64,000 nt of DNA from Candidatus Scalindua sp. SCAELEC01 (GTDB lineage Bacteria; Planctomycetota; Brocadiia; Brocadiales; Scalinduaceae), in NCBI GenBank assembly GCA_004282745.1, contig SHMT01000013.1, forward strand, positions 1 to 64,000. The letters run 5' to 3'. Below are positions 1 to 64,000 of this stretch, in pieces. Both the position numbers and the translations under genes were made by a program. Position 1 is the stretch's first letter; each line of letters opens with the position of its first letter. The notes beneath the pieces are model-generated. The model saw nothing but the letters and a program-made list of their open reading frames with translations. It had not been told where the DNA came from and searched no databases.

Positions 1-414
1 TCCCACCTTCACCCAGAAGAGAGGTGGGTGGCGGAGAAGGGAATAAAAAATACTCCTTAAGGTGAGCTTTATTACAATTAAATCTATGCTTTTCCTTATT
101 TTTACCCACACATTCTGTAAAAGAGCCCAATAAAATAACAAAAAATGTTATAGCTCCATAACAAATATAAATATAGGAACGTTAAGAAATATTAGTAACT
201 ACTTAGGGTATATCATTATACGTATTTAGTGTTATTTATTACTACATTGGCATTATATCTGCGCGTGAGTTAGGTTGGATAAAAGTAACTCTTGAGTTCT
301 TCTGTTCGCTTGTTCTGAAGGTGGCGGAATTTATACAGAGAGTTTCCGCAGTTAAAGTTAATATATATTTAAAAAGAGAACAAAGATTTTTATTTTTCGA
401 GAGGAGATAGAGAT
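1..414. other. intergenic, no gene recognised
   Basis: AT-rich stretch with stops in all frames. A 7-bp inverted repeat (CCCACCT ... AGGTGGG) lies in the first 30 bases, and a strong GAGGAGA ribosome binding site for the next gene lies near its right end. Nothing else could be assigned. Confidence 0.5.
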
Positions 415-714
415 ATGCCAGAAAATAAGGATATAAAATCAGATGAGAAAGCACAGGCTCATCAAACAGGAGCGATGGGTAACTCTCCAAAAATTGCGCC
501 AGGATTCTTAAAAGATGCAGAAGGCAATCCATCTAGCATGCGTTTAATGAGTGTTATCGCTCTTTTCACTAGTATATGTTTTGGATGGATGACATTACAA
601 AATAATTCAACAAATCAGTATGATGTATACATCACAACCGCTTTTCTTATATCGGCGTTTGCACCAAAAGCCTTACAGAAATTTATAGAAAATTATTACC
701 CCAAAAAAATATAA
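415..714 (+). CDS. small two-helix membrane protein, holin-like
   Basis: This encodes 99 residues. The first 40 are polar and charged, and two hydrophobic helices follow at about residues 43-60 and 73-85. A short basic tail ends in YYPKK. The pattern NPSSMRLMS followed by two helices and an AxKALQKF segment resembles small phage holin-like proteins that begin DENGNPSSMR; that is family recall, not proof. A GAGGAGA Shine-Dalgarno sequence sits 7-8 bases before the ATG, so the start is secure. No lysin or phage structural gene is nearby, so it may be an isolated remnant. It could also be a plain small membrane protein of unknown role. Confidence 0.6.
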   Translation: MPENKDIKSDEKAQAHQTGAMGNSPKIAPGFLKDAEGNPSSMRLMSVIALFTSICFGWMTLQNNSTNQYDVYITTAFLISAFAPKALQKFIENYYPKKI

Positions 715-791
715 CCAACTTGTGATGAGTATATACAAAAATTAAAGACAAATAAACAATTAGCTAAAAAGAGTAATGAATAAAGGGCACA

Positions 792-850
792 TGTAGCCAA
801 GAATGGACTTGACCCCCTTGACCCCCTTGATTGACCCCCTTGACCCCATT
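792..850 (+). repeat. recurrent GGACTTGACCCC motif with short tandem repeats
   Basis: The motif TGTAGCCAAGAATGGACTTG is followed by CCCCCTTGA units repeated several times. Related sequence occurs at 11245-11270 and 61403-61427. Homology with the 11.2 kb copy extends about 50 bases to the left (ATTAGC, AAAAA, AGTAA, GAA blocks). It is probably the end of an old mobile element. Confidence 0.5.
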
Positions 851-1039
851 GCAAAATATTGCTCGTCTTCATTAGTAGCGGCAGCTTAGTCCTACCCTAC
901 GCCAAAGATTGGGAGACACCGGAGTGGTTGCTTGCAAAGCCTATTCTTTCCTCTATGATAGATTTAATTTATGGACAAATATCTATTATCATTGTAAATT
1001 ACATAGCGATAACACTTTTATCGGCTACAAGTCATCATA

Positions 1040-1070
1040 TAGTGGTTGAATGAAAACTACCCATCTCCCG
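1040..1070 (+). repeat. partial copy of inverted-repeat element family D
   Basis: The sequence TAGTGGTTGAATGAAAACTA followed by CCCATCTCC matches the left end of the full family D elements at 12431 and 61254. The rest of the element is absent, so this is a truncated relic just upstream of the Mrp operon. Confidence 0.6.
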
Positions 1071-1119
1071 TATTACGGTAATAATTTAAGTTTTTCTTGT
1101 CAAAGTTGATCATCACGCT

Positions 1120-3426
1120 ATGAGTATCATTATTTCCATTTTATCGGGTTTTGCGCTGGCATTTTTTGCGCCGGTTTTATATCGGTTCGGATGTGGGGCC
1201 ACTGGTTGGATTGTTGCCATGCTGCCACTGTGCCTGACGGCCTACTTTTCAAGTTTTATTCCAGAGATAAGCGCAGGTGGGAACACAACCGAATCCTTCC
1301 GATGGATACCAAGTCTGGGAATTAATCTCTCCTTTTATTTAGATGGCCTGAGTCTGATTTTTGCGCTACTGATTAGCGGTATCGGGGCCTTGGTACTGAT
1401 ATACGCAGGAAGGTACTTGTCCGGGCATCCTCACCTTGGCCGTTTTTACCTCTATATCCTGATGTTCATGGCCTCGATGCTCGGGGTTGTTCTGGCAGAT
1501 AACCTGATTACGCTTTTTGTATTTTGGGAGCTGACCAGCCTGAGCTCATATTTCCTGATCGGTTTTGAACACGACCGTCATGAATCACGCGCAGCGGCGC
1601 TACAGGCGCTGCTGGTAACCGGTATTGGGGGACTGGCCTTATTGGCGGGATTTATCTTGTTGGGACAGGCCGGCGGCAGCCTGGAATTTTCCAATTTACT
1701 ACATAGCGGTGATGTGATACGAAATCACCAGCTTTATGCCCCAATTCTACTCCTCGTTCTGGCCGGCGCCTTTACCAAATCGGCTCAGGTTCCTTTTCAT
1801 TTCTGGTTGCCTAGTGCAATGGAAGCGCCCACTCCGGTCAGCGCTTATCTGCATTCTGCGACCATGGTTAAAGCGGGTATTTATCTGCTGGCGCGCCTGA
1901 GCCCCGTTCTGGGTGGCACCGATCTCTGGCGCTACTCCCTCACCACCGCAGGCGCTACGACCATGGTGGTTGGCGCATACATGGCCATCCAGCAGTACGA
2001 CCTCAAGCTCATACTGGCATACTCCACAGTAAGTGTCCTGGGTATTCTAACCATGCTCCTGGGTTTAGGTACGGAATTGTCGATTAAGGCGGCCATGGTA
2101 TTCCTGGTTGGTCATGTCTTGTACAAGGCTGCCCTGTTTTTAGTATCAGGCGCTGTTGATCATGAAACCGGCACGCGCGATGTGAACCGGCTCGGTGGCC
2201 TGTGGCGTACCATGCCGATTACGGCAATCGCTGCCGGACTGGCTGCGCTGTCGATGTCCGGGTTGCCGCCGTTCTTCGGTTTTATTGGAAAAGAACTTCT
2301 TTATGAAGCGGGATTAACGGCCCAATCGGCTGCTCATCTATTAACTGGCATATCTCTGTTGACGGGCATGTTATTGTTTGCGGCGGCCTGGGAGGCGGGT
2401 ATTCGCCCGTTCATCGGACGTCAATATACCCTGCCCAAAAAACCACATGAACCGCCGGTAAGTTTGTGGCTGGGGCCTGCGCTATTAGCTGGATCGGGAT
2501 TGACCTGCGGTGTGGCGCCAGGTCTAGTCGACATCTCCCTGATAACTCCAGCCGTTTCGGCCATAATCGCGCATCCAGTTCGCGTAAAACTGGCCTTGTG
2601 GCATGGCTTCAATCCAGTACTTGCCATAGGTATTATCACCGTTGTCGGCGGGCTAGGGGTATTTGCAGGAAGAAGCAAGTTGATTAAAATCCTGCCACAA
2701 CTGAGCAATGATTTCGTCTTTAGCCCTACGTACCTGTATAAACGGTCACTTGATGGGTTGATGATGATAGCCTCTCTACAGACCAGAATAATACAGTGCG
2801 GATATCAACGTTATTATCTGTTGACCATTTTTACCGTTACTTCAGCTCTGATATTGTACACGCTGATTCGTTTAGGAGGATTGCATGGGCCGGTTAGTCT
2901 ATCGAATATACAGTTTTATGAGGTAGGACTGGCGGCGCTCATCTTGATGGGAGCATTACTGTCGATTCTCACTAACTCCAGATTGACAGCGGTTGCCGCA
3001 CTTGGTGTGGTGGGATACAGTGTGGCCTTGATTTATATTATTTATGGAGCGCCAGACCTGGCCAACACTCAGATTCTGATTGAGACATTAACCGTTATCT
3101 TATTCGTGCTGGTGGTTTATCATCTACCAAACTTTTCTCAATTATCCAGTGTAGCAGCGCGTATCCGCGATGCATTGATCTCATTATTTGCCGGCGGAAC
3201 CATGACCGCTTTGGTATTAAAGGCAACCAATGTTCAATTTCATCCAACCATCTCCAGTTATTTTGCAGAGAATAGTGTGCCGCTTGCCCACGGACGCAAT
3301 GTCGTCAACGTTATTCTGGTAGATTTTCGTGCCCTTGATACACTGGGGGAGATTACGGTACTTGCCGTTTCCGCCATCGGTGTTTATGCGCTGCTTAAGT
3401 TAAAACCCAAGCCGGAGGAGGTATAA
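1120..3426 (+). CDS. mrpA: Mrp/Mnh antiporter subunit A (NuoL-like)
   Basis: The 768-residue polytopic protein is related to complex I subunit NuoL and is the largest subunit of the multi-subunit Na+(K+)/H+ antiporter in the inner membrane. Family signatures visible include the segment [19 protein letters not shown] near residue 130, the ion-channel region with [20 protein letters not shown] near residue 230, and [20 protein letters not shown]. After the NuoL-like core, the C-terminal 250 residues correspond to the extra MbhD/E-like helices usual in MrpA. The length is typical. It starts a tight seven-gene operon (mrpA-G). The Shine-Dalgarno sequence is weak, so the exact start is moderately sure. 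Confidence 0.95.
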
Positions 3427-3840
3427 ATGGATTCAATAATTCTGCGTACGGCTGCCCGTTATCTGATGCCTATATTCTTATTATTCTCTGTTATAATATT
3501 GCTACGCGGGCATAATGCCCCGGGCGGAGGATTTATCGGAGGGTTGCTCGCAGCCGGAGCGTTTGTTTTCTATGCCATCGTCTATGGAGTGGCGGCAGCG
3601 AGCCGAAAATTACTGATTGCACCATACACACTCATTGCGCTTGGGCTTCTGGTTGCATTTGGCAGCGGCATATCCTCATTTTTTAATGATCAACCATTCA
3701 TGACGGGTGAATGGAGTGTATTAAAAATACTCTGGTTGAATGATTTACCTATCGGAACGCCTCTCGTGTTCGATCTGGGGGTTTATCTGGCAGTTATTGG
3801 AGTCACGACAACTATCGTTTTTTCACTGGCAGAGGAATAA
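3427..3840 (+). CDS. mrpB: Mrp antiporter subunit B
   Basis: The 137-residue membrane protein has four predicted helices. The conserved MnhB signature [20 protein letters not shown] is at residues 25-44. It is one of the small obligate subunits of the Mrp cation/proton antiporter. The gene begins at the base after the mrpA stop, and GGAGGAGG at the end of mrpA supplies the ribosome binding site. Together these mean translational coupling is likely. Confidence 0.95.
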
Positions 3841-3842
3841 CT

Positions 3843-4190
3843 ATGGATACAATTCTTGCAATTGTGATCGGAGGTCTATTTGCCGCGGGGTTTTATTCGT
3901 TGCTGCGGCGCAGCATTGTCAAACTGGTCATTGGGATTATATTGCTGTCAAACGCCACCAATCTGCTTATCTTTACCGCAAGCGGTTTAACTCGCGGCCG
4001 GCCGCCGCTGGTTATAGAAGGGGCAGACGCCCTGGCGCATCCTCACGCTGACCCGTTGCCACAAGCGTTAATTCTGACAGCCATTGTCATTGGTTTTGGC
4101 GTGTTGGCCTTTGTTCTTGTCCTGGTTCATCGTGCCTACCAGACAATTGAAACGGACGACATGGATAAAATAAAAGGAATAGACACTTGA
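3843..4190 (+). CDS. mrpC: Mrp antiporter subunit C (NuoK-like)
   Basis: The 115-residue protein is homologous to NuoK and has three helices. The conserved core [19 protein letters not shown] is near residues 27-45, and the [17 protein letters not shown] segment near 80-96 is characteristic of MnhC. It starts two bases after mrpB and overlaps mrpD by four bases, consistent with one polycistronic message. Confidence 0.95.
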
Positions 4191-5698
4191 AGCTTTTCAT
4201 TGTTTTGCCCATTCTCATTCCTTTTGCCACTGCTATCGTATCCCTGTTTGTCAGGCGTTGGATATTGGCACAGCGCATCCTGGGAGCAGTAGGTGCAGCA
4301 GGTTTACTGGGCGCAGCGCTGGTCCTTTTAAGAATGGTGGAGGGCAAGGGTATCCAAGTTGTGCAAATAGGAAACTGGCCGGCGCCTTACGGTATCACGC
4401 TGGTCGCCGATCTCTTTAGCTCCATCATGGTTACGCTGGCGGGGTTGATAGGGTTTGCCGTTGCGGTTTACTCTCTGGCAAGTATGGACACACAGCGTGA
4501 GAAGTTTGGCTACTATACCTTCCTGCACATCATGTTGATGGGTGTATGCGGCGCATTCCTGACCGGCGACCTGTTCAACCTTTACGTCTGGTTCGAGGTC
4601 TTGCTGATTTCTTCGTTCGTATTAATGGCCCTGGGCGGTGAAAGGGCACAGATGGCAGGCGCCTTGAAGTACGTTACACTAAACCTGGTTTCTTCGGCCC
4701 TGTTTCTGGCGGGCACAGGAATACTGTACGGCAAAGTTGGCACCTTGAATATGGCCGACCTGGCTTATAAACTGAGCCTTGAACCCCAATCCAACCTGAT
4801 TAGCAGTTCGGCGATGTTGTTCTTGATCGCTTTCGGAATAAAAGCGGCCATCTTTCCCCTTTTCTTCTGGCTGCCGGATTCATACCATACACCCCCGGTG
4901 GCAGTATCGGCTATCTTTGCTGGTCTGCTTACAAAGGTGGGAGTGTATGCCATGATCCGCGCCTTTACCCTGTTTTTTGTACAGGACGTGGGCTTCACTC
5001 ATACACTTATTCTGGTTTTGGCTGGTCTTACAATGGTAACAGGCGTATTGGGCGCTGTGGCGCAAAACGAAATGCGGCGGTTATTGTCTTTTCATATAAT
5101 CAGCCAGATTGGGTATATTTTGATGGGACTGGGTTTGTTTACATCACTGGCATTAGCTGGCGCTATTTTTTTTATACTTCACGTGTCAATCGTTAAAGTC
5201 GCATTGTTTCTTGTCTCCGGGGTTGTAGAACGTCTACGCGGAACAGGGCAATTAAAAGAACTGGGAGGACTCTACCGGGCTTATCCCTGCCTTGCCGTTT
5301 TGTTTATGATACCGGCGATGTCCCTGGCTGGAATTCCGCCGCTTTCAGGTTTTTTCGCCAAACTTGCCCTGGTAAAGGCAGGATTGGAAATGCAGCAATA
5401 TGCCATAGTGATCACCGCTCTGGGAGTCAGCCTCCTGACCCTATTCTCTATGATAAAAATCTGGGGCGAAGTCTTTTGGAAACCAGAGCCAACAAAATCT
5501 GAATATATATGTTCTGAACAGCCGCAAATTTTAAAAAAAACGCAAATCTTGTTTCTGAGTCCCATTGTGTTGCTGGCCTTTTTGACCGTACTGTTGGGCC
5601 TTGCTGCGGAGCCGTTCTTCACCCTGGCCACACGCGCAGCCGAACAGTTGCTTGATCCGTCTGAATATATTCATGCCGTGTTTGGAGGAAAACCATGA
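4187..5698 (+). CDS. mrpD: Mrp antiporter subunit D (NuoM/N-like)
   Basis: The 503-residue polytopic protein is homologous to complex I antiporter-like subunits. Diagnostic segments are [20 protein letters not shown] near residue 126 (with the conserved Glu in the WFE motif), [20 protein letters not shown] near 220, and the [14 protein letters not shown] segment near 305. The length is normal for MrpD. It overlaps mrpC and mrpE by four bases each. With MrpA it forms the proton- and cation-translocating core. Confidence 0.95.
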
Positions 5699-6045
5699 TT
5701 AAGATTTTTAGAAATATCTTTATGAAACCGTTTCTGATTGTCTGGTTTGTATTGTTCTACCTGAAAGAACTCTTTCTGGCAAACCTGCGGGTGGCTCACG
5801 ATATTTTAACGCCGCGCCACCGCATGAAACCCGGCATAATCGCCATTCCGCTCGATATCAAGTCAGACCTTGAGATTATGGCCCTGTCAAATCTTATCAC
5901 CATGACGCCAGGCACCCTAAGTCTGGACGTTTCCACTGACAGGCGCGTGTTATACATCCATGCCATGTACATCGATGACATTGAGGGACTTCGTCGTAAA
6001 ATTAAGGACGAACTCGAAAAGAAGGTAATGGAGGTGTTTGGATGA
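5695..6045 (+). CDS. mrpE: Mrp antiporter subunit E
   Basis: The 116-residue protein is at the short end for MrpE. It has one or two N-terminal helices (residues 10-28), then a cytoplasmic domain carrying the conserved [10 protein letters not shown] motif near residue 68 and HAMYIDD near 88. Its ATGA start overlaps the mrpD stop, and it is itself overlapped by mrpF. The shortness reflects loss of one N-terminal helix compared with the longer 150-160 residue form. Confidence 0.93.
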
Positions 6046-6326
6046 TCTTACAGGAGCTTACATTGATTAAGGGAGCAGTCTTGTCTGCCTTTTTTATCTT
6101 AATTATATCCCTTTTTCTGGCATTTTCTCGACTGGTGCGCGGTCCCGTTTTACCTGATCGGATTGTGGCCCTTGACCTGATTGTCTCGCTGGCGGTCGGT
6201 TTGATTGCCGGATATACAATACTTACCGAACAATCCATCTTTCTGAATACGGCAGTCGTGCTGGCCTTGATCGCATTTCTGGGCACAGTGGCCTTTGCGC
6301 TCTATTTAGAAAGGAGATGGTTATGA
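6042..6326 (+). CDS. mrpF: Mrp antiporter subunit F
   Basis: The 94-residue protein has three helices. The family motif RLVRGPVLPDRIVALDLI is at about residues 27-44, where the conserved Asp residues lie. It overlaps both neighbours by four bases. It is required for assembly and activity of the Mrp complex in characterised systems. Confidence 0.94.
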   Translation: MILQELTLIKGAVLSAFFILIISLFLAFSRLVRGPVLPDRIVALDLIVSLAVGLIAGYTILTEQSIFLNTAVVLALIAFLGTVAFALYLERRWL

Positions 6327-6730
6327 TAAGAGAATGGATCTGTGCCATACTGTTGGTCTCTGGCGCCCTATTTATGTTTGTAGCAGCGCTGGGTGTTGTG
6401 CGCTTTCCAGACCTGTTTACCCGTATGCATACGGCCACTAAATCAGCTTCTTTTGGCTCGGTTCTCATGCTCTGCGCCGTAGCTGTCTATTTTGGCAATG
6501 CCTGGGTTATTTTCGAGACCATCCTTGTAATCTTCTTTATCTTTCTGACGACGCCGGTGGGAGCCCACATGATCGGGCGCGTGGCATACTTGCTTGGCAC
6601 CCCACTGTGGGAAGGGACAGTAATCGATGAATTACAGGACCGCTACCATATTCGCAAACGGGTGCTGGAAAGCGGACCCCACGATCCTGCCACTCAAGCA
6701 GAAAATAAGAGTAAAATGGACACTACATGA
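6323..6730 (+). CDS. mrpG: Mrp antiporter subunit G
   Basis: The protein has 135 residues from the ATG at 6323. That start is chosen over the ATG at 6317 because it gives the usual ATGA overlap with mrpF and six bases of spacing from AAGGAG. Three helices and the MnhG signature GVVRFPDLFTRMHTATKSAS near residue 26 are visible. The hydrophilic tail is somewhat long. It closes the operon. Confidence 0.93.
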   Translation: MIREWICAILLVSGALFMFVAALGVVRFPDLFTRMHTATKSASFGSVLMLCAVAVYFGNAWVIFETILVIFFIFLTTPVGAHMIGRVAYLLGTPLWEGTVIDELQDRYHIRKRVLESGPHDPATQAENKSKMDTT

Positions 6731-7147
6731 TTAAGAGAGGCAAGGTTGTGTATGAGAAAAGAACCTGAAGGATGGGTAAAGATCGCAAACGAGGAATTTC
6801 AGTTCCAGGATTAAACTTAATTGTAATGTCTTGTGGAATATTCAATGGAAACCTTTTGCGGAATATCAATGAAAATGTTAGAGTGCTGTTTCTTGTAGAT
6901 AACATACATATATATGAAGTTATCTACAATAACTCTAGCTATATTTTGAGGAAAGATCAATAATAAAAAAGTAATGAGTAAGTCTATAAGGTATTATCTA
7001 TAAACTTAACAATGCCCAGGATGAGGAGCGCTCTTTTTGCGACTGCTCTATCCGCTAGTTGGCCAGATGTTGTATAACTGAAAAACTTTATTAGCCTGTG
7101 CTCCTCATTTTGGGAATTGGCCGCTGTCTTATAGCGGCCAATTACTG
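6731..7147. other. intergenic with strong hairpins at the cassette boundary
   Basis: No convincing gene. A perfect 11-bp stem AATTGGCCGCT / AGCGGCCAATT (7115-7125 and 7133-7143) ends four bases before the GTTGGGC cassette junction. A second pair, ATGAGGAGC at 7021 and GCTCCTCAT at 7100, brackets it on the left. The sequence ACTTAAC at 7004 fits an attC R'' consensus, but the two sides do not pair as in a normal attC. It may be a damaged attC or an attI-like site. A 63-codon open frame at 6772 lacks support. Confidence 0.45.
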
Positions 7148-7157
7148 GTTGGGCGGC
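7148..7157 (+). other. integron cassette left junction (R' core, GTTGGGC)
   Basis: GTTGGGCGGC fits the attC R' core GTTRRRY. It is the exact reverse complement of GCCGCCCAAC at 8762-8771, the R'' end of the next attC. In integron cassettes the first bases of a cassette complement the R'' of its own attC, so this pair defines one cassette of about 1.73 kb (7149-8882). Confidence 0.75.
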
Positions 7158-7199
7158 TTCCGTCGTATTCAAAAGTTGTAATCACAAAGGAGATTCATT

Positions 7200-7559
7200 A
7201 TGGAAACTATCAAAATCACTGTGGAAGGTTTCGATTTTGATGAAGTTGCTACTGAACTGAAGACATTGAGCGAAACACAAGATATTGACATTCAGGTTAA
7301 ACCTTCTTCCGGTAACTTCGGCGGTCTTGCCCTTGACCCGGCAACAATTATTGTAGCTGGCTCAAGTGTCTTATCAGCATTAATCACCGCCCTTTTTGCT
7401 TATTTAGCCACAAGGAAAAGTGGTACTATTGTTATTGCTGGTTCAAGTGGGAGTAAAATTGAAATACCGAAAGGTACACCAAAAGAAGATATTGAATATT
7501 ACATCGAACAGGCTCGAAAATTGGATGCTGAACAAATAACCCTTGCCAGAGTATCATAA
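7200..7559 (+). CDS. EACC1-like effector-associated small protein
   Basis: The protein has 119 residues. An N-terminal alpha/beta part (residues 1-35) is followed by a GGLALDPATIIVAG turn, a hydrophobic helix at 43-67, and a strand-rich part with GTIVIAGSSGSKIEIPKGT. A final amphipathic helix completes it. This order (small domain, hydrophobic helix, GTVxVxG-DGxxVEI strand pair) matches my recall of the effector-associated constant component 1 (EACC1) family, which is found beside effector genes in predicted bacterial conflict systems. A good AAGGAG site precedes the ATG. The stop is three bases from the next gene, so the two are co-translated. It is the first gene of an integron cassette. 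The family call should be tested by profile search. Confidence 0.6.
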   Translation: METIKITVEGFDFDEVATELKTLSETQDIDIQVKPSSGNFGGLALDPATIIVAGSSVLSALITALFAYLATRKSGTIVIAGSSGSKIEIPKGTPKEDIEYYIEQARKLDAEQITLARVS

Positions 7560-7562
7560 GAT

Positions 7563-8750
7563 ATGAGCGATATTCAAAGATATATAACCCAAGAAGGATG
7601 GACGGACACGGCAACCTGGCTTATAATTCTGCGAGAAGATTTCGATACAGTACAGACCGCTTTGGCTGATTTGGATGCTTGGGGAGAAAACTCCAAAAGA
7701 TATGCCGATATGTTTCTGACCATTAGGCATGAAACCGTACATTTTTGGCACGCAATCAGCACCGCATTTCTTTATTCCTATTCCTGTAATTACGTCCAGT
7801 TTTGTATTGAAGCAATCAATAGTATTCGTCAGGGTGGAAAATCTTATGGCGACATTCCATATACTGAATTTCAAGGGAACTTTAGAGAGTTGACAGAATT
7901 ATTGCTATCCCCTTCTGCTCCTATACGGACTATTGATGTTATAGAAGGGTGCGCTGTTTTATGCTCGTATAGAATGAACCTTTCTTCTGCTTCGCATCAG
8001 GGTTTTCTACATCACTTGAACCAGCATCACTCAGGTCAACAGGAATATCGGTCAGCGTATCTTCGTGCAACCGAAATATTGGGCGAAGATGCGTTCGACC
8101 TGTTTGCTCCAGCATGTTACCTGGCTCTTCAAGGGGATAATCCCGGTAGAAACCTTGAAAGCATATTTCTTTGTGCGAGAGATGGCCTTCATTCTTTCCC
8201 AGATACTTTCATTACGGAAGACCCTCTTTCATATTTGCTGGAAGTAACGAGTATGCCTGAGGAGGGTTGTTTTCCGTCAGTGATAAGAAAGCAAATGCCA
8301 CAAGGATATTTTTCGCACCCCATTCTGCAACCATACATTGAGAAAATTGCTCAAACTTCACATTTAAGATTGGCTGATATATTTGCAAGACCTTACATTT
8401 ATAAAGATAAAGCACACCCCAGTAAGGAAATTGGCGATTTTCTCCTTGAAATTTCTCCACCTCTTAATCTTTATTCGGGTCGTGCAGGCGTGCTTATGGG
8501 ACTTGGGCAAAAATTAGGAAAAGATTATGGTATCATCATTCATCATTTGACGACTTTAGTAAGTTTAGTAGATCGCCTTGTTTTTGATATTCGCCAAGAA
8601 ATGATATGTCCACATCAACAGTGTCCAGTTTATAAAACTAATCTTTGCCAACGTTATCTTGCGTTTCCACTAGATGATTACAGAAAATGCAAATTTTCAG
8701 AGTTATTAAATGGTTTGCGGCTTGGAAATTTACTCAATGCAAAGCTCTAA
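7563..8750 (+). CDS. putative HExxH zinc metallopeptidase, cassette effector
   Basis: The 395-residue protein matches no family I can name. The visible metal site is HETVH at residues 56-60, inside TIRHETVHFWHAIST, a classic HExxH helix. A Glu at 128 in VIEGCAV is placed like the third ligand of gluzincins. Four cysteines near the C-terminus (349, 354, 362 and 376; CPHQQC then two more) could bind a second zinc. No signal peptide is seen, so it is probably cytoplasmic. It follows the EACC1-like gene by three bases in the same integron cassette, ahead of the attC at 8762. I infer a regulated protease effector in a defence or stress module. It could also be a non-proteolytic metal protein. Confidence 0.6.
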   Translation: MSDIQRYITQEGWTDTATWLIILREDFDTVQTALADLDAWGENSKRYADMFLTIRHETVHFWHAISTAFLYSYSCNYVQFCIEAINSIRQGGKSYGDIPYTEFQGNFRELTELLLSPSAPIRTIDVIEGCAVLCSYRMNLSSASHQGFLHHLNQHHSGQQEYRSAYLRATEILGEDAFDLFAPACYLALQGDNPGRNLESIFLCARDGLHSFPDTFITEDPLSYLLEVTSMPEEGCFPSVIRKQMPQGYFSHPILQPYIEKIAQTSHLRLADIFARPYIYKDKAHPSKEIGDFLLEISPPLNLYSGRAGVLMGLGQKLGKDYGIIIHHLTTLVSLVDRLVFDIRQEMICPHQQCPVYKTNLCQRYLAFPLDDYRKCKFSELLNGLRLGNLLNAKL

Positions 8751-8761
8751 GCTAAAGTCAT

Positions 8762-8888
8762 GCCGCCCAACAAATCAATGCACGCGAATTGCTACCGCCC
8801 GTTTTTACAAGGGTTACGCGCCAGCCAAGAAATGGGTAATTGGGGAGACCATTGCTGGCCTGCAATAGCGTGATTTCAAGCGTTAGAC
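8762..8888 (+). other. attC recombination site (integron cassette end)
   Basis: R'' is GCCCAAC (8765-8771) and R' is GTTAGAC (8882-8888), both matching RYYYAAC/GTTRRRY. Between them the arms pair imperfectly: AAATCAATGCACGCGAATTGC against the complement of GCAATAGCGTGATTTCAAGC. An inner GCCAGC/GCTGGC stem is also present. The length of about 125 bp is within the attC range. The extended R'' complements the cassette start at 7148. Confidence 0.85.
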
Positions 8889-8893
8889 ACAAA

Positions 8894-9359
8894 ATGAAAA
8901 AATCTTTAGACATATTTTCAGATTATTCTGTACAAGGAATTATTATAGAACTAAAACGAGTTGCGAAACAGCTTAATAAAAATACTGTTTCAAAATCTGA
9001 TTTATAACAGTTTGGCAGGGTTAGTTATCAAACAATATTAAAGAAATTTCCTGGCGGTCTTTCAAATGCTTTGGAAAAAACTGGATTTAAATTTAAAGAA
9101 GACCATAGGTTTCAATCAGACAAAATCTTACTACTGGAATTACAAAGAGTTTGGGAAACTGTTTTACAAAGGGATCATTTCAAATGCATTTATTGTGGCC
9201 GCAGCCCTGCAACAGATCCACAAGTTCGGCTTGAGGTAGATCATATTCTTCCCTTTTTAAAAAAAAAGATCTTCAGATTTAGAAAATTTACAAATAGCTT
9301 GTTCAGAATGTAATAGGGGAAAAAGTAATCTAAAAATAGAACGGTCAAAATACACATAA
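8894..9359 (+). pseudogene. HNH endonuclease, broken by a stop and a frameshift
   Basis: Reading from the ATG just after the attC gives a recognisable HNH nuclease of the type with N-terminal repeat segments (RVSYQTILKKFPGGLSNALE). Its zinc/HNH region is CIYCGRSPA ... LEVDHILPF ... CSECNRGKSN. An in-frame TAA interrupts it at about 9005, and a shift in the A-run near 9260 moves CSECNRGKSN into another frame. It ends SKYT-stop at 9359. The frame 9071-9313 alone is only the middle part. It occupies the second cassette, and its stop codon overlaps the following attC-like arm. The decay suggests long residence. Confidence 0.75.
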
Positions 9360-9455
9360 CAAAGCATAAAAGGTTCGTACCTTACGGTATTTACTCAAAT
9401 TTTTGTGAAGCAAATTTTTGAGTAAATACTGGGAACTTTTGCCATGCAGTCATGA
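9354..9455 (+). other. degenerate attC-like palindrome
   Basis: ACATAAC at the left and GTCATGA at the right sit where R'' and R' would be, but each departs from consensus. Between them lies a strong stem, GTATTTACTCAAA / TTTGAGTAAATAC, with outer AAAAGGTTC / GAACTTTT pairing. Position between two cassette genes supports a decayed attC. Confidence 0.5.
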
Positions 9456-9485
9456 AAGTGCAATTTGATCAAAAGGACAATAAAA

Positions 9486-9785
9486 ATGGATAAAACTGAA
9501 ATAAAACGTTTAATAAATGAACATTATGATATTTTAGTGACCGAATATGGCGTTTCCAAAGTTGGTATTTTTGGATCAGCGGCGAAAGGCACTATGACAG
9601 AAGATAGTGATTTGGACATCTATGTAGAATTCAAGAAGCCAATTGGATTTACATTTGTTAGATTTGTGGAATATCTTGAAAATTTATTTGAAAGAAAGGT
9701 TGGCGTAATAACTAAAGATGGTATTGAAAATATACGGGTAAAAGAAGTTGCAAAAGATATAAAAAGGACTTTAAGTTATGTCTAA
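9486..9785 (+). CDS. MNT-type nucleotidyltransferase antitoxin
   Basis: The protein has 99 residues from the ATG at 9486, which is preceded by AAGGACAATAAAA; the upstream TTG is less likely. The minimal nucleotidyltransferase signature GIFGSAAKGTMTEDSDLDIYV carries the GS and DxD catalytic residues. In MNT/HEPN systems the MNT protein AMPylates and neutralises the partner HepT toxin. Its last codons overlap the start of a HepT reading frame by eight bases, the usual arrangement. Here the partner is truncated, so the antitoxin is effectively orphaned. Confidence 0.85.
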   Translation: MDKTEIKRLINEHYDILVTEYGVSKVGIFGSAAKGTMTEDSDLDIYVEFKKPIGFTFVRFVEYLENLFERKVGVITKDGIENIRVKEVAKDIKRTLSYV

Positions 9786-9873
9786 ACGAGAAAATAGTGC
9801 CGTTATTCAAGACATAAAAGAATCTCTCAATAGAATTATATCGTATACATCTTTTATGCACACAGATAAATGA
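9778..9873 (+). pseudogene. HepT (DUF86, HEPN) toxin, N-terminal fragment
   Basis: Only 31 codons remain (MSKRENSAVIQDIKESLNRI...). They match the start of DUF86/HepT ribonuclease toxins, which normally run 110-140 residues and contain an RxxxxH site that is missing here. It overlaps the MNT gene. The break falls just before an attC-like palindrome, so the toxin was probably lost by deletion or recombination at that site. Confidence 0.7.
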
Positions 9874-9880
9874 TATAGAC

Positions 9881-9942
9881 TGTTAACAAGAAAAATACAG
9901 CCGACCACAAAAAAGCGTGCCGGCTGATTTTTGTCGTTGCGT
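9881..9942 (+). other. degenerate attC-like palindrome
   Basis: Left arm TTAACAAGAAAAATACAGCC pairs with right arm GGCTGATTTTTGTCGTT with extrahelical bases, as in attC sites. The outer R'' (TGTTAAC) and R' (GTTGCGT) depart from consensus by one position each. Its place between two cassette-type genes supports the call. Confidence 0.5.
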
Positions 9943-9964
9943 AGTAAATATGGAGAATATCAAA

Positions 9965-10351
9965 ATGATTAAAAAAACTTCTATTGCATTGTTATGGCTG
10001 AGTTGGCTAATAAGCCCTGTCGTTTCGGCCGATAATAATCCTCAACTCTCATTTGGTCAAACTGTCTATGTGTCGATTTATTCGAATGTTTTCAGCGGCC
10101 CCAAAGACGGCCCTATGAATCTTTCCGCTATCGTAAGTGTCAGAAATACCGATCTGCATAATTCCTTCACTATTCTCTCTGCCACATACTTTGACACCAA
10201 TGGAAAAGAACTTATGGAGTATATTCCTAAACCAATAACACTTAAACCCCTTGAGTCTCACCATTTTACAATTAAAGAAAAAGAGGGTCTTCGTGTAACC
10301 GTGTGGGTAAATTTATATCTCCTTGAGCATGCAAGTCAATATTTTATTTAG
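9965..10351 (+). CDS. DUF3124-like exported protein, C-terminus altered
   Basis: The protein has 128 residues from ATG 9965, which follows GGAGAATATCAAA. A signal peptide (KKTSIALLWLSWLISPVVSA) precedes the DUF3124-like segments YVSIYSNVFSGP, VSVRNTDLHNSFTILSATYFDTNGK and PITLKPLESHHFTIKEKEG. In full-length members a segment with GSGANFIV would follow. Here the sequence after KEKEG is unrelated (LRVTVWVN...), as expected of a frameshift close to the end. It is the cassette gene immediately before the attC at 10364. Function of the family is unknown to me. Confidence 0.65.
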   Translation: MIKKTSIALLWLSWLISPVVSADNNPQLSFGQTVYVSIYSNVFSGPKDGPMNLSAIVSVRNTDLHNSFTILSATYFDTNGKELMEYIPKPITLKPLESHHFTIKEKEGLRVTVWVNLYLLEHASQYFI

Positions 10352-10363
10352 TTACACTCAACC

Positions 10364-10425
10364 ACCTAACGAATAAGGTTAAATTGTGTGAGGAACGAAC
10401 CACAATCTGACCTTATTCGTTAGCC
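10364..10425 (+). other. attC recombination site
   Basis: R'' is ACCTAAC (10364-10370) and R' is GTTAGCC (10419-10425). The arms CGAATAAGG / CCTTATTCG pair perfectly, with inner ATTGTG / CACAAT and a short loop, giving a compact 62-bp attC. The TTA inside R' is the complement of the TAA stop of the reverse-strand methyltransferase gene that follows. Confidence 0.88.
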
Positions 10426-11043
10426 ATTGGATTTTTGATAAAGCGCATAAATATAGGGCCGTGGATCGCCAAGTGGATTGATGTATATATAATGCTCATA
10501 TTTCACTAGCGCAAATTGTGGGCCCATGCGCTCTGTCATCTCTTCAACAGAGTAACGATGGAGTTCAAGGCCCGCGCACTTAGGGGCACCCGTGGTAGAA
10601 AACTCTGCCAGCAACGCGTAGCCTCCAGGGCGTATTACTGAACGTAGGTTAGAAAAATACCCTCGAATCACAGTTTCTTCAAGCAAGAAATGAAGAACAG
10701 CCCGGTCTATCCAGATGTTGGCTTGTGGAATGCCATCAGGGAGGGGCTTAGAGATGTCATGATGGAGCCACGTTAATCTATCCTCATTCACCCTGATTCT
10801 GCGTTTAAGCTTATCTAGTGCTTCATTGCTAATATCGTTCAAAATGACGTCATGGCCCCTGGCAAGAAGCTCATCGACGAGCACAGTCGTCCCGGCACCG
10901 GGGAGGAAGACAACACCTGTCTCGCTCTCTGGAATCAGATCGATAAATTTTAGCGTCTGAGAAACGTCGCTCTCATACCAACCCAGCTCGGAGTCGGTCT
11001 TGCTGTTGAATATTTCGTTCCAATGTTGTTTGGGTGTTGTCAT
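10420..11043 (-). CDS. class I SAM-dependent methyltransferase
   Basis: The protein has 207 residues from the ATG at 11043, preceded by GGAGGAATAC; the upstream in-frame ATG has no such site. Motif I is VVFLPGAGTTVLVDELLARG, motif II acidic end is ILNDIS, and WLHHDISKPLPDG and IWIDRAVLHFL follow, as in small-molecule methyltransferases of the thiopurine/tellurite-resistance type. Substrate cannot be read. The gene faces opposite to the other cassette genes and its stop codon lies inside attC R'. GGGTAAC just upstream of its ribosome site may be the R'' of a further attC cut by a family B element. Confidence 0.8.
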   Translation of the reverse strand: MTTPKQHWNEIFNSKTDSELGWYESDVSQTLKFIDLIPESETGVVFLPGAGTTVLVDELLARGHDVILNDISNEALDKLKRRIRVNEDRLTWLHHDISKPLPDGIPQANIWIDRAVLHFLLEETVIRGYFSNLRSVIRPGGYALLAEFSTTGAPKCAGLELHRYSVEEMTERMGPQFALVKYEHYIYINPLGDPRPYIYALYQKSNG

Positions 11044-11092
11044 GTATTCCTCCGATGGGTAACGCCTGAGGCGAGCAACCCAGCTTGGCAAC

Positions 11093-11157
11093 TAAGGGCT
11101 CAGGAAAGAATAATAGATAAAAATAAGATATACCCATCTCATAATGGTTTTCGGATA
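11093..11157. repeat. partial ends of element families B and A
   Basis: AAGGGCTCAGGAAAGAATAA matches the family B terminus, and TATACCCATCTCATAATGG followed by TTTTCGGATAA matches the family A terminus. Both are truncated and abut, consistent with nested insertion and deletion at the right edge of the cassette array. Confidence 0.6.
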
Positions 11158-11244
11158 AGATAAGGAACAATATGTTATGGTTTTAGGGGGAAATCAATGA
11201 CACATAAAAAATTAGCCAAAAAATAGTAAAGAAGAAAGGAAGCA

Positions 11245-11270
11245 TGTAGGCAAGAATGGATTTGACCCCA
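11245..11270 (+). repeat. recurrent GGATTTGACCCC motif
   Basis: TGTAGGCAAGAATGGATTTG followed by ACCCCA matches the motif at 792 and 61403, with similar bases to its left as at 740-790. It lies just beyond the stop codon of the GH130 gene. Confidence 0.5.
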
Positions 11271-11306
11271 TTGCTTGCCGGTGCTTTTTGTAAAAAAAAC
11301 AGGGTA

Positions 11307-12386
11307 TTAGATGGAATATTCAGCTCTTCCCGTCTCTGGATTTTGTGGGTAGCGAAGACACAACTGCGCCAAAACATCTTCATGGGTAAAACAGACATTC
11401 ATAACGGTATCATTTCCCCCATAATAGATGAGGATCGAACCATCTTCCTTCCGAATAGCACCACAACAAAAAACCACATTGGGAACATGAACATAATCCT
11501 CTTCTCCCACTCGACAATCAGCTGACGTCGGAAACAGTATGGGGATATTAGAAATCACCACCTTTTTGGGATTATCAAGCTCATGCAGTGCTACTCCCAG
11601 CACGTAGGGATTTCCACCCATGGTATTTCTTACTCCATGGAAGATATTGATCCATCCATGGGAAGTTCTAATCGGTGTCGCTCCGGGGCCAATCTTATCC
11701 GAAAAAGAGCTCGGCCCGCCCAATTGTTTGATTATGGGAGGATCCTCGATATTCCATTTACCTGATCGCCAATCTTCACTACTCCCTAGAAGAATTTCTT
11801 GAAATCTGCCTCCAAGATCTCCTGGAAGGGAGTCGTTTGGACGGAAAAGTCCTAAAAAACGATTATTAATCTTCTCAGGAAAGATGACTACATTTCGCAT
11901 GTCTTGTTTTAGTACTGGCCCATATCTGAGAAATGTTTTAAAATCCTGAGTTGAGACCAGGGACACTCTTACCTGATTTTTGATAGTCCCGTGATAGGCG
12001 CTATAGGTAATAAGATATGTGTTATCAATTTTTGAGATGCGAGGATCTTCAACTCCACCAGCCTCGGACTCGATTTGCTTTTCAATATCAAAGCCGTCAG
12101 CAAAGAGATCATCTTCGTTACAAGATTTTAAAACTGGGCCATCTCCAACTTCCCATCCTGTCAACCCATCTTTACTTCTAGCGATGCCAATAACAGAGAC
12201 ACCATTTCGTAAGTGAGATCTAAACAGCATCACGACCTGTTTTTCAAAGATTGTTACTCCTGCATTATGGACAGTCATCACCTTTAAATGTGGTTCTTTC
12301 CAAACCTTATTGACCGCATGGCAATCTAAAATGGGATTGTGTGAATATCTTGTTGTGACGTTTGAAAGGTCGTTCTCTCTATTCAT
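11307..12386 (-). CDS. GH130 family glycoside phosphorylase/hydrolase
   Basis: The protein has 359 residues from ATG 12386, which is preceded by CAGGACTC; the longer frame runs into a family D element. The five-bladed propeller motifs of GH130 are visible: SEAGGVEDPRI, VVIFPEKI, IGPGATPIRTSHGWINIFHG and IYYGGNDTVM. Members act on beta-mannosides, by phosphorolysis in GH130_1/2 or by hydrolysis in other subgroups. Assigning the subgroup needs the phosphate-binding residues aligned. No signal peptide, so probably cytoplasmic. There are no sugar-transport genes nearby. Confidence 0.85.
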   Translation of the reverse strand: MNRENDLSNVTTRYSHNPILDCHAVNKVWKEPHLKVMTVHNAGVTIFEKQVVMLFRSHLRNGVSVIGIARSKDGLTGWEVGDGPVLKSCNEDDLFADGFDIEKQIESEAGGVEDPRISKIDNTYLITYSAYHGTIKNQVRVSLVSTQDFKTFLRYGPVLKQDMRNVVIFPEKINNRFLGLFRPNDSLPGDLGGRFQEILLGSSEDWRSGKWNIEDPPIIKQLGGPSSFSDKIGPGATPIRTSHGWINIFHGVRNTMGGNPYVLGVALHELDNPKKVVISNIPILFPTSADCRVGEEDYVHVPNVVFCCGAIRKEDGSILIYYGGNDTVMNVCFTHEDVLAQLCLRYPQNPETGRAEYSI

Positions 12387-12430
12387 GAATGAGTCCTGAT
12401 GAGATGATAGGAAATTGCTTTTTAGATATT

Positions 12431-12578
12431 TAGTGTTTGAACGAAAACTACCCATCTACGGCGTTGCTGCAACAATGACGTAATCCTCACGTACTTGAGT
12501 ACGCTCCGGTTACGTAATTATTTCGCGCCTTGTACCTGGGCAGTTTTGGTTCAAACACTGGGTTTCGTTCAAGCACTA
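12431..12578. repeat. inverted-repeat element, family D (full copy)
   Basis: The 148-bp element has terminal repeats TAGTGTTTGAACGAAA and, at the right, TTTCGTTCAAGCACTA. A second inner pair is made by GAACGAAAACT and AGTTTTGGTTC. Other copies are at 61254-61402 and 52890-53030, with a fragment at 1040. No coding capacity. It sits 45 bp upstream of the GH130 start. Confidence 0.8.
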
Positions 12579-12890
12579 TTTAATATAAGTAGTAAAATTG
12601 TTAATTAAATTCAAGTGTTTTTTTCGATTGAACAAAACCCTAATAACAGGTAATACTGCCGAAGGATTTGGACATAAAGTGGTTGGCAAATAATGAACAA
12701 GCGATAAATAAGACTGTCTTTAACCATACTTTTCGTGTTAAACTGTATCTGATTATATCGGATTGCGTAGACGCAGTCTATTTTAACTGTTGACTTCTGG
12801 GACAGTGAAGAAACGCAAAGCGGGAGCTTCACAACACGGCGAAGTCTCCACACGTCGAGAAGATAGTTGACAACAGGAAAGGAGCAGACA

Positions 12891-13004
12891 ATGGGTGGCA
12901 AGGGTGGCAAGAAAGATAGGGAAAAGAGCAAGAGACAGATAACTAAAAAACATGAACAACAGGTCAAGAAAGCACAGGATAAGCAGACGAATAAAACCCC
13001 GTAA
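12891..13004 (+). CDS. very small lysine-rich basic protein
   Basis: The ORF has 37 codons: MGGKGGKKDREKSKRQ, then a Lys/Gln-rich helix ending NKTP. About a third of residues are Lys or Arg. An AGGAAAGGAG ribosome site lies at the right distance. Small proteins that begin with Gly-Lys clusters and continue as charged helices are common hypotheticals; function is unknown. It lies between the family D element and the duplicated region. Confidence 0.55.
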   Translation: MGGKGGKKDREKSKRQITKKHEQQVKKAQDKQTNKTP

Positions 13005-13476
13005 CAATTTGAAAGAGACATTTCAGAAAGAGTATTAAGGAAAAATAGGGCAGGGTATCGCTTCTTGCTTCTATTTTTTCTTTGTGCTATAGCGCCTACT
13101 GTTTTCCCCCCGGGATATACGAAAATTATTTTTTCTCTTTTAACACAAAATCTACATCTGATGTCTTTCCTGCTTCTACTCTTACCTCCTGGGTAAGCAT
13201 CTTAGAGGGCTGGCTGCATCAGTACAAAATTGGCAGGCGCAGGCAGGTAGCTAGAAAAACCATAAATATCCCTTTGCCGGATATATCAAAAACAGAAATT
13301 AATCCACTCTGAATGCAGGAGATTACAAAACGAATTTGACAAAATAGTTTGATCACAATTTGGGAATCGATCCGATCAGAATTTAGGAGGGAACGATTAG
13401 CTGCTGGACAGCGTGATAAATATATTCATTTGTTCTTTAAAGAAATTGTTGTTAACACTGTATTCTAATTCAATAC
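13005..13476. other. intergenic with a short dispersed repeat
   Basis: No gene supported. The stretch 13353-13425 (AATTTGGGAATCGATCCGAT and following) recurs diverged at 17085-17148, ending both times in GACAGCGTGAT. It marks the outer edge of the duplicated blocks. Confidence 0.4.
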
Positions 13477-13758
13477 CTAACCCAGGTCCTTCAATTCATC
13501 TTCAAAATACTTTGTTTGACAACTCCTGCAAAAATAGACGTGTCCTTCTTTTTTTGAAATAAAAACTATTGCAATGGTAATATTTATTACTAAGTTTACA
13601 AGAGGAACAAAGGCTCCATCTGTTACAAAAACCAATATTGGGAAAAGCAATACTCCATTTAAAATAAATGCAACTGCAATTTTCCTATTATCTTTTCTTT
13701 TTAACGGCTTACCACAGGTTGTACAGTGATAAATTATATTTCCTTCCATTATTTTCAT
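13477..13758 (-). CDS. two-helix protein with split zinc ribbon (copy 1)
   Basis: The protein has 93 residues from MKIMEGN, the start also used by the copy at 20712. A CTTCGKPLKRKDNRK zinc knuckle begins it, two transmembrane helices follow (residues 28-68), and CRSCQTKYFEDELKDLG ends it. The two CxxC pairs could bind one zinc across the membrane hairpin or at its base. Three copies exist (also 17437 and 20712), each downstream of Rhs-related sequence on the same strand. I infer a candidate immunity or accessory protein for an Rhs tip; no family was recognised. Confidence 0.6.
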   Translation of the reverse strand: MKIMEGNIIYHCTTCGKPLKRKDNRKIAVAFILNGVLLFPILVFVTDGAFVPLVNLVINITIAIVFISKKEGHVYFCRSCQTKYFEDELKDLG

Positions 13759-14060
13759 CACACAGTGAGTAGGGAAAAACAAAATATTTTTTTTCTCTTG
13801 CTAGCAAAATTCGCATGTGCCCAGTGATAGATCATCGAAAAACATAAATAAAATATTCCAAGAGCACCCCAAAACCCTAAAATTCCACATATTGTACGAA
13901 AGGTTAAATTGGTTTCGATTAGATTTGACAGTTGATAACTGAAATTGTTATCAAAAGAAAGAATTATCAACAAAGAATAGCCAAGTGAGATACAGATTGC
14001 AAAGGATCTCAGTATCGTTAGATTCAATTTACTCGCACCTTTTCTGAGGCAATCCTTCAA
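13758..14060 (-). pseudogene. small membrane protein, truncated copy
   Basis: The reading frame has 100 codons and a TTG start, overlapping the preceding 99-codon frame. Three hydrophobic helices match the 124-residue version at 18036, but the last 24 residues are missing. A deletion of several hundred bases has joined it to the start of the zinc-ribbon gene near 13760. It is a likely defective copy. Confidence 0.5.
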
Positions 14061-14328
14061 AAGGTTGTTTTATATCAACTTCAAGGCCAGCATTGAGAAA
14101 GAAAAATGTTAGTTCTCCTCCTATAACACTTGGGGTCTGAATACCTACTAGTCCTTGTTTGAAACCCAAAACGGTTTTATTATCTGTGATTGAATTAAGA
14201 ACAGGTAGATTCGAAGGGCGGAATGTAGAAGGAGGCTCGTTGGTGAACGTGCTGCGTACGATCGAATGCGGAGTTTTGACTCTTACAATCGCTGTGTTTG
14301 GGCTGACCTCAACTTTGCTTTCCTTCAT
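14029..14328 (-). CDS. unknown 99-residue protein (copy 1)
   Basis: It begins MKESKVEVSPNTAIVRVKTP and ends with a hydrophobic segment (SVIGGELTFFFLNAGLEVDI). The copy at 18379 is nearly identical, so the frame has been kept open since duplication. It overlaps the next membrane frame by about 30 bases. No family recognised. It could be part of an Rhs-associated module or the remains of a longer gene. Confidence 0.4.
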   Translation of the reverse strand: MKESKVEVSPNTAIVRVKTPHSIVRSTFTNEPPSTFRPSNLPVLNSITDNKTVLGFKQGLVGIQTPSVIGGELTFFFLNAGLEVDIKQPFEGLPQKRCE

Positions 14329-14406
14329 ATCAATTAATTTATTGCATTTTTAGAAAAACAAATCAAATCTCCTCATTTTCCTAAGATTTAACCAAATAAA
14401 TATTAC

Positions 14407-14544
14407 TATACTAAAATCGATTTGGTTTTAGATTTTTCTAACAACCAAAGCTTGGTGAAGGTATCCCCGGACAAAGGCGCCGAGGACTTTACTCGCTCCG
14501 TTTTCTCTCGGATTTTATCCGAAAACCATTATGAGATGAGTATA
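14407..14544. repeat. inverted-repeat element, family A
   Basis: It begins TATACTAAAATCGATTTGG and ends CCGAAAACCATTATGAGATG followed by AGTATA. The interior has GGTGAAGGTATCCCCGGACA and GCGCCGAGGACTTTACTCGC. The matching copy at 18757 in the duplicate segment shows insertion before duplication. Confidence 0.8.
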
Positions 14545-14724
14545 TATACCCATCACAAATTGGTTTTCGGTTTTCAGAACCCGATTTCGCATGAAATTTA
14601 GACTTTTCTCAATCTCAAAATCCTCGACTTAGTATTACTAAGCCTCTGGTTTTGTTCAATCGAAAAATCAAAATTTCAAGTAAACTCCGGCCCAGAAATT
14701 CCTAAAACCATTTTGCGATGGGTA
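14545..14724. repeat. inverted-repeat element, family C, with exact empty site
   Basis: The 180-bp element begins TATACCCATCACAAATTGG and ends ACCATTTTGCGATGGGTA. In the duplicate at 18895 the flanks GATGAGTATA and TACTAGCAAAAG are directly joined. Insertion at a TA is implied, as for IS630/Tc1-mariner type elements. Another full copy lies at 58922-59103. Confidence 0.85.
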
Positions 14725-14967
14725 TACTAGCAAAAGAAACAACCATAAGGCATGGAACAAAAATTTTGTTTCCATAAAAAATAGATGTATTTTTCATCGT
14801 ATAAAATATGAAAAGTCAGAAGTTCACAGTATAAATAGACCAGCCAACCATACATATTTTATTTGCATATTTTTTATGACGAGCAACTTTTTCTATAAAT
14901 TCTGTCTTTATTCATCTCATACCGTTTTTATAAAAGTATCATCCCCTTCATAATACACATGATATGT

Positions 14968-15459
14968 TTACAACCATTCATGGTATTTAGCAAAAAACCT
15001 TCCCAAGTAAGTCCAAGTAACTGGCTTCAATTCTTTTAAAAACCGTACCAATTCTTCATTGTTGACACCACTATAACGTACTTTCTTCCCATGAAATAAA
15101 AATATAACAGAAATACCTAGGGTTATCTTTTCTATATCTTCTATATTTACAGGTATAATTTTTTTTCTAATTAAAGGGAAAATCATAAAAAAAGTTACTT
15201 GTGATTTATTGAGATCAAAACATATTTTATATGCATACTGTCCTAATAGTAAATCTGCAACACACCACAAAGTAAACATCATAGGCAAAGCTATAAAAAT
15301 GCCATCAGGGTTTTTAATGTTACTAGTACCAATAACAGATTTTACTGCTATACAAATTATACACGTTATAATAAAACCAATTCTAGCTGCATATTTACAA
15401 AAATAAACACTGAAAGTAGGTATTGAAAAAACAGATTTGTTTCCATTTATTTCGGTCAT
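14968..15459 (-). CDS. membrane protein with PH-like domain (copy 1)
   Basis: The protein has 163 residues. Two helices (about residues 24-75) are followed by a strand-rich domain YKICFDLNKSQVTFFMIFPL, then KIIPVNIEDIEKITLG and KKVRYSGVNNEELVRFLKEL. The layout resembles bacterial proteins with two helices and a PH-like domain. A 148-residue paralog is at 19180, and a 27-codon fragment of a third directly upstream. The repetition beside Rhs sequence suggests an immunity protein. No signature residue fixes the function. Confidence 0.55.
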   Translation of the reverse strand: MTEINGNKSVFSIPTFSVYFCKYAARIGFIITCIICIAVKSVIGTSNIKNPDGIFIALPMMFTLWCVADLLLGQYAYKICFDLNKSQVTFFMIFPLIRKKIIPVNIEDIEKITLGISVIFLFHGKKVRYSGVNNEELVRFLKELKPVTWTYLGRFFAKYHEWL

Positions 15460-15464
15460 TTTTT

Positions 15465-15548
15465 CTAATTATCACTCCTAGGTTTTAGAAAATAAACACC
15501 GAAAAGAGGCATAGTAAATAATCGGTTATGTACATTTACGCTATTCAT
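15465..15548 (-). pseudogene. N-terminal fragment of the PH-like membrane protein
   Basis: The 27 codons MNSVNVHNRLFTMPLFGVYF followed by LKPRSDN match the start of the 148-residue protein at 19626, then the frame ends. It lies directly upstream of the intact 163-residue copy. It is a stub left by recombination between paralogs. Confidence 0.55.
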
Positions 15549-15654
15549 ACCTGTTTTTGCTCCGAAACTCTGTAAGGTTAAAATTAAATGATTTCTACCC
15601 AAATTGAGCGGTTTTAAATTTACGACAAAAATAATATGGAAATTGCTACGTTTT

Positions 15655-15823
15655 ACCCAGAATAACTTGTTGTTCTTGTATCTCATTTTCAGGCCACCTT
15701 AGGTCACTCTTCATTTGTAGTATCCTCGCTGTAGCTCAAGCTACGCCTGCGGTCCTGCTCGACCAAATCTGACCTAGAGCTGAGCGCGATAAAACAACAA
15801 GTTATTCTTTCCTGGGCCCTTAG
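15655..15823. repeat. inverted-repeat element, family B
   Basis: The right end AACAACAAGTTATTCTTTCC then TGGGCCCTTA is intact, while the left end (CCCAGAATAACTTGTTGTT) lacks five bases of the full terminus. The interior carries AGTATCCTCGCTGTAGCTCA and GGTCCTGCTCGACCAAATCT. It corresponds to the copy at 19736 in the duplicate. Confidence 0.8.
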
Positions 15824-15862
15824 GTGTTATTTAATGTATATTTATAAACATAGTATTCTGTT

Positions 15863-16186
15863 TCATGTTTTGGTACTGCCTTGTCCCTCATCAACTGTTT
15901 TAACTTTCAAAAATTTGAAAATTGATAATACGGATGTTATTACAGATGGAACAACCCACAGCAAAAGGAATATGGTTCTTTCTTTTTTTGCTATAATCCC
16001 AAAAATCTTAAGCCCTTCTATAAAATTCGTAAGAATTATTGCACTTATAACTATACCAAAAAAATACATAATATATAAAAAACCAAGATATCGTTTTTGA
16101 ATTCTTTTAGAAAATCGAAAGAAAAGTACAAATAAAAAAGATATTAAAAAACCTAAAGTCAACCCGGATATTATCAATATAGTCAT
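15863..16186 (-). CDS. three-helix membrane protein next to Rhs tip (copy 1)
   Basis: The protein has 107 residues, nearly all in three hydrophobic helices, and ends FLKVKTVDEGQGSTKT. It starts 11 bases after the stop of the displaced Rhs tip, the usual place for the cognate immunity gene. The second copy at 19944 lacks the tip and has a different start. I infer an immunity protein for the tip at 16198; the toxin activity itself is unrecognised. Confidence 0.55.
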   Translation of the reverse strand: MTILIISGLTLGFLISFLFVLFFRFSKRIQKRYLGFLYIMYFFGIVISAIILTNFIEGLKIFGIIAKKERTIFLLLWVVPSVITSVLSIFKFLKVKTVDEGQGSTKT

Positions 16187-16197
16187 TTTTGTTTATT

Positions 16198-16929
16198 TCA
16201 AAATTTTTTTCCAATAGCACCACCAAGTTCACTAGGTGCCATACCTATTAAACCACCTAAACTGCGAATAGCACTAGAAGCACCAACACGTGATAGTCCG
16301 ATTGAGGTAATTTGTCCCATACCACCACCTATAGCAGAACCAACAGTAGAACCTACAATAGAACCTATATTTATACAGCTAAGACTTCTATCGTTAACAA
16401 TCATTTGTCCAACAAAATTAGAAGCTCCTCCCACTATTCCTGTGAGTGCCATTGTTGTTAATACGCCTGCCGAAAGATCAAGAAGGACAAGTCCAAAGCC
16501 ACCTGCGGCACCGAGTGCGCCACTTATAGCAACATCATAGAAATTTCCTTCTTGTGCAAGGGCACCTGAAACCCCAGACAATGCTCCTATTCCTGCACCT
16601 ATAATTGCTCCAATTAATTCTTTACCCTCTGGATCAATCAAATTAACTGGATCGTTGATCACATACCCATATAGATTTACATCACCACCAGCAAAGTCTA
16701 TAGGGTCTTTGGCTGTCCATCTGCCAATCGTTGGGTCATAGTCTCTGGCACCATACCGAATAAGGTCGGTGTCTCTGACATGCAGTCCTCCTGCAAATCC
16801 AAATGGTATGGTAATCCCGGGGTTTGTGTCATCAATTATGTTGCCGAAGGAGTCGTAGTCAATCCTTTTCGTGATATTTCCACTGGAATCGACTATCAGC
16901 CTGAGTGAGCCTACCTGATCGTACAACAA
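16198..16929 (-). pseudogene. displaced Rhs C-terminal module (orphan tip)
   Basis: The frame has 243 codons. Residues 1-102 match the Rhs core of the main protein almost exactly, including GARDYDPTIGRWTAKDPIDF and NLIDPEG. After DPEG the sequence becomes a 140-residue tip of Gly- and Ala-rich hydrophobic stretches, unlike the tip of the main protein. Homology stops at 16925, and only a TTG with no ribosome site is available there, so it is probably silent. Such modules can replace the active tip by recombination in the shared core. Confidence 0.8.
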
Positions 16930-17149
16930 AAAAAATAATGAAGAATTTATACCGTGTTGTTTCGATAATTACGATCTCAATTCGGTAATAAATAATGCTT
17001 CGCGGGAATACATCGTAAACACATCTATAATTTTCTCTATAATTCAGGAAAATGCCTGTTTTTGCACTAAAATCTATACAGCTATAATTTGGGAATGGAT
17101 GCGATCAGAATTTGGATGGTACCAGCGAGCGGCTCGACAGCGTGATTAA

Positions 17150-17259
17150 TATACTAAAACCAATTGGTTTTCGGCTTTATCGGAAACCAAATCTTGGTAA
17201 AGGTATGCTCGCTCATTTTATATCGGATTTTATCCGAAAACCATTATGAGATGAGTATA
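17150..17259. repeat. inverted-repeat element, family A (short form)
   Basis: The 110-bp copy runs from TATACTAAAACCAATTGGTT to TTATGAGATGAGTATA. It lacks the CCCCGGACA...GCCGAGG segment of longer copies, so it shows an internal-deletion form. It lies in the 16930-17436 gap, where no gene was seen. Confidence 0.75.
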
Positions 17260-17436
17260 TGACCTTGTTGATTTATTCCGTTTTCGTTAAACCACCAATT
17301 TTTCAGTCCAATAATAACGATGACTTACAACAACAGTTTTTCAAGAATTGGCTAAAATCGGATTAAATCAACAGAACCATATATTCGGGTGTTATTTGTA
17401 AAAAAATTTTATTATCTCTACATACTGATTCCATGC

Positions 17437-17784
17437 CTAACCCAGATTCTTCAATTCATCTTCAGAATATCTTGTTTGACAGCTCTTGCAAAAATAGGTG
17501 TATCTTTCCTTCTTTAAAACAAAAAACAACGCAATAATAATATTGATTATTAAATACATAAAAGGGACAATAGTTCCATACGCAATAAACAGCAGTATAG
17601 GGAAAAGTAAAATTCCACATAAAATTAAAGCAGCCGCGGTTTTTCTATAATCCTTTCTTTTAAACGGCTTACCACAAGCGGTACAGTTCCAAACTATATT
17701 TCTCCCATTATTTTTATCTATACTCTCTTTTATTTTTATGGGAGGTTGTAGATAAGGATCGATTCTTTTCAACCCCTTTCCCAA
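17437..17784 (-). CDS. two-helix protein with split zinc ribbon (copy 2)
   Basis: This 115-residue version has a 32-residue N-terminal extension (MGKGLKRIDPYLQPPIKIKE) absent from copies 1 and 3. CTACGKPFKRKDYRK, two helices and CKSCQTRYSEDELKNLG then follow. It is the most diverged of the three. The extension may be native or may come from the tail of another gene. The role is inferred, as for copy 1. Confidence 0.6.
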   Translation of the reverse strand: MGKGLKRIDPYLQPPIKIKESIDKNNGRNIVWNCTACGKPFKRKDYRKTAAALILCGILLFPILLFIAYGTIVPFMYLIINIIIALFFVLKKERYTYFCKSCQTRYSEDELKNLG

Positions 17785-18035
17785 TTCTTTTTTACGTCCA
17801 CCATAATTTATCTTGATTAACTTTTCTCCCCCAGCACCCCCAACTAATCGGCTTCAGACCTTCTAAGGAGGTAACCAATTATTTATTTTTTTCATAATAT
17901 ATTTTTTTATTTAAAGGTCTGTAGTTGTGGAAATCATAATAAAATTCAAACACAAACTTCTGCTTTAGCACCGCCATTGGAGTGGCGTTGTCGTTTTCTT
18001 ACTGTCGGATCTCCGCACTGTTACTGATTGAATTC

Positions 18036-18410
18036 TTAGTAACTTTTTTGTATAAATGTTTTTCGCTCAAATACCATTATGTAATAAATTAATGCTCCGA
18101 TAAACATACCCACAGAGAGTAGGCCAAAACAAAATATTTTTTTTCTCTTGCTAGCAAAATTCGCATGTGCCCAGTGGTAGATCATCGAAAACCATAAATA
18201 AAATATTCCAAGAGCACCCCAAAACCCTAAAATTCCACATATTGTACGAAAGGTTAAATTAGTTTCGATTAGATTGGACAGCTGATAACTAAAATTGTTA
18301 TCAAAAGAAAGAATTATCAACAAAGAATAGCCAAGTGAGATACAGATTGCAAAGGATCTCAGTATCGTTAGATTCAATTTACTCGCACCCTTTCTGAAAC
18401 AATCCTTCAA
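18036..18410 (-). CDS. small membrane protein (full-length copy)
   Basis: The protein has 124 residues and four hydrophobic segments, ending FERKTFIQKSY. It starts at a TTG inside the end of the 99-residue gene. The copy at 13758 is truncated. Sequence is otherwise almost identical between the copies. Family unknown. Confidence 0.5.
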   Translation of the reverse strand: MKDCFRKGASKLNLTILRSFAICISLGYSLLIILSFDNNFSYQLSNLIETNLTFRTICGILGFWGALGIFYLWFSMIYHWAHANFASKRKKIFCFGLLSVGMFIGALIYYIMVFERKTFIQKSY

Positions 18411-18678
18411 TAAGTTGTTTTATATCAACTTCAAGGCCAGCATTTAGAAAGAAAAAAGTTAGCTCTCCTCCTATAACACTTGGGGGCTGAATACCTACTA
18501 GTCCTTGTTTGAAACCCAAAACGGTTTTATTTTCTGTGATTGAATTAAGAACAGGTAGATTCGAAGGGCGGAATGTAGAAGGAGGCTCGTTGGTGAACGT
18601 GCTGCGTACGATCGAATGCAGAGTTTTGACTCTTACAATAGCTGTGTTTGGGCTGACCTCAACTTTACTTTCCTTCAT
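18379..18678 (-). CDS. unknown 99-residue protein (copy 2)
   Basis: Nearly identical to the frame at 14029, with a few substitutions such as TLHSIV for TPHSIV and LIEGLFQKG for PFEGLPQKR. Its end overlaps the following membrane protein. Function is not recognised. Confidence 0.4.
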   Translation of the reverse strand: MKESKVEVSPNTAIVRVKTLHSIVRSTFTNEPPSTFRPSNLPVLNSITENKTVLGFKQGLVGIQPPSVIGGELTFFFLNAGLEVDIKQLIEGLFQKGCE

Positions 18679-18756
18679 ATCAATTAATTTATTGCATTTT
18701 TAGAAAAACAAACCAATTCTCCTCATTTCCCTAAGATTTAACCAAATAAATACTAC

Positions 18757-18895
18757 TATACCAAAAACGATTTGGTTTTAGATTTTTCTAACAACCAAAG
18801 CTTGGTGAAGGTATCCCCGGACAAAAGGCGCCGAGGACTTTACTCGCTCCGTTTTCTCTCGGATTTTATCCGAAAACCATTATGAGATGAGTATA
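18757..18895. repeat. inverted-repeat element, family A
   Basis: Copy corresponding to 14407-14544, within the second block of the duplication. Immediately right of it is the empty target site of the family C element found in block 1. Confidence 0.8.
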
Positions 18896-19179
18896 TACTA
18901 GCAAAAGAAACAACCATAAGGCATGGAACAAAAATTTTGTTTCCATAAAAAATAGATGTATTTTTCATCGTATAAAATATGAAAAGTCAGAAGTTCACAG
19001 TATAAATAGACCAGCCAACCATACATATTTTATTTGCATATTTTTTATGACGAGCAACTTTTTCTATAAATTCTGTCTTTATTCATCTCATACCGTTTTA
19101 TAAAAATATCGTCCCTTCATGATATATATAATATGTTTACTACCACGAATAATCTTTTTTTTAAAGATCCCAAAAGCAT

Positions 19180-19626
19180 CTATGTGACAAGCTTTAGTTC
19201 TTTCAAAAACAGAATTAATTCATTGTTATAACTTCCGTTATAATGAACTTTTGTGCCATCAACAAAAAATGTAATAGGAACTTTTGTTATTACTTTTTCT
19301 ATTTCACCTATATTTACAGTTATAATTTTCTCTTTAATTAAAGGACAAATCATAAAAAAAGTCACTTGTGATTTATCTAAATCCAAACAAATTTTATATG
19401 CAAACCTTCTAAACAGTAAGTCTGACACACACACAAATACAATCATAATAGGCAAGATTAAAAAAATTTCATTCGAATATTTTGTGCCGCTAGTTCCTAT
19501 GCCTAATTTCACTGCTATACAAATTACGCACATAATTATAAAGCAAACTCTTGTTGCATATTTACAAAAATAAACACCGAAAAGAGGCATAGTGAATAAT
19601 CGGTTATGTATATTCACGCTATTCAT
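19180..19626 (-). CDS. membrane protein with PH-like domain (copy 2)
   Basis: The protein has 148 residues from MNSVNIHNRLFTMPLFGVYF, which aligns with the start of the 163-residue paralog. The longer open frame (to 19767) enters a family B element, so that start was rejected. Two helices and YKICLDLDKSQVTFFMICPL match copy 1, but the region has diverged far more than the neighbouring genes. This suggests relaxed or diversifying selection. It lacks the last 13-15 residues of copy 1. Confidence 0.55.
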   Translation of the reverse strand: MNSVNIHNRLFTMPLFGVYFCKYATRVCFIIMCVICIAVKLGIGTSGTKYSNEIFLILPIMIVFVCVSDLLFRRFAYKICLDLDKSQVTFFMICPLIKEKIITVNIGEIEKVITKVPITFFVDGTKVHYNGSYNNELILFLKELKLVT

Positions 19627-19735
19627 TCCTATTTTTATAGCTCCGAAACTCTGTAAGGTTAAAATTAAATGATTTCTACCCAAATTGAGCGGTTTTAAAT
19701 TTACGACAAAAATAATATGGAATTTGCTACGTTTT

Positions 19736-19906
19736 ACCCAGAATAACTTTTTGTTCTCGCATCTCATTTTCAGGCCACCTTAGGTCACTCTTCATTTGCA
19801 GTATCCTCGCTGTAGCTCAAGGTATGCCTGCGATCCTGCTCGACCAAATCTGACCTAGAACTGAGCGCGATAAAACAACAAGTTATTCTTTCCTGGACCC
19901 TTAGGT
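19736..19906. repeat. inverted-repeat element, family B
   Basis: Copy matching 15655-15823, with the same shortened left end (CCCAGAATAACTT). Its presence in both blocks dates this insertion before the duplication. Confidence 0.8.
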
Positions 19907-19943
19907 GTTATTTAATGTATATTTATAAACATAGTATTCTGTT

Positions 19944-20303
19944 TCATGTTTTGGTACTGCCTTGTCCCCCATCAACTGTTTTATCTTTCAAAAATTTGAA
20001 AACTGATAATACGGATGTTATTACAGATGGAGCAACCCACAGCAAAAGGAATATGGTTCTTTCTTTTTTTGTTATAATCCCAAAAATCTTAAGCCCTTCT
20101 ATAAAATTCGTAAGAATTATTGCACTTATAACTATACCAAAAAAATACATAATATATAAAAAACCAAGATATCGTTTTTGAATTCTTTTAGAAAATCGAA
20201 AGAAAAGTACAAATAAAAAAGATATTAAAAAACCTAAAGTCAAACCGGATATTATCTGTCCTTTTCCGAGCTTTGATCGCATTACAGACAAAATATTGCC
20301 CAA
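19944..20303 (-). CDS. three-helix membrane protein (copy 2, altered start)
   Basis: The frame has 119 codons. From IISGLTLGFLISFLFVLFFR onward it matches the 107-residue copy at 15863. The first 16 residues differ because homology ends at about 20256, where transposase-like sequence begins. It may be inactive or use a new start. It is an orphan candidate immunity gene, since no tip lies upstream. Confidence 0.5.
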   Translation of the reverse strand: MGNILSVMRSKLGKGQIISGLTLGFLISFLFVLFFRFSKRIQKRYLGFLYIMYFFGIVISAIILTNFIEGLKIFGIITKKERTIFLLLWVAPSVITSVLSVFKFLKDKTVDGGQGSTKT

Positions 20304-20659
20304 TTAGAATCAGAATCATACTGTTTTTATACAGCGCTAATTTGGCAAGATGTTTTGAAGCATCATCTATTGTTTTTTTATTCAAAAAAAGGTGACAAAG
20401 TATTTTGAAGAATCTAAAGTAAAGCTTGTGTTTCTACCGTCGTATTCACCAAATTTGAATTTAATAAAAAGGCTTTGGAAATATTTCTGTAAAATAGTTC
20501 TTTATAATAAATACTATGAAACGTTTGACGAATTCAAAAAAGCATGTAAATCTTTTTTGGACGGCATAAAAAATACAAGGAAAGAGATATCATCTTTATT
20601 GACAGAGAACTTTCAAATAATTGGTACAAATACCTAAAACCATTTCGTAATGAGTATAT
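20260..20659 (+). pseudogene. IS630-type transposase remnant with right end
   Basis: The open part at 20392-20637 reads TKYFEESKVKLVFLPSYSPN followed by LNLIKRLWKYF. This is the C-terminal DDE block of IS630 transposases (usual form LPxYSPxLNPIExxW). The catalytic Glu position reads Lys (LIKRLW), and the front of the gene is lost. Past the stop, CCTAAAACCATTTCGTAATG then AGTATA is the element end. It matches the ends of family C and A elements, linking them to this IS family. Confidence 0.8.
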
Positions 20660-20711
20660 TCGGGTGTTCTTTGAAGAAATTTCTTATTAACACTGTATTC
20701 TAATTCAATAC

Positions 20712-20993
20712 CTAACCCAGGTCCTTCAATTCATCTTCAAAATACTTTGTTTGACAACTCCTGCAAAAAAAGACGTATCTTTCTTTCTTTGAAATAAAAA
20801 CTATTGCAATTGTAATATTTATTACTAAGTTTACAAGAGGAACAAAGGCTCCATTTGTTACAAAAACCAATATTGGGAAAAGCAATACTCCATTTAAAAT
20901 AAATGCAACTGCAATTTTCCTATTATCTTTTCTTTTCAACTGACTTCCACACGTTGCACATTTGTAAACTATATTTCCTTCCATTATTTTCAT
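20712..20993 (-). CDS. two-helix protein with split zinc ribbon (copy 3)
   Basis: The protein has 93 residues with CATCGSQLKRKDNRK, two helices and CRSCQTKYFEDELKDLG. It is almost identical to copy 1 in the middle and diverged in the first knuckle. It lies 246 bases downstream of the main Rhs gene on the same strand, so it is the best placed candidate partner of that protein's tip. The 246-base gap holds nothing recognisable. Confidence 0.6.
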   Translation of the reverse strand: MKIMEGNIVYKCATCGSQLKRKDNRKIAVAFILNGVLLFPILVFVTNGAFVPLVNLVINITIAIVFISKKERYVFFCRSCQTKYFEDELKDLG

Positions 20994-21239
20994 GTATACT
21001 TTCTATTATTTTTGTGGGATGTAGATGTGATAAACATTGCTTCTTCCAGCACTTCCGATAGCTACCTGTAATCCCTGTAAGGGTATAACTTGTTACTCAA
21101 TGTTCTGCTCCCAATCCAAAAGCAGTTCTCTATTATAATGCTAGTCATTTTACAAGCGTGATTTATTTATCAACTAAAAAATAATGATAATAGTTAATAA
21201 GTGTCACGATGTACTGGCACTTGTCAGTTAGTATTAGCT

Positions 21240-24200
21240 CTATATTCCTTGTCCAGGTAGTCCCTGTAGCTCTTCTTGTTTATCTCTTGATGGACAATGT
21301 ACATAATCCATAATGTCGCCAGCTAAATCTTCAATGGGTTGTCCAAAACCTACAACTTCTAATGCAATTTGAGTCAGCATACCACCAGCTGAACCAATTA
21401 CAAAACCCGCAAAGGCTCCTGGAGGCCCCAACACGATAAAGCCACCAATCCCACTTGTAACACCAGCACCTATCCCTGCACCAAAAACTCTTCTCACACC
21501 AGGAGATACATTAGTCTTATTATTAATAAGCTTTTCAGATAGAGATTTTGCTGTTTGACCAATAACATTGTCCACAACCAGCCCTTCTGGATCAATCAAA
21601 TTAACCGGATTGTTGATCACATACCCATATAGATTTACATCACCACCAACAAAGTCTATGGGGTCTTTTGCTGTCCATCTGCTAATCGTTGGATCATAGT
21701 CTCTGGCACCAAACCGAACAAGGTCGGTGTCTCTGTCATGTAGGCCTCCTGCAAATCCAAATGGTATGGTAAACCCGGGGGTTGTGTCATTAATTATGTT
21801 GCCGAAGGAGTCGTAGTCAATCCTTTTCGTGATATTTCCACTGGAATCGACTATCAGCCTGAGTGAGCCTACCTGATCGTAGATCATATAATATGGAGTA
21901 CCTCCACGCAACATTGAAATTGGCAACCTTCCATCTGCATAGTCAAAGCGTTCGATCAGATTGTCTGAACCATCATAAACCGCAAGCAGGGTCGTGTTAT
22001 CAGCCCAGAGATACTTCTCTATTATGATCCCATCAATCCTCTTGGCAATCCTCCTGCCCATCGGATCGTGGTCATAGGTAATACTTCGGCCGTTTGCCAG
22101 ATCAACGCTGAGGAGTCCTCCCCTTATGGAATAATGATATGAAGTAGCCCCTGTCACTGATGCCTTTTCAGTCAGGAAACCATCTTCATCAAACACATAT
22201 ACTTCGTTTCCCGCCGCAATGATATGGTCTTCATTGGTATAGTCGAATGCTTTGTCCGTTATGCCTCTTGCGGTATTTGTCTCTCGGGTACGATTACTAT
22301 TTGCGTCATACCCATAGCTTTCAACAACGCTGTTGTTCTCTTTTACCTCAATTAACCTGCCTAGGGCATCATATCCGTAATCCCACGTAATTGTCTCCGC
22401 CCCTATTACTTCTCGCTTTTGTATTATCCTTCCGGCATTGTCTCTTGTTACACTTATGTCGTAGACATTGTTCCCATTTACTTCGTGGGAGTATCTGTCA
22501 ATCTCTCCATATCCGTTAAAGCTTCTGGTCCGTGTTAATACCCCATCGCTCACTGACTCTGGCAGGCCGTTATCTGTGTTTCTTGTAATGGTATAGTTGC
22601 CCGCTGAGGTGAGAAGTCCATCATCGTCATAGCCCAGGATATCAGTAAGGCCTGCATATGTTATGGAGGAGAGTCTTAAATCGTTGTCGTATGTGTAGCT
22701 TATTGTTTTGGTCAGAATTCCGGAACGTGAGTCTGCTTGCAAGAGTGAGCCGTCATAGGTATACGTTATCTTTTCGGTCCCGTTGATTACGCCGGATAGA
22801 AGACTTGCACATCCATAGGTAAAGTCAATTGTGCCTTCAGGTGTTATTGTTTCTGTTAGCAAACCATCGGTATAGGTATTCAGTATTTGGCTGCCTGAAG
22901 GGTATGTAAGGGTCTTCAGTTTTCTCTCTTTGTCAAATACGTAGAGGTAACGGCCCGATATCGGAGGAGCATACTCTTTACGCTGGTCATTGCCGGTATA
23001 ACCAAAGGTGTGACTGATCTCTTTCGGCGTTACAAGGAGTGTCATATTACCGTTTGCATCATAGCCGTAACTTATTGCCGTGCCGTCAGGACGCTCTTCC
23101 TGTATAGGTCGTCCCATGATATCAAATTCATAGTCTAAGGTCTTATTGTCAGGTGTGATAACGAAATCCAGATGGCCATTTCCATCATAGGTCCTTGTGG
23201 TTGTTCGATCTCCAATAGTTGTGCCTATCAGCCTTCCTCTGGTGTCATAACTGAACGTTGTGGGGAAAAGCCCCGGGACTGTTATCTCTTCGGTGAGAAG
23301 GTTCGTGGTGTTATATTTAATTGTTGTTTCTCTTCCAAGGGGAGACCGATTTGTGATCATCGCCGTTAGGGTGTTATTAGTTGATATCCACTCGTTTCCA
23401 TTAACGGTTACCGTATCCGTAATTTTATCAACTACGTCGTCTGCGTCGGTGTCGTCATAGGTTCTGTTCTTTGTGGTTGTCTGTACAAGACTACCAGGTA
23501 TCGTCCTTGTCGATTCCTTGGGATATTTGTATCTGTATTCAGGATCGAGGTCGTATCTTATATCAAGTATCATACCGCAGGAGAGCTCCCTCGTTTCGCT
23601 TAGTCCATCTGATGAACGGAAGATTGAGGATAGGGCCCCGGTAGGATCTCTCTTTACCGAAGTGTAGGCACCTGTCGATTCTGTGCGATCCTCATAGGTA
23701 GTAAGATTGTCTTCGCCTGTCAGTATGTTTGTCACTATGTTCCCGTTACTATCTACAGCACGGGAATAGGTCCATTGTCCACCTTCAGGGTCGAGTATAT
23801 CGGTCACCTTGCCACCTTCGTCGTAGTAATGTTCAAAGTGATTGCCGTTGAGATCGTATTCATCTAACATAAGCCCATCTGGTGTATAGGTAAAGGAGTA
23901 GGTCGAGTCATCAGGATAGGTGACATCTGTTAAATGGTTATTCACATCTACACGGAGAGTTGTTGTAATACCATCTGGTGAGGTTATTGATATGGGTACT
24001 CCGGTGGAATCCCTCTGTAAGGTAATCCGATTATCAAACGGATCAGTTATTGCTGCAAGTTTACTATCCTGATCGTAACTAAAGGTAAGAAGCGTATTGC
24101 CAGTTGACAGGTCCATGGTGGAAATATGAAGACCCGTGCTGTTTATTATATAACCCAGGCCATTTTCATCCATAAAGGTTCTTTCGCCAGACGTAATAGC

Positions 24201-27200
24201 GCCAGCAAAAATACCTGGAAGTGATATCTTTCTAATTCGATGATTATTTTTATCCGGTATATAAATATTCCCTGCGCTATCAATTACTACAGCGCCTGGA
24301 GCACCAAGACTTGCCTCAGTAGCCGGTCCTCCATCTCCACTGTAACCCCGTTTTCCAATACCAGCTATTGTCGTAATAATGCCATTCGTATTTACTTTCC
24401 TTATTCGCTCATTAACGACCTGCGATATATATATATTACCAGATACATCCACAGTCACTGCTACTGGGCGTGTCAACTTTGCATCAATTGCAGGTCCACC
24501 ATCTCCATCGTCACCCAATTCTCCGTTACCTGCCACCGTGGTGATAATGCCGGTTATGTCTACCTTTCTAATTCGATGATTGTACAAATCTGCTATATAG
24601 ATATTTCCAACAGTATCCACTGCTACTCCACGCGGAAGGTTAAGACTTGCCTCAGTAGCCGGCCCTCCATCTCCACTGTAGCCGCTTTGGCCACTACCTG
24701 CTATTGTCGTTATTATACCATTTATATCTACCTTTCTAATTCGATGATTGTACGGCTCTGCTATATAGATATTTCCAACAGTATCCACTGCTACATCGCT
24801 TGTATGACCAAGACTTGCCTCGGTAGCAGGACCTCCATCTCCACTGTAACCGCTTTGGCCATTACCCGCTATTGTTGTAATGATACCAGTTATATCTATC
24901 TTCTTTATTGAATAATGAACGGTATAATTATTTGCAAAATATATATTGCCTTCAAGATCCAAGGTCACACCTCTTGGATTCGCAATGTTTGCTTGAATAG
25001 CAGGACCTCCATCTCCACCGTTACCCAATTGTCCATTACCCGCTATCGTCGTAATAATACCATTTGTATCTACCTTTCTAATTCGATGATTGAACATATC
25101 TGCGATATAAATATTTCCAACAGTATCCATTGCTACTCCACTTGGATTATCAAGACTCGCCTCAGTAGCAGGGCCACCATCTCCACCATAATCTCCACGA
25201 AAATTAGCACTTCCTTGTCCATTACCCGCTATCGTAGTCATGATGTGTACACTATTTTTACTCGTCGTCCCATCTCCTTTGTAGAGAGTATTAGGCTCAT
25301 AAGGGACCAGGGAATGGTGGGCAGACAACGTCCAACCCTCGGCAATTGTACCAATTCCCCCTTCTCGATAGATTTTGACCCTATTCCTCTTCCATGAGGT
25401 AACCTCCTGCCTAGCACGGACACCCGTTATCATCCCGTTACCATTATATCCAAACCGATTGGTTCGTTGGTATTCTCCATCATAGACAAACCCTATACTT
25501 ACCTCAGCCTCAATCGAGCCTGATAACCAATTTCCCAGGTAATCGCGACCATCCCAGGCAAACTCAACCTTTTGGCCTGGTAGCGGATCAACTGTCTGTT
25601 CAAATTCCCTACCTGCCACTCTCATTCTGACAGTGATACCCTTAAGACTTGTCGGTACACTCTCACCACTGACGGGGATACTTACGACTGACTTGTATCC
25701 CATTACACGGTTACTCGCGTAATGAAGTGAAAGATCCGTACCAGGAATGGGGATGTCTTCATGAAAGATCCGACTCTTTCGTTCTATATATGAGTTTGTA
25801 CAATCTCTATCATCACTTGCTGTCTTCTGTTGATCAACAGAAGGTTCACCTCCAGGAGTTGGTTGTACCGCATCAGCAGGGGGGCCAAACGGCCAGTTAC
25901 AATCCCAGGGTGAAAAGTGCACCGTTTCAAAGCGCCAGTAGGTATTATTTGGGATATATTGTGTTGGATCGTTAAGGCCGAGAACCTCGTCACGGAAAGA
26001 ACCATTACTATTCAGGTCGTCAGGCAGGCTGTCTCCTGTGCTGTCAAGGGCATCTATCGTGCCATCGTTGTCGGTATCAAGGAGCATTACAACTACTCCG
26101 TTCTCTGATGGTACCCACACTGCACGCTTACGATCATAGTATCCTACCGGAACTACCTCCCCGACTTGAAATCCAAGGAAGTTATCTATATAGACAGAGA
26201 CAGGTTTTTCAAATCTTACACTGCTTATCCCGTCTACGGAGAGTTCGGCACAGTACGTAAAGGCTGAATTTGGAGGGAGTCTCGCAGGCATAGACTCCGG
26301 GGTATCAAACTCGGTGGCACGGGTCGTAATAGACGTAAGCGCTACCTCATTACCACTTTCGTCTATGGTAAATGCACGGTTATCTCCTCTGAATACCATT
26401 GTCGCTGAACGACTGCCATGTCCGTCCGTTACGGGTGAACTCTTGTGTGTAACCGCTGTTGAAGGGTTTCCATCAAAGGTTACGGTAGTAGATAAGGTAT
26501 CTTCAGCAATCATGGTGATCGTGTCTGTAATGGCTATATCATTCCAGGGGACAGAGACCTTTCGGTGAGCGGTGATAAATCCGGATTTTTCATATTTAAT
26601 GGTCATTGTTCCACCACCCTCTACCGGTATAGAAAACCTCCCCTCATTGTTTGTCTTGACCGATCCATATTCCGGATGACCATGGATGGATACTATAATT
26701 TCGGAAATAGGATTTTGTGATCTATCTTTCACGTTACCCGTTATGAGAGAAAAGCGCTTCGGGTCATACGATTCGATAGTGGCATCATAAGGGATTAACT
26801 TTTCATATCGTTTCCCAAATGAACCTTCAGGCGGAAGTTCTGTTTTTGTTGTCTTGATTACCGCAAGGTTAATAGCGTCAGATTGACCACCGCCAGGTCT
26901 AGGATTTGTTATGTTTATGGGGTACTCACCGGGTGTCTCTATCATTTCTGCTGGAATAGATACTTCTAATTGTGTGCTGGATACGTAAGTTGGGTGAAAT
27001 CGCAGTTTGTTAAAGGAGACAGTGGATCTTTTCATGAAATTATTGCCCGTTAATGTGAGGACATATTCAGGGCTTCCGGCTTCTATAGTTGTAGGGCTTA
27101 TCGATAAAAGGGAAGGTTGGGGGTTCGGGTTTTTTGGTTTTCTACATCTAAAATGCCATCGGTGCATGAAATGTGAAACCAAGAACCTTTTTTCCAATCC

Positions 27201-27533
27201 ATGCCAAAAGAGTTGTCTATGGGAAAATTGTTTCGGATGTTGGCGTTTCCATTGCTGTCGCCTTTCAGAAAATAGAGAAACAAATTTGTTATTATTTTGA
27301 CTCATCGTACGGTCGGTGAATTCTGTCTTTTGATACGGTGTGTGGGAGTAAGTTCGGTTTAGACGATTGGTTGAATCGACATGATTGGGCGTGTTATCAG
27401 TGGAGTCTTGTCTTGACTCAAGATCTCTATCATTTGCCCATATCTTTTTTGTATCTGAATAGATACCAAGAACAATAATAATTGTGATGGCCCATAACTC
27501 ATACCTGAGTATCTGCATCCACTTCCCGCTCAT
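21240..27533 (-). CDS. giant exported Rhs/YD-repeat protein with TIG and NHL domains
   Basis: The protein has 2097 residues. An N-terminal hydrophobic segment (residues 8-25) suggests export or anchoring. Next come an IPT/TIG-like domain (about 140-225, SISPTTIEAGSP), a carboxypeptidase-regulatory-like domain (about 258-330), and a region with DTDNDGTIDALD and CNWPFGPP. Six NHL-type repeats follow (about 768-1110, units like ITTIAGNGQSGYSGDGGPAT). YD repeats then run to about 1870, and the Rhs core ends NLIDPEG near 1984. The last 113 residues are a distinct tip rich in Gly and hydrophobics. Polymorphic toxins show this plan; no catalytic motif is seen in the tip. Downstream duplicates fit tip/immunity turnover. 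Confidence 0.85.
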   Translation of the reverse strand: MSGKWMQILRYELWAITIIIVLGIYSDTKKIWANDRDLESRQDSTDNTPNHVDSTNRLNRTYSHTPYQKTEFTDRTMSQNNNKFVSLFSERRQQWKRQHPKQFSHRQLFWHGLEKRFLVSHFMHRWHFRCRKPKNPNPQPSLLSISPTTIEAGSPEYVLTLTGNNFMKRSTVSFNKLRFHPTYVSSTQLEVSIPAEMIETPGEYPINITNPRPGGGQSDAINLAVIKTTKTELPPEGSFGKRYEKLIPYDATIESYDPKRFSLITGNVKDRSQNPISEIIVSIHGHPEYGSVKTNNEGRFSIPVEGGGTMTIKYEKSGFITAHRKVSVPWNDIAITDTITMIAEDTLSTTVTFDGNPSTAVTHKSSPVTDGHGSRSATMVFRGDNRAFTIDESGNEVALTSITTRATEFDTPESMPARLPPNSAFTYCAELSVDGISSVRFEKPVSVYIDNFLGFQVGEVVPVGYYDRKRAVWVPSENGVVVMLLDTDNDGTIDALDSTGDSLPDDLNSNGSFRDEVLGLNDPTQYIPNNTYWRFETVHFSPWDCNWPFGPPADAVQPTPGGEPSVDQQKTASDDRDCTNSYIERKSRIFHEDIPIPGTDLSLHYASNRVMGYKSVVSIPVSGESVPTSLKGITVRMRVAGREFEQTVDPLPGQKVEFAWDGRDYLGNWLSGSIEAEVSIGFVYDGEYQRTNRFGYNGNGMITGVRARQEVTSWKRNRVKIYREGGIGTIAEGWTLSAHHSLVPYEPNTLYKGDGTTSKNSVHIMTTIAGNGQGSANFRGDYGGDGGPATEASLDNPSGVAMDTVGNIYIADMFNHRIRKVDTNGIITTIAGNGQLGNGGDGGPAIQANIANPRGVTLDLEGNIYFANNYTVHYSIKKIDITGIITTIAGNGQSGYSGDGGPATEASLGHTSDVAVDTVGNIYIAEPYNHRIRKVDINGIITTIAGSGQSGYSGDGGPATEASLNLPRGVAVDTVGNIYIADLYNHRIRKVDITGIITTVAGNGELGDDGDGGPAIDAKLTRPVAVTVDVSGNIYISQVVNERIRKVNTNGIITTIAGIGKRGYSGDGGPATEASLGAPGAVVIDSAGNIYIPDKNNHRIRKISLPGIFAGAITSGERTFMDENGLGYIINSTGLHISTMDLSTGNTLLTFSYDQDSKLAAITDPFDNRITLQRDSTGVPISITSPDGITTTLRVDVNNHLTDVTYPDDSTYSFTYTPDGLMLDEYDLNGNHFEHYYDEGGKVTDILDPEGGQWTYSRAVDSNGNIVTNILTGEDNLTTYEDRTESTGAYTSVKRDPTGALSSIFRSSDGLSETRELSCGMILDIRYDLDPEYRYKYPKESTRTIPGSLVQTTTKNRTYDDTDADDVVDKITDTVTVNGNEWISTNNTLTAMITNRSPLGRETTIKYNTTNLLTEEITVPGLFPTTFSYDTRGRLIGTTIGDRTTTRTYDGNGHLDFVITPDNKTLDYEFDIMGRPIQEERPDGTAISYGYDANGNMTLLVTPKEISHTFGYTGNDQRKEYAPPISGRYLYVFDKERKLKTLTYPSGSQILNTYTDGLLTETITPEGTIDFTYGCASLLSGVINGTEKITYTYDGSLLQADSRSGILTKTISYTYDNDLRLSSITYAGLTDILGYDDDGLLTSAGNYTITRNTDNGLPESVSDGVLTRTRSFNGYGEIDRYSHEVNGNNVYDISVTRDNAGRIIQKREVIGAETITWDYGYDALGRLIEVKENNSVVESYGYDANSNRTRETNTARGITDKAFDYTNEDHIIAAGNEVYVFDEDGFLTEKASVTGATSYHYSIRGGLLSVDLANGRSITYDHDPMGRRIAKRIDGIIIEKYLWADNTTLLAVYDGSDNLIERFDYADGRLPISMLRGGTPYYMIYDQVGSLRLIVDSSGNITKRIDYDSFGNIINDTTPGFTIPFGFAGGLHDRDTDLVRFGARDYDPTISRWTAKDPIDFVGGDVNLYGYVINNPVNLIDPEGLVVDNVIGQTAKSLSEKLINNKTNVSPGVRRVFGAGIGAGVTSGIGGFIVLGPPGAFAGFVIGSAGGMLTQIALEVVGFGQPIEDLAGDIMDYVHCPSRDKQEELQGLPGQGI
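24230..25240 (-). repeat. tandem NHL-coding repeats
   Basis: About six units of roughly 160-170 bp inside the Rhs gene. Each encodes an NHL blade with the GNIYIAD.NHRIRKV and ITTIAGNGQ.G.GDGGPATEASL pattern. High unit similarity at DNA level suggests recent expansion or gene conversion and could allow copy-number change. The six blades would make one propeller. Confidence 0.8.
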
Positions 27534-27580
27534 AGACTATTCCTTTAATAAATGATTTAAATGTATCTCTCTTATGCTCT

Positions 27581-27719
27581 TATACTAAAACCGATTTGGC
27601 TTACAGTTTTTAATGGAAACCAAATCTTGGTGAAGGTATCCCCGGACAAAGGCGCCGAGGACTTTACTCGCTCAATTTTATTTCGAATTTTATCCGAAAA
27701 CCATTATTAGATGAGTATG
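27581..27719. repeat. inverted-repeat element, family A
   Basis: From TATACTAAAACCGATTTGG to CCATTATTAGATGAGTATG, 48 bases upstream of the Rhs start codon. It could therefore carry or disturb the promoter of that gene. Confidence 0.8.
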
Positions 27720-28047
27720 TTTCATCAGAGTGTTTTGTTTTACGCCTTAAGGCAAGCGCAAAACAATTGCCAATATTGAAGAGAAAGAGATGCAAGGAAC
27801 AGCAATAGAGTTTGTTTGTCTGCAGTAATGGAATTGGTTTAGCTTATGAATAATCAGCTATTTTGGGATGCAGGACCGATGAGGTAATGATAGATAAATG
27901 CGATAACTTCTTATGTAATGGAAGTTGCGAATATAGATGAACCGCCGAATCTTCATAAACAAAGAGAAGGATGTCTGTAATTGCTTTCTCTCTTAAATCT
28001 TTACTAAATTGGTATGGGGACAGAAAATTTTTGTTTTTTACCGGGTG

Positions 28048-28376
28048 ATGTTGTCGGGTTCGGCTTCATTAATTGTGTATCAGGTTGAAACAAAAAAGGG
28101 CGTTAACGTCCCATTTATGGTTCAGGAAAAAACAACTTGTTAATTGTGAATAACTTTTAAGTTCAGAAAGTAGATAACAACGATGATTACATAATAGAGT
28201 GGAAAGATGTGAAGAATGGTGATATGAGTGTAAAAGTAATTCCACAACGAAATTTAGGAATGGCTCCGACGGTCGTAATAAAGGTTAATGCTCGGACCGA
28301 CGCATTTACAGTTAAACACGATATTGGTGGTGCAGGAGGTGGACTTTACAGCGTGTCAGAATTTCAAGCAAGATAA
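28048..28376 (+). pseudogene. remnant coding fragments, family unknown
   Basis: Two short open stretches read like protein. 28048-28143 gives SLIVYQVETKKGVNVPFMVQ. 28161-28376 gives YIIEWKDVKNGDMSVKVIPQ and ends in a Gly-rich GGAGGGLYSVSEFQAR. Both are closed by nearby stops and neither has a ribosome site. They may be parts of one decayed exported protein. The rest of 27720-28453 holds nothing I could name. Confidence 0.3.
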
Positions 28377-28453
28377 ATTACTGGATTTGAATATTGAATT
28401 TTACAAACAAAACACTCAGGAGCAAAGACTCACAGTATTGTCTGGATAATTTT

Positions 28454-29035
28454 TCATTTCAAATATTCATTATAAAAAAGAACATCTCCAAGGTCTCTTT
28501 TGGGAACATGGAGGGTACCCTCTTTATCCTTCCAATATTTGACGGAATCCTCCAATCTTTCGATTGCAGGTGTTTCATTGCTGTATCCAAGGGCTAGGAC
28601 AGAATCGATAATAATATATTCTGGTAATTTTAGGATATTCTGTAATGTGTCTCTGTCAATTGAACCTAACCAGCAGCTTCCAACATCTTCCTCAAGAGCA
28701 ACCAATATCATATTTTCAATTGCCGCCGCAGCATCTCTTTGACAACAGCCGGAACTTTTCTTGTTATTAATAAGGATTGCGAGATACGCTACCGGCCTTT
28801 CTCCTAAAGGTGGATCGCCTTCAGGGGAGATATAACCCGCCCATTTTAGTGTAGCAAACACCTTCTCAACAAACGGTGGTTTGTCGATTACAACATATTC
28901 GATTGGTTGCAGGTTGGCACTGGAAGGTGCTAATCTTCCCGCATTTACAATACGTTTTAGAAGGTCATCCGAAAGAGGGGTTTGTTTAAATCTCCTAATC
29001 GTTCGCCTCCTTATGACTGTCTCGTAAACACTCAT
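28454..29035 (-). CDS. nitroreductase family protein
   Basis: The protein has 193 residues. The N-terminus MSVYETVIRRRTIRRFKQTP and the segment LAPSSANLQPIEYVVI are the FMN-binding signature of the nitroreductase family. DVGSCWLGSIDRDTLQNILK and LALGYSNE complete it. These flavoenzymes use NAD(P)H to reduce nitro compounds, quinones or other acceptors; the substrate is not readable. It lies 50 bases beyond the TPR lipoprotein gene on the same strand and may share its transcript. Confidence 0.88.
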   Translation of the reverse strand: MSVYETVIRRRTIRRFKQTPLSDDLLKRIVNAGRLAPSSANLQPIEYVVIDKPPFVEKVFATLKWAGYISPEGDPPLGERPVAYLAILINNKKSSGCCQRDAAAAIENMILVALEEDVGSCWLGSIDRDTLQNILKLPEYIIIDSVLALGYSNETPAIERLEDSVKYWKDKEGTLHVPKRDLGDVLFYNEYLK

Positions 29036-29085
29036 TTCGATTTGATACCGGTAAAGAAAACGTTAGCGATGCTCTTTTTTTGTAG

Positions 29086-29805
29086 TTACCTCTGATTAGC
29101 CTGTTTTTTCAGTGCAAGCTGTTTCGCAATCTCAATCTCTTCTTTGGATTGATCATGCAGGCCGACTTTTCTGTATGCCATACTCAGATTTGTGTGTGCG
29201 CTTATATAATCTGGATTCAGCTCAATGGCCTTCTTAAACTCATTAATGGCAAAGCTGTATTTCCGGGTTTCATAGTAAACATACCCAAGGTTGTTATAAG
29301 CTTCAGCAAAATCAGGTGTTATTCGGATGGCTTTTTGGTATTCCGCAATTGCTTCGTCATATTTTTCCATCTTGTAATAGAGGTTCCCCAGGTTGGTATA
29401 ATTGCCCGCCTGGTTCGGATCAAGTTCTAACGCCTTCCGGTACTCTTCAACTGCATCCTGAAACATGTTGTACATTTCGTATGCGACGCCAAGCATGGAG
29501 TGTGCTTCGACCAAGTCAGGTTTTATTTCAATCGCCTTTTTGAAAGATTCTATTGCGAGAGCTATATCTCCTTTTTCATAATATAATGACCCGAGATTAA
29601 AATGTGCCATTTCGAAATCGGGATAGATTGTGATGGCCTTATTATATTCTTCAATTGCATCATCAATCCGTCCCTGCTTCCAATGGAGAACCCCAATATC
29701 ATAATGTTCTGTTGCATCATTCAGCTTACCTCTGCAACCAAGATTTGAAAGGGTGAGGCCGATACATAACGTTACTACCTGAAGTGTAAGAATAGTCTTT
29801 TTCAT
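29086..29805 (-). CDS. TPR-repeat lipoprotein
   Basis: The protein has 239 residues. A signal peptide ends in LSNLGCRGK, a probable lipobox with Cys near residue 24. About five to six tetratricopeptide repeats follow, such as AIEEYNKAITIYPDFEMAHF and NLGYVYYETRKYSFAINEFK. TPR arrays mediate protein-protein contacts, here probably at the periplasmic face of a membrane. Partners cannot be inferred. The neighbours are nitroreductase and a cysteine-synthase-like gene. Confidence 0.85.
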   Translation of the reverse strand: MKKTILTLQVVTLCIGLTLSNLGCRGKLNDATEHYDIGVLHWKQGRIDDAIEEYNKAITIYPDFEMAHFNLGSLYYEKGDIALAIESFKKAIEIKPDLVEAHSMLGVAYEMYNMFQDAVEEYRKALELDPNQAGNYTNLGNLYYKMEKYDEAIAEYQKAIRITPDFAEAYNNLGYVYYETRKYSFAINEFKKAIELNPDYISAHTNLSMAYRKVGLHDQSKEEIEIAKQLALKKQANQR

Positions 29806-29862
29806 ATTTTTTGAATCGTTCCTAAAAAGATTTTATGGATTAGTTTCGTCTGTTTGTATTTT

Positions 29863-30801
29863 CTAATCCCACAACTGTGTGCTAAAATATCTGCTTCCCG
29901 TATCTGGAAAAATGGTAACAATTGTTCCTTCTCTCATCTCTTTTGCCAGTTCAAGTGCTCCCTTCAAGAAGGCTCCGGAGGAGAGTCCAACAAAAATTCC
30001 CATCTCTTTTGACAACAGATTACACATCTCCTTGGCATCTTCGGAAGTTACAGGTAGCCTGATATCTTCAATAAACTCTTCATGATAAATTTTTGGTTTT
30101 ATGTACTCTGCTCCCATAGGCTTCAACCCCTCAATGCCGGGGAAATTCTCTGGCATAATAACGTGAATTTCTATGTCCGGATTATGCTCTTTCAGTCTCC
30201 TTCCAACACCCATCACCGTTCCACCGGTCCCGACTCCGCAAATAAAGTGGGTGATTTCCCCTTTGGTCTGCGCCAAAATCTCAGCTCCCGTAGTATCGTA
30301 GTGGGCTCTTGGGTTGTGTCTGTTTGCGTATTGGTCCGGCATGAAATATTTCTCAGGATTCTCATTCCATAACTCATGTGCCTTCCTTATCGCCTCATCA
30401 TATCCCTTTATTGGATCGGTCGTGATAATGTGTGCCCCGAATGCCCTGATACTCTGTTTCCGTTCTTTACTGGCATTTCCAGGCATAACCAGTTCAACGT
30501 TATATCCCAAAGCGGCACCGATCATAGAGTATGCTATCCCTGCATTTCCCGAGGTAGAGTCTAAGATGACTTTATCGTGAGTCAACTCTCCGGACTTAAT
30601 CGCCTCCTTTATCATTCTCAAGACAGGTCTGTCTTTTATAGATCCCCCAGGGTTAAAGTACTCCAGCTTTGCATAGATATCCACTGCATCGGGTATGTAA
30701 GGAGAGACTTCAATCTTGATTAAAGGAGTGTTTCCAACATAGCATAATACAGAGTTCTCTATCTTTTCATCAATTCCGCAACTTTGAATTTTACTACTCA
30801 T
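29863..30801 (-). CDS. cysK: cysteine synthase family PLP enzyme
   Basis: The protein has 312 residues, with the fold type II PLP signatures of O-acetylserine sulfhydrylase. These are NPGGSIKDRPVLRMI (PLP lysine), DSTSGNAGIAYSMIGAALGY, CGVGTGGTVMGVGRRLKE and FVGLSSGAFLKG. The usual SGNTG is SGNAG here. Enzymes of this clade make cysteine from O-acetylserine and sulfide, though cystathionine or O-phosphoserine users look alike, so the symbol is provisional. No serine acetyltransferase is nearby. Start ATG at 30801 follows a CAGGTTAG stretch. Confidence 0.85.
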   Translation of the reverse strand: MSSKIQSCGIDEKIENSVLCYVGNTPLIKIEVSPYIPDAVDIYAKLEYFNPGGSIKDRPVLRMIKEAIKSGELTHDKVILDSTSGNAGIAYSMIGAALGYNVELVMPGNASKERKQSIRAFGAHIITTDPIKGYDEAIRKAHELWNENPEKYFMPDQYANRHNPRAHYDTTGAEILAQTKGEITHFICGVGTGGTVMGVGRRLKEHNPDIEIHVIMPENFPGIEGLKPMGAEYIKPKIYHEEFIEDIRLPVTSEDAKEMCNLLSKEMGIFVGLSSGAFLKGALELAKEMREGTIVTIFPDTGSRYFSTQLWD

Positions 30802-31396
30802 CTAACCTGTTTCTTTTCGCAATATAATACCTATTGTAAAATGATTTTTGGAATGGGTATATCGTTTCCTACAGAATTATTTAACAACGCATAGTATCAT
30901 ATTTCTTGCTGTTGTGTCAATCGAGTTGTGCATCCTGCACAACTCTTTCAAAATGGCTACCCGTCCGGACGACTGGCCGGGTGGGCAACGACCTCCCCGC
31001 AGTTGCTTCGCGCTCTTTTGGGTATGTGTTTTCTCGCAAAACACCTAACCCTTTTATTTGTTTGTGGTTAAAAATGAAATCCCTATGCGGACAAGTCATA
31101 ACTTACCCCATAAAGAGTGGTTTGGCGGTTGTAAGCAGTCTCAAAGACAAGCAATCAAATCTATGTGAATTAAATTATTACCTGTTTCATAGCTCACTGC
31201 TATTTACATCTGGTAGGATAATAGGCTGACGGTTAAAATCAAGGGGAAATTAGAGTAGGGGCAAAGAATTAATACTTCTTTACTAATAAGAAGAATGAGG
31301 TTTGAGGTATTAACAACATAGCCACTGCCGATTATTCATACCACAACATACACCTTTCACATAAAAATATAAATATGGTAGATTTCCATCTGATCT
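30802..31396. other. intergenic with palindromic repeat relics
   Basis: No gene supported. 30834-30864 resembles a family C terminus (AAATGATTTTTGGAATGGGT). 30959-30991 (CCCGTCCGGACGACTGGCCG then GGTGGGC) is a copy of the GC-rich palindrome found nested in other elements. Confidence 0.45.
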
Positions 31397-32059
31397 TCAT
31401 TGGTCACCTCCTGTAGTGTCTACATCAAATGAGCAGCTGTCCTTCCACTCTTTCTGTGGAAACCGTCTAATATTTTTGCCTCTCAAATTGTCACTGTAAG
31501 TGATGTATGCGATGCTGCGATCATGAGTATTCAGAATCTCTGCAAGTAACGCATTAAGAATATCTATTACATCCTCATCCATTTCTTTAATGTACCAAAG
31601 ACATTCTCTGTGGCGAGCTATCTTTATCGCGTGTTCGTAAGAAGTCTCACGGTCGTCTGCGTCTGCAAGAACACCCTGGAACTCCTTAGCGTAGCAGGTA
31701 AGGCCTAATCGAAGTTTCTCGTCATCAGGATAGGTAAAGTAGATATACCGCTGTATGTCGTCACGAACCCCGTCTCCATCACTATCTATCCCAAGGAGAG
31801 TCAGCTTTCCCTCCTCCCCGGGATCAGGAGGCAAAACCACGCCACCATCATCATGAATGCCGTTATTCAGTATCTCTGTAGCGTCGGAATTAACAGTGCT
31901 GTTGGCATCATCACAATAGGCAATATCAGTAACATATCGGGTAGGTTGATCACCGGATGTTACAAAAACTAAAAAGGAAGAGCGTTCGGCAGCAGCAGTG
32001 GCAGTAAAGGTTGGCAGAATTACAAGAACGGCAATAAGACAAAAAACTTTTCTTAGCAT
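31397..32059 (-). CDS. exported protein with Asp-rich calcium-type loop
   Basis: The protein has 220 residues with a clear signal peptide (MLRKVFCLIAVLVILPTFTA). GIDSDGDGVRDDIQRYI near residue 89 is a thrombospondin-type-3/EF-hand-like calcium loop often seen in exported planctomycete proteins. The C-terminal half is mostly helical and holds four Cys residues. It lies downstream of the two pseudopilin genes on the same strand. No enzyme motif; function unknown. Confidence 0.65.
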   Translation of the reverse strand: MLRKVFCLIAVLVILPTFTATAAAERSSFLVFVTSGDQPTRYVTDIAYCDDANSTVNSDATEILNNGIHDDGGVVLPPDPGEEGKLTLLGIDSDGDGVRDDIQRYIYFTYPDDEKLRLGLTCYAKEFQGVLADADDRETSYEHAIKIARHRECLWYIKEMDEDVIDILNALLAEILNTHDRSIAYITYSDNLRGKNIRRFPQKEWKDSCSFDVDTTGGDQ

Positions 32060-32160
32060 GGCACATTTCCAAATAATTTTTTCCTTTTTTACAAAGCGAG
32101 GTGATACGGCTAGGGAGCTGAAAAGGTGGCATAATTGATCCGAATAATTACGAAGGAGAA

Positions 32161-32856
32161 TTATGCGCCGTCTTGCTGTATAAAAGAGTCTGTACCAAAG
32201 TAAGTTGCCGTATTATCGGTAAAAATGTCTTCTCTATCACCATTTAAACGATAACTACCTGCAGTTGGTGTTCCCACCCACTCTACATGGCCGTCGATAT
32301 AGAGCACATTTTGTCCTCTACCGCCAGTATCACCAGCAGCAACAGTACCAGTAGTACCTCCATGATTGGGTGAGTTATCTATCAAAGATGCAGAGGGTGT
32401 AGTAACATTTGGGCCATTTGACGGTCGGTCTGACACAATAGCAGTACCAGGATCGTCAGTCATACTATGTGCATTGTCATACCCATAACCACATTGGTCC
32501 TTGGTAAATTTCGTGGCTTCTCTTATAGCCGCGACCGATATCGCTGATACAAGGTTGTCACTCGGACACCTGAATACTTTTCTTTCCTTAACATATTCGG
32601 GGTAAAGCAAGTTGAGGTCTGTCATGGCATCCGTTCCCGTTGGAAAAATTTCCTCGTTTTCGTTTGCATACATAATGAGTCCCATACCTATCTGTTTGAG
32701 GTTGCTTACACACTGCGTCTTACGGGAAGCCTCACGTGCCTTGCTCAGGGCAGGGAGAAGGATTGCGGCGAGGATGCCGATAATGGCTACTACCACCAGT
32801 AATTCGATAAGGGTAAAACCTTTGATTGTCTTGTGGTGAGAGAGCGGTTTTTCCAT
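32161..32856 (-). CDS. prepilin-like protein with IDGHVEW motif (1)
   Basis: The protein has 231 residues from [10 protein letters not shown]. The type IV prepilin site [20 protein letters not shown] follows a short basic leader and would be cut after Gly by prepilin peptidase. The segment [20 protein letters not shown] and the C-terminal [15 protein letters not shown] are typical of the planctomycete-expanded H-X9-DG/DUF1559-type pseudopilins. The longer open frame was rejected because homology to the neighbour starts at this leader. Likely part of a type II secretion or pilus-like structure encoded elsewhere. Confidence 0.85.
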
Positions 32857-32964
32857 AATAAATAAAAGAGACAGCTTTAATGCAAAGTTTAAGGTGTTCC
32901 AAAAACTAAAGCAGTAAAAGCTGTCTCCTATCAACGAAAATTGGTTTCATCTCAGGATATAAAA

Positions 32965-33103
32965 TATACTAAAACCGATTTGGTTTTCGGCTTTACCGGA
33001 AACCAAATCTTGGTTGCCTGCCCGACATGTCATTCAGACGGGCAGTTATGCTCGCTCAATGTTATCTCGGATTTTATCCGAAAACCATTATGAGATGAGT
33101 ATA
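32965..33103. repeat. inverted-repeat element, family A, with nested palindrome
   Basis: From TATACTAAAACCGATTTGG to TTATGAGATGAGTATAT. At 33015-33045 it contains TGCCTGCCCGACATGTCATT then CAGACGGGCAG. This replaces the short AAAGG seen in the copy at 17150. It sits between the two pseudopilin genes. Confidence 0.8.
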
Positions 33104-33132
33104 TGGTAGTTTTTTATGCTAACTGTGTGAAA

Positions 33133-33819
33133 TTATGCACCATCATTTCGGATAAAAGAGTCGCTACCAAAGTAGGTTGCGGTATTGTCCGTAAAAATGT
33201 CTTCTCTATTACCGGTTAAATCATAACTACCTGCAGTTGGTGTTCCCACCCACTCTACATGGCCGTCAATATAGAGCACATTTTGTCCTGTACCGGCAGT
33301 ATCAGCAGTACCGGCAGCGGCAACAGTACCTCCATGATTTGGAGAGCTGTCTATCAAAGAAGCAGTAGGTACATTGGCAGCACTATTGGAAGGGCGATCT
33401 GACGCAATCGCGGTACCAGGGTCGTTGGCCATAGTATGTGCATTGCTGTCATACCCATAGCTACATTGGGCCTTGGTAAATTTTGTGCCTTCTCTGATAC
33501 CAGAGTTGAGTGTAACGGTTACAAGATTGTCACTCGGACACCTGAATGACTTTCTTTCAGAGATATAGTCAGGATAAAGCAAGTTGAGGTCCGTCATTGG
33601 ATCCGTACCTGTTGGGAATGCTTCGTCGTTATCGTTAGCATACATAATGAGTCCTAAACCCATCTGTTTCAGGTTGCTCACACATTGCGTCTTACGTGCA
33701 GACTCTCGTGCCTTACTCAGGGCTGGGAGAAGGATTGCGGCGAGAATACCGATAATGGCTACCACTACCAATAATTCGATGAGGGTAAAACCCTTATCAA
33801 GTTTTTTTCTGTATTTCAT
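33133..33819 (-). CDS. prepilin-like protein with IDGHVEW motif (2)
   Basis: The protein has 228 residues from [19 protein letters not shown], with GGAGG nine bases before the ATG. It is a close paralog of the gene at 32161, with most positions identical, so it arose by tandem duplication. Same prepilin cleavage site and [15 protein letters not shown] end. Differences cluster in the middle ([19 protein letters not shown]), where surface loops would lie. The 33820-34311 stretch upstream holds no gene. Confidence 0.85.
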
Positions 33820-34311
33820 TCTTAAAGACCTCCAACATAAACGTTTTTTAAAGTAAAAATAAAAATCCACACATTAGCGTAACTTATGTCTCACATTCAT
33901 TATCCTCCTCTGTTTAATGATAAGAATAGTATAATTCTCGATTAGTTACTTTCTTGTTCATAAAAGATAAAATATTTACGCTCACTTTCATAAGGGCCTT
34001 ATGCTATTATTGTAAATTTGTTGAGTAGTAACGGTAAGAATGGTTCTTTTTTTATCGTCATAAGTGTTTGGGACTTTAGCAAAAAATAGTAGTGATATCT
34101 CTTCCGGGCAGTTTGTTTTTCGCAAAATTGGTACCGTGGCGGATGTTTGAGATTTAAAGTATTCAAAAAAATGATAAGTTCATACAAAAAGGGAGATTAC
34201 AAACAGCCTCTGGAATGAGAAAATGTACTCTTCGTTTAAAATATAAACTCTTGTGTCGTAATTTTGAACACCTTATGAGACATACCGAGAGGACTTTTCT
34301 TGATTTCTCTC

Positions 34312-34526
34312 TTAGGGCCCAGGAAAGAATAACTTGTTGTCCTCGCATCTCATTTTCAGGCCACCTTAGGCCGCTCTTCACTCGCAGTATCCTCGCTGTA
34401 GCTCAGGCTACGCCTGTGGTCCTGCTCGATCAGATCGACCAAATCTGACCTAATACTGAGCGCCCGCCCGGCCCATGCCGTTAGGACGGGCGATAAAACA
34501 ACAAGTTATTCTTTCCTGGGCCCTTA
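34312..34526. repeat. inverted-repeat element, family B, with nested palindrome
   Basis: Full copy from TTAGGGCCCAGGAAAGAATA to TTCTTTCCTGGGCCCTTA. Compared with 15655 it holds an extra GC-rich palindrome at 34461-34492 (CGCCCGCCCGGCCCATGCCG then TTAGGACGGGCG) inserted in GAGCGCGATAAAAC. Confidence 0.85.
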
Positions 34527-34630
34527 TCGTGTGGTATCGATTACATTTGTTTGAAAGGGTATGAAATTTGTGTAAGGAAAGAGATGCGGTGCATTGATTG
34601 GCAAGGAGATAGATTCCGTTTACATTACTG

Positions 34631-34688
34631 ATTTTCACGTAAAGCCCCAGTTGAATAATTAGTTCAACGGGGGGCTTTGCGTGAAAAT
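34631..34688. terminator. long hairpin before the O-antigen-ligase-like gene
   Basis: Stem ATTTTCACGTAAAGCCCC / GGGGCTTTGCGTGAAAAT with inner GTTGAA / TTCAAC, about 25 bp, loop TAATTAG, followed on the + strand by TTGTTTTTTG. It could terminate + strand transcription, though no + strand gene lies directly upstream. It may instead act in the leader region of the next gene. Confidence 0.45.
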
Positions 34689-34723
34689 TGTTTTTTGCCT
34701 CTATAAATTCTATTACGAAATAA

Positions 34724-37090
34724 ATGGTGAACATGAAAAATCAAGTACCTATAAAGAGCAAAACAGGTGTAGATTTACTGTATAACCAAACGATAATGGC
34801 TATCCTCTTTGTCACGGTTATAGCTGTTCCCCTCTTCTATGATGTTCGATTATACAGCGTGTTTGATCTGAGCAAGATTACGATCCTCTATTTATTGATT
34901 TTTGCCATAGTTATCATATGGACTCTTAAGACGTTAACGATATGCTGGAGTGATACGAAGCAAGCGGACCCTGTTCAGGGAGTAGTCAGAGAGGGAAAGG
35001 ATGAGAGATCGGGCATTTTTGGATGGAACTACACCTCTTTTCGGTATGCCAAGCCATTACGTCTACCAATCGTAGCCTTTGTCCTAGTGAGTACTCTCAC
35101 AACACTGTTCTCAATCAGTCCCTCTATGAGCCTCTTCGGGACATATAAACGGTACGATGGCCTTGTTTCTACCGTTGTGTATGTTATCCTGTTTTATGCA
35201 GTAGTACATTTTATTGAGAGAAAGAGAGTAGGTGTATTTCTTGACGTAATCATCTCGACTGCCAGTATCGCTGCTGTGTACGGAATACTTCAACATTTTG
35301 GGGTGGATATCTTTCAGTGGAGCACGGATTTCGGATTTGGTATCAGGGTGAGCTCGACTTTTGGTCACCCCGCCTTCTTTTCTGCCTATCTTATTATGGT
35401 AATACCTCTGGTCTTGGTGAAGGTTTTTTCTCGTAAAAACCGGTACCAAACTGCTCTTTACCTGGCAATCCTGGCACTGCTGTTGATTGCCTTTTACTAT
35501 ACAAAAACACGTGCAGCGTTTTTAGGTCTCTCTATTTCACTCATATTTTTCTTTTCTCTCATAGGAAAGCGGACTCTTTTGACTGACAAAATAAAAACTG
35601 CTGTTACGGTATCTATCTTGATAGGTATCTCTATTTCATTAAACATAAGCGATAGCAGTTCGGTAATAGGGAGGTTTGCTCAAGATGTTCATCCCGTCCA
35701 GGGCAAAGATTCGAATCTTGCAGAGGCAAAGGTTGGGTATACAGATCGGCTGGGAGGTACAATGTTTATGAGAGTTTTTCAATACCTCACGGGAGTAGAG
35801 ATTATCAAAGATTATCCTGTTCTTGGGATTGGGGTAGATACCTTAGGCATGATATATCCTCAGTATCTTGCCAAGGTATATAAGAAAAGGGGTGAACATA
35901 GAAACTTTGAAAACCAGAATAGAATTCATAATGATATATTGGATATGGCGGTATCAAGAGGTCTGCTGGGACTGGCCGTCTATGTGTGGTTCATTTATGC
36001 CTATGCAAGAATGGTATGGAGAGGATACAGAGAAGCCGATGATAAGAATAAGATATTGATAACGGGTCTCTGTACGGGTTGTTTCGCCTATTTTATACAA
36101 AACCAGTTTAGCTTTGGGCACATACCCATTATTACCATGATCTGGTTTCTTGTTGGTTTGTCGGTAATCGCATGCACACCTCGCAGTTCTTTATCAAACG
36201 AAGTGATTGGAGAGATCAAAACAGGCATCCACCTTCAGTCGGATAATAGAGAGCGTGTTGCAAGACGAGGAACTGCCCTTCGCTCTGAACGACTGACAAA
36301 GAGTATCCTCTGTGCAGGCATAGTGGCTTTCATGGTTGTGCTGGTAATTGGAACCTTAACTTGTTATAAGGCGGACATGTATTTTAGTAAGGCACGGAAA
36401 CTGTTGAAGAGAAATTCAACAATTGAGGCAATTGAGAATTACGAATTAGCGGCAAGATACAACCCTTTTGAGATAAATTACCGTAATGTTCTCAATGAGA
36501 TTTATCTGAAAATGGCGGCTGTTACGTTGAACAAAAAAAGAGAGAGGGAAAAAAAAGGATTACCGGAATCTTTTTCCCATAAACAGGCAACTCTCTGGTT
36601 AGACAATACCATTCTTGGGGCACTGGAGGTGCAAAATCTCTATCCAAAAGATTACCGATCGGCATTTACCCTCGGCCAGGCCTACCATACCCTCGGCCAT
36701 ATTTCTGGTAAGGATTATAGTTTGGAAGCGATTCCCTATTATCAGAAGGCTGCTACCTTATATCCGTTTAAACAGGAAATACACTATAAACTTGCCCAAC
36801 TTTATGATGAAACAGGTCAATCTGAAAAAGCCATTGATGAATTAAACGAAGCGATACGCTTTGTACCTGCTGAACCAAGCCTGCATATGAACCTTGCGAA
36901 AGTACTTATGAAGGGTAAAAAATATGCAGCAGCACGAAAATCTTGTAACCGAATCTTGGAATTGGAGGGGGACAAAGATGGTAAATGTAAACAGGTTGCC
37001 GAAGAGATCTTGCTGTTTTTGGATAAAAAAGAGACTTTAAAAACGATACCGGCGTCAAAAGAGACAAACAACGCAGATTCTGTTTGGTAA
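34724..37090 (+). CDS. O-antigen-ligase-like (Wzy_C) membrane protein with C-terminal TPRs
   Basis: The protein has 788 residues. About ten to twelve transmembrane helices cover residues 20-540. The Wzy_C region includes SSTFGHPAFFSAYLIMVIPL and YTKTRAAFLGLSISL; the HNDILDMAVSRGLLGL motif near residue 402 is highly characteristic. The C-terminal 220 residues form TPR repeats (YYQKAATLYPFKQEIHYKLA and following). Proteins of this layout ligate or polymerise glycans or glycosylate pilins at the periplasmic face. The start could be ATG 34724 or 34733; neither has a clear ribosome site. Nearness to pseudopilin genes is suggestive only. Confidence 0.82.
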   Translation: MVNMKNQVPIKSKTGVDLLYNQTIMAILFVTVIAVPLFYDVRLYSVFDLSKITILYLLIFAIVIIWTLKTLTICWSDTKQADPVQGVVREGKDERSGIFGWNYTSFRYAKPLRLPIVAFVLVSTLTTLFSISPSMSLFGTYKRYDGLVSTVVYVILFYAVVHFIERKRVGVFLDVIISTASIAAVYGILQHFGVDIFQWSTDFGFGIRVSSTFGHPAFFSAYLIMVIPLVLVKVFSRKNRYQTALYLAILALLLIAFYYTKTRAAFLGLSISLIFFFSLIGKRTLLTDKIKTAVTVSILIGISISLNISDSSSVIGRFAQDVHPVQGKDSNLAEAKVGYTDRLGGTMFMRVFQYLTGVEIIKDYPVLGIGVDTLGMIYPQYLAKVYKKRGEHRNFENQNRIHNDILDMAVSRGLLGLAVYVWFIYAYARMVWRGYREADDKNKILITGLCTGCFAYFIQNQFSFGHIPIITMIWFLVGLSVIACTPRSSLSNEVIGEIKTGIHLQSDNRERVARRGTALRSERLTKSILCAGIVAFMVVLVIGTLTCYKADMYFSKARKLLKRNSTIEAIENYELAARYNPFEINYRNVLNEIYLKMAAVTLNKKREREKKGLPESFSHKQATLWLDNTILGALEVQNLYPKDYRSAFTLGQAYHTLGHISGKDYSLEAIPYYQKAATLYPFKQEIHYKLAQLYDETGQSEKAIDELNEAIRFVPAEPSLHMNLAKVLMKGKKYAAARKSCNRILELEGDKDGKCKQVAEEILLFLDKKETLKTIPASKETNNADSVW

Positions 37091-37416
37091 AAAACTTGTT
37101 GAATAAGCAAGGTGAAGTCAATATCATCGTTCCCTGTCTATTGTAGAGTACCAGGTTGTACTTTAAATTCCAAAATCAATTTGCGGTGAGTATATAAGGC
37201 GTGCAATACTCTGTCAACCGAAATGTACGAGTACGCATCTCCTTTAGTATTTGCTCGTATTTTTTCCTGGCCCCTTAGCCCCTTTGAGTTAATCATTTGC
37301 TTTAATTTCATATCTCCGCTATTATATACGTCCCTCTCGAAGGGGAAAAAGGTTTTATTAAAACTGTTTTTTTGCATATTTGGGTTTTTCTTTAAAAACA
37401 TAGAGGAGTCAATGTT
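37091..37416. other. intergenic
   Basis: A family C-like terminus (AATTCCAAAATCAATTTGCG then GTGAGTATATA) lies at 37165-37196. Otherwise nothing recognisable until the AGAGGAG ribosome site of the next gene. Confidence 0.45.
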
Positions 37417-37686
37417 ATGAAAATATACAAGCTAACACCAAGGGACTTAAGTTCTAAAGTTTGGGAAGGAAGCAGTTTCAAGGGTTCGATAATCGTACGG
37501 GCAGAAAAGTCGGATAACGCTCTCATGCTCGCAAGGTTAAAGTACAAGACAACGCAAACGCATCAGATAGAATCACAAGAAACAGCGTATGGCCCCTGGA
37601 CAGGCGCTAATACTGATTTCGATTTTGTAACCGATTCTAAATATTCCATTGAGGGTGGTGAAGAAGTGTTAGCAGAAATCGCTTAA
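37417..37686 (+). CDS. hypothetical 89-residue protein
   Basis: It begins MKIYKLTPRDLSSKVWEGSS and contains IIVRAEKSDNALMLARLKYK, a pattern of alternating strands and one helix. An AGAGGAGTC site nine bases before the ATG supports translation. Small proteins starting with KIYKLTP are common hypotheticals; no function is known to me. It faces the GFA-like gene convergently. Confidence 0.6.
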   Translation: MKIYKLTPRDLSSKVWEGSSFKGSIIVRAEKSDNALMLARLKYKTTQTHQIESQETAYGPWTGANTDFDFVTDSKYSIEGGEEVLAEIA

Positions 37687-37722
37687 CAGTATCTCCAATT
37701 GGGGGGGTAAGCCGGAAGATGA

Positions 37723-38214
37723 TTACAATTTTTGTGATTTGCCTTTGTGCCCCGACCACTTAGGCAGATCATCATTGATGTTGAGAATACGCGTGCCGTA
37801 AAAAATATGGCAGGTTGGTTTGAATTTCTCAGGCACTTTTGAAATACCTCCAAAATCAAAGAGCGATGGAAACGCAAGCCACATGTTGCGTCCTTCATCC
37901 GCAATGAGCGTACCGCAGGTCGCACAGCTCACTTTACAGGGTAAGACCCTCTCATGTTTATTGAGCTCACTATTATAAAAGTGCAGCTGCTCTACCCCTT
38001 TTGTTATTCTCACATCGTGTTTATGGAATATCGCCGCCCACTGCATAGGAGCGCCATGCAGCTTCTGGCAACCTAAACAGTGGCAAATTTTTGCATCAAC
38101 GGGATCAGATTCGACTTCGTATTCTACTGAGTTGCAGTAACAGCTTGCCCGGTATTTTGGGGTAAAATTAACATCCGTAATCGACGCGTATTTTTCTCCG
38201 AATTCTCTCTTCAT
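37723..38214 (-). CDS. GFA/CENP-V family zinc protein
   Basis: The protein has 163 residues from MKREFGEKY. The zinc-binding pattern is CYCNSVEYEVESDPVDAKIC, then HCLGCQKLHGAP and VSCATCGTLIAD, as in the glutathione-dependent formaldehyde-activating (GFA)-like family (Mss4 fold). Family names overstate the function: most members are uncharacterised, and some bind glutathione. The usual SGAP segment after the zinc knuckle reads HGAP. Start is uncertain; the upstream in-frame ATG adds six residues. Confidence 0.85.
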   Translation of the reverse strand: MKREFGEKYASITDVNFTPKYRASCYCNSVEYEVESDPVDAKICHCLGCQKLHGAPMQWAAIFHKHDVRITKGVEQLHFYNSELNKHERVLPCKVSCATCGTLIADEGRNMWLAFPSLFDFGGISKVPEKFKPTCHIFYGTRILNINDDLPKWSGHKGKSQKL

Positions 38215-38394
38215 AGTCTGAAGCAAATACACCCATCAACCCTTGAAAGCTGAATGGGTAGCTATTCAGCTCTTTTTGCAGGATATGCGTATTCAACAAT
38301 CAAGGTCTGCGCCCTTATCCACTTTAGATGCCCGAGTTAGAACCTGATCGGAAGGGGTGGATTAAGCATTAGGCAATAATTGAGGATTTACCCT

Positions 38395-38952
38395 CTAATC
38401 CTCTTCTAATTCGTGTTCTTTCCATATTACTGGATCGAACTCAACTGTTCGGTCGTTATTGGAAATCCAGACATGCCTATCCTGAATAGTGAACTGCCAT
38501 TTCATTGTTCGGTCTATCATTGAGGCCAAATCCTCCAAGGCTTTCACAGGCAAGCTTATTACGGACAGATTTTTCAATAGGTTAAACTTAGAACTCTCAT
38601 GTTCCCACCAAATGGCGGAGCTTTCTTCTTTATAGGTATAGATAATGACATGTTTTGAACGGGAGCATGCTTTACGCGTGCGCTTCTCATCAGTCTCACC
38701 AATTTCAATCCACAATTCAATAGCACCGGTTAAATCTTTCTGCCATATGACAGGTTCATGCTTTGTATCGGTTCCTTTGGTGTATGCGAGCCTTTCATGC
38801 GCATTTAGAGTAAACGCCAAGATTCGGGCAATTATATGTATCCCCGTCTCGGGTGGTTGATGAGCTATCGTAAACTTGTGTTCCTGATAATAGTTACGGT
38901 CTATGTCAGAAACGTTCAAGCTGAATCTCAATATATTTGCTTTACTTCCCAT
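38395..38952 (-). CDS. yaeQ: YaeQ family protein
   Basis: The protein has 185 residues from MGSKANILRFSLNVSDIDRN, the usual YaeQ start. KFTIAHQPPETGIHIIARIL, LTGAIELWIEIGETDEKRTR and KACSRSKHVIIYTY are strong family signatures. YaeQ has a restriction-endonuclease-like fold. It was described as a suppressor affecting RfaH-dependent expression, though its real role is unsettled. The longer open frame adds nine residues that other family members lack. The 38980-39258 stretch upstream contains no gene. Confidence 0.88.
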   Translation of the reverse strand: MGSKANILRFSLNVSDIDRNYYQEHKFTIAHQPPETGIHIIARILAFTLNAHERLAYTKGTDTKHEPVIWQKDLTGAIELWIEIGETDEKRTRKACSRSKHVIIYTYKEESSAIWWEHESSKFNLLKNLSVISLPVKALEDLASMIDRTMKWQFTIQDRHVWISNNDRTVEFDPVIWKEHELEED

Positions 38953-39258
38953 AGTTATTATTTGTTTGCCCATTTTCAATTAGTTTAACGACGCTTTGCT
39001 TAAGAGTTTGTTCGAATATCAATTTGAGTGCTTTGGTTTGCAAGCGAAGCATTCGGAATCTGCTTCACCCTGCTGGTCCAGACGGTTACGATTACAGCGC
39101 ATCTCTTCTTCCGGTTCTCCATCCTTCAAACACGAGACACAGAGAGACGGCTTTGATATAAGATCGGGGTTTATCCCATTCCCGTCACATTACGAAGAGA
39201 ATCATTAATATCTCTTAAAAAAATAAACATAGCTCTACTTATACGCAAAACGCTTCTT

Positions 39259-39498
39259 TCACTTTCCAGTCTTTACTTTGCTTTGCAAATTCTTGGAAAG
39301 CTTCAACAGGACAACGCCCGGAATCAATGCGATTGCCATTGCGATATAGTTAACGGCGTTAGATGGCCCCAGTAGTTCTTGGACACCGGAGGAACCCTCC
39401 CGCATCCAGACCGCTACTATTCCTGTCACGATTAGAAGGCCAGTCACTATAAGCCAGATATAGCCGAGTACTTTGCAATAAGTTGCCCAGAACTGCAT
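39259..39498 (-). CDS. small two-helix membrane protein
   Basis: The protein has 79 residues with helices at about 10-31 and 49-66 and a basic tail (KLSKNLQSKVKTGK). An AGGGG element lies before the ATG. No family recognised. It stands alone between MITE-rich gaps. Confidence 0.5.
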   Translation of the reverse strand: MQFWATYCKVLGYIWLIVTGLLIVTGIVAVWMREGSSGVQELLGPSNAVNYIAMAIALIPGVVLLKLSKNLQSKVKTGK

Positions 39499-39614
39499 TT
39501 TGATTCCCCTCTATTGGAGCCCTGACATGTCACTACATAAAGTATGCATACTGCCCCGCGACAAACATAGCTGTACATACTCGTTTCTCTTTTTAAGATA
39601 TCGCCTAGCCCTTT

Positions 39615-39657
39615 TATACCCATCAGAAATTCCTAAAATCACTTTGTAATGGGTATA
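39615..39657. repeat. minimal family C element
   Basis: The two termini of family C (TATACCCATCAGAAATTCCT and ACTTTGTAATGGGTATA) are joined with no interior, giving a 43-bp element. It looks like an internal-deletion product. Confidence 0.7.
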
Positions 39658-39725
39658 CAACTAATTTTGCACTACCATTTATCAAAAAGCAACAGAAACC
39701 TATAAAAGATAATACTACAGATAAT

Positions 39726-39891
39726 CAGTAGCGTCCGGTTAGGTTTTTGCGTAGGCGGTTTTTGTCATACCCGAACGCTTTTATCGGGTATCCAGATACT
39801 CGTTTCATCCTAGATTCCCGCTAAAAACATGCGGGAATGACTGCATTTGTGCAATAAGTTACTCATGCAAAAACCTAATCGGACGCTACTG
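39726..39891. repeat. inverted-repeat element, family E, with 9-bp target duplication
   Basis: The 166-bp element has ends CAGTAGCGTCCGGTTAGG and CCTAATCGGACGCTACTG, with AACCTAAAC-type inner pairing. It is flanked on both sides by ACAGATAAT (39717-39725 and 39892-39900), a perfect 9-bp duplication. The inside holds a small palindrome, ATTCCCGC / GCGGGAAT. A 9-bp duplication suits an IS4-type or similar transposase; the source is not in this window. Confidence 0.88.
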
Positions 39892-40109
39892 ACAGATAAT
39901 GGAAACATATTTGAAAAAATTGAATAAACTCATAGTAATAGGGGATTTTTTTGGCAATTGTTTATCTCTTTTTTTTCTGTTATCATAAACCCACTTATTG
40001 TCATCTATTTAAGCCGTCTGTGGCAGTTCCAAGGAGCCTTAATGATGCAGCAGATCAGCGAAAATTGAATCTCCTATTCATAATAAATGAGAGGTATCCA
40101 TATTGAGAA

Positions 40110-41456
40110 ATGTTCCAAAATAAAATACCTGCAATACGAATTGTAAACCTATTAACCATAGTCTTCTCTGTTGTTGTTTATTCTCTCTTTAGTAGTATGC
40201 ACAGCATCTCGGCACTGTCAGTCTCGGTCCCCGATTTGACGTATCAACGTCTCAGCCGGAACACCATAACCGAATCTGATTCACAAAATCCAACTGATAC
40301 AGACAAAAAACAGCTGTCGTTGGAGGCAGAAGGCAAAAACAGGGACTTCCTGGGTGACTCAAAATCTGCCAAAGAGGGTACGCCTCTCTATTCCCCTTAC
40401 CTCCGAATGGGTTACAAAGACGGGCTTTATCTGGAGACTGCAGACAACAGATTCTCCCTGAAAGCGAGCCTCCGTCTTCAATTGCGGTACGAGATAGATG
40501 ATTTTGAAGATAAAGATGATACCAGCGCCTTCACTATCCGTCGCGGAAGAGTTGCATTAAAGGGTAACGCCTTGGGCGATCTATTTTCATACTTTTTCCA
40601 GTTAGACGCTCACTCCACGGGTAAGCAGAGTGAAATCAGCACCCTCCAATTGATTGACTATTATACTGATATTAATGTAATTCCTTTTGCCCAGATCAGA
40701 TTGGGTCAAGGACGTGTTCCCTCGAACCGCCAGTGGATAACACCCGATTCAAAGCTACAGATGGTCGATTTTTCTGTGGCGAGCAGTGAATTTAATCTTG
40801 GCAGGCACCTTGGTATTATGGCCCATGAAGAGTTTTTCGATAAAAAACTGGAATATAATTTAGGTATATATACGGGTTATTATGATCTCTTTGACGGGGA
40901 TTATCGGGATAATAACGAGTGGCTTGGGATAGTGAGAGTCTCTTATAACCCTTTTGGACCTTTCGGTTATAGCGAAAGCGATGTTGAGTTTTCGGAATCA
41001 CCTGTATTACACGTTTCAGGCTCTGCCTCATTTAACAGTAAAGAGGATGTATCGTTCAATCTCAAAAGAGGTGGTAAGGTAACTTCTGATAATGTTGAAA
41101 GTACCTTGCTCGTACAAGAGACGGGGTTTAAGTATAGAGGTTTTTCGGTACTGGAGGAGTTTTACCTGAGAAGAAGATCGTTCCTGGATGAGAGAGTAAC
41201 AGACTTGGGTTGGTTTGTGCAGGGGGGATATTTTATCAAACCAAAAAAAATAGAACTCACCCTAAGGTACTCGCAAATACACTTTGATAATGATCGGAAA
41301 GAGGAACGCACTGACGAGGGGACCCTGGGCGTCAACTATTTTTTCTCCGGACACAACTACAAGGTCCAATTTAATGCCGTCCGGTTATATCGCGATACCG
41401 TAAGCGATGAAAGCACAGATTATAAATTTTTATTACAATTCCAGTTTAAATTATGA
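40110..41456 (+). CDS. phosphate-selective porin O/P family outer-membrane protein
   Basis: The protein has 448 residues. An N-terminal hydrophobic stretch (IRIVNLLTIVFSVVVYSLFS) serves as a signal peptide. The barrel begins near residue 112 with FSLKASLRLQLRYEIDD and FTIRRGRVALKGNALGDLFS, as in OprO/OprP. It ends YKFLLQFQFKL with a terminal aromatic/hydrophobic strand (here Leu, not Phe). Members form anion-selective outer-membrane channels. Presence implies a diderm envelope. No phosphate-uptake genes are adjacent, so the substrate is open. Confidence 0.85.
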   Translation: MFQNKIPAIRIVNLLTIVFSVVVYSLFSSMHSISALSVSVPDLTYQRLSRNTITESDSQNPTDTDKKQLSLEAEGKNRDFLGDSKSAKEGTPLYSPYLRMGYKDGLYLETADNRFSLKASLRLQLRYEIDDFEDKDDTSAFTIRRGRVALKGNALGDLFSYFFQLDAHSTGKQSEISTLQLIDYYTDINVIPFAQIRLGQGRVPSNRQWITPDSKLQMVDFSVASSEFNLGRHLGIMAHEEFFDKKLEYNLGIYTGYYDLFDGDYRDNNEWLGIVRVSYNPFGPFGYSESDVEFSESPVLHVSGSASFNSKEDVSFNLKRGGKVTSDNVESTLLVQETGFKYRGFSVLEEFYLRRRSFLDERVTDLGWFVQGGYFIKPKKIELTLRYSQIHFDNDRKEERTDEGTLGVNYFFSGHNYKVQFNAVRLYRDTVSDESTDYKFLLQFQFKL

Positions 41457-41626
41457 TTTGTGATAAAAAATTTGAAGCACATGTGTTACGCGTTGCTCAG
41501 GAATTTTCTAACCTGGACAAGCCAGAACCAAACAGGCGATTAACAAGCCACAAGGTTTAATTGTTCCACGCTTTTTATGAGGGGGAAAATGAACCTCGTA
41601 AAACATAAAATCCATGAAGACGGGAA

Positions 41627-42316
41627 TTATAGAGAGGTAAAGAGAAATGTTCCTTCTTGATTGGTAAAGGTGACTGACTGAAAATGAGCACCAACAGAGT
41701 AAAAGACCCTACCCTTTTTTACTACTCTTTGCGAGTTGATTACCACTGCTATTGCACGGAGAAGAGAGCTGTCAATTTTAATTATTTCGTTTGGATGTAA
41801 CACTTTTTTACAGAGAAACCGCACCCCTTTGGGTGATAGGTCTACCATTTGGGCCCCGTATGCGTCTTCTGAAGTAGAGGTAATGAAGTGAAATTTTTCA
41901 AGTTTTTTTGTTCGTATAAGAGTACGCCTACAACGCCTTCTCTTGCAATCTTGCTTTTCAGCTTGAAATGGGTTCCTGTGGCAGCTACAGCTTTTTTCAG
42001 AATGACCCCCGAGAGTGAGCGACTTTTTGCAAAAATGACAATAAGAAGCTGTAGCCGATCGTTTTTTTACTCTATCTTTCGTGTAAACGTTCTTTGTATA
42101 TTGTTGAAACAGTTTTCTGTCGTATTCAGCACGTTTTTCTTCATCACTCAATGTCCGAAAGGCTTCATTGAGGACGGTAGCATTCCAGTGATCGCCGCCA
42201 AGATCGGGATGCTGTTTTAATTTGTGTAAAAGCGTAAGATAGCTGGTGCGTATGATCTCAAATGGGGCATCAGGCTGTACCTGAAGGATTCGATAGTAGT
42301 TACGTCTATTATCCAT
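41627..42316 (-). CDS. J-domain, zinc-ribbon and PilZ fusion protein
   Basis: The protein has 229 residues from MDNRRNYYRILQVQPDAPFE. A DnaJ J domain (residues 5-70) with the HPD motif in KQHPDLGGDH comes first. A cysteine cluster follows (YCHFCKK ... SCSC), then a basic linker, and then a PilZ-like domain (about 145-225, GAQMVDLSPKGVRFLCKK with a DLSxxGxRF core). J domains activate Hsp70 ATPase; PilZ domains often bind cyclic di-GMP. The RxxxR half of the PilZ site may be RRTLIRTKK; this needs alignment. The combination suggests chaperone recruitment under second-messenger control, an inference. Confidence 0.75.
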   Translation of the reverse strand: MDNRRNYYRILQVQPDAPFEIIRTSYLTLLHKLKQHPDLGGDHWNATVLNEAFRTLSDEEKRAEYDRKLFQQYTKNVYTKDRVKKRSATASYCHFCKKSLTLGGHSEKSCSCHRNPFQAEKQDCKRRRCRRTLIRTKKLEKFHFITSTSEDAYGAQMVDLSPKGVRFLCKKVLHPNEIIKIDSSLLRAIAVVINSQRVVKKGRVFYSVGAHFQSVTFTNQEGTFLFTSL

Positions 42317-42367
42317 AAATTGCCACAAGCAAATGACTGTTCATACAGAGTGTTCATGTGCGATACT

Positions 42368-42491
42368 AAGGGGCCAGGGAAAAATAACTTGTTGTTTTAT
42401 CGCCCGCCCGGCCTACCAGCCATTCGCCAGCCCAACACTCTTTCTGGCGGGGACAGGCAAGCACGACAAGTTGTTCTTTCCTGGACCCTTA
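42368..42491. repeat. diverged family B element with replaced interior
   Basis: Ends AAGGGGCCAGGGAAAAATAA and GTTCTTTCCTGGACCCTT match family B. The interior differs: CGCCCGCCCGGCCTACCAGC and CTTTCTGGCGGGGACAGGCA form a GC-rich palindromic insert. The rest of the usual body is missing. Confidence 0.7.
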
Positions 42492-42540
42492 GGATCCAAA
42501 AGGGAGTAACTTGGCGCTTTTCCTGAACCCTAAGCTATGG

Positions 42541-42710
42541 TATACTCATCTCATAATAGTTTTCGGATAAAATCAGAGATAACATTGAGCGAGTAAAGTC
42601 CTCGGCGCTTTTGTCCGGGGATACCTTCACCAGGATTTGGTTTCCAGCCCGCCCGGCCTGTCAGCCGTGTTCGGACGGGTAAAGTCGAAAACCAAATCGG
42701 TTTTAGTATA
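42541..42710. repeat. inverted-repeat element, family A (inverse), with nested palindrome
   Basis: From TATACTCATCTCATAATAG to AACCAAATCGGTTTTAGTAT. The GC-rich palindrome GCCCGCCCGGCCTGTCAGCC then GTGTTCGGACGGGT is inserted at 42647-42680, close to the end rather than the middle. It lies 66 bases upstream of the radical SAM gene. Confidence 0.8.
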
Positions 42711-42776
42711 TTATCGTTATGCACACAAAAAACTTTACAATAACACATCTACTAAAAAACACTATAAAGAGATAAT

Positions 42777-44621
42777 ATGAAGAGAGGCTTTTCCCAGGGA
42801 GATAAGAGCCAATCACCTAACCCCCATCCTCCTGAACGGAATAGATCACAAAAAAAGGTGATGTTGCTGTTTCCACCCGACTGGTTTCCTTCGGAACCCT
42901 ATTTGAGCCTGCCTACGCTTACTGCTTTTTTAAGGCGGGGGGGGCATGAAGTCATCCAAAAAGATCTTAACGTAGAAATGTATAACTGGTTCTTCAGCCG
43001 AGGGTTTCTCTCTCACGTTTTTGAAAAAATTTCCACACACCAAAAACGACTTAGCGATCTATCAAAAGTAAGAAGACTCAACGATGACGAGATCACACTA
43101 CAGCAATCCCTTCAAAAATGGACACAATCTCAAATTGAAGATATTGTCATAAAAGTAGAGTCTGCGAAGGCCATTATCCGGTCACAGGATTTTTATGACG
43201 TAGACAAATTGGAGTGGGCTATCCATGCCTTTCATGAAACAATGGCCCTTATATCACTCGCATACTATCCTGCTCAAATTTGTATGCCTCCAAAAGAGAC
43301 TGATTTGACCTATAAGTTTTTCGTCTCTTCCGAAGTTCTTGAAGCCGTTAAGGACACGCAGGTTAATGTGTATCGTGATGTCTTCCACCATCTCCTTGTA
43401 CCAACTATTGAAGCTGAGAAACCAGAGGTGATCGGAATTTCCATTGTTATGAGGCAGCAGCTCTTCTCTTCGATGACATTCTGTTCAATGATAAAGGAGC
43501 GGTACCCCAATATACACATCACCATTGGAGGTAACACCGTTACTCGATTACGTGATGTGCTACCCCATACTTCCAGACTGTTTTGCCTCTTTGATACGGC
43601 AGTCCTGTTCGAGGGAGAAACGGCACTCTTACAGTTGGTGGATGCAATAGAGACCGAACGGGATTTATCCACAATTCCCAACCTTATATATAAAGATGCT
43701 ACCGGTATTCATACCACCACGGTTACGTCAGCAGAAGAGCTGTCTACCTTACCTCCTCCAGATTTTGACGGCTTACCTCTCAGCAAATATTTCGTGCCGA
43801 AGTTGGTCCTGCCTTACCTGTCTACTCGAGGCTGCTATTGGGGAAGATGTGAATTTTGTGACCATGGAGAGGGATATACAGCAGGTTATAGGACAAAAAA
43901 GATAGACCGGATTATCGAGGATATTCGATATCTGAGGGATAGGTACCAAACAAGCCACTTCCATTTTATCGATGAATCTTACCCACCGGCACTGTTTAAA
44001 CAGCTAACGCGACAACTCATTGAAACAGATTTACAAATTTCATGGACCACCCACTTACGGTTTGAAAAAAGCCTGTTATCAGATACGGTGTGGGATGATG
44101 CCGAAAAATCTGGATGCAAATTTCTACACATGGGATTTGAATCCGGGAGTGAGCGGGTTCTCAAATTAATGGGCAAGGCAACAACTACCGACATAATAGA
44201 ACAAAATTTGGCACTCTCTTCCAAACATGGAGTGTGGAACCATGTGATGGGATTCTTCGGGTTTCCCGGTGAAACCTATGAAGATGCGAAATTTTCGATG
44301 AAATTTTTAGAGGATAACAGAGAGCACATACATTCCATTGGTTTTGGAACGTTTGATCTGGGCAAGTATACGCCGGTTATGAAAAATGCGAAGAGATTTG
44401 GCTTGACCTACCATAAAAATCCCGAATGGGACTTGGCCCTGGATTATTATTTTACCGTAAAAGAGGGTCTTGGTATTGAAGAGGCGGAAGAGGTTTTCAA
44501 TGAATTTGGAAGAAACCATTACGAGGGGTGGGATTTAAGGATTGTTCTTCGTGAGTATATCTTTTTGTATGTGGCACACTTTGGAACCAATAAGCTTCCG
44601 TTTCTCCGATGCAGGCATTAG
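42777..44621 (+). CDS. B12-binding-type radical SAM protein
   Basis: The protein has 614 residues. The N-terminal half carries KVMLLFPPDWFPSEPYLSLP and IGISIVMRQQLF ... ITIGGNTVTRL, matching the Rossmann-like cobalamin-binding domain. The cluster motif is RGCYWGRCEFCDHGEGY with Cys353, Cys358 and Cys361 (spacing 4 and 2, seen in this subgroup). FIDESYPPALF and MGFESGSERVLKLMGK are core radical SAM segments. It probably performs methylation or another radical rearrangement on an unknown substrate. It stands alone between MITEs, with its promoter region inside a family A element. Confidence 0.85.
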   Translation: MKRGFSQGDKSQSPNPHPPERNRSQKKVMLLFPPDWFPSEPYLSLPTLTAFLRRGGHEVIQKDLNVEMYNWFFSRGFLSHVFEKISTHQKRLSDLSKVRRLNDDEITLQQSLQKWTQSQIEDIVIKVESAKAIIRSQDFYDVDKLEWAIHAFHETMALISLAYYPAQICMPPKETDLTYKFFVSSEVLEAVKDTQVNVYRDVFHHLLVPTIEAEKPEVIGISIVMRQQLFSSMTFCSMIKERYPNIHITIGGNTVTRLRDVLPHTSRLFCLFDTAVLFEGETALLQLVDAIETERDLSTIPNLIYKDATGIHTTTVTSAEELSTLPPPDFDGLPLSKYFVPKLVLPYLSTRGCYWGRCEFCDHGEGYTAGYRTKKIDRIIEDIRYLRDRYQTSHFHFIDESYPPALFKQLTRQLIETDLQISWTTHLRFEKSLLSDTVWDDAEKSGCKFLHMGFESGSERVLKLMGKATTTDIIEQNLALSSKHGVWNHVMGFFGFPGETYEDAKFSMKFLEDNREHIHSIGFGTFDLGKYTPVMKNAKRFGLTYHKNPEWDLALDYYFTVKEGLGIEEAEEVFNEFGRNHYEGWDLRIVLREYIFLYVAHFGTNKLPFLRCRH

Positions 44622-44708
44622 GGGCCTGAAAACATACCATTAACTTCCTGCCTACCCGAACATGCCATTCGGACGAGCAAAAATCCAAGTTGTTTTTTTG
44701 GCAACTCC

Positions 44709-44896
44709 TTAGGGTCCAGGAAAAAATAACTTGTTGTTTTATAGCGCTCAGTTTTAGATCAGATTTGGTCGATTTGATCGAGTAGGACCGCAGGCGTAGC
44801 CTGAGCTACAGCGAGGATACTGCGAGTGAAGAGCGGCCGAAGGTGACCTGAAAATGAGATGCAAGAACGACAAGTTATTCTTTCCTGGGCCCTTAG
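44709..44896. repeat. inverted-repeat element, family B (inverse)
   Basis: Ends TTAGGGTCCAGGAAAAAATA and TTCTTTCCTGGGCCCTTAG, with the body AGCGCTCAGTTTTAGATCAG in reverse orientation to the copies at 15655 and 34312. Directly left, at 44648-44679, is another GC-rich palindrome (CTGCCTACCCGAACATGCCA then TTCGGACGAGCA). Confidence 0.8.
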
Positions 44897-44998
44897 TCCG
44901 CAGAATCACCCAACGTACAAGCGATATCACAACCCAGTATAGAGGGTAAACATATACTATTTTTTGAATAACAAAATTTAACGTAGTAATATTTCGTA

Positions 44999-45165
44999 TA
45001 TACTCGTCTCATAATGGTTTTCGGATAAAATCCGGAATAAAATTGAGCGAGTAAAGTCTACGGCGCCTTTTGTCCGTGGATAACGGCCCGCCTGAACGAC
45101 ATGTCGGGCAGACAACCAGGATTTCATTCTCACTTAAACCTAAAACTAGTTCGTGGTGGGTGTAA
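44999..45165. repeat. chimeric family A/C element with nested palindrome
   Basis: The left end TATACTCGTCTCATAATGG is family A. The far end (AACCTAAAACTAGTTCGTGG then TGGGTGT) resembles family C. The palindrome GCCCGCCTGAACGACATGTC then GGGCAGAC sits at 45086-45113. It looks like a recombinant between families. The 45166-45443 region that follows has no recognised gene. Confidence 0.65.
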
Positions 45166-45443
45166 CTAAGACTGGGTTTGTAATTATAGCACCGCCGAGC
45201 GAGCTTTGAGGTGGATAGTTACAGTACTACCATCATTGGCGTTTCATTATGAGATCAACAATATCATATTACTACAAAAAACAATGCTCTCGTTCCTCGT
45301 ATGGCTTTATGGCCAACTCCCCATGAGAAGATAGGGGTATAGCCTTCAATAGCTTATCAAATTTTTTTTCATGGGCAATCATTTTGGTACTTCATTTGTT
45401 TGGTTAATCGTATCAACTACCATTAATAATCCAACAAATAACC

Positions 45444-45740
45444 ATGATAAATAACCCCAACTGGTACAAACCAAAAAACAGGCAACATATTTATCAAATC
45501 TCAAATGAATGCCTGAAGAAGTTAACAGAGTGTATGGAAAGCTTTGATTTGGGAGAGATAGATGCTTACACGTGTTTTAACGTTAACAAACAATCGCTTA
45601 CCGATGAAATTGAGGACATTGAGTTTCTCGCTTTTGCAATAAGGAATTTAAGTGAACTCTTTGCTTGCATTGCTTCGGGACGAACAAACATCAGAATTTG
45701 CATGGATAGTGCTGGTAAAATATTGTTTCTGGTAGGGTAG
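45444..45740 (+). CDS. hypothetical 98-residue protein
   Basis: It begins MINNPNWYKPKNRQHIYQIS; helical and acidic in the middle (SFDLGEIDAYTCF, LTDEIEDIEFLAFAIRNLSE). Three cysteines. No clear ribosome site and no family recognised. The frame is longer than expected by chance in such AT-rich DNA, hence kept at modest confidence. It converges with era. Confidence 0.4.
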   Translation: MINNPNWYKPKNRQHIYQISNECLKKLTECMESFDLGEIDAYTCFNVNKQSLTDEIEDIEFLAFAIRNLSELFACIASGRTNIRICMDSAGKILFLVG

Positions 45741-45760
45741 AGAGAAGAACAAATTTTTCT

Positions 45761-46666
45761 TCATTTATACCCAAAGCGTCGCAATGCATTTTCATCTTTT
45801 CTCCAATTTTTTACAAGCTTAACCCAAAGATCCAGATACACTTTTGTGTCTAATAGTTTTTGAATATTTTCTCGTGATACCTTTCCTATCTCTTTGAGCA
45901 TTTCCCCTTTTTTACCAACAATAATCTGTTTATGTGTCGGTTTTTCTACAAAGATGGTTGCAGATATGTAGGTGAGTTTGTTACTTCTTGGCGTCAACTC
46001 GTCTATTACGACAGCGACACCGTGGGGCACCTCTTGTCTGATTACAAGCAGCGTCTGTTCACGAATAATCTCTGAAATAGACAATTTCTCCTGTTGGTCT
46101 GTGACGGTCCCTGCCGGGTAGTATGCTGGATTTTCTGGCAATAGATCGAGTATCTTATCGACCAGCATCTTAATATTTATTCTGGCGGTAGCTGAAACAG
46201 CCACACCACCCGCAAAGTCACCAAGCTGTTTGAATTGATCTATCCGCTCTTCAAGATTGGGAATGTCAGCAATATCAATCTTGTTAATAACCAACAAGAT
46301 GTTCTTATTGAGAGGGCGTAATAGTTTTGCTGCCCGTCTATCGTCTCCGTGAGGTTGGGATGTGGCGTCGACGACAAACAGCACTACGTCAGCATCCCTC
46401 AGGCACGTACGTGCTGATTTTACCAGGTACTCATCTAGTTTCTGTTTAGGTTTTTTGAGAATTCCAGGGGTGTCCAAAAAGACAATCTGCCCCTCCTCCA
46501 TCTCACAAATACCCATTACCCGATTACGTGTAGTTTGAGGTCTTGGTGAAACAATTGCAACTTTTTCGCCAACAAGCGTATTGAGCAACGTTGACTTGCC
46601 AACATTTGGCCTTCCCCACATTGTTACAAATCCAGATTTAAATGTATTCGAAGTCTCTTCATCCAT
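45761..46666 (-). CDS. era: GTPase Era
   Basis: The protein has 301 residues. G1 is GRPNVGKSTLLNTLVGEKVA, G2 PQTTRNRVMG, G3 DTPGILKKP, G4 NKIDIAD and G5 VSATARI. The C-terminal KH domain includes IFVEKPTHKQIIVGKKGEML (GxxG at VGKKG). Era binds the 3' end of 16S rRNA and assists 30S ribosome maturation. It is full length. It is the last gene of a run with arcC and the cDPG-synthetase-like gene, 33 bases after arcC. As a conserved gene it anchors this part of the window to a chromosome. Confidence 0.97.
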   Translation of the reverse strand: MDEETSNTFKSGFVTMWGRPNVGKSTLLNTLVGEKVAIVSPRPQTTRNRVMGICEMEEGQIVFLDTPGILKKPKQKLDEYLVKSARTCLRDADVVLFVVDATSQPHGDDRRAAKLLRPLNKNILLVINKIDIADIPNLEERIDQFKQLGDFAGGVAVSATARINIKMLVDKILDLLPENPAYYPAGTVTDQQEKLSISEIIREQTLLVIRQEVPHGVAVVIDELTPRSNKLTYISATIFVEKPTHKQIIVGKKGEMLKEIGKVSRENIQKLLDTKVYLDLWVKLVKNWRKDENALRRFGYK

Positions 46667-46699
46667 AGAGTAAAGCCCGCTTCCTTAATTGTTTAAAAT

Positions 46700-47653
46700 T
46701 TATGGAATAATTCTTGTACCTGCCTGGCCCATAATAGATTCTTTGACCTTATCTATGGCCGTAATAAACACTCTTTCACCACCCTCTTTTAAGAAGTTAA
46801 TGGCAGCCTGAATTTTCGGCAACATACTTCCTTTGGGGAAATGCCCTTCTCTCATGTATCTCTCAGCCTCTTCAATGGTGATTGTGTCGAGTGGTTTCTG
46901 ATTTGATTTGCCAAAGTTGAGATAAACGTTCTCTACGCCCGTAAGCATAAAAAGGTAATTGGCCTTTATATCACGTGCGAGTACAGATGAAGCAAGATCC
47001 TTATCTATGACAACGTCTACCCCTTCCAGGTATCCATCCTTGTCAATGGTTACGGGTATTCCACCACCTCCAACGGCAATAACGATTTCTCCTGATTCTA
47101 AAAGCCTTTTGATGGATTCTTCCTCAACAATCTTGCGAGGATTGGGTGAGGCGACAACCCTTCGATACCCTCTGTTACTATCTTCGACCATTGACCACCC
47201 CTTTTCCTCTCGGAAAATCCTTGCCTCCTCCTCCGAGAAGAAAGAGCCTATGGGCTTCGTTGGATTTTTAAACGCGGCGTCATCTTTGTCTACTATTACT
47301 TGGGTCAAAATAGTAACAACACATTTTTTAATGCCCTCTTTCCGTAACCGGTTTATGAGTGCCTGCTGGATCATATAACCAATTGCACCTTCGGTATCTG
47401 CAACACATGTTCCTAAGGGAAGTTCAGGGACTTTACCGCGACTTAATTCAACCATCATTAACAAGTTCCCGACTTGAGGACCATTTCCATGGGTTATTAC
47501 GACATCAAACCCCCTTTTTATACAATGTACGATACCTTCGATACTTTTTTGTGTATTGAGAAACTGCTCTTGTATGGTCCCTTTTTCACCGGGTAATAGA
47601 AGGGCATTACCACCTAAAGCGACTACGGCAATCTTTTTTCTGGTCTTTACCAT
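46700..47653 (-). CDS. arcC: carbamate kinase
   Basis: The protein has 317 residues. VALGGNALLLPGEKGTIQEQ, VITHGNGPQVGNLL and VIAVGGGGIPVTIDKDGYLE, together with VVIDKDLASSVLARDIKANY, identify carbamate kinase of the amino-acid kinase superfamily. It interconverts carbamoyl phosphate plus ADP with carbamate plus ATP. Its start overlaps the end of the upstream gene by seven bases, so the pair is translationally coupled. There are no arginine deiminase or ornithine carbamoyltransferase genes beside it. Its metabolic direction here is therefore unclear. Confidence 0.96.
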   Translation of the reverse strand: MVKTRKKIAVVALGGNALLLPGEKGTIQEQFLNTQKSIEGIVHCIKRGFDVVITHGNGPQVGNLLMMVELSRGKVPELPLGTCVADTEGAIGYMIQQALINRLRKEGIKKCVVTILTQVIVDKDDAAFKNPTKPIGSFFSEEEARIFREEKGWSMVEDSNRGYRRVVASPNPRKIVEEESIKRLLESGEIVIAVGGGGIPVTIDKDGYLEGVDVVIDKDLASSVLARDIKANYLFMLTGVENVYLNFGKSNQKPLDTITIEEAERYMREGHFPKGSMLPKIQAAINFLKEGGERVFITAIDKVKESIMGQAGTRIIP

Positions 47654-48990
47654 TGAGCGGCAAATCCTTTTATTATCTTCCCCAACCGAGGTGTGCCGAG
47701 CTCTTGGAACTCATACTTTGCCCTGATAATGGGTTTGTTGATCTTCACTCTTCTTCTTATGTCAATTGGTGTCCCTAAAATAACGATTTCGCAATCACTA
47801 GCATTAATGGTTTTTTCAAGATCAAGGATCTGCTCTTGACCGTAGCCCATTGCCGGTAGAAGAGTTCCGATATCGGGATACTTTTCGAATGTATCCCTTA
47901 TGCTTCCCACTGCAGATGGTCTCGGGTCCACAAGCGTAAGAGCTCCGTACCTTCTTGCAGCGATGACGGCAGCTCCATAGGGCATACCTCCGTGAGTGAC
48001 CGTTGGACCATCTTCAATGGCAAGGACCTTGCGACCCTTAATTTTTTCAGACTCTTCAACGGTGATGTGTAGCGTTGCATCGATTACCGACGCCTTTGGA
48101 TTCATTTTCTTAATATTATCTTTTACTATCTGTATGTCACTATCATGAGCGGTATCTTCTTTACTGATGATTATGATGTCTGCGAGTATGAGATTGGATT
48201 CACCTGGGTAGAAGGTCATCTCATGTCCCGGTCGATGTGGATCAACAAGGGTGATGAAAATGTCAGGTTGGTAAAAGGGTAAATCGTTGTTGCCTCCATC
48301 CCAGATGATGATGTCGGCTTCCTCTTCCGCCTCTCTTAATATGGCCTCGTAATCAACCCCGGCATAGACAACCGTATTCTCTTCAATGTGGGGTTCGTAC
48401 TCTTCGATCTCTTCAATAGTGCACTCATGAGCAACAAGGTCTTCATAGGTCTCAAAACGTTGCACTCTCTGTTTTACCAAATCCCCATATGGCATGGGGT
48501 GGCGAATGACCACGACCTTTTGTCCCATCTCTTTTAGGAGGTGGGACACTCTTCTTGCAGTAGCGCTCTTTCCGCATCCTGTTCTGACCGCACAGATTGC
48601 AATAATAGGCCGCTTGCTCTTGAGCATTGTTTTATGGGCACCCATAATAACAAAATTGGCGCCTGAAGACTGAACAATGCTTGCCTTATGCATTACATTT
48701 TCATATGAAACGTCGCTGTAAGAGAAGACAACTTCATCAATAGCATATCTCTTGATAATATGGGTCAGCTCATTTTCGTCATGAATGGGAATCCCCTGTG
48801 GATATAATTTGCCGGCGAGTTCTTTTGGATATTTCCGATCAACGATGTTTGGTATTTGTGTTGCGGTAAAGGCCACAACCTCATACGATTCATCATCTTT
48901 ATAGAAAACGTTGAAATTATGGAAATCTCTTCCCGCAGCACCCATTATAAGGATTTTTTTTCTCTTCACTGTTTTTAAATGTTCTCCCAA
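47647..48990 (-). CDS. cyclic 2,3-diphosphoglycerate synthetase-like P-loop protein
   Basis: The protein has 447 residues. The N-terminal Rossmann-like part starts KILIMGAAGRDFHNFNVFYK and includes VVAFTATQIPNIVDRKYP. A P-loop-type segment, AICAVRTGCGKSATARRVSH, is near residue 142. IWDGGNNDLPFY, DPHRPGHEMTFYPGE and VLAIEDGPTVTHGGMPYGAA are strong family signatures. The founding member makes cyclic 2,3-diphosphoglycerate in methanogens. In bacteria the family often sits beside carbamate kinase, as here with a coding overlap, so the true reaction may concern carbamoyl or purine degradation. The function is therefore open. Confidence 0.85.
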   Translation of the reverse strand: MGEHLKTVKRKKILIMGAAGRDFHNFNVFYKDDESYEVVAFTATQIPNIVDRKYPKELAGKLYPQGIPIHDENELTHIIKRYAIDEVVFSYSDVSYENVMHKASIVQSSGANFVIMGAHKTMLKSKRPIIAICAVRTGCGKSATARRVSHLLKEMGQKVVVIRHPMPYGDLVKQRVQRFETYEDLVAHECTIEEIEEYEPHIEENTVVYAGVDYEAILREAEEEADIIIWDGGNNDLPFYQPDIFITLVDPHRPGHEMTFYPGESNLILADIIIISKEDTAHDSDIQIVKDNIKKMNPKASVIDATLHITVEESEKIKGRKVLAIEDGPTVTHGGMPYGAAVIAARRYGALTLVDPRPSAVGSIRDTFEKYPDIGTLLPAMGYGQEQILDLEKTINASDCEIVILGTPIDIRRRVKINKPIIRAKYEFQELGTPRLGKIIKGFAAQW

Positions 48991-49239
48991 GAAAAAAGAC
49001 GTACAAGTTTGATAAATTATTGTACAATAATACTACTTTTCCCTACTAGTATAAAGTTTAATTCTTCCCGGAGGGGATTTGAAGTGGGTAACAGAGTGAG
49101 ACGAAAAACTAATGGGCTTTCTTGCAAAATGTTAAACTCGAACTCACCGGTCTACCAGCAGAGAGTAAATGTGGGGCTTGCTCATATTTCTTGCAACTGA
49201 TTACTGCACAGGAATTATACAAAAATTTCATGTATAAAT

Positions 49240-50508
49240 ATGCCTACTGACACCCAAATTAAGCTAGACCTGGAGGAACACCTCCTGGAAAATGGTTTGC
49301 GATTGATCATGAACCGGAGCAATTCATCGCCCATCATCAGTTTTCAGGTTTGGTATCACGTGGGTTCTATAGATGAAAAGGCAGGTATAACGGGCATCTC
49401 TCATCTATTTGAACACATGATGTTTAAAGGTTCAGAAAATATAGGACCGGAAGAGCACAGCCGTATTGTGCATCAACATGGCGGGACTGACAACGCTTTT
49501 ACTTCGAAAGACTGTACCGCTTACTTTGAGAATTTGCCGAGTTCACAGCTTGAATTGGCCGCACGTTTAGAGGCCGACAGGATGACAAATCTTCGACTTA
49601 CGGCTAATACCCTCACCTCAGAGAGAGAAGTGGTGAAGGAAGAGAGACGCCTTCGTATAGACAATTCTCTCTTTGGCCGGTTGAATGAAGAGCTGTATGC
49701 GACGGCCTTTGTTGAACACCCTTATCGTTGGCCCGTAATAGGATGGATGTCAGATTTGGAAACCCTCTGTCTGGACGATTGCAAATCTTTTTATCGGACT
49801 TATTACTCACCAAACAATGCTACCATACTCGTGATTGGTGACATCGACTGCAAGAGGACTATTTCGATAATTGAGAAAAATTTTAGTTCTCTCCAGCCTG
49901 CTACGATTTTTGAAGAGGCAATATCTCCTGAACCGCAACAAGTGGAAGAGAGACAAAGAGAGATCGCAGTTGATGCACAATTCCCCTGGTACGCAGTAGC
50001 ATATCATATACCGGATGCTGCACATGAAGATATTCAGGTACTCGAACTGTTGGGAAATATCCTTACGGTGGGTCGCAGCTCGAGGCTTTACCAGAAGATC
50101 ATCTGCAAGGAGAAGGCAGCACTGTCAATATTTTCCTCAGTGGATAAAAACAGAGACCCTGGGATCTTCTCCATTACTGTTGGAAACATAAGGCCAGGCC
50201 ACACGCCGGAGTCGATAGATACTATTATTGCCGAATTTCTGGATATCCTCAAGGTGGGGGTAGTGACAGAACAGGAACTTGAAAAGGCACGTAATAAGAT
50301 TGAAACGGGTCTTGTCTTTGGGTTGCAAACCAACTTTGTGCGAGGTCTCCGCATAGGTCTCTGTCTGGAAAGAACAGGAGAGCCACTCGGTTTTATGAAA
50401 GATTTAGATAGATACCATCGGGTATCTGCTGAAGATGTGCAGAGAGTGGCTAAGAGGTATTTTACAGCAGAAAATAGAACGGTAGTACGTTTGTTACCAA
50501 AGGGATGA
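49240..50508 (+). CDS. M16 zinc peptidase, catalytic subunit type
   Basis: The protein has 422 residues. The inverted zinc motif HLFEH is at residues 55-59 (GISHLFEHMMFKGSENIGPE), with the downstream Glu in TSEREVVKEERR. There is no clear signal peptide. The second domain has the usual SSRLYQKIICKEKAALSI segment. It is paired with a second M16 gene 21 bases downstream that lacks the zinc motif. Such two-subunit peptidases form a clamshell heterodimer that degrades peptides. Start ATG 49240 has no strong ribosome site. It is oriented divergently from the cDPG-synthetase-like gene across a 249-base gap. Confidence 0.92.
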   Translation: MPTDTQIKLDLEEHLLENGLRLIMNRSNSSPIISFQVWYHVGSIDEKAGITGISHLFEHMMFKGSENIGPEEHSRIVHQHGGTDNAFTSKDCTAYFENLPSSQLELAARLEADRMTNLRLTANTLTSEREVVKEERRLRIDNSLFGRLNEELYATAFVEHPYRWPVIGWMSDLETLCLDDCKSFYRTYYSPNNATILVIGDIDCKRTISIIEKNFSSLQPATIFEEAISPEPQQVEERQREIAVDAQFPWYAVAYHIPDAAHEDIQVLELLGNILTVGRSSRLYQKIICKEKAALSIFSSVDKNRDPGIFSITVGNIRPGHTPESIDTIIAEFLDILKVGVVTEQELEKARNKIETGLVFGLQTNFVRGLRIGLCLERTGEPLGFMKDLDRYHRVSAEDVQRVAKRYFTAENRTVVRLLPKG

Positions 50509-50529
50509 TATTTTTCTGGAAGGTGTAAT

Positions 50530-51828
50530 TTGATACCAATTGATTTTAAAAAGAGCACATTAGATAATGGTCTTAGGATTATTGTAGTTGAGCATCATGA
50601 GTACCCTGTCGTAGCGGTAGACCTTTTAGTGAGGGCTGGCTCAGTGGATGATCCTCAGGGTAATGACGGTCTTTCGAGTATCGTTGCACAACTTCTCAGA
50701 GAAGGTACACGCGAAAAGGACTCTTTTGAGATAGCAGATGCAATCGACTTTATCGGCGGTACGCTGAGTGTGGACGGTGACTACGACTCAACCTCTATCA
50801 CGGCTTCTGCACTTGCAAAAAACTTCACGTTTATTCTCAAAATGGTTTCTGAAGTTGCGAGATCTCCTGCGTTCCAACCGAGAGATACGGAGTTTCAGAG
50901 GGACAAGTCCATAGCGACTATTTTAAGGGAAAAAGATAATAAGATCTCTATCGGAAACAGAAATTTTAACCAGATGCTCTACGGTATGCATCCCTATGGC
51001 CATCCTCCAATTGGAACAGTGAGTGGCCTTAAGTCGATCAAAAGAGGTACCATCTTAGCGTTTCATAAGGACCATTTTTTACCGAACAAGTCAATCCTTA
51101 CCGTAGTCGGAGACATTAATACCGCTAATGTGCTTGCGACGATAGAAGAGGTATTTGGGGAATGGAGGAGGGAGGATAGAGAGGAGATACTATTGCCACC
51201 CATCGACACAATTGATGGGCACAGGATACGGATCGTTGACAAGCCGGACCTTACACAGACAGACATCCACATAGGCCATATTGGTATCAAACGTACCGAC
51301 CCTGACTATTTCCCCATTGTATTGCTGAACTATGTCCTGGGTAGAGGGCCCACATCCAGACTCTACACAAAGCTGAGAGCAGAGAGGGGGCTAACCTATG
51401 GTGTGACAAGTACGTTTGATACAAGGAATTTGCGAGGCCCTTTTTTTATCCGGACGTTTAGCAAGAACAAGTCGGCAATTGAGGCCCTACAGCTGGTACT
51501 TGATGAATTAGAAAAAATACCCTTGAAGGGCATAACTCAGGCAGAACTGGATAGTGCCAAGTCTTTTTATGTTGGACACTTTCCTTTAAGTATCGAGACT
51601 CCCCCCCAGATTGCCTCTAAAATTATTGAACAAGAATTTTACGGCCTACCTGAAGATTCTATCACAAACTATCTGGAACATATCAATGCGGTATCATTAG
51701 AAGAGGTAAATCGTGCAGCAAAGAGAGTGATTGATCCAAGAAATCTTGTAGTCGTTCTCGTAAGCAAGGCGGAGGACATCCTGGATGAAGCGAAGGTCTT
51801 GGGGGGTGTAGAATTAAGAGAACCTTAA
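50530..51828 (+). CDS. M16 peptidase homolog, non-catalytic partner
   Basis: The protein has 432 residues from a TTG start (MIPIDFKKSTLDNGLRIIVV) preceded by GGAAGGTG. At the place of HxxEH it reads GLSSIVAQLLREGT, so zinc ligands are absent. The second half keeps the R/Y-rich substrate segment GRGPTSRLYTKLRAERGLTY. With the preceding gene it should make the active/inactive pair known from bacterial two-gene M16 systems. The inactive subunit helps bind substrate. Confidence 0.92.
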   Translation: MIPIDFKKSTLDNGLRIIVVEHHEYPVVAVDLLVRAGSVDDPQGNDGLSSIVAQLLREGTREKDSFEIADAIDFIGGTLSVDGDYDSTSITASALAKNFTFILKMVSEVARSPAFQPRDTEFQRDKSIATILREKDNKISIGNRNFNQMLYGMHPYGHPPIGTVSGLKSIKRGTILAFHKDHFLPNKSILTVVGDINTANVLATIEEVFGEWRREDREEILLPPIDTIDGHRIRIVDKPDLTQTDIHIGHIGIKRTDPDYFPIVLLNYVLGRGPTSRLYTKLRAERGLTYGVTSTFDTRNLRGPFFIRTFSKNKSAIEALQLVLDELEKIPLKGITQAELDSAKSFYVGHFPLSIETPPQIASKIIEQEFYGLPEDSITNYLEHINAVSLEEVNRAAKRVIDPRNLVVVLVSKAEDILDEAKVLGGVELREP

Positions 51829-52003
51829 TTTGTTGCGGTGGCTGGGACGCGAACATAAAATGCTTTATCAACATAAATATCCTGTTACGCTTGTCTGGGT
51901 ACGAAGCACAGACAGGCAATCGGCATCAGCACGATACAATAAAAAATTCAAGTCGAAAGCACCTGCTATGACCGTGTTTTCACTATAAAAGAGAGAGGGG
52001 TAC

Positions 52004-52897
52004 ATGTATAACATTAGTGATTCAGATTTACAGAAAATTATAGATTTATCAGTCAATGTAGGAGCCATTTATCTGCAATGGACCCTCCATAGTGAGGAGT
52101 TAACCACCAAAGAGGTTCGAGAAAAGTTTGTCTGTGGTGAAGAGCTATTAAAAATCCTGGATAGTTTTGATCCCAAAGGAGAAAAAAAGCTTGAGCGCAA
52201 ACGGTTGGCAGTCTTGGCGCATGGGTATCTCCGGGAACATATTTCAGAAAACCACGCGAATTTATATAGAATAGGATTTTCGGTAGTACAACAGACGGTT
52301 GGGCTGGTAGCCCTGCAGTCATTGGAAGAGGTTGAAGATTTAGGAAAGGCCATAAATGAGAGGTTACCAGAACATATGGAAAATCTTAAGGGTCGGATTG
52401 ATGGCCTCCTTCCACCCAATACGATATTGTCGGTGATCGGACGTATTACACAGAAAATAGAAGACGAGGGAGTTGATTTAGATATAGGAGATCTTTTAGC
52501 GGAGGTTTTCAATGAAGTCGTTTCCACAGGGGGAGCAAGAGAAGTTACGGTCACGATAGGAGAGGAATCCAAGACGTTTCAAACTTTTGCGGAAATGGTA
52601 GGGGCTCTTTTGAATTTTGGAGTAGAAAAATTTACCAAAAGATGCAAGTCTCTCAATGACTTCAGTGATAAAGAGGCCTTCAGAGAGGTAATCGAGGATT
52701 GTACCAATGGGTTTCTCAGCAAAAACGGAGACACCTTGAATCTGCACAAAAACGATTTTATCAGCGAGTTAAATCCAGGAGGCAAGGGTGACGTCCCATC
52801 TCCAGCTCCTACCATTGAAGAGCTTCTTTTCGGGGCAATTGGTGGGATGGCAGAGGGATTTTGGTTAAGCCATACAAAACAGCAAGATGGTGGTTGA
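52004..52897 (+). CDS. hypothetical helical protein, C-terminus set by a MITE
   Basis: The protein has 297 residues and a good AGAGAGAGGGG site before ATG. It is mostly alpha helical and acidic, with no signal peptide, no cysteine cluster and no recognised motif. A Pro-rich GDVPSPAPTIEELLF linker precedes a last helix with FGAIGGMAEGFW. The stop codon TGA and the final residues DGG lie in the left end of a family D element, so the native C-terminus may have been cut. Function is unknown. Confidence 0.65.
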   Translation: MYNISDSDLQKIIDLSVNVGAIYLQWTLHSEELTTKEVREKFVCGEELLKILDSFDPKGEKKLERKRLAVLAHGYLREHISENHANLYRIGFSVVQQTVGLVALQSLEEVEDLGKAINERLPEHMENLKGRIDGLLPPNTILSVIGRITQKIEDEGVDLDIGDLLAEVFNEVVSTGGAREVTVTIGEESKTFQTFAEMVGALLNFGVEKFTKRCKSLNDFSDKEAFREVIEDCTNGFLSKNGDTLNLHKNDFISELNPGGKGDVPSPAPTIEELLFGAIGGMAEGFWLSHTKQQDGG

Positions 52898-53030
52898 ACG
52901 AAGACCTCCCATCTCCAGCGTTGCTGTAGTAATTCTGTAATTATCAACGACGTGAGTACGTTCCGATTGCAACATCAGCGCGCCTTATATCTGGAAGTTT
53001 TGGTTCAACCATAGGGTTTCCGCTAGATGG
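52890..53030. repeat. inverted-repeat element, family D (diverged)
   Basis: GTGGTTGAACGAAGACCTCC at the left and TTGGTTCAACCATAGGGTTT then CCGCTAGATGG at the right match the 12431 copy, with AGCGTTGCTGTAGTAATTC in the body. It supplies the stop codon of the preceding gene. Confidence 0.7.
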
Positions 53031-53334
53031 TTTTATCAAATAGGTGAAGAGCGCTAGCTCAAACATTATCTGCCTGGGAAGAGATAAAAAATTATTAAAG
53101 TTCAAGTTTTTCTTGAGAGCATGCCCTATTTCTAAAAATAATTGTTGTGTAAGCGTCATCTTCTCTGTGTGCTAAGTCCAATGAATGTAACACTTACTAC
53201 GTAAAAGTATCATTATATTTTCCACATGTGTTGTTGGCAGGAGGGTTGAGAAAAGTTTTGGGAACAAATTTCCAATATGAGATGTTTTATATCTCGTGAT
53301 AACCACAATTATCACTCTCCTTTGCTACCCTGAG

Positions 53335-53377
53335 TTTGGGCTTGTTCCTGCTCCGTTGGGGGCCGGACAAGCCCAAA
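53335..53377. other. hairpin TTTGGGCTTGT / ACAAGCCCAAA
   Basis: A perfect 11-bp stem with a 21-base G-rich loop in the 53031-53577 gap. No T-run follows, so a terminator is not clear. The rest of the gap shows no gene. Confidence 0.5.
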
Positions 53378-53577
53378 TAAGGGAATATTAGAGGCTAGGC
53401 AAACTTTAAGGACCAGGAAGAAATCTCGTATTACTCTTGGCTGTATCTGCCGGAATAATTGTCGCCCGGTTAATGCGGTTCTGAAGGGTGATAAAATACC
53501 AAGTTTTTTTTACTGAGCCTTTGGTAAATTATTAATCAAGAAAATAGAGCGGATGTCGACAATTAATGAGTAACAAG

Positions 53578-53706
53578 TTGGGTGGGTGTATAAGAGATAT
53601 TGATTCAGTTTATAATAGATGTTTTACTTAAGTAACATTTTAGCTTTTTTCACAATGTTTTTCATAGTAATTACTATTTGATGGTAATATCTTATACACC
53701 CACCAA
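53578..53706. repeat. inverted-repeat element, family F
   Basis: The 129-bp element is bounded by TTGGGTGGGTGTATAAGAGA and ATCTTATACACCCACCAA (one-base gaps between the arms). AT-rich interior, no coding capacity, only copy in the window. Confidence 0.75.
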
Positions 53707-53861
53707 CACAAAGAGTGACCACAACACGCCAGATCCAGCACCTCCTGGAAAGTAACGACCGTAAGGTATCGATGCATTATAGTGTCACTCTATTGAGGAA
53801 GAGCCGTTATCTCTCTGCTTTTCTTGGGGCATGAGCGTTTTTCGTTCGTGACGGCTCAATA

Positions 53862-54152
53862 TTATTCGATCTCGTCAATTTCAAGTTGAAATTTGGTTTC
53901 ACCTTTCTTGATCTTTATCTTATACTTCATCCCGATCTCTAAAAACCCCTTTATTCCCAATAGTACTTCACTCTCACTCAATAGTTTTTCATTCTCTTTC
54001 GTTGCAACACGGTCGTCAATAGGGCTATCATCTCCAACATCATCATAAACGTTATTTTGGTAATAGGTGTCCGCCTTATAGAGCCCACATTGCCATTCGG
54101 AAGTTGAATCCTTATGTGACCTGTACCAATACCCCTCATAACTGTTTTCCAT
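53862..54152 (-). CDS. hypothetical 96-residue acidic protein
   Basis: It begins MENSYEGYWYRSHKDSTSEW, a tyrosine/tryptophan-rich start, and ends with a strand pair (KYKIKIKKGETKFQLEIDEI). AAGGAGAGAAAA lies at ideal distance before the ATG, so it is probably expressed. No family recognised. It stands between family F and family B sequences. Confidence 0.55.
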   Translation of the reverse strand: MENSYEGYWYRSHKDSTSEWQCGLYKADTYYQNNVYDDVGDDSPIDDRVATKENEKLLSESEVLLGIKGFLEIGMKYKIKIKKGETKFQLEIDEIE

Positions 54153-54192
54153 TTTTCTCTCCTTTTGATTGTTGGGTTACCGTCTTACTGAG

Positions 54193-54275
54193 GACCCAGG
54201 AAAGAACAAAAAGTCATTTTTTTCTGGACCCTGAGGGCCCGCAATAAATCGGAAAGTTATTTTTTCTCGGACCCT
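54193..54275. repeat. short family B-like elements
   Basis: GGACCCAGGAAAGAACAAAA and TTTTTTCTGGACCCTGAGGG form one short inverted pair, and TTTTTTCTCGGACCCTTAT forms a further end. Interiors are deleted. Confidence 0.55.
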
Positions 54276-54445
54276 TATATAAAGCGTAAACCTTTATTAC
54301 AAAAAATTCAAATAGAAAACGGTAAAACTCAGGCTTTGTTTCCGAATCGAACCCTTCCGCTCTATGGTAAATGGATGACCCTGCTGCATAAGCTTTGCGA
54401 CTATACTCTGCTAGCTCTGAGCCGCGTTAGGGGTGATTTCTAGTA

Positions 54446-54557
54446 TATACTAAAACCGATTTGGTTTTAGGTTTTTTAAAAAACCAAAGCTTGGTGAAGG
54501 TATACTCGCTCAATTTTGTCTCGGATATTATCCGAAAACCATTATGAGATGAGGATA
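54446..54557. repeat. inverted-repeat element, family A (short form)
   Basis: From TATACTAAAACCGATTTGG to CCATTATGAGATGAGGATA, 112 bp, the same internal-deletion form as 17150-17259. Confidence 0.75.
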
Positions 54558-55245
54558 TTTCAGAATAAAGTACTAGCCCTTGACTTTAATAGAGTATTTT
54601 ATTATTGTTCATAGAGCTCAGCCCATAGCTAATCTTCAGTGCTCAATCACGGATAAACCGTAATGCATACTTGTAACCGACATCCGTTCATCTAAGAGTA
54701 GATAAAAGGTTACTACTTATTTAGGATGGGAATAAAGGGTCGTCTTGCATTATTACATTTCCAAAGCGATAGATCAGTTTCGAAAGGGGGGCAGAAGATT
54801 TGAGGTTATTAATCAATTGCTCTTATGATCATGTTGATTATTAGAGTACAATAAAAAACATTCTGAACTTCGCATATTTGAATGCGAGAATATTCCATGT
54901 ATACGTGGCAGAGTTTCACTTAATAAAAAATACAAAAGTATCATAGTAGATGTGTGAACTTACTGTTTCAAAAGCATAATTATTTATGATATATAGAGTT
55001 TGAGTATTATTTTTTATAGTTGATAAGATTGTTGCATTAATGGGTAAAGAACGTTGGGATGTTTTTATGGAATTAGATGACTGTTTTGAGGCTTTAGCAT
55101 CATCGGGTAGTAAAAGGCTGGAACCAAGTAAAAACATTTCAACATGGCCTCTAAGGAAAGCATGAAATCAGGGATTTAGGTTAAATAAATGGGTACAATT
55201 GTCCTGAAATATGTACCCCACAAGAGCTTTTGGGAGGTGATTTGA
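54558..55245. other. intergenic, no gene recognised
   Basis: AT-rich. A 73-codon reverse frame at 54916-55137 has no ribosome site or recognisable motif. Its right end holds the GGGAGGTG ribosome site of the next small gene. Confidence 0.45.
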
Positions 55246-55416
55246 ATGAAGAATGAGATATTAGAGGAACTTTGGAATATAAAAGACGAAATTGCCAGTG
55301 AATGTGGAAATGACGTTGAAAAGTTAGCTAATGAACTGCGTGCAAAAGAAAAAAAAGAGAAAGCTCTTGTTGTTGACTTTTCAACCCAAGTCAAACCAAC
55401 AACGATGGAATCATAA
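55246..55416 (+). CDS. small antitoxin-like protein (56 residues)
   Basis: It reads MKNEILEELWNIKDEIASEC, then a charged helix and an extended VVDFSTQVKP tail. GGGAGGTG sits eight bases from the ATG. The pattern 'ILEELWxIKDEIA' recurs in small orphan proteins of cyanobacteria and planctomycetes that resemble antitoxin halves; the resemblance is from memory. No toxin gene adjoins. It lies 94 bases upstream of the AddB-like gene on the same strand. Confidence 0.6.
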   Translation: MKNEILEELWNIKDEIASECGNDVEKLANELRAKEKKEKALVVDFSTQVKPTTMES

Positions 55417-55510
55417 CCATAGCATCAACGTAGTGGGATAGACAAAATGTTGTCTGTGGCAAGACCTTTACAATTATCCTGTTAATCTTGTCTGACAATG
55501 AGAAAATTCT

Positions 55511-58500
55511 ATGAAAGAACGGTTTTTAGTCTTAGGCAGAGCTGGTAGCGGGAAAACACACCTGGTAATTCAAAAATTCATCCACTATATAAAAGAGCAC
55601 AAAGAAGAGAACGTTATCTTCCTCTTGCCTACCCATAGTCAGGTAGAACATCTGAGAGATCATATCTTAAGAACCTCGGGAGTTGCGGGGTACTTTGACT
55701 CCAGCCTGGTTACCTTTTCCGGATTGGCAGAGAGAATAGTTGACAATCTTCCCATTCAGGAACCGATAAAGGGGGAGAAAAAAGGCGTGGTGCCGAAACT
55801 GAGGAGACCTATTGATGATTGTGAAAAGGACCTGGTTCTGTCGTGTCTCTTTAAGGAGATCGAAAAGGGCTATTTCTCAGAGGTCTTAGAGTTTCCCGGG
55901 TTTAAGAACTCTTTTCTCGGTTTTGTAAGAGAGATCAAAGAACTTTCACTCGATCCACCATCCTTTCAGTCAGCACTCAGAACAATTATGACGGGTAAAA
56001 AAGACTCCCTCTTTGACGTAAAACTCAATGAACTTGTAACACTCTACGATAGGTATCAAGGGTTTTTGGAAAAAAAAGGGTTAATGGATACGGAAGATTA
56101 TCTGAGAGAGGCGATAGAGCATCTCAATGAAGAGGCGTTTTCCCCAGTCGAATTATTAGTAATTGATGGCTTCCACGATTACACCCATCTTGAATTTAAA
56201 TGTATAGAGAAATTATCTTCACTTATTCCGGACGTGTATATTACCCTGCCGTATCACCCTTCTCGATCTCACACTCCTCTCTTTCGGACTGCTTGCAAGA
56301 CATACGCCAGACTTGTAAAATTGGGACTTCACGAAATGCAGTTAAAAGAGAACAGAAGAACTTCCTGTCAAATGTTACTGAATATTGAAGCAAACTGTTT
56401 TTCGAATACTCCCTGTTCATCCACAACCATACCGAGTCAGGAAGTAACGACATTTCAAATTATTGAGGCCGCAAACATGCAGGATGAGGTAGAACAGATC
56501 GCCCGCAGGATAAGAAAATTAATCTATAAAAATGGCTACCGTTTCAGTCATATAGCCGTAATATTGAGAAATGTAGAAAAATATCAAGACATGGTAGAAG
56601 AGACATTTACGAGATTCTCAATTCCCGTAAGGATTTATGGAAAAAGACCCTTGCTTAAGAATCCACTCATTCAGGCGGTCGTGAAGACAACAAAAGTCTA
56701 TCTGGAAAATTGGCAGGATAAATCTGTTTGGGATGTCCTGAACTCCTATTCCGGTATTAAGAGAGACCTGTTGTATAGGTTAGAATTAGCGCATTTGTCA
56801 AAAGGGACGATAAACGATTGTGACAGATGGCTTGAACTGACCTCGTCTTTTCAATTAATGCCGGTTAACAAGTTTTTGAGACAACTGAAAAATATCTTCA
56901 AAAACATGGAGGGGAGACATCCTTTCAGTGTACATTACCAGTGCTATGTTGCAATCCTGAATCTCTTCTATAAGGCGGCATTTACGCTTTCCGATACATG
57001 CAGGGATGAAGGTGCCGATGAAATGAGAGCCCGTAATCATAATCAAGAAATAGTAGACCGTATGAAATGGGATGCATCTGCCTTGGGTGAATTCCTCAAG
57101 ATCCTTAATAGTACAATCTTCAGAGAACTCTATAACGAGATGGGGGATCTTACATTTGAGGGATTCAATCGGATCGTTATGTCCCAGTTGGCGTTAACAT
57201 TGCATGGGAAAAGAGACAGGAGAAAGGATGTTGTCAACGTTATTAATGTTTTGGAGGCAAGGCAGTGGGAGGTCCCGGTGGTATTTGTCGGAGGACTCCT
57301 TGAAAAAGAGTTTCCAAGGCAGGTTAGGGAGGATCTGTTCCTGAAAGACTTCTACAGAAAGAGACTTAAAAGCGCCGGACAGGTCGTCTTGAGAGAGGCA
57401 ATTGCACAGATGGATGATGAGAGATATCTCTTCTACATCGCTCTAACGCGTGCGAATGAGAGACTGTATCTCTCCTACCCATCAGCAAACAGAGATGGTA
57501 ATGTGACGCTCCCCTCTTTTTTTCTCTCTGAGATAAAAAAAATGTTCACGAAAGAGATGGTACAGAAGATTTTAGTGAAAAGAGGCCTCTCTCAGGTAAT
57601 TCCTGAACCGGAGGAGATAGTTAGCCCTGCCGATCTAAAGGGCTTTGTCTATTACCATTTTACCGTTCCCTACACAACAACCCATGAGCAATCCGAAGAG
57701 GATGTTGCCCTGTGGCTCTATAATAACAGTGAAAATGGAAGTCGGTTCAGGGAAGAGCTGAGCAGATTAAATAGGCTCATGGATTCTTACGGAAACGTAA
57801 ACGTCAAACTCTTCGACAGAAGAGCAATAAAAAAGATTCGTGAAACAACCACAAGATTTTCACCCTCAAATTTGAAAGATTATGCCCAGTGCCCATACAA
57901 GTTCTTTGGTGGGGCTACGCTAAACCTAAGACAGGCCGCCGCAAGAGCTCTCGATTCATTGTTGCAAGGAAAAATAATTCATGGAGTTCTGGAAGAGTAT
58001 ATCAAAGGAAAAAAAGAACAAGAGGTTCAAGAGTTATTTGAGAGGTGTTTTGAACAAGAAACCAGAGGAATAGTAATCGGTTTTGAAGAGTTGAAAATTA
58101 AGAACGAGATGCTCAAGACCCTCTTGGCGTTTGAGTCTACAGAAAAAGAGGTCGAATTTTCGTTATTCACTCCTTTGTTGTTTGAGGAAAAGTTTGGGGG
58201 TGAAACGAATGCTCCCATAAAAATAGTAGACAAAAAACTGGGACGGTTAGAAGTTTCCGGAAAGATAGACAGGGTTGATGTTGCTACGGTGAACGGGGAA
58301 AAAATCGGTATAATTATTGACTATAAATACGGCAAGACAGAGTTTGGGATACAAGACATTGAAGAGGGAACAGATCTCCAACTCCCCGTTTATGCACTTG
58401 CGTTGAGAGAGGTGTTTAAGATTGAGCCGGTTGCTGCTCAATTTTATGCACTGAAGACCTCTAAAAAAACGGGGATCTATAATCGGGAATTGATAGAGAG

Positions 58501-58726
58501 ATATAGACTCAAGATAGGGCAATCGAAGAAATCACTTTCTGGAGATACAAAAGAGATTGACAAGCGGTTGGAGGAGACAAAGGAGCTCATCGTAAAGTTT
58601 ACTGAAGAGGTCCGGAAAGGAAGGATTGCACTTGATCCACATAATTTAGATCGCTGTGGTGAGGGGAATTGTGATTTTTCAAGTGTCTGCCGCATTGATA
58701 AGTGGAGGGTTATGCGAAAACAGTAG
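55511..58726 (+). CDS. AddB-like helicase/PD-(D/E)XK nuclease with Fe-S motif
   Basis: The protein has 1071 residues. Walker A FLVLGRAGSGKTHLVIQKF is at residues 5-23. UvrD-type motifs follow, such as RYLFYIALTRANERLYLSYP near 636 (motif VI). A RecB-type nuclease comes last: SGKIDRVDVATVNGEKIGII then IDYKYGKTEFG (about 917-941). Cys794 (YAQCPYKFF) and Cys1049, 1054 and 1060 (RCGEGNCDFSSVCRI) are spaced like the 4Fe-4S staple of AddB. AddB normally works with AddA in double-strand break resection. No AddA is in this window. It may pair with a distant partner or act in a different nuclease system. Confidence 0.85.
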   Translation: MKERFLVLGRAGSGKTHLVIQKFIHYIKEHKEENVIFLLPTHSQVEHLRDHILRTSGVAGYFDSSLVTFSGLAERIVDNLPIQEPIKGEKKGVVPKLRRPIDDCEKDLVLSCLFKEIEKGYFSEVLEFPGFKNSFLGFVREIKELSLDPPSFQSALRTIMTGKKDSLFDVKLNELVTLYDRYQGFLEKKGLMDTEDYLREAIEHLNEEAFSPVELLVIDGFHDYTHLEFKCIEKLSSLIPDVYITLPYHPSRSHTPLFRTACKTYARLVKLGLHEMQLKENRRTSCQMLLNIEANCFSNTPCSSTTIPSQEVTTFQIIEAANMQDEVEQIARRIRKLIYKNGYRFSHIAVILRNVEKYQDMVEETFTRFSIPVRIYGKRPLLKNPLIQAVVKTTKVYLENWQDKSVWDVLNSYSGIKRDLLYRLELAHLSKGTINDCDRWLELTSSFQLMPVNKFLRQLKNIFKNMEGRHPFSVHYQCYVAILNLFYKAAFTLSDTCRDEGADEMRARNHNQEIVDRMKWDASALGEFLKILNSTIFRELYNEMGDLTFEGFNRIVMSQLALTLHGKRDRRKDVVNVINVLEARQWEVPVVFVGGLLEKEFPRQVREDLFLKDFYRKRLKSAGQVVLREAIAQMDDERYLFYIALTRANERLYLSYPSANRDGNVTLPSFFLSEIKKMFTKEMVQKILVKRGLSQVIPEPEEIVSPADLKGFVYYHFTVPYTTTHEQSEEDVALWLYNNSENGSRFREELSRLNRLMDSYGNVNVKLFDRRAIKKIRETTTRFSPSNLKDYAQCPYKFFGGATLNLRQAAARALDSLLQGKIIHGVLEEYIKGKKEQEVQELFERCFEQETRGIVIGFEELKIKNEMLKTLLAFESTEKEVEFSLFTPLLFEEKFGGETNAPIKIVDKKLGRLEVSGKIDRVDVATVNGEKIGIIIDYKYGKTEFGIQDIEEGTDLQLPVYALALREVFKIEPVAAQFYALKTSKKTGIYNRELIERYRLKIGQSKKSLSGDTKEIDKRLEETKELIVKFTEEVRKGRIALDPHNLDRCGEGNCDFSSVCRIDKWRVMRKQ

Positions 58727-58900
58727 GCAGTTGACAGTTGACAATAAGCAGTTAACAGTAGGCAATTAAATTGGTAGTAAGCAGGTGGGCATTGTTTGTG
58801 GGGTTTAGGGGGTGATTTTGATATTTTCGCAGTGATTACCCGTGTGGTTTTGTAGCAAATAATTGCTTACTGCTAACTGCCTATTGCCTGCTGTCAATTT
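58724..58900. repeat. imperfect inverted repeat rich in CAGTTGACAGT units
   Basis: GGCAGTTGACAGTTGACAAT with AAGCAGTTAACAGTAGGCAA at left is answered by TTGCTTACTGCTAACTGCCT then ATTGCCTGCTGTCAA at right. It directly follows the AddB-like stop and could also fold in the transcript end. Confidence 0.6.
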
Positions 58901-58921
58901 AAAAGACTATGCATAGCAAAC

Positions 58922-59103
58922 TATACTCATCGCGAATTGATTTTTGGAATTTCTGGGCATGAGTTTGCCTGAAATTTTGATTTTTCGATTGAACAAAACC
59001 AGAGCCTTGGTGCTATCAAGGCGAGGATATTGTGATTGAGAAAGATCTAAAGGTCTGGTGAAATCGGGTTCTGAAAACCGAAAACCAATTTGCGATGAGT
59101 ATA
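58922..59103. repeat. inverted-repeat element, family C (inverse, full)
   Basis: The 182-bp copy has ends TATACTCATCGCGAATTGA and CCAATTTGCGATGAGTATA. The body CGATTGAACAAAACCAGAGC is shared with the 14545 copy in reverse order. Confidence 0.8.
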
Positions 59104-59224
59104 ACTCCGTCTCAAGAAAAGGGTGTGAAGATTGCGGACAGGGACCTCTGTATGGTATTGTATTGAGTTGTGTGTATGTGATTGTGTTGTGTGATAAGAT
59201 AACTTACGGGAAATAACGGGTGCC

Positions 59225-59320
59225 TTAATCCTTAACGCTATAGGTAGAGTTCTGGATATTAACAAGGTCATCAAAAGCTTCTTCTGATAACTCTAAGGCA
59301 TATTTATGGCCTGATTTCAT
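59225..59320 (-). pseudogene. ParE-type toxin, N-terminal fragment
   Basis: The 31 codons MKSGHKYALELSEEAFDDLV then NIQNSTYSVKD match the start of ParE/RelE-superfamily toxins (normally 90-100 residues). It overlaps the ParD gene by 17 bases. All catalytic or binding residues further along are gone, so the toxin is inactive. Confidence 0.7.
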
Positions 59321-59594
59321 GTTTTACAGACTTTTCAGCAAGCGCAGCTTGTTTCCCTTTTTTAGATATTTTTGCCATAAGGTTTTGTGAGTAAGGTATT
59401 GTTCGACCGGCTTGTATAGAGTCTTCACCTTTTGCAATTGCGGCATAAATAGAGGTAACTCTTCGTTTTTCGTGCTCTTCCATTTGCTTGCGGATTGCAT
59501 CGCGTGCAGCTTCCGAAATAGAACTAAAAAGCCCGGCTTTAACCTGGCTTTCCAGAAAAGCCGTATAGGGATAATCAATATCAATTCGCGCCAT
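59304..59594 (-). CDS. parD: ParD-like ribbon-helix-helix antitoxin
   Basis: The protein has 96 residues. The IDYPYTAFLESQVKAGLFSS then ISEAARDAIRKQMEEHEKRR segment is the ribbon-helix-helix DNA-binding and dimer region of CC2985-type ParD. The C-terminal tail would wrap the toxin. GGAGGTTAG precedes the ATG. The overlapping toxin gene is truncated, which leaves an orphan antitoxin. It may repress its own promoter. It is a little longer than typical (80-90). Confidence 0.8.
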   Translation of the reverse strand: MARIDIDYPYTAFLESQVKAGLFSSISEAARDAIRKQMEEHEKRRVTSIYAAIAKGEDSIQAGRTIPYSQNLMAKISKKGKQAALAEKSVKHEIRP

Positions 59595-60104
59595 AATCTA
59601 ACCTCCTTTATTTGCAGCGTATCATACTACTGCATTATAAGTACAGCTAAAATGTACCAGAATTCCTTATACATTTTCCACAATGGTTATTATCTGATTA
59701 CATCCCTTAGCAATGCCAAACCCTAGATTCAGAGATCCGGATCCCATATTTTAGCAATCTGTGATAACTCGTTGTATTTACAAGAGTTGTAAACATATTA
59801 TAGAAATACCTCTCGGATTTTTATCAGATACCCGTTTTCTGGATGGTCTCAGGATAAAACATGGCCAGATAAGCATAACATCTAGTATGGTATATGGTTA
59901 GCACTTTTTTGCCAGAAAGGAATATGAGCTTATGGGGTCATCTCGAATCCGTGAGATCCGGATCTCTGAGATTACTAACTGAAAAATACGTTAGATTAAT
60001 ATTGACTATGTATAGGATAATGCTATTTTAATATTAATAAATCTGAAAAGCATTATAAAAAGAGAGGTTTATTGGTTTGGAAGTACAATAATTTGGAGAA
60101 ATTC

Positions 60105-60308
60105 ATGCGATACAAAGTAAGCATTCAAAAGACAGAAGAAGGCTACTCTATATGTGTGCCTGGACTTCCTGGCTGTTGGTCTCAAGGCCAGACAGAAGAA
60201 GAATCCCTGGAAAATATAAAAGATGCTATACAGGAATATCTGAAAACTGTTGATGAATTAAATAAAGACAAAGAGTCCCGCTATGTAGAAGTGGGAGATA
60301 ATGCCTAA
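60105..60308 (+). CDS. hicB: HicB-type antitoxin
   Basis: The protein has 67 residues from MRYKVSIQKTEEGYSICVPG, with TTGGAGAAATTC just before ATG; the upstream open frame was rejected because the family starts at this strand. LPGCWSQGQTEEESLENIKD is the HicB signature. It is the short form without an added HTH domain. It overlaps hicA by eight bases and comes before it, the order common in the HicB-first systems. Confidence 0.88.
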   Translation: MRYKVSIQKTEEGYSICVPGLPGCWSQGQTEEESLENIKDAIQEYLKTVDELNKDKESRYVEVGDNA

Positions 60309-60513
60309 GATTCCCGGAATAAATCACCAACGTGCTGTAAATGCTTTTGAAAAGGCTGGGTTTTGGATTGCAAGGCAGAGAAAACATATAACTATGACTA
60401 ATGGCGAACGTATTATTACTATTCCAAGAGCAAATCCTATTAATTCCTATACAATGTCAGGAATTGTTAAGGATGCAGGTATCAGCACTGAAGAATTTAA
60501 GAAACTTTTATAA
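60301..60513 (+). CDS. hicA: HicA-type mRNA interferase toxin
   Basis: The protein has 70 residues with the double-stranded RNA-binding-like fold. AVNAFEKAGFWIARQRKHIT then MTNGERIITIPRAN gives the active His (here in RKHITM) and the TIPxHxx-like strand (PRANPI instead of PxHxE). TMSGIVKDAGISTEEFKKLL is the conserved last helix. HicA cleaves mRNA and is neutralised by HicB. The module is intact in sequence. Confidence 0.88.
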   Translation: MPKIPGINHQRAVNAFEKAGFWIARQRKHITMTNGERIITIPRANPINSYTMSGIVKDAGISTEEFKKLL

Positions 60514-60606
60514 ATGTTACAACCAGAACATTTATAAAAAGCTTGTAATCGACATCTTTGGAAAATATCCGTTTTCAGTTTGCGCCTCGACTTATAACAG
60601 GACACC

Positions 60607-60819
60607 ATGAACCCGCGCAAATATACGGCTATGGATGTAGCAAAAATCCGCATGAATGTTAATATGACCCAAAAAGAATTTTCAGAGTCTTTCTCAATCC
60701 CTTTGTCAACGCTCAGGCAGTGGGAGCAGGGGAAGCGTGTTCCCCTGGGCCCAGCACAAACACTGCTTCGAATTATTGCCCATGATAGCAAAACAGCTAT
60801 TAAGGCATTGCATCATTAA
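60607..60819 (+). CDS. HTH (XRE/NadS-like) antitoxin, orphan
   Basis: The protein has 70 residues. MTQKEFSESFSIPLSTLRQW then EQGKRVPLGPAQTLLRI is the XRE helix-turn-helix of the HigA/NadS antitoxin type. Members usually begin with a longer front part (MSEYFKSI...). That part is missing here but present in the decayed copy at 63249, so this gene may be N-terminally truncated. No toxin gene precedes it. DNA binding may persist. Confidence 0.7.
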   Translation: MNPRKYTAMDVAKIRMNVNMTQKEFSESFSIPLSTLRQWEQGKRVPLGPAQTLLRIIAHDSKTAIKALHH

Positions 60820-60899
60820 TAAGCGAGTTTCTTTGTTAAAAAGTAGGGTAGAGGGCCTGGATAGCAAGAGGAGACTATTTATCACGCCACAAAAGCAAC

Positions 60900-61225
60900 A
60901 TGTATGGTATTGTAAGAATTGTATGTGATGTAATGTAATTGCGTGATAATGTATCATATGGCGATTATGTCTTTGCGTAAACACTCCATTAAATGCCTCA
61001 TAAAACGTCCAGGATTGCCTTCCGGTGTGCATAATAGTAAATGGTAGTGTTTGGTAGTAAGCAGAATGAGGAGACAAAGGCATTAAAAAGTTTACATGCT
61101 TCTTTGATAACGGTTATGAAAAGTTCATAATCAGAATTATGTAAAAATATAGAGTACTGATTTAAACCTCTGTTCATTGCGTGATACCACGCACCTGGAT
61201 ATTCTATTCTTAGTGGACGCGCCAT
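60900..61225 (-). pseudogene. REP-associated tyrosine transposase (RayT) remnant
   Basis: MARPLRIEYPGAWYHAMNRG is the standard start of Y1/TnpA-REP proteins. CLLPN is followed, after a frameshift, by HYHLLL and TPEGNPGRFMRHL, and after another by NGVFTQRHNR. The catalytic HYH lies in a different frame from the start. Such proteins move REP palindromes. The family D element lies 29 bases upstream, and might be its substrate or simply adjacent. Confidence 0.8.
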
Positions 61226-61253
61226 GATAAGAGTGTGCTTTATTTTTGATATG

Positions 61254-61402
61254 TAGTGTTTGAACGAAAACTACCCATCTACTACGTTGCTGCAACAATT
61301 TCGAAATCCTCAAGTACAATTGTACGTTCCGGTTATGAAATTGTTACGCGCCTTGTACCTGGGCACTTTTCATTCAAACACAGGGTTTTCGTTCAGACAC
61401 TA
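61254..61402. repeat. inverted-repeat element, family D
   Basis: From TAGTGTTTGAACGAAAACTA to GTTTTCGTTCAGACACTA, 149 bp. The body differs from 12431 mainly in the central ATTTCGAAATCCTCAAGTAC arm, but the two central arms still pair, so structure is conserved above sequence. Confidence 0.8.
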
Positions 61403-61427
61403 TGTAGTCAAGTGTGGACTTGACCCC
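61403..61427 (+). repeat. recurrent GGACTTGACCCC motif
   Basis: TGTAGTCAAGTGTGGACTTG followed by ACCCC directly abuts the family D element. Related to 792 and 11245. Confidence 0.5.
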
Positions 61428-61542
61428 TAAATTTTTTAGCTGGGTAGGGTAGGATGCTGGCTTGTGATTATATGGGATGTTGTGTAGTATTCAGGGTAAT
61501 AACTGTATCCAGTACCCAGCCATAAACAGGTAAAATCATTCC

Positions 61543-62148
61543 ATGAAGTACTCTATTTCCGAAGCATCAAGGATAGTCGGTGTTACTCGCAAGACACTTT
61601 ACAAGCACATCCAGAAAAAACCTATTTCCGTTGATAAAGATGAAAATGACAGGCCCATAATTGATGCTTCTGAGCTGGTTCGTGTCTATGGCGATAAATG
61701 TCGTTTTGACAGTGAAGAGGTAAACAAGGAAACGGGAAAGGGTACACAGACATCTACAGAGGTATTAAAACCGGATGTAATAGAGATTGCAGTAACACAA
61801 AAAGAGCTGGAAATGCTGAGGGCGCAAATGTCATCTGAAAGAGATACTTTTGAAGAGCAAATTGATTACCTTCGTACAAAACTGGATGAGGCTAATAGTG
61901 AAACCAAAAAACTAACAGCACTTATTACTGACCAAACAACAAAAGATAACGGGGCAGGGGAGTGGGAAAAGTCCTTTAAAGCTCTAGAAGCACGTCTGGC
62001 CAAACAGGAAAAGGTCGAAAAAGAACGTAAAGAGCGAGAGGAAAAGATATCGCGGGAAAATAAAGCACTTAGAAAAGCATTGCAGGAAAAAAAGAACGCA
62101 TTACAGGAAGAACGGAGCAGGGGGCTTTTTAAAAAGCTTTTCAGCTAG
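61543..62148 (+). CDS. HTH plus coiled-coil protein, plasmid-type
   Basis: The protein has 201 residues. The N-terminal helix-turn-helix (MKYSISEASRIVGVTRKTLY) has the MerR-like/excisionase look. Residues 90-195 form a charged coiled coil (RAQMSSERDTFEEQIDYLRT and QEKVEKERKEREEKISRENK), and GLFKKLFS ends it. Proteins with this layout are common on mobilisable plasmids beside relaxase or replication genes, where they are often labelled replication or entry-exclusion related without proof. The unusual structured sequence at 62224 lies right after it. Confidence 0.7.
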   Translation: MKYSISEASRIVGVTRKTLYKHIQKKPISVDKDENDRPIIDASELVRVYGDKCRFDSEEVNKETGKGTQTSTEVLKPDVIEIAVTQKELEMLRAQMSSERDTFEEQIDYLRTKLDEANSETKKLTALITDQTTKDNGAGEWEKSFKALEARLAKQEKVEKERKEREEKISRENKALRKALQEKKNALQEERSRGLFKKLFS

Positions 62149-62223
62149 GGCAGGGAATATTTGTATAGATATATATGCTAATGTATTGAATTGTATATAA
62201 TACATTTCTGTTAAAATGTATCT

Positions 62224-62316
62224 TATGGGGTAGGGGGCGTTGCAGGGTATCCCCGCTAGAAGGGGGTGCGTCGAAAACGCGAATCGCGGTTGAGACCAGG
62301 GGGAAAGCTTTCCCCC
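62224..62316. other. structured GC-rich sequence, possible oriT-like relic
   Basis: GC-rich island in AT-rich surroundings. TATCCCC / AGGGGGTG, CGCG-AAT-CGCG, and a perfect 18-bp palindrome GGGGGAAAGCTTTCCCCC at 62299-62316 are stacked within 90 bases. The TATCCCCGCTAGAAGGGGG string resembles transfer-origin regions of mobilisable plasmids, by memory only. No relaxase is in the window. It lies between convergent genes, so transcription termination is an alternative. Confidence 0.4.
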
Positions 62317-62331
62317 ACAAAAATATTTTAA

Positions 62332-63006
62332 TTATTTTGAATCCTTGGTTTCAACATCTTCATCAACAAGCCGTGGCGCAAGATGTTCATTGTAGGCGTC
62401 TTGCATGGCTTTGTAGACTTTAACTGCAATATCCTTCTGAGGCATGGTTTCATCTAGTTTCATCTTCACAGGATCGTGATCGTTAGGATCGGTAGCGCCG
62501 GATATAGATATCGGGAACACATGCTCCCGTCCATGTGCATAAACGCTAAGGGTGGCAGTTGCGGGATCATCATCTTCGTCATGCAAAATCAGAAAGCTTG
62601 CGTCATGAACACGCTTTGCAAACTGTTCAGCGCCAAACGCAACCCCACCTTCTATATGTTTGTTGCTACCAACACGCAGAATAGCAGCTATGCGTTGATT
62701 GGAGGCAGCACCAGGCACATCATCTAAAAACAGCTTATCATCTGGGTTGTTTATGTCACGTTTTCTTAAGTCATACCCCTTATAACTCCCTACACTTCTA
62801 GGGATGGATCCTGACACGAATTTAGTCTGATTCTCCCCATGACCAAGTATGGCATTACTCGCGGTGGCGACAGGCAAACCGTCCTTCGGCGTATCACCGG
62901 CGGCTTTAGCGAAAGTACTCTTGTTAACGCTAAACGACAACGGCACAAGCATCCCAGCCATAAGAGCTGAAACAACAAATTTTGTTCTTAATTTTTTTAA
63001 ATCCAT
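62332..63006 (-). CDS. exported hypothetical protein
   Basis: The protein has 224 residues. The signal peptide MDLKKLRTKFVVSALMAGML is followed by a cut site near FAKA. The mature part has NPDDKLFLDDVPGAASNQRI, an acidic ILHDEDDDPATATLSVYAHG strand pair and an acidic tail (VDEDVETKDSK). No family recognised. Its ribosome site lies in the loop of a perfect hairpin (63007-63029). The gene sits in a toxin-antitoxin cluster but shows no toxin motif. Confidence 0.6.
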   Translation of the reverse strand: MDLKKLRTKFVVSALMAGMLVPLSFSVNKSTFAKAAGDTPKDGLPVATASNAILGHGENQTKFVSGSIPRSVGSYKGYDLRKRDINNPDDKLFLDDVPGAASNQRIAAILRVGSNKHIEGGVAFGAEQFAKRVHDASFLILHDEDDDPATATLSVYAHGREHVFPISISGATDPNDHDPVKMKLDETMPQKDIAVKVYKAMQDAYNEHLAPRLVDEDVETKDSK

Positions 63007-63029
63007 AACGAAACTACCTCCGTTTCGTT
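63007..63029 (-). promoter_or_regulatory. hairpin presenting the ribosome binding site
   Basis: AACGAAAC / GTTTCGTT pair perfectly over eight bases. On the coding strand the loop is GGAGGTA, the Shine-Dalgarno sequence of the 62332-63006 gene, and the stem touches the ATG. It could control translation, or serve as a protein-binding dyad. Confidence 0.55.
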
Positions 63030-63248
63030 GTTTTTCAACCTGTTAAACTTTTATTATTTATTTTGGAGTTTTATATCATGAAACGAACTTAAGTGCAAAA
63101 AGATTTACATAATACCAATGTTTTATAAAATGGGGCGGGTATGTTATTGTACTGAATGATATCGGGTCCATATTATATAGATTTGTATTGAATTGTATGT
63201 AATATAGAAGAATTGGTAAAAAAGTAGTCTTGATCAAGGTATATAAAA

Positions 63249-63445
63249 ATGAGTGAGTATTTTAAGTCAATAAAAAAAGGCGCAGAAGAAGCCCTGGCTT
63301 GGAAGCAGGGTCAAAAGACAGGTGCACGTGTGCGCCAATATACGGCAAAGGTTGTAGCGAAAATCCGTAAGAACGCCAACAAGACCATAAAATAATTTTC
63401 AGAGTCTTTCTCAATAACTTTATCAATGCGCAAACAATGGGAGTA
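63249..63445 (+). pseudogene. NadS/HigA-like HTH antitoxin, decayed
   Basis: MSEYFKSIKKGAEEALAWKQ and VRQYTAKVVAKIRKNANKTI are open for 48 codons, then TAA. Sequence beyond (TTTTCAGAGTCTTTCTCAAT) still matches the DNA of the intact HTH gene at 60678, in a shifted frame. It is therefore a broken homolog that keeps the front half missing from the 60607 gene. Confidence 0.75.
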
Positions 63446-63646
63446 GGGGGTTATATATTACGTCCCGAAAGCAACATGTTGATAAGGCTCACCTTGTCTA
63501 TGAGGGCTGATTTGAATTGTCACTTTCTGGTTCATTCGTTTCAGAAAATCGAGCAATTTATCAACTGTAAAGCGGCAAAAGGAAGCTGTATCCTGACACA
63601 TTACTTTTTCATTGACAATATAAATGTAGTGCGGTAAGCTACAAGG

Positions 63647-63928
63647 ATGATTAAGAGCTTTGCAGATAAGCGAACCGAGCAAATTTTCAATGGAGAGAAG
63701 GTAAAGAGGCTTGATGCGAGGCTACAAAATAAGGTGCTTCGCAGACTGCGCTATATTGATGCCGCAGAACGAATTGAAGATTTGCTTGTTCCTCCTTCCA
63801 ACAAGCTTGAAAAGAAAGAGGGAGATTTAAAAGAATTTTATGCCATATGGGTAAACACGCAGTGGAGGGTTATTTTTAAGTGGATCGATAATGAAGCTCA
63901 CGAGGTGCAATTGGTTGATTATCACTAA
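63647..63928 (+). CDS. higB: HigB-type (RelE/ParE superfamily) toxin
   Basis: The protein has 93 residues. MIKSFADKRTEQIFNGEKVK, the long helix LDARLQNKVLRRLRYIDAAE, and YAIWVNTQWRVIFKWIDNEA then HEVQLVDYH are typical of HigB ribosome-dependent mRNA interferases. The usual C-terminal Arg/His/Tyr residues are visible. It comes before its antitoxin, the normal higBA order, 17 bases apart. This module appears intact up to the window edge. Confidence 0.9.
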   Translation: MIKSFADKRTEQIFNGEKVKRLDARLQNKVLRRLRYIDAAERIEDLLVPPSNKLEKKEGDLKEFYAIWVNTQWRVIFKWIDNEAHEVQLVDYH

Positions 63929-63945
63929 AGTAGGAGAACGATAAG

Positions 63946-64000
63946 ATGTCTAAAAAATTTATTGAAATAGAACACCCTGGCGTAATGCTTAAGGAAGATT
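63946..64000 (+). CDS. higA: HigA-type HTH antitoxin (partial, runs off window)
   Basis: The first 18 codons, MSKKFIEIEHPGVMLKED, match HigA starts, where HPG-x-x-LKE(D/E) is the standard opening before the XRE domain. GGAGAACGATAAG precedes the ATG. The rest lies past the window edge. Confidence 0.85.
   Translation, partial: MSKKFIEIEHPGVMLKED

Follow-up and report, generated by a model that had tools for sequence, protein, structure and literature searches.

Organisation of the locus

The DNA analysed here (the window) is a 64,000 bp stretch of contig SHMT01000013.1 from Candidatus Scalindua sp. SCAELEC01, a marine anammox bacterium of an uncultured lineage. Part of it is duplicated. Copies of one duplicated gene occupy 13436-13735, 17396-17695 and 20671-20970. 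A displaced RHS/YD-repeat C-terminal fragment (16198-16929) lies beside a full RHS-like gene coding for 2097 aa (21240-27533), and duplicated small downstream genes of unknown family are located between the two. The window also carries repeats of families A, C and D and a remnant of an IS630 insertion sequence (Table 1).

Table 1. Mobile-element features of the window
Feature	Coordinates	Strand	Basis or remark
Family C MITE, 178 bp, TACCCATCACAAATTGG...CCATTTTGCGATGGGTA	14547..14724	+	Sequence read, family alignment, fold z-scores
Left TA copy of the target duplication	14545..14546	.	Placement inside the TATATATA run ambiguous
Right TA copy of the target duplication	14725..14726	.	
Empty target site of block 2, TATATA	18892..18897	.	
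Remnant of the putative parent IS630: transposase C-terminus and right end	20383..20658	+	PF13358, NF033545, shared terminus
Second, diverged family C copy (85%), palindrome more perfect	58924..59103	-	TA on both sides (58922-59103 inclusive)
Family A MITE-like element, TATACTAAAA...GATGAGTATA, with family C at its terminal TA	14407..14546	+	
Block 2 counterpart of the family A element, ending in the empty TATATA	18757..18897	+	
Family D repeat, empty at the TA used by family C in six other D copies	12420..12565	+	
Family D repeat, same TA empty	61243..61388	+	
Diverged family D repeat, same TA empty	52893..53009	+	

Block 1, read directly over 14301-15000, has GATGAG-TATATATA-CCCATC...GATGGG-TATA-CTAGC, with the CCC start at 14549 and the GGG end at 14722, while block 2, read in the same way over 18681-19180, has GATGAG-TATATA-CTAGC. 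The difference in length is exactly 180 bp and corresponds to a 178-bp element (TACCC...GGGTA) plus one TA. With these 180 bp removed, 14461-14935 aligns to block 2 with no substitutions and two single-base indels. Direct reading and alignment thus bear out the 180-bp insert in block 1 and the joined flanks in block 2 that an earlier, sequence-only reading had reported. Its element, 14545-14724, is more precisely one TA copy followed by the 178-bp element, the second TA copy coming directly after. It also regarded the ends as exact, which holds once the family alignment is used to fix them; at this single site they are unreadable within the TATATA run. The filled site of block 1 set against the empty site of block 2 displays the target duplication expected of a MITE.

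The substitution-free tract around the site spans about 290-300 bp (14461-14935 versus 18812-19110), and beyond it the divergence between the two blocks is about 4% on the left side and about 20% on the right side. This is likely to be a gene-conversion tract between the blocks. The flank of the site occurs twice in the whole genome, both times in these blocks, and was absent from the same-genus relative G001 when sought there, so that no outgroup polarises the site.

Family C: copies, ends and structure

The genome contains at least 43 near-full-length family C copies and two fragments with 84-100% identity, a lower bound since 40 of 289 first-look candidates were scored. Because of these copies and the second copy in the window, the block 1 insert cannot be put down to chance. 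In the alignment, 40 of 46 left boundaries and 42 of 46 right boundaries carry a TA. The TA targeting proposed earlier, for which one site would be no proof, therefore holds family-wide: the genome search yielded copies with TA at most ends, and the ends lacking it form a small minority that appears to be mutated.

The terminal inverted repeats of family C are TATACCCATCACAAATTGGTTTT and TATACCCATCGCAAAATGGTTTT; taken as a pattern, they match 261 times (a count that includes related families) versus once for the reversed control. The element is short, leaves no room for a transposase and exists in many copies, as is typical of MITEs. It is nearly palindromic over its entire length, and its fold is far above shuffles (z -9.1 as RNA, -6.6 as DNA). 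The interior (columns 62-134, about 14605-14677) varies less (0.041) than the regions on either side of it (0.106), which is unexpected if transposition needs the ends only.

The strong whole-length hairpin and the conserved interior could also be accounted for if family C were a functional RNA or a regulatory hairpin under selection, with its spread being secondary. We consider this improbable. RNAalifold found almost no covariation (0.3 kcal/mol, double changes in 5 of 41 pairs), no Rfam match was obtained at the gathering threshold in the whole window, and most copies are located between genes at no fixed distance from them, while the TA flanks and the presence/absence pattern fit transposition. 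The fold, the near absence of covariation and the conserved interior are together what is expected of a young palindromic MITE and do not make a good case for RNA function.

In related genomes, matches to family C number three in G005 and eight in G006, the full-length ones being 85-88% identical. The same-genus G001 has a single 51-bp match, yet families A and D are common there; family C has either expanded in the lineage of the window or been lost in G001. A 30-mer from the family C core had no match in a genome contig collection, which may omit the genome of the window itself and those very near to it.

A second case of presence and absence is provided by copy C28:131264. The same two neighbour genes are found in G001, G015 and G012 without family C between them, in intergenic DNA too diverged for a base-exact junction. 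This copy was also considered as one splitting a gene, which was rejected as the relatives have two separate genes there. In silico removal of family C restored no convincing long gene at any copy examined. A search for orthologous sites of the 20-kb block region in G001 was dominated by family A matches.

IS630 as the putative driver

The ORF at 20392-20637 encodes the C-terminal 81 residues of a transposase of the IS630 family (PF13358; NF033545, the latter match being partial and below the whole-protein cut-off). The right end of this remnant, CCTAAAACCATTTCGTAATGAGTA-TA, is located at 20633-20658, and CCTAAAACCATTTCGTAATGAGTATA, lying directly 3' of the transposase ORF, is the family C right end. 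The IS630 and family C right ends agree in 26 of 31 bp (score 37 versus a shuffle maximum of 21), and 126 bp of the IS630 right end used as a query retrieved many family C right ends genome-wide at 87-90%. Sharing of terminal repeats with an IS630 of the same genome is therefore clear at the right end, the window remnant included. At the left end it is limited to a weak short core (7-9 of 12 positions), and an unanchored alignment of family C left ends with IS left ends did not score above shuffles. The left-end agreement is thus the weakest link of the comparison, the two family C ends apparently fitting IS630 unequally.

The remnant is located exactly at the junction of the third copy of the duplicated gene. 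The TATTCGGGTG flank that follows its right-end TA is also found at about 17382 without the IS; therefore, the duplicated blocks are bordered by ends of mobile elements.

No intact IS630 transposase gene was found in the draft assembly (G000, 104 contigs). However, many of its contigs stop in this element. Six of them (C101, C102, C103, C85, C26 and C57) stop inside an identical IS630 right end, four beginning and two ending in the IS, 125-127 bp in. Another ten (C91, C33, C27, C45, C35, C78, C52, C4, C96 and C81) stop inside left ends of two subtypes told apart by TATACCGGTC and TATACTAATC. All 16 contig ends reach 124-138 bp into IS630, and a TA adjoins the IS630 terminus in 16 out of 16. 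We infer that the shared overlaps of about 127 bp are the trace of a short-read assembler collapsing a repeat. Very probably, at least ten near-identical IS630 copies are present in the genome, and the draft lacks their bodies. The lack of an intact gene in the draft therefore does not mean its absence from the organism. With at least 16 contig ends, the draft conceals an abundant IS630, and "no transposase present" would be the wrong conclusion to draw from it.

G014 harbours three damaged IS630 copies bounded by ends of this type, one of them measuring 1134 bp end to end. Together with the window remnant they constitute the IS630 subgroup to which the family C-like ends belong. The IS630 genes of G001 and G006 (344-357 aa) belong to a different one and were rejected as drivers, having no family C-like terminal repeats nearby; a transposase fragment on contig C94 of the draft was rejected likewise, as it is without family C-like ends.

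Landing sites

Besides those in Table 1, family A MITE-like elements are located at 17150-17260, 27581-27720, 32965-33104, 54446-54558 and, on the minus strand, 42541-42710. They are about 140 bp long (TATACTAAAACCG...GATGAGTATA) and very abundant in the same-genus genome too. Their right end resembles that of IS630, and their left end starts like the second IS subtype (TATACTAA).

In 5 of 48 copies, the block 1 copy included, family C sits precisely at the TA that terminates a family A element; given how densely A ends occur in the window, about 0.33 such cases would be expected (rough Poisson P 2e-5). IS630 itself adjoins family A ends with its left end on contig C27 and with its right end on contig C26. 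In family D, one particular TA is occupied by family C in six copies and empty in at least nine, of which three belong to the window. Occupied and empty D copies show small differences at the left junction. Since the six family C copies in D look related, they may represent one copied composite and not six insertions.

What is least ordinary about family C is its repeated docking at the TA that terminates elements of another MITE family. One might speculate that the transposase has a preference for the TA at the ends of resident MITEs, with repeated docking at A ends by family C and by two or more ends of the parent IS, and by family C also at the fixed TA of D, but we regard such a preference as rather doubtful. 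If real, it would give rise to composite mobile units and spare genes from new insertions.

Order of events

ISY100, a member of the IS630-Tc1-mariner group, inserts almost only at TA and duplicates it, as shown in vitro; cleavage occurs two bases inside the 5' ends, and the religated donor junction, TATATA, is four bases longer than the original TA (PMC2170065). Excision of this type from block 1 would give TATATATATA, whereas block 2 has TATATA, which is the pre-insertion length. Block 2 looks like the pre-insertion state because removal of the 178 bp and one TA restores it without the extra bases left by IS630 excision.

The opposite direction, in which family C was formerly present in block 2 and disappeared through transposase excision or a precise deletion, seems about as improbable as an RNA function. 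Excision does belong to IS630 cut-and-paste, TA repeats can vary in length via slippage, and the site is the one for which an outgroup is lacking. But loss by excision predicts TATATATATA and not TATATA in block 2, and copy C28:131264 is absent at the orthologous place in all three relatives. Precise deletion with a scar, which the sequence-only reading had named as evidence against itself, was compared with the IS630 footprint rule, and block 2 shows no such scar. It is likewise improbable that gene conversion replaced the block 2 sequence with that of an empty donor, or that block 1 gained family C by conversion from elsewhere: the substitution-free tract of about 300 bp amid surroundings diverged by 4-20% does resemble a past exchange between the blocks, but an exchange across the site would have transferred the presence or absence of family C too, and, with the flank confined to these two sites, there is no other donor.

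Since the blocks appear to have exchanged sequence and family C is present in one only, its insertion must be later than the exchange. The sequence-only reading held that the site proves mobility after the duplication. Insertion later than the duplication is supported, but "proves" is too strong for a site that no outgroup polarises; the direction of change is judged from the family evidence, from the near identity of the sequence around the site and from the lack of an excision scar.

Proposed mechanism

We consider family C to be an IS630-dependent MITE moved in trans by the multi-copy IS630 of the same Scalinduaceae genome, with a probability of roughly 0.9. The filled and empty sites, the TA flanks, the copy number, the shared right end and the multi-copy IS630 ends are direct observations. 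Judging from the shared termini, this IS630 transposase probably acts on family C, and the transposase is presumably active today. The IS630-family (Tc1/mariner-like) transposase, supplied by many near-identical genomic copies, would bind the shared ends through the core TATACYCATYRCRAA, excise family C and insert it at a TA, duplicating the latter. At the locus studied, the block duplication would have come first and the insertion second, with family C entering the TA run at the right end of the family A element in block 1.

Family C is new as a family and ordinary as a kind, the kind of element being well known. What it offers is a testable MITE and IS pair in an anammox lineage, for which relatives, parent ends and both filled and empty sites are available.

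Comparison with known systems

No paper on MITEs or insertion sequences of anammox or Scalindua genomes came up in a literature search, though reports elsewhere are possible. As a precedent, RUP of Streptococcus pneumoniae comes closest. It is 107 bp long, has TA termini, numbers about 110 copies and often lies within other mobile elements; the likeness of its terminal repeats to those of IS630-Spn1 led to the proposal that this IS moves it (PMC2229807, PMC3049150). Pneumococcal repeats are also found inserted into one another (PMC10969869). Like RUP, family C is non-coding, shorter than 200 bp, bounded by TA, provided with IS630-like terminal repeats in the same genome, capable of forming a strong hairpin and frequently found in or near other mobile elements. 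RUP, however, combines 107 bp with a 9-bp terminal repeat, while family C is 178 bp long, palindromic over its whole length and resides in an unrelated host; RUP serves here as a precedent for the mechanism.

The putative driver is comparable to ISY100 and the IS630-Tc1-mariner group in its TA target and TA duplication (PMC2170065), and the IS630 transposases of the relatives have about 350 aa, the reading frame in G015 being open over 350 aa. Unlike ISY100, family C is without a transposase, and the Scalindua IS630, which in G014 measures only about 1.13 kb, differs between its two ends.

The Correia/NEMIS elements of Neisseria, which produce hairpin transcripts and exceed 100 copies, resemble family C in being short, with terminal inverted repeats, TA termini and both filled and empty sites (PMC2229807, PMC10969869). 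Their known promoters and their IHF and RNase III sites set them apart, and the likeness is one of description only. The cyanobacterial Nezha MITE, proposed to be moved by ISNpu3-like elements, was assigned to its IS by shared ends (PMC3049150), as family C is here; host and sequence are different, and this likeness too is limited to the description.
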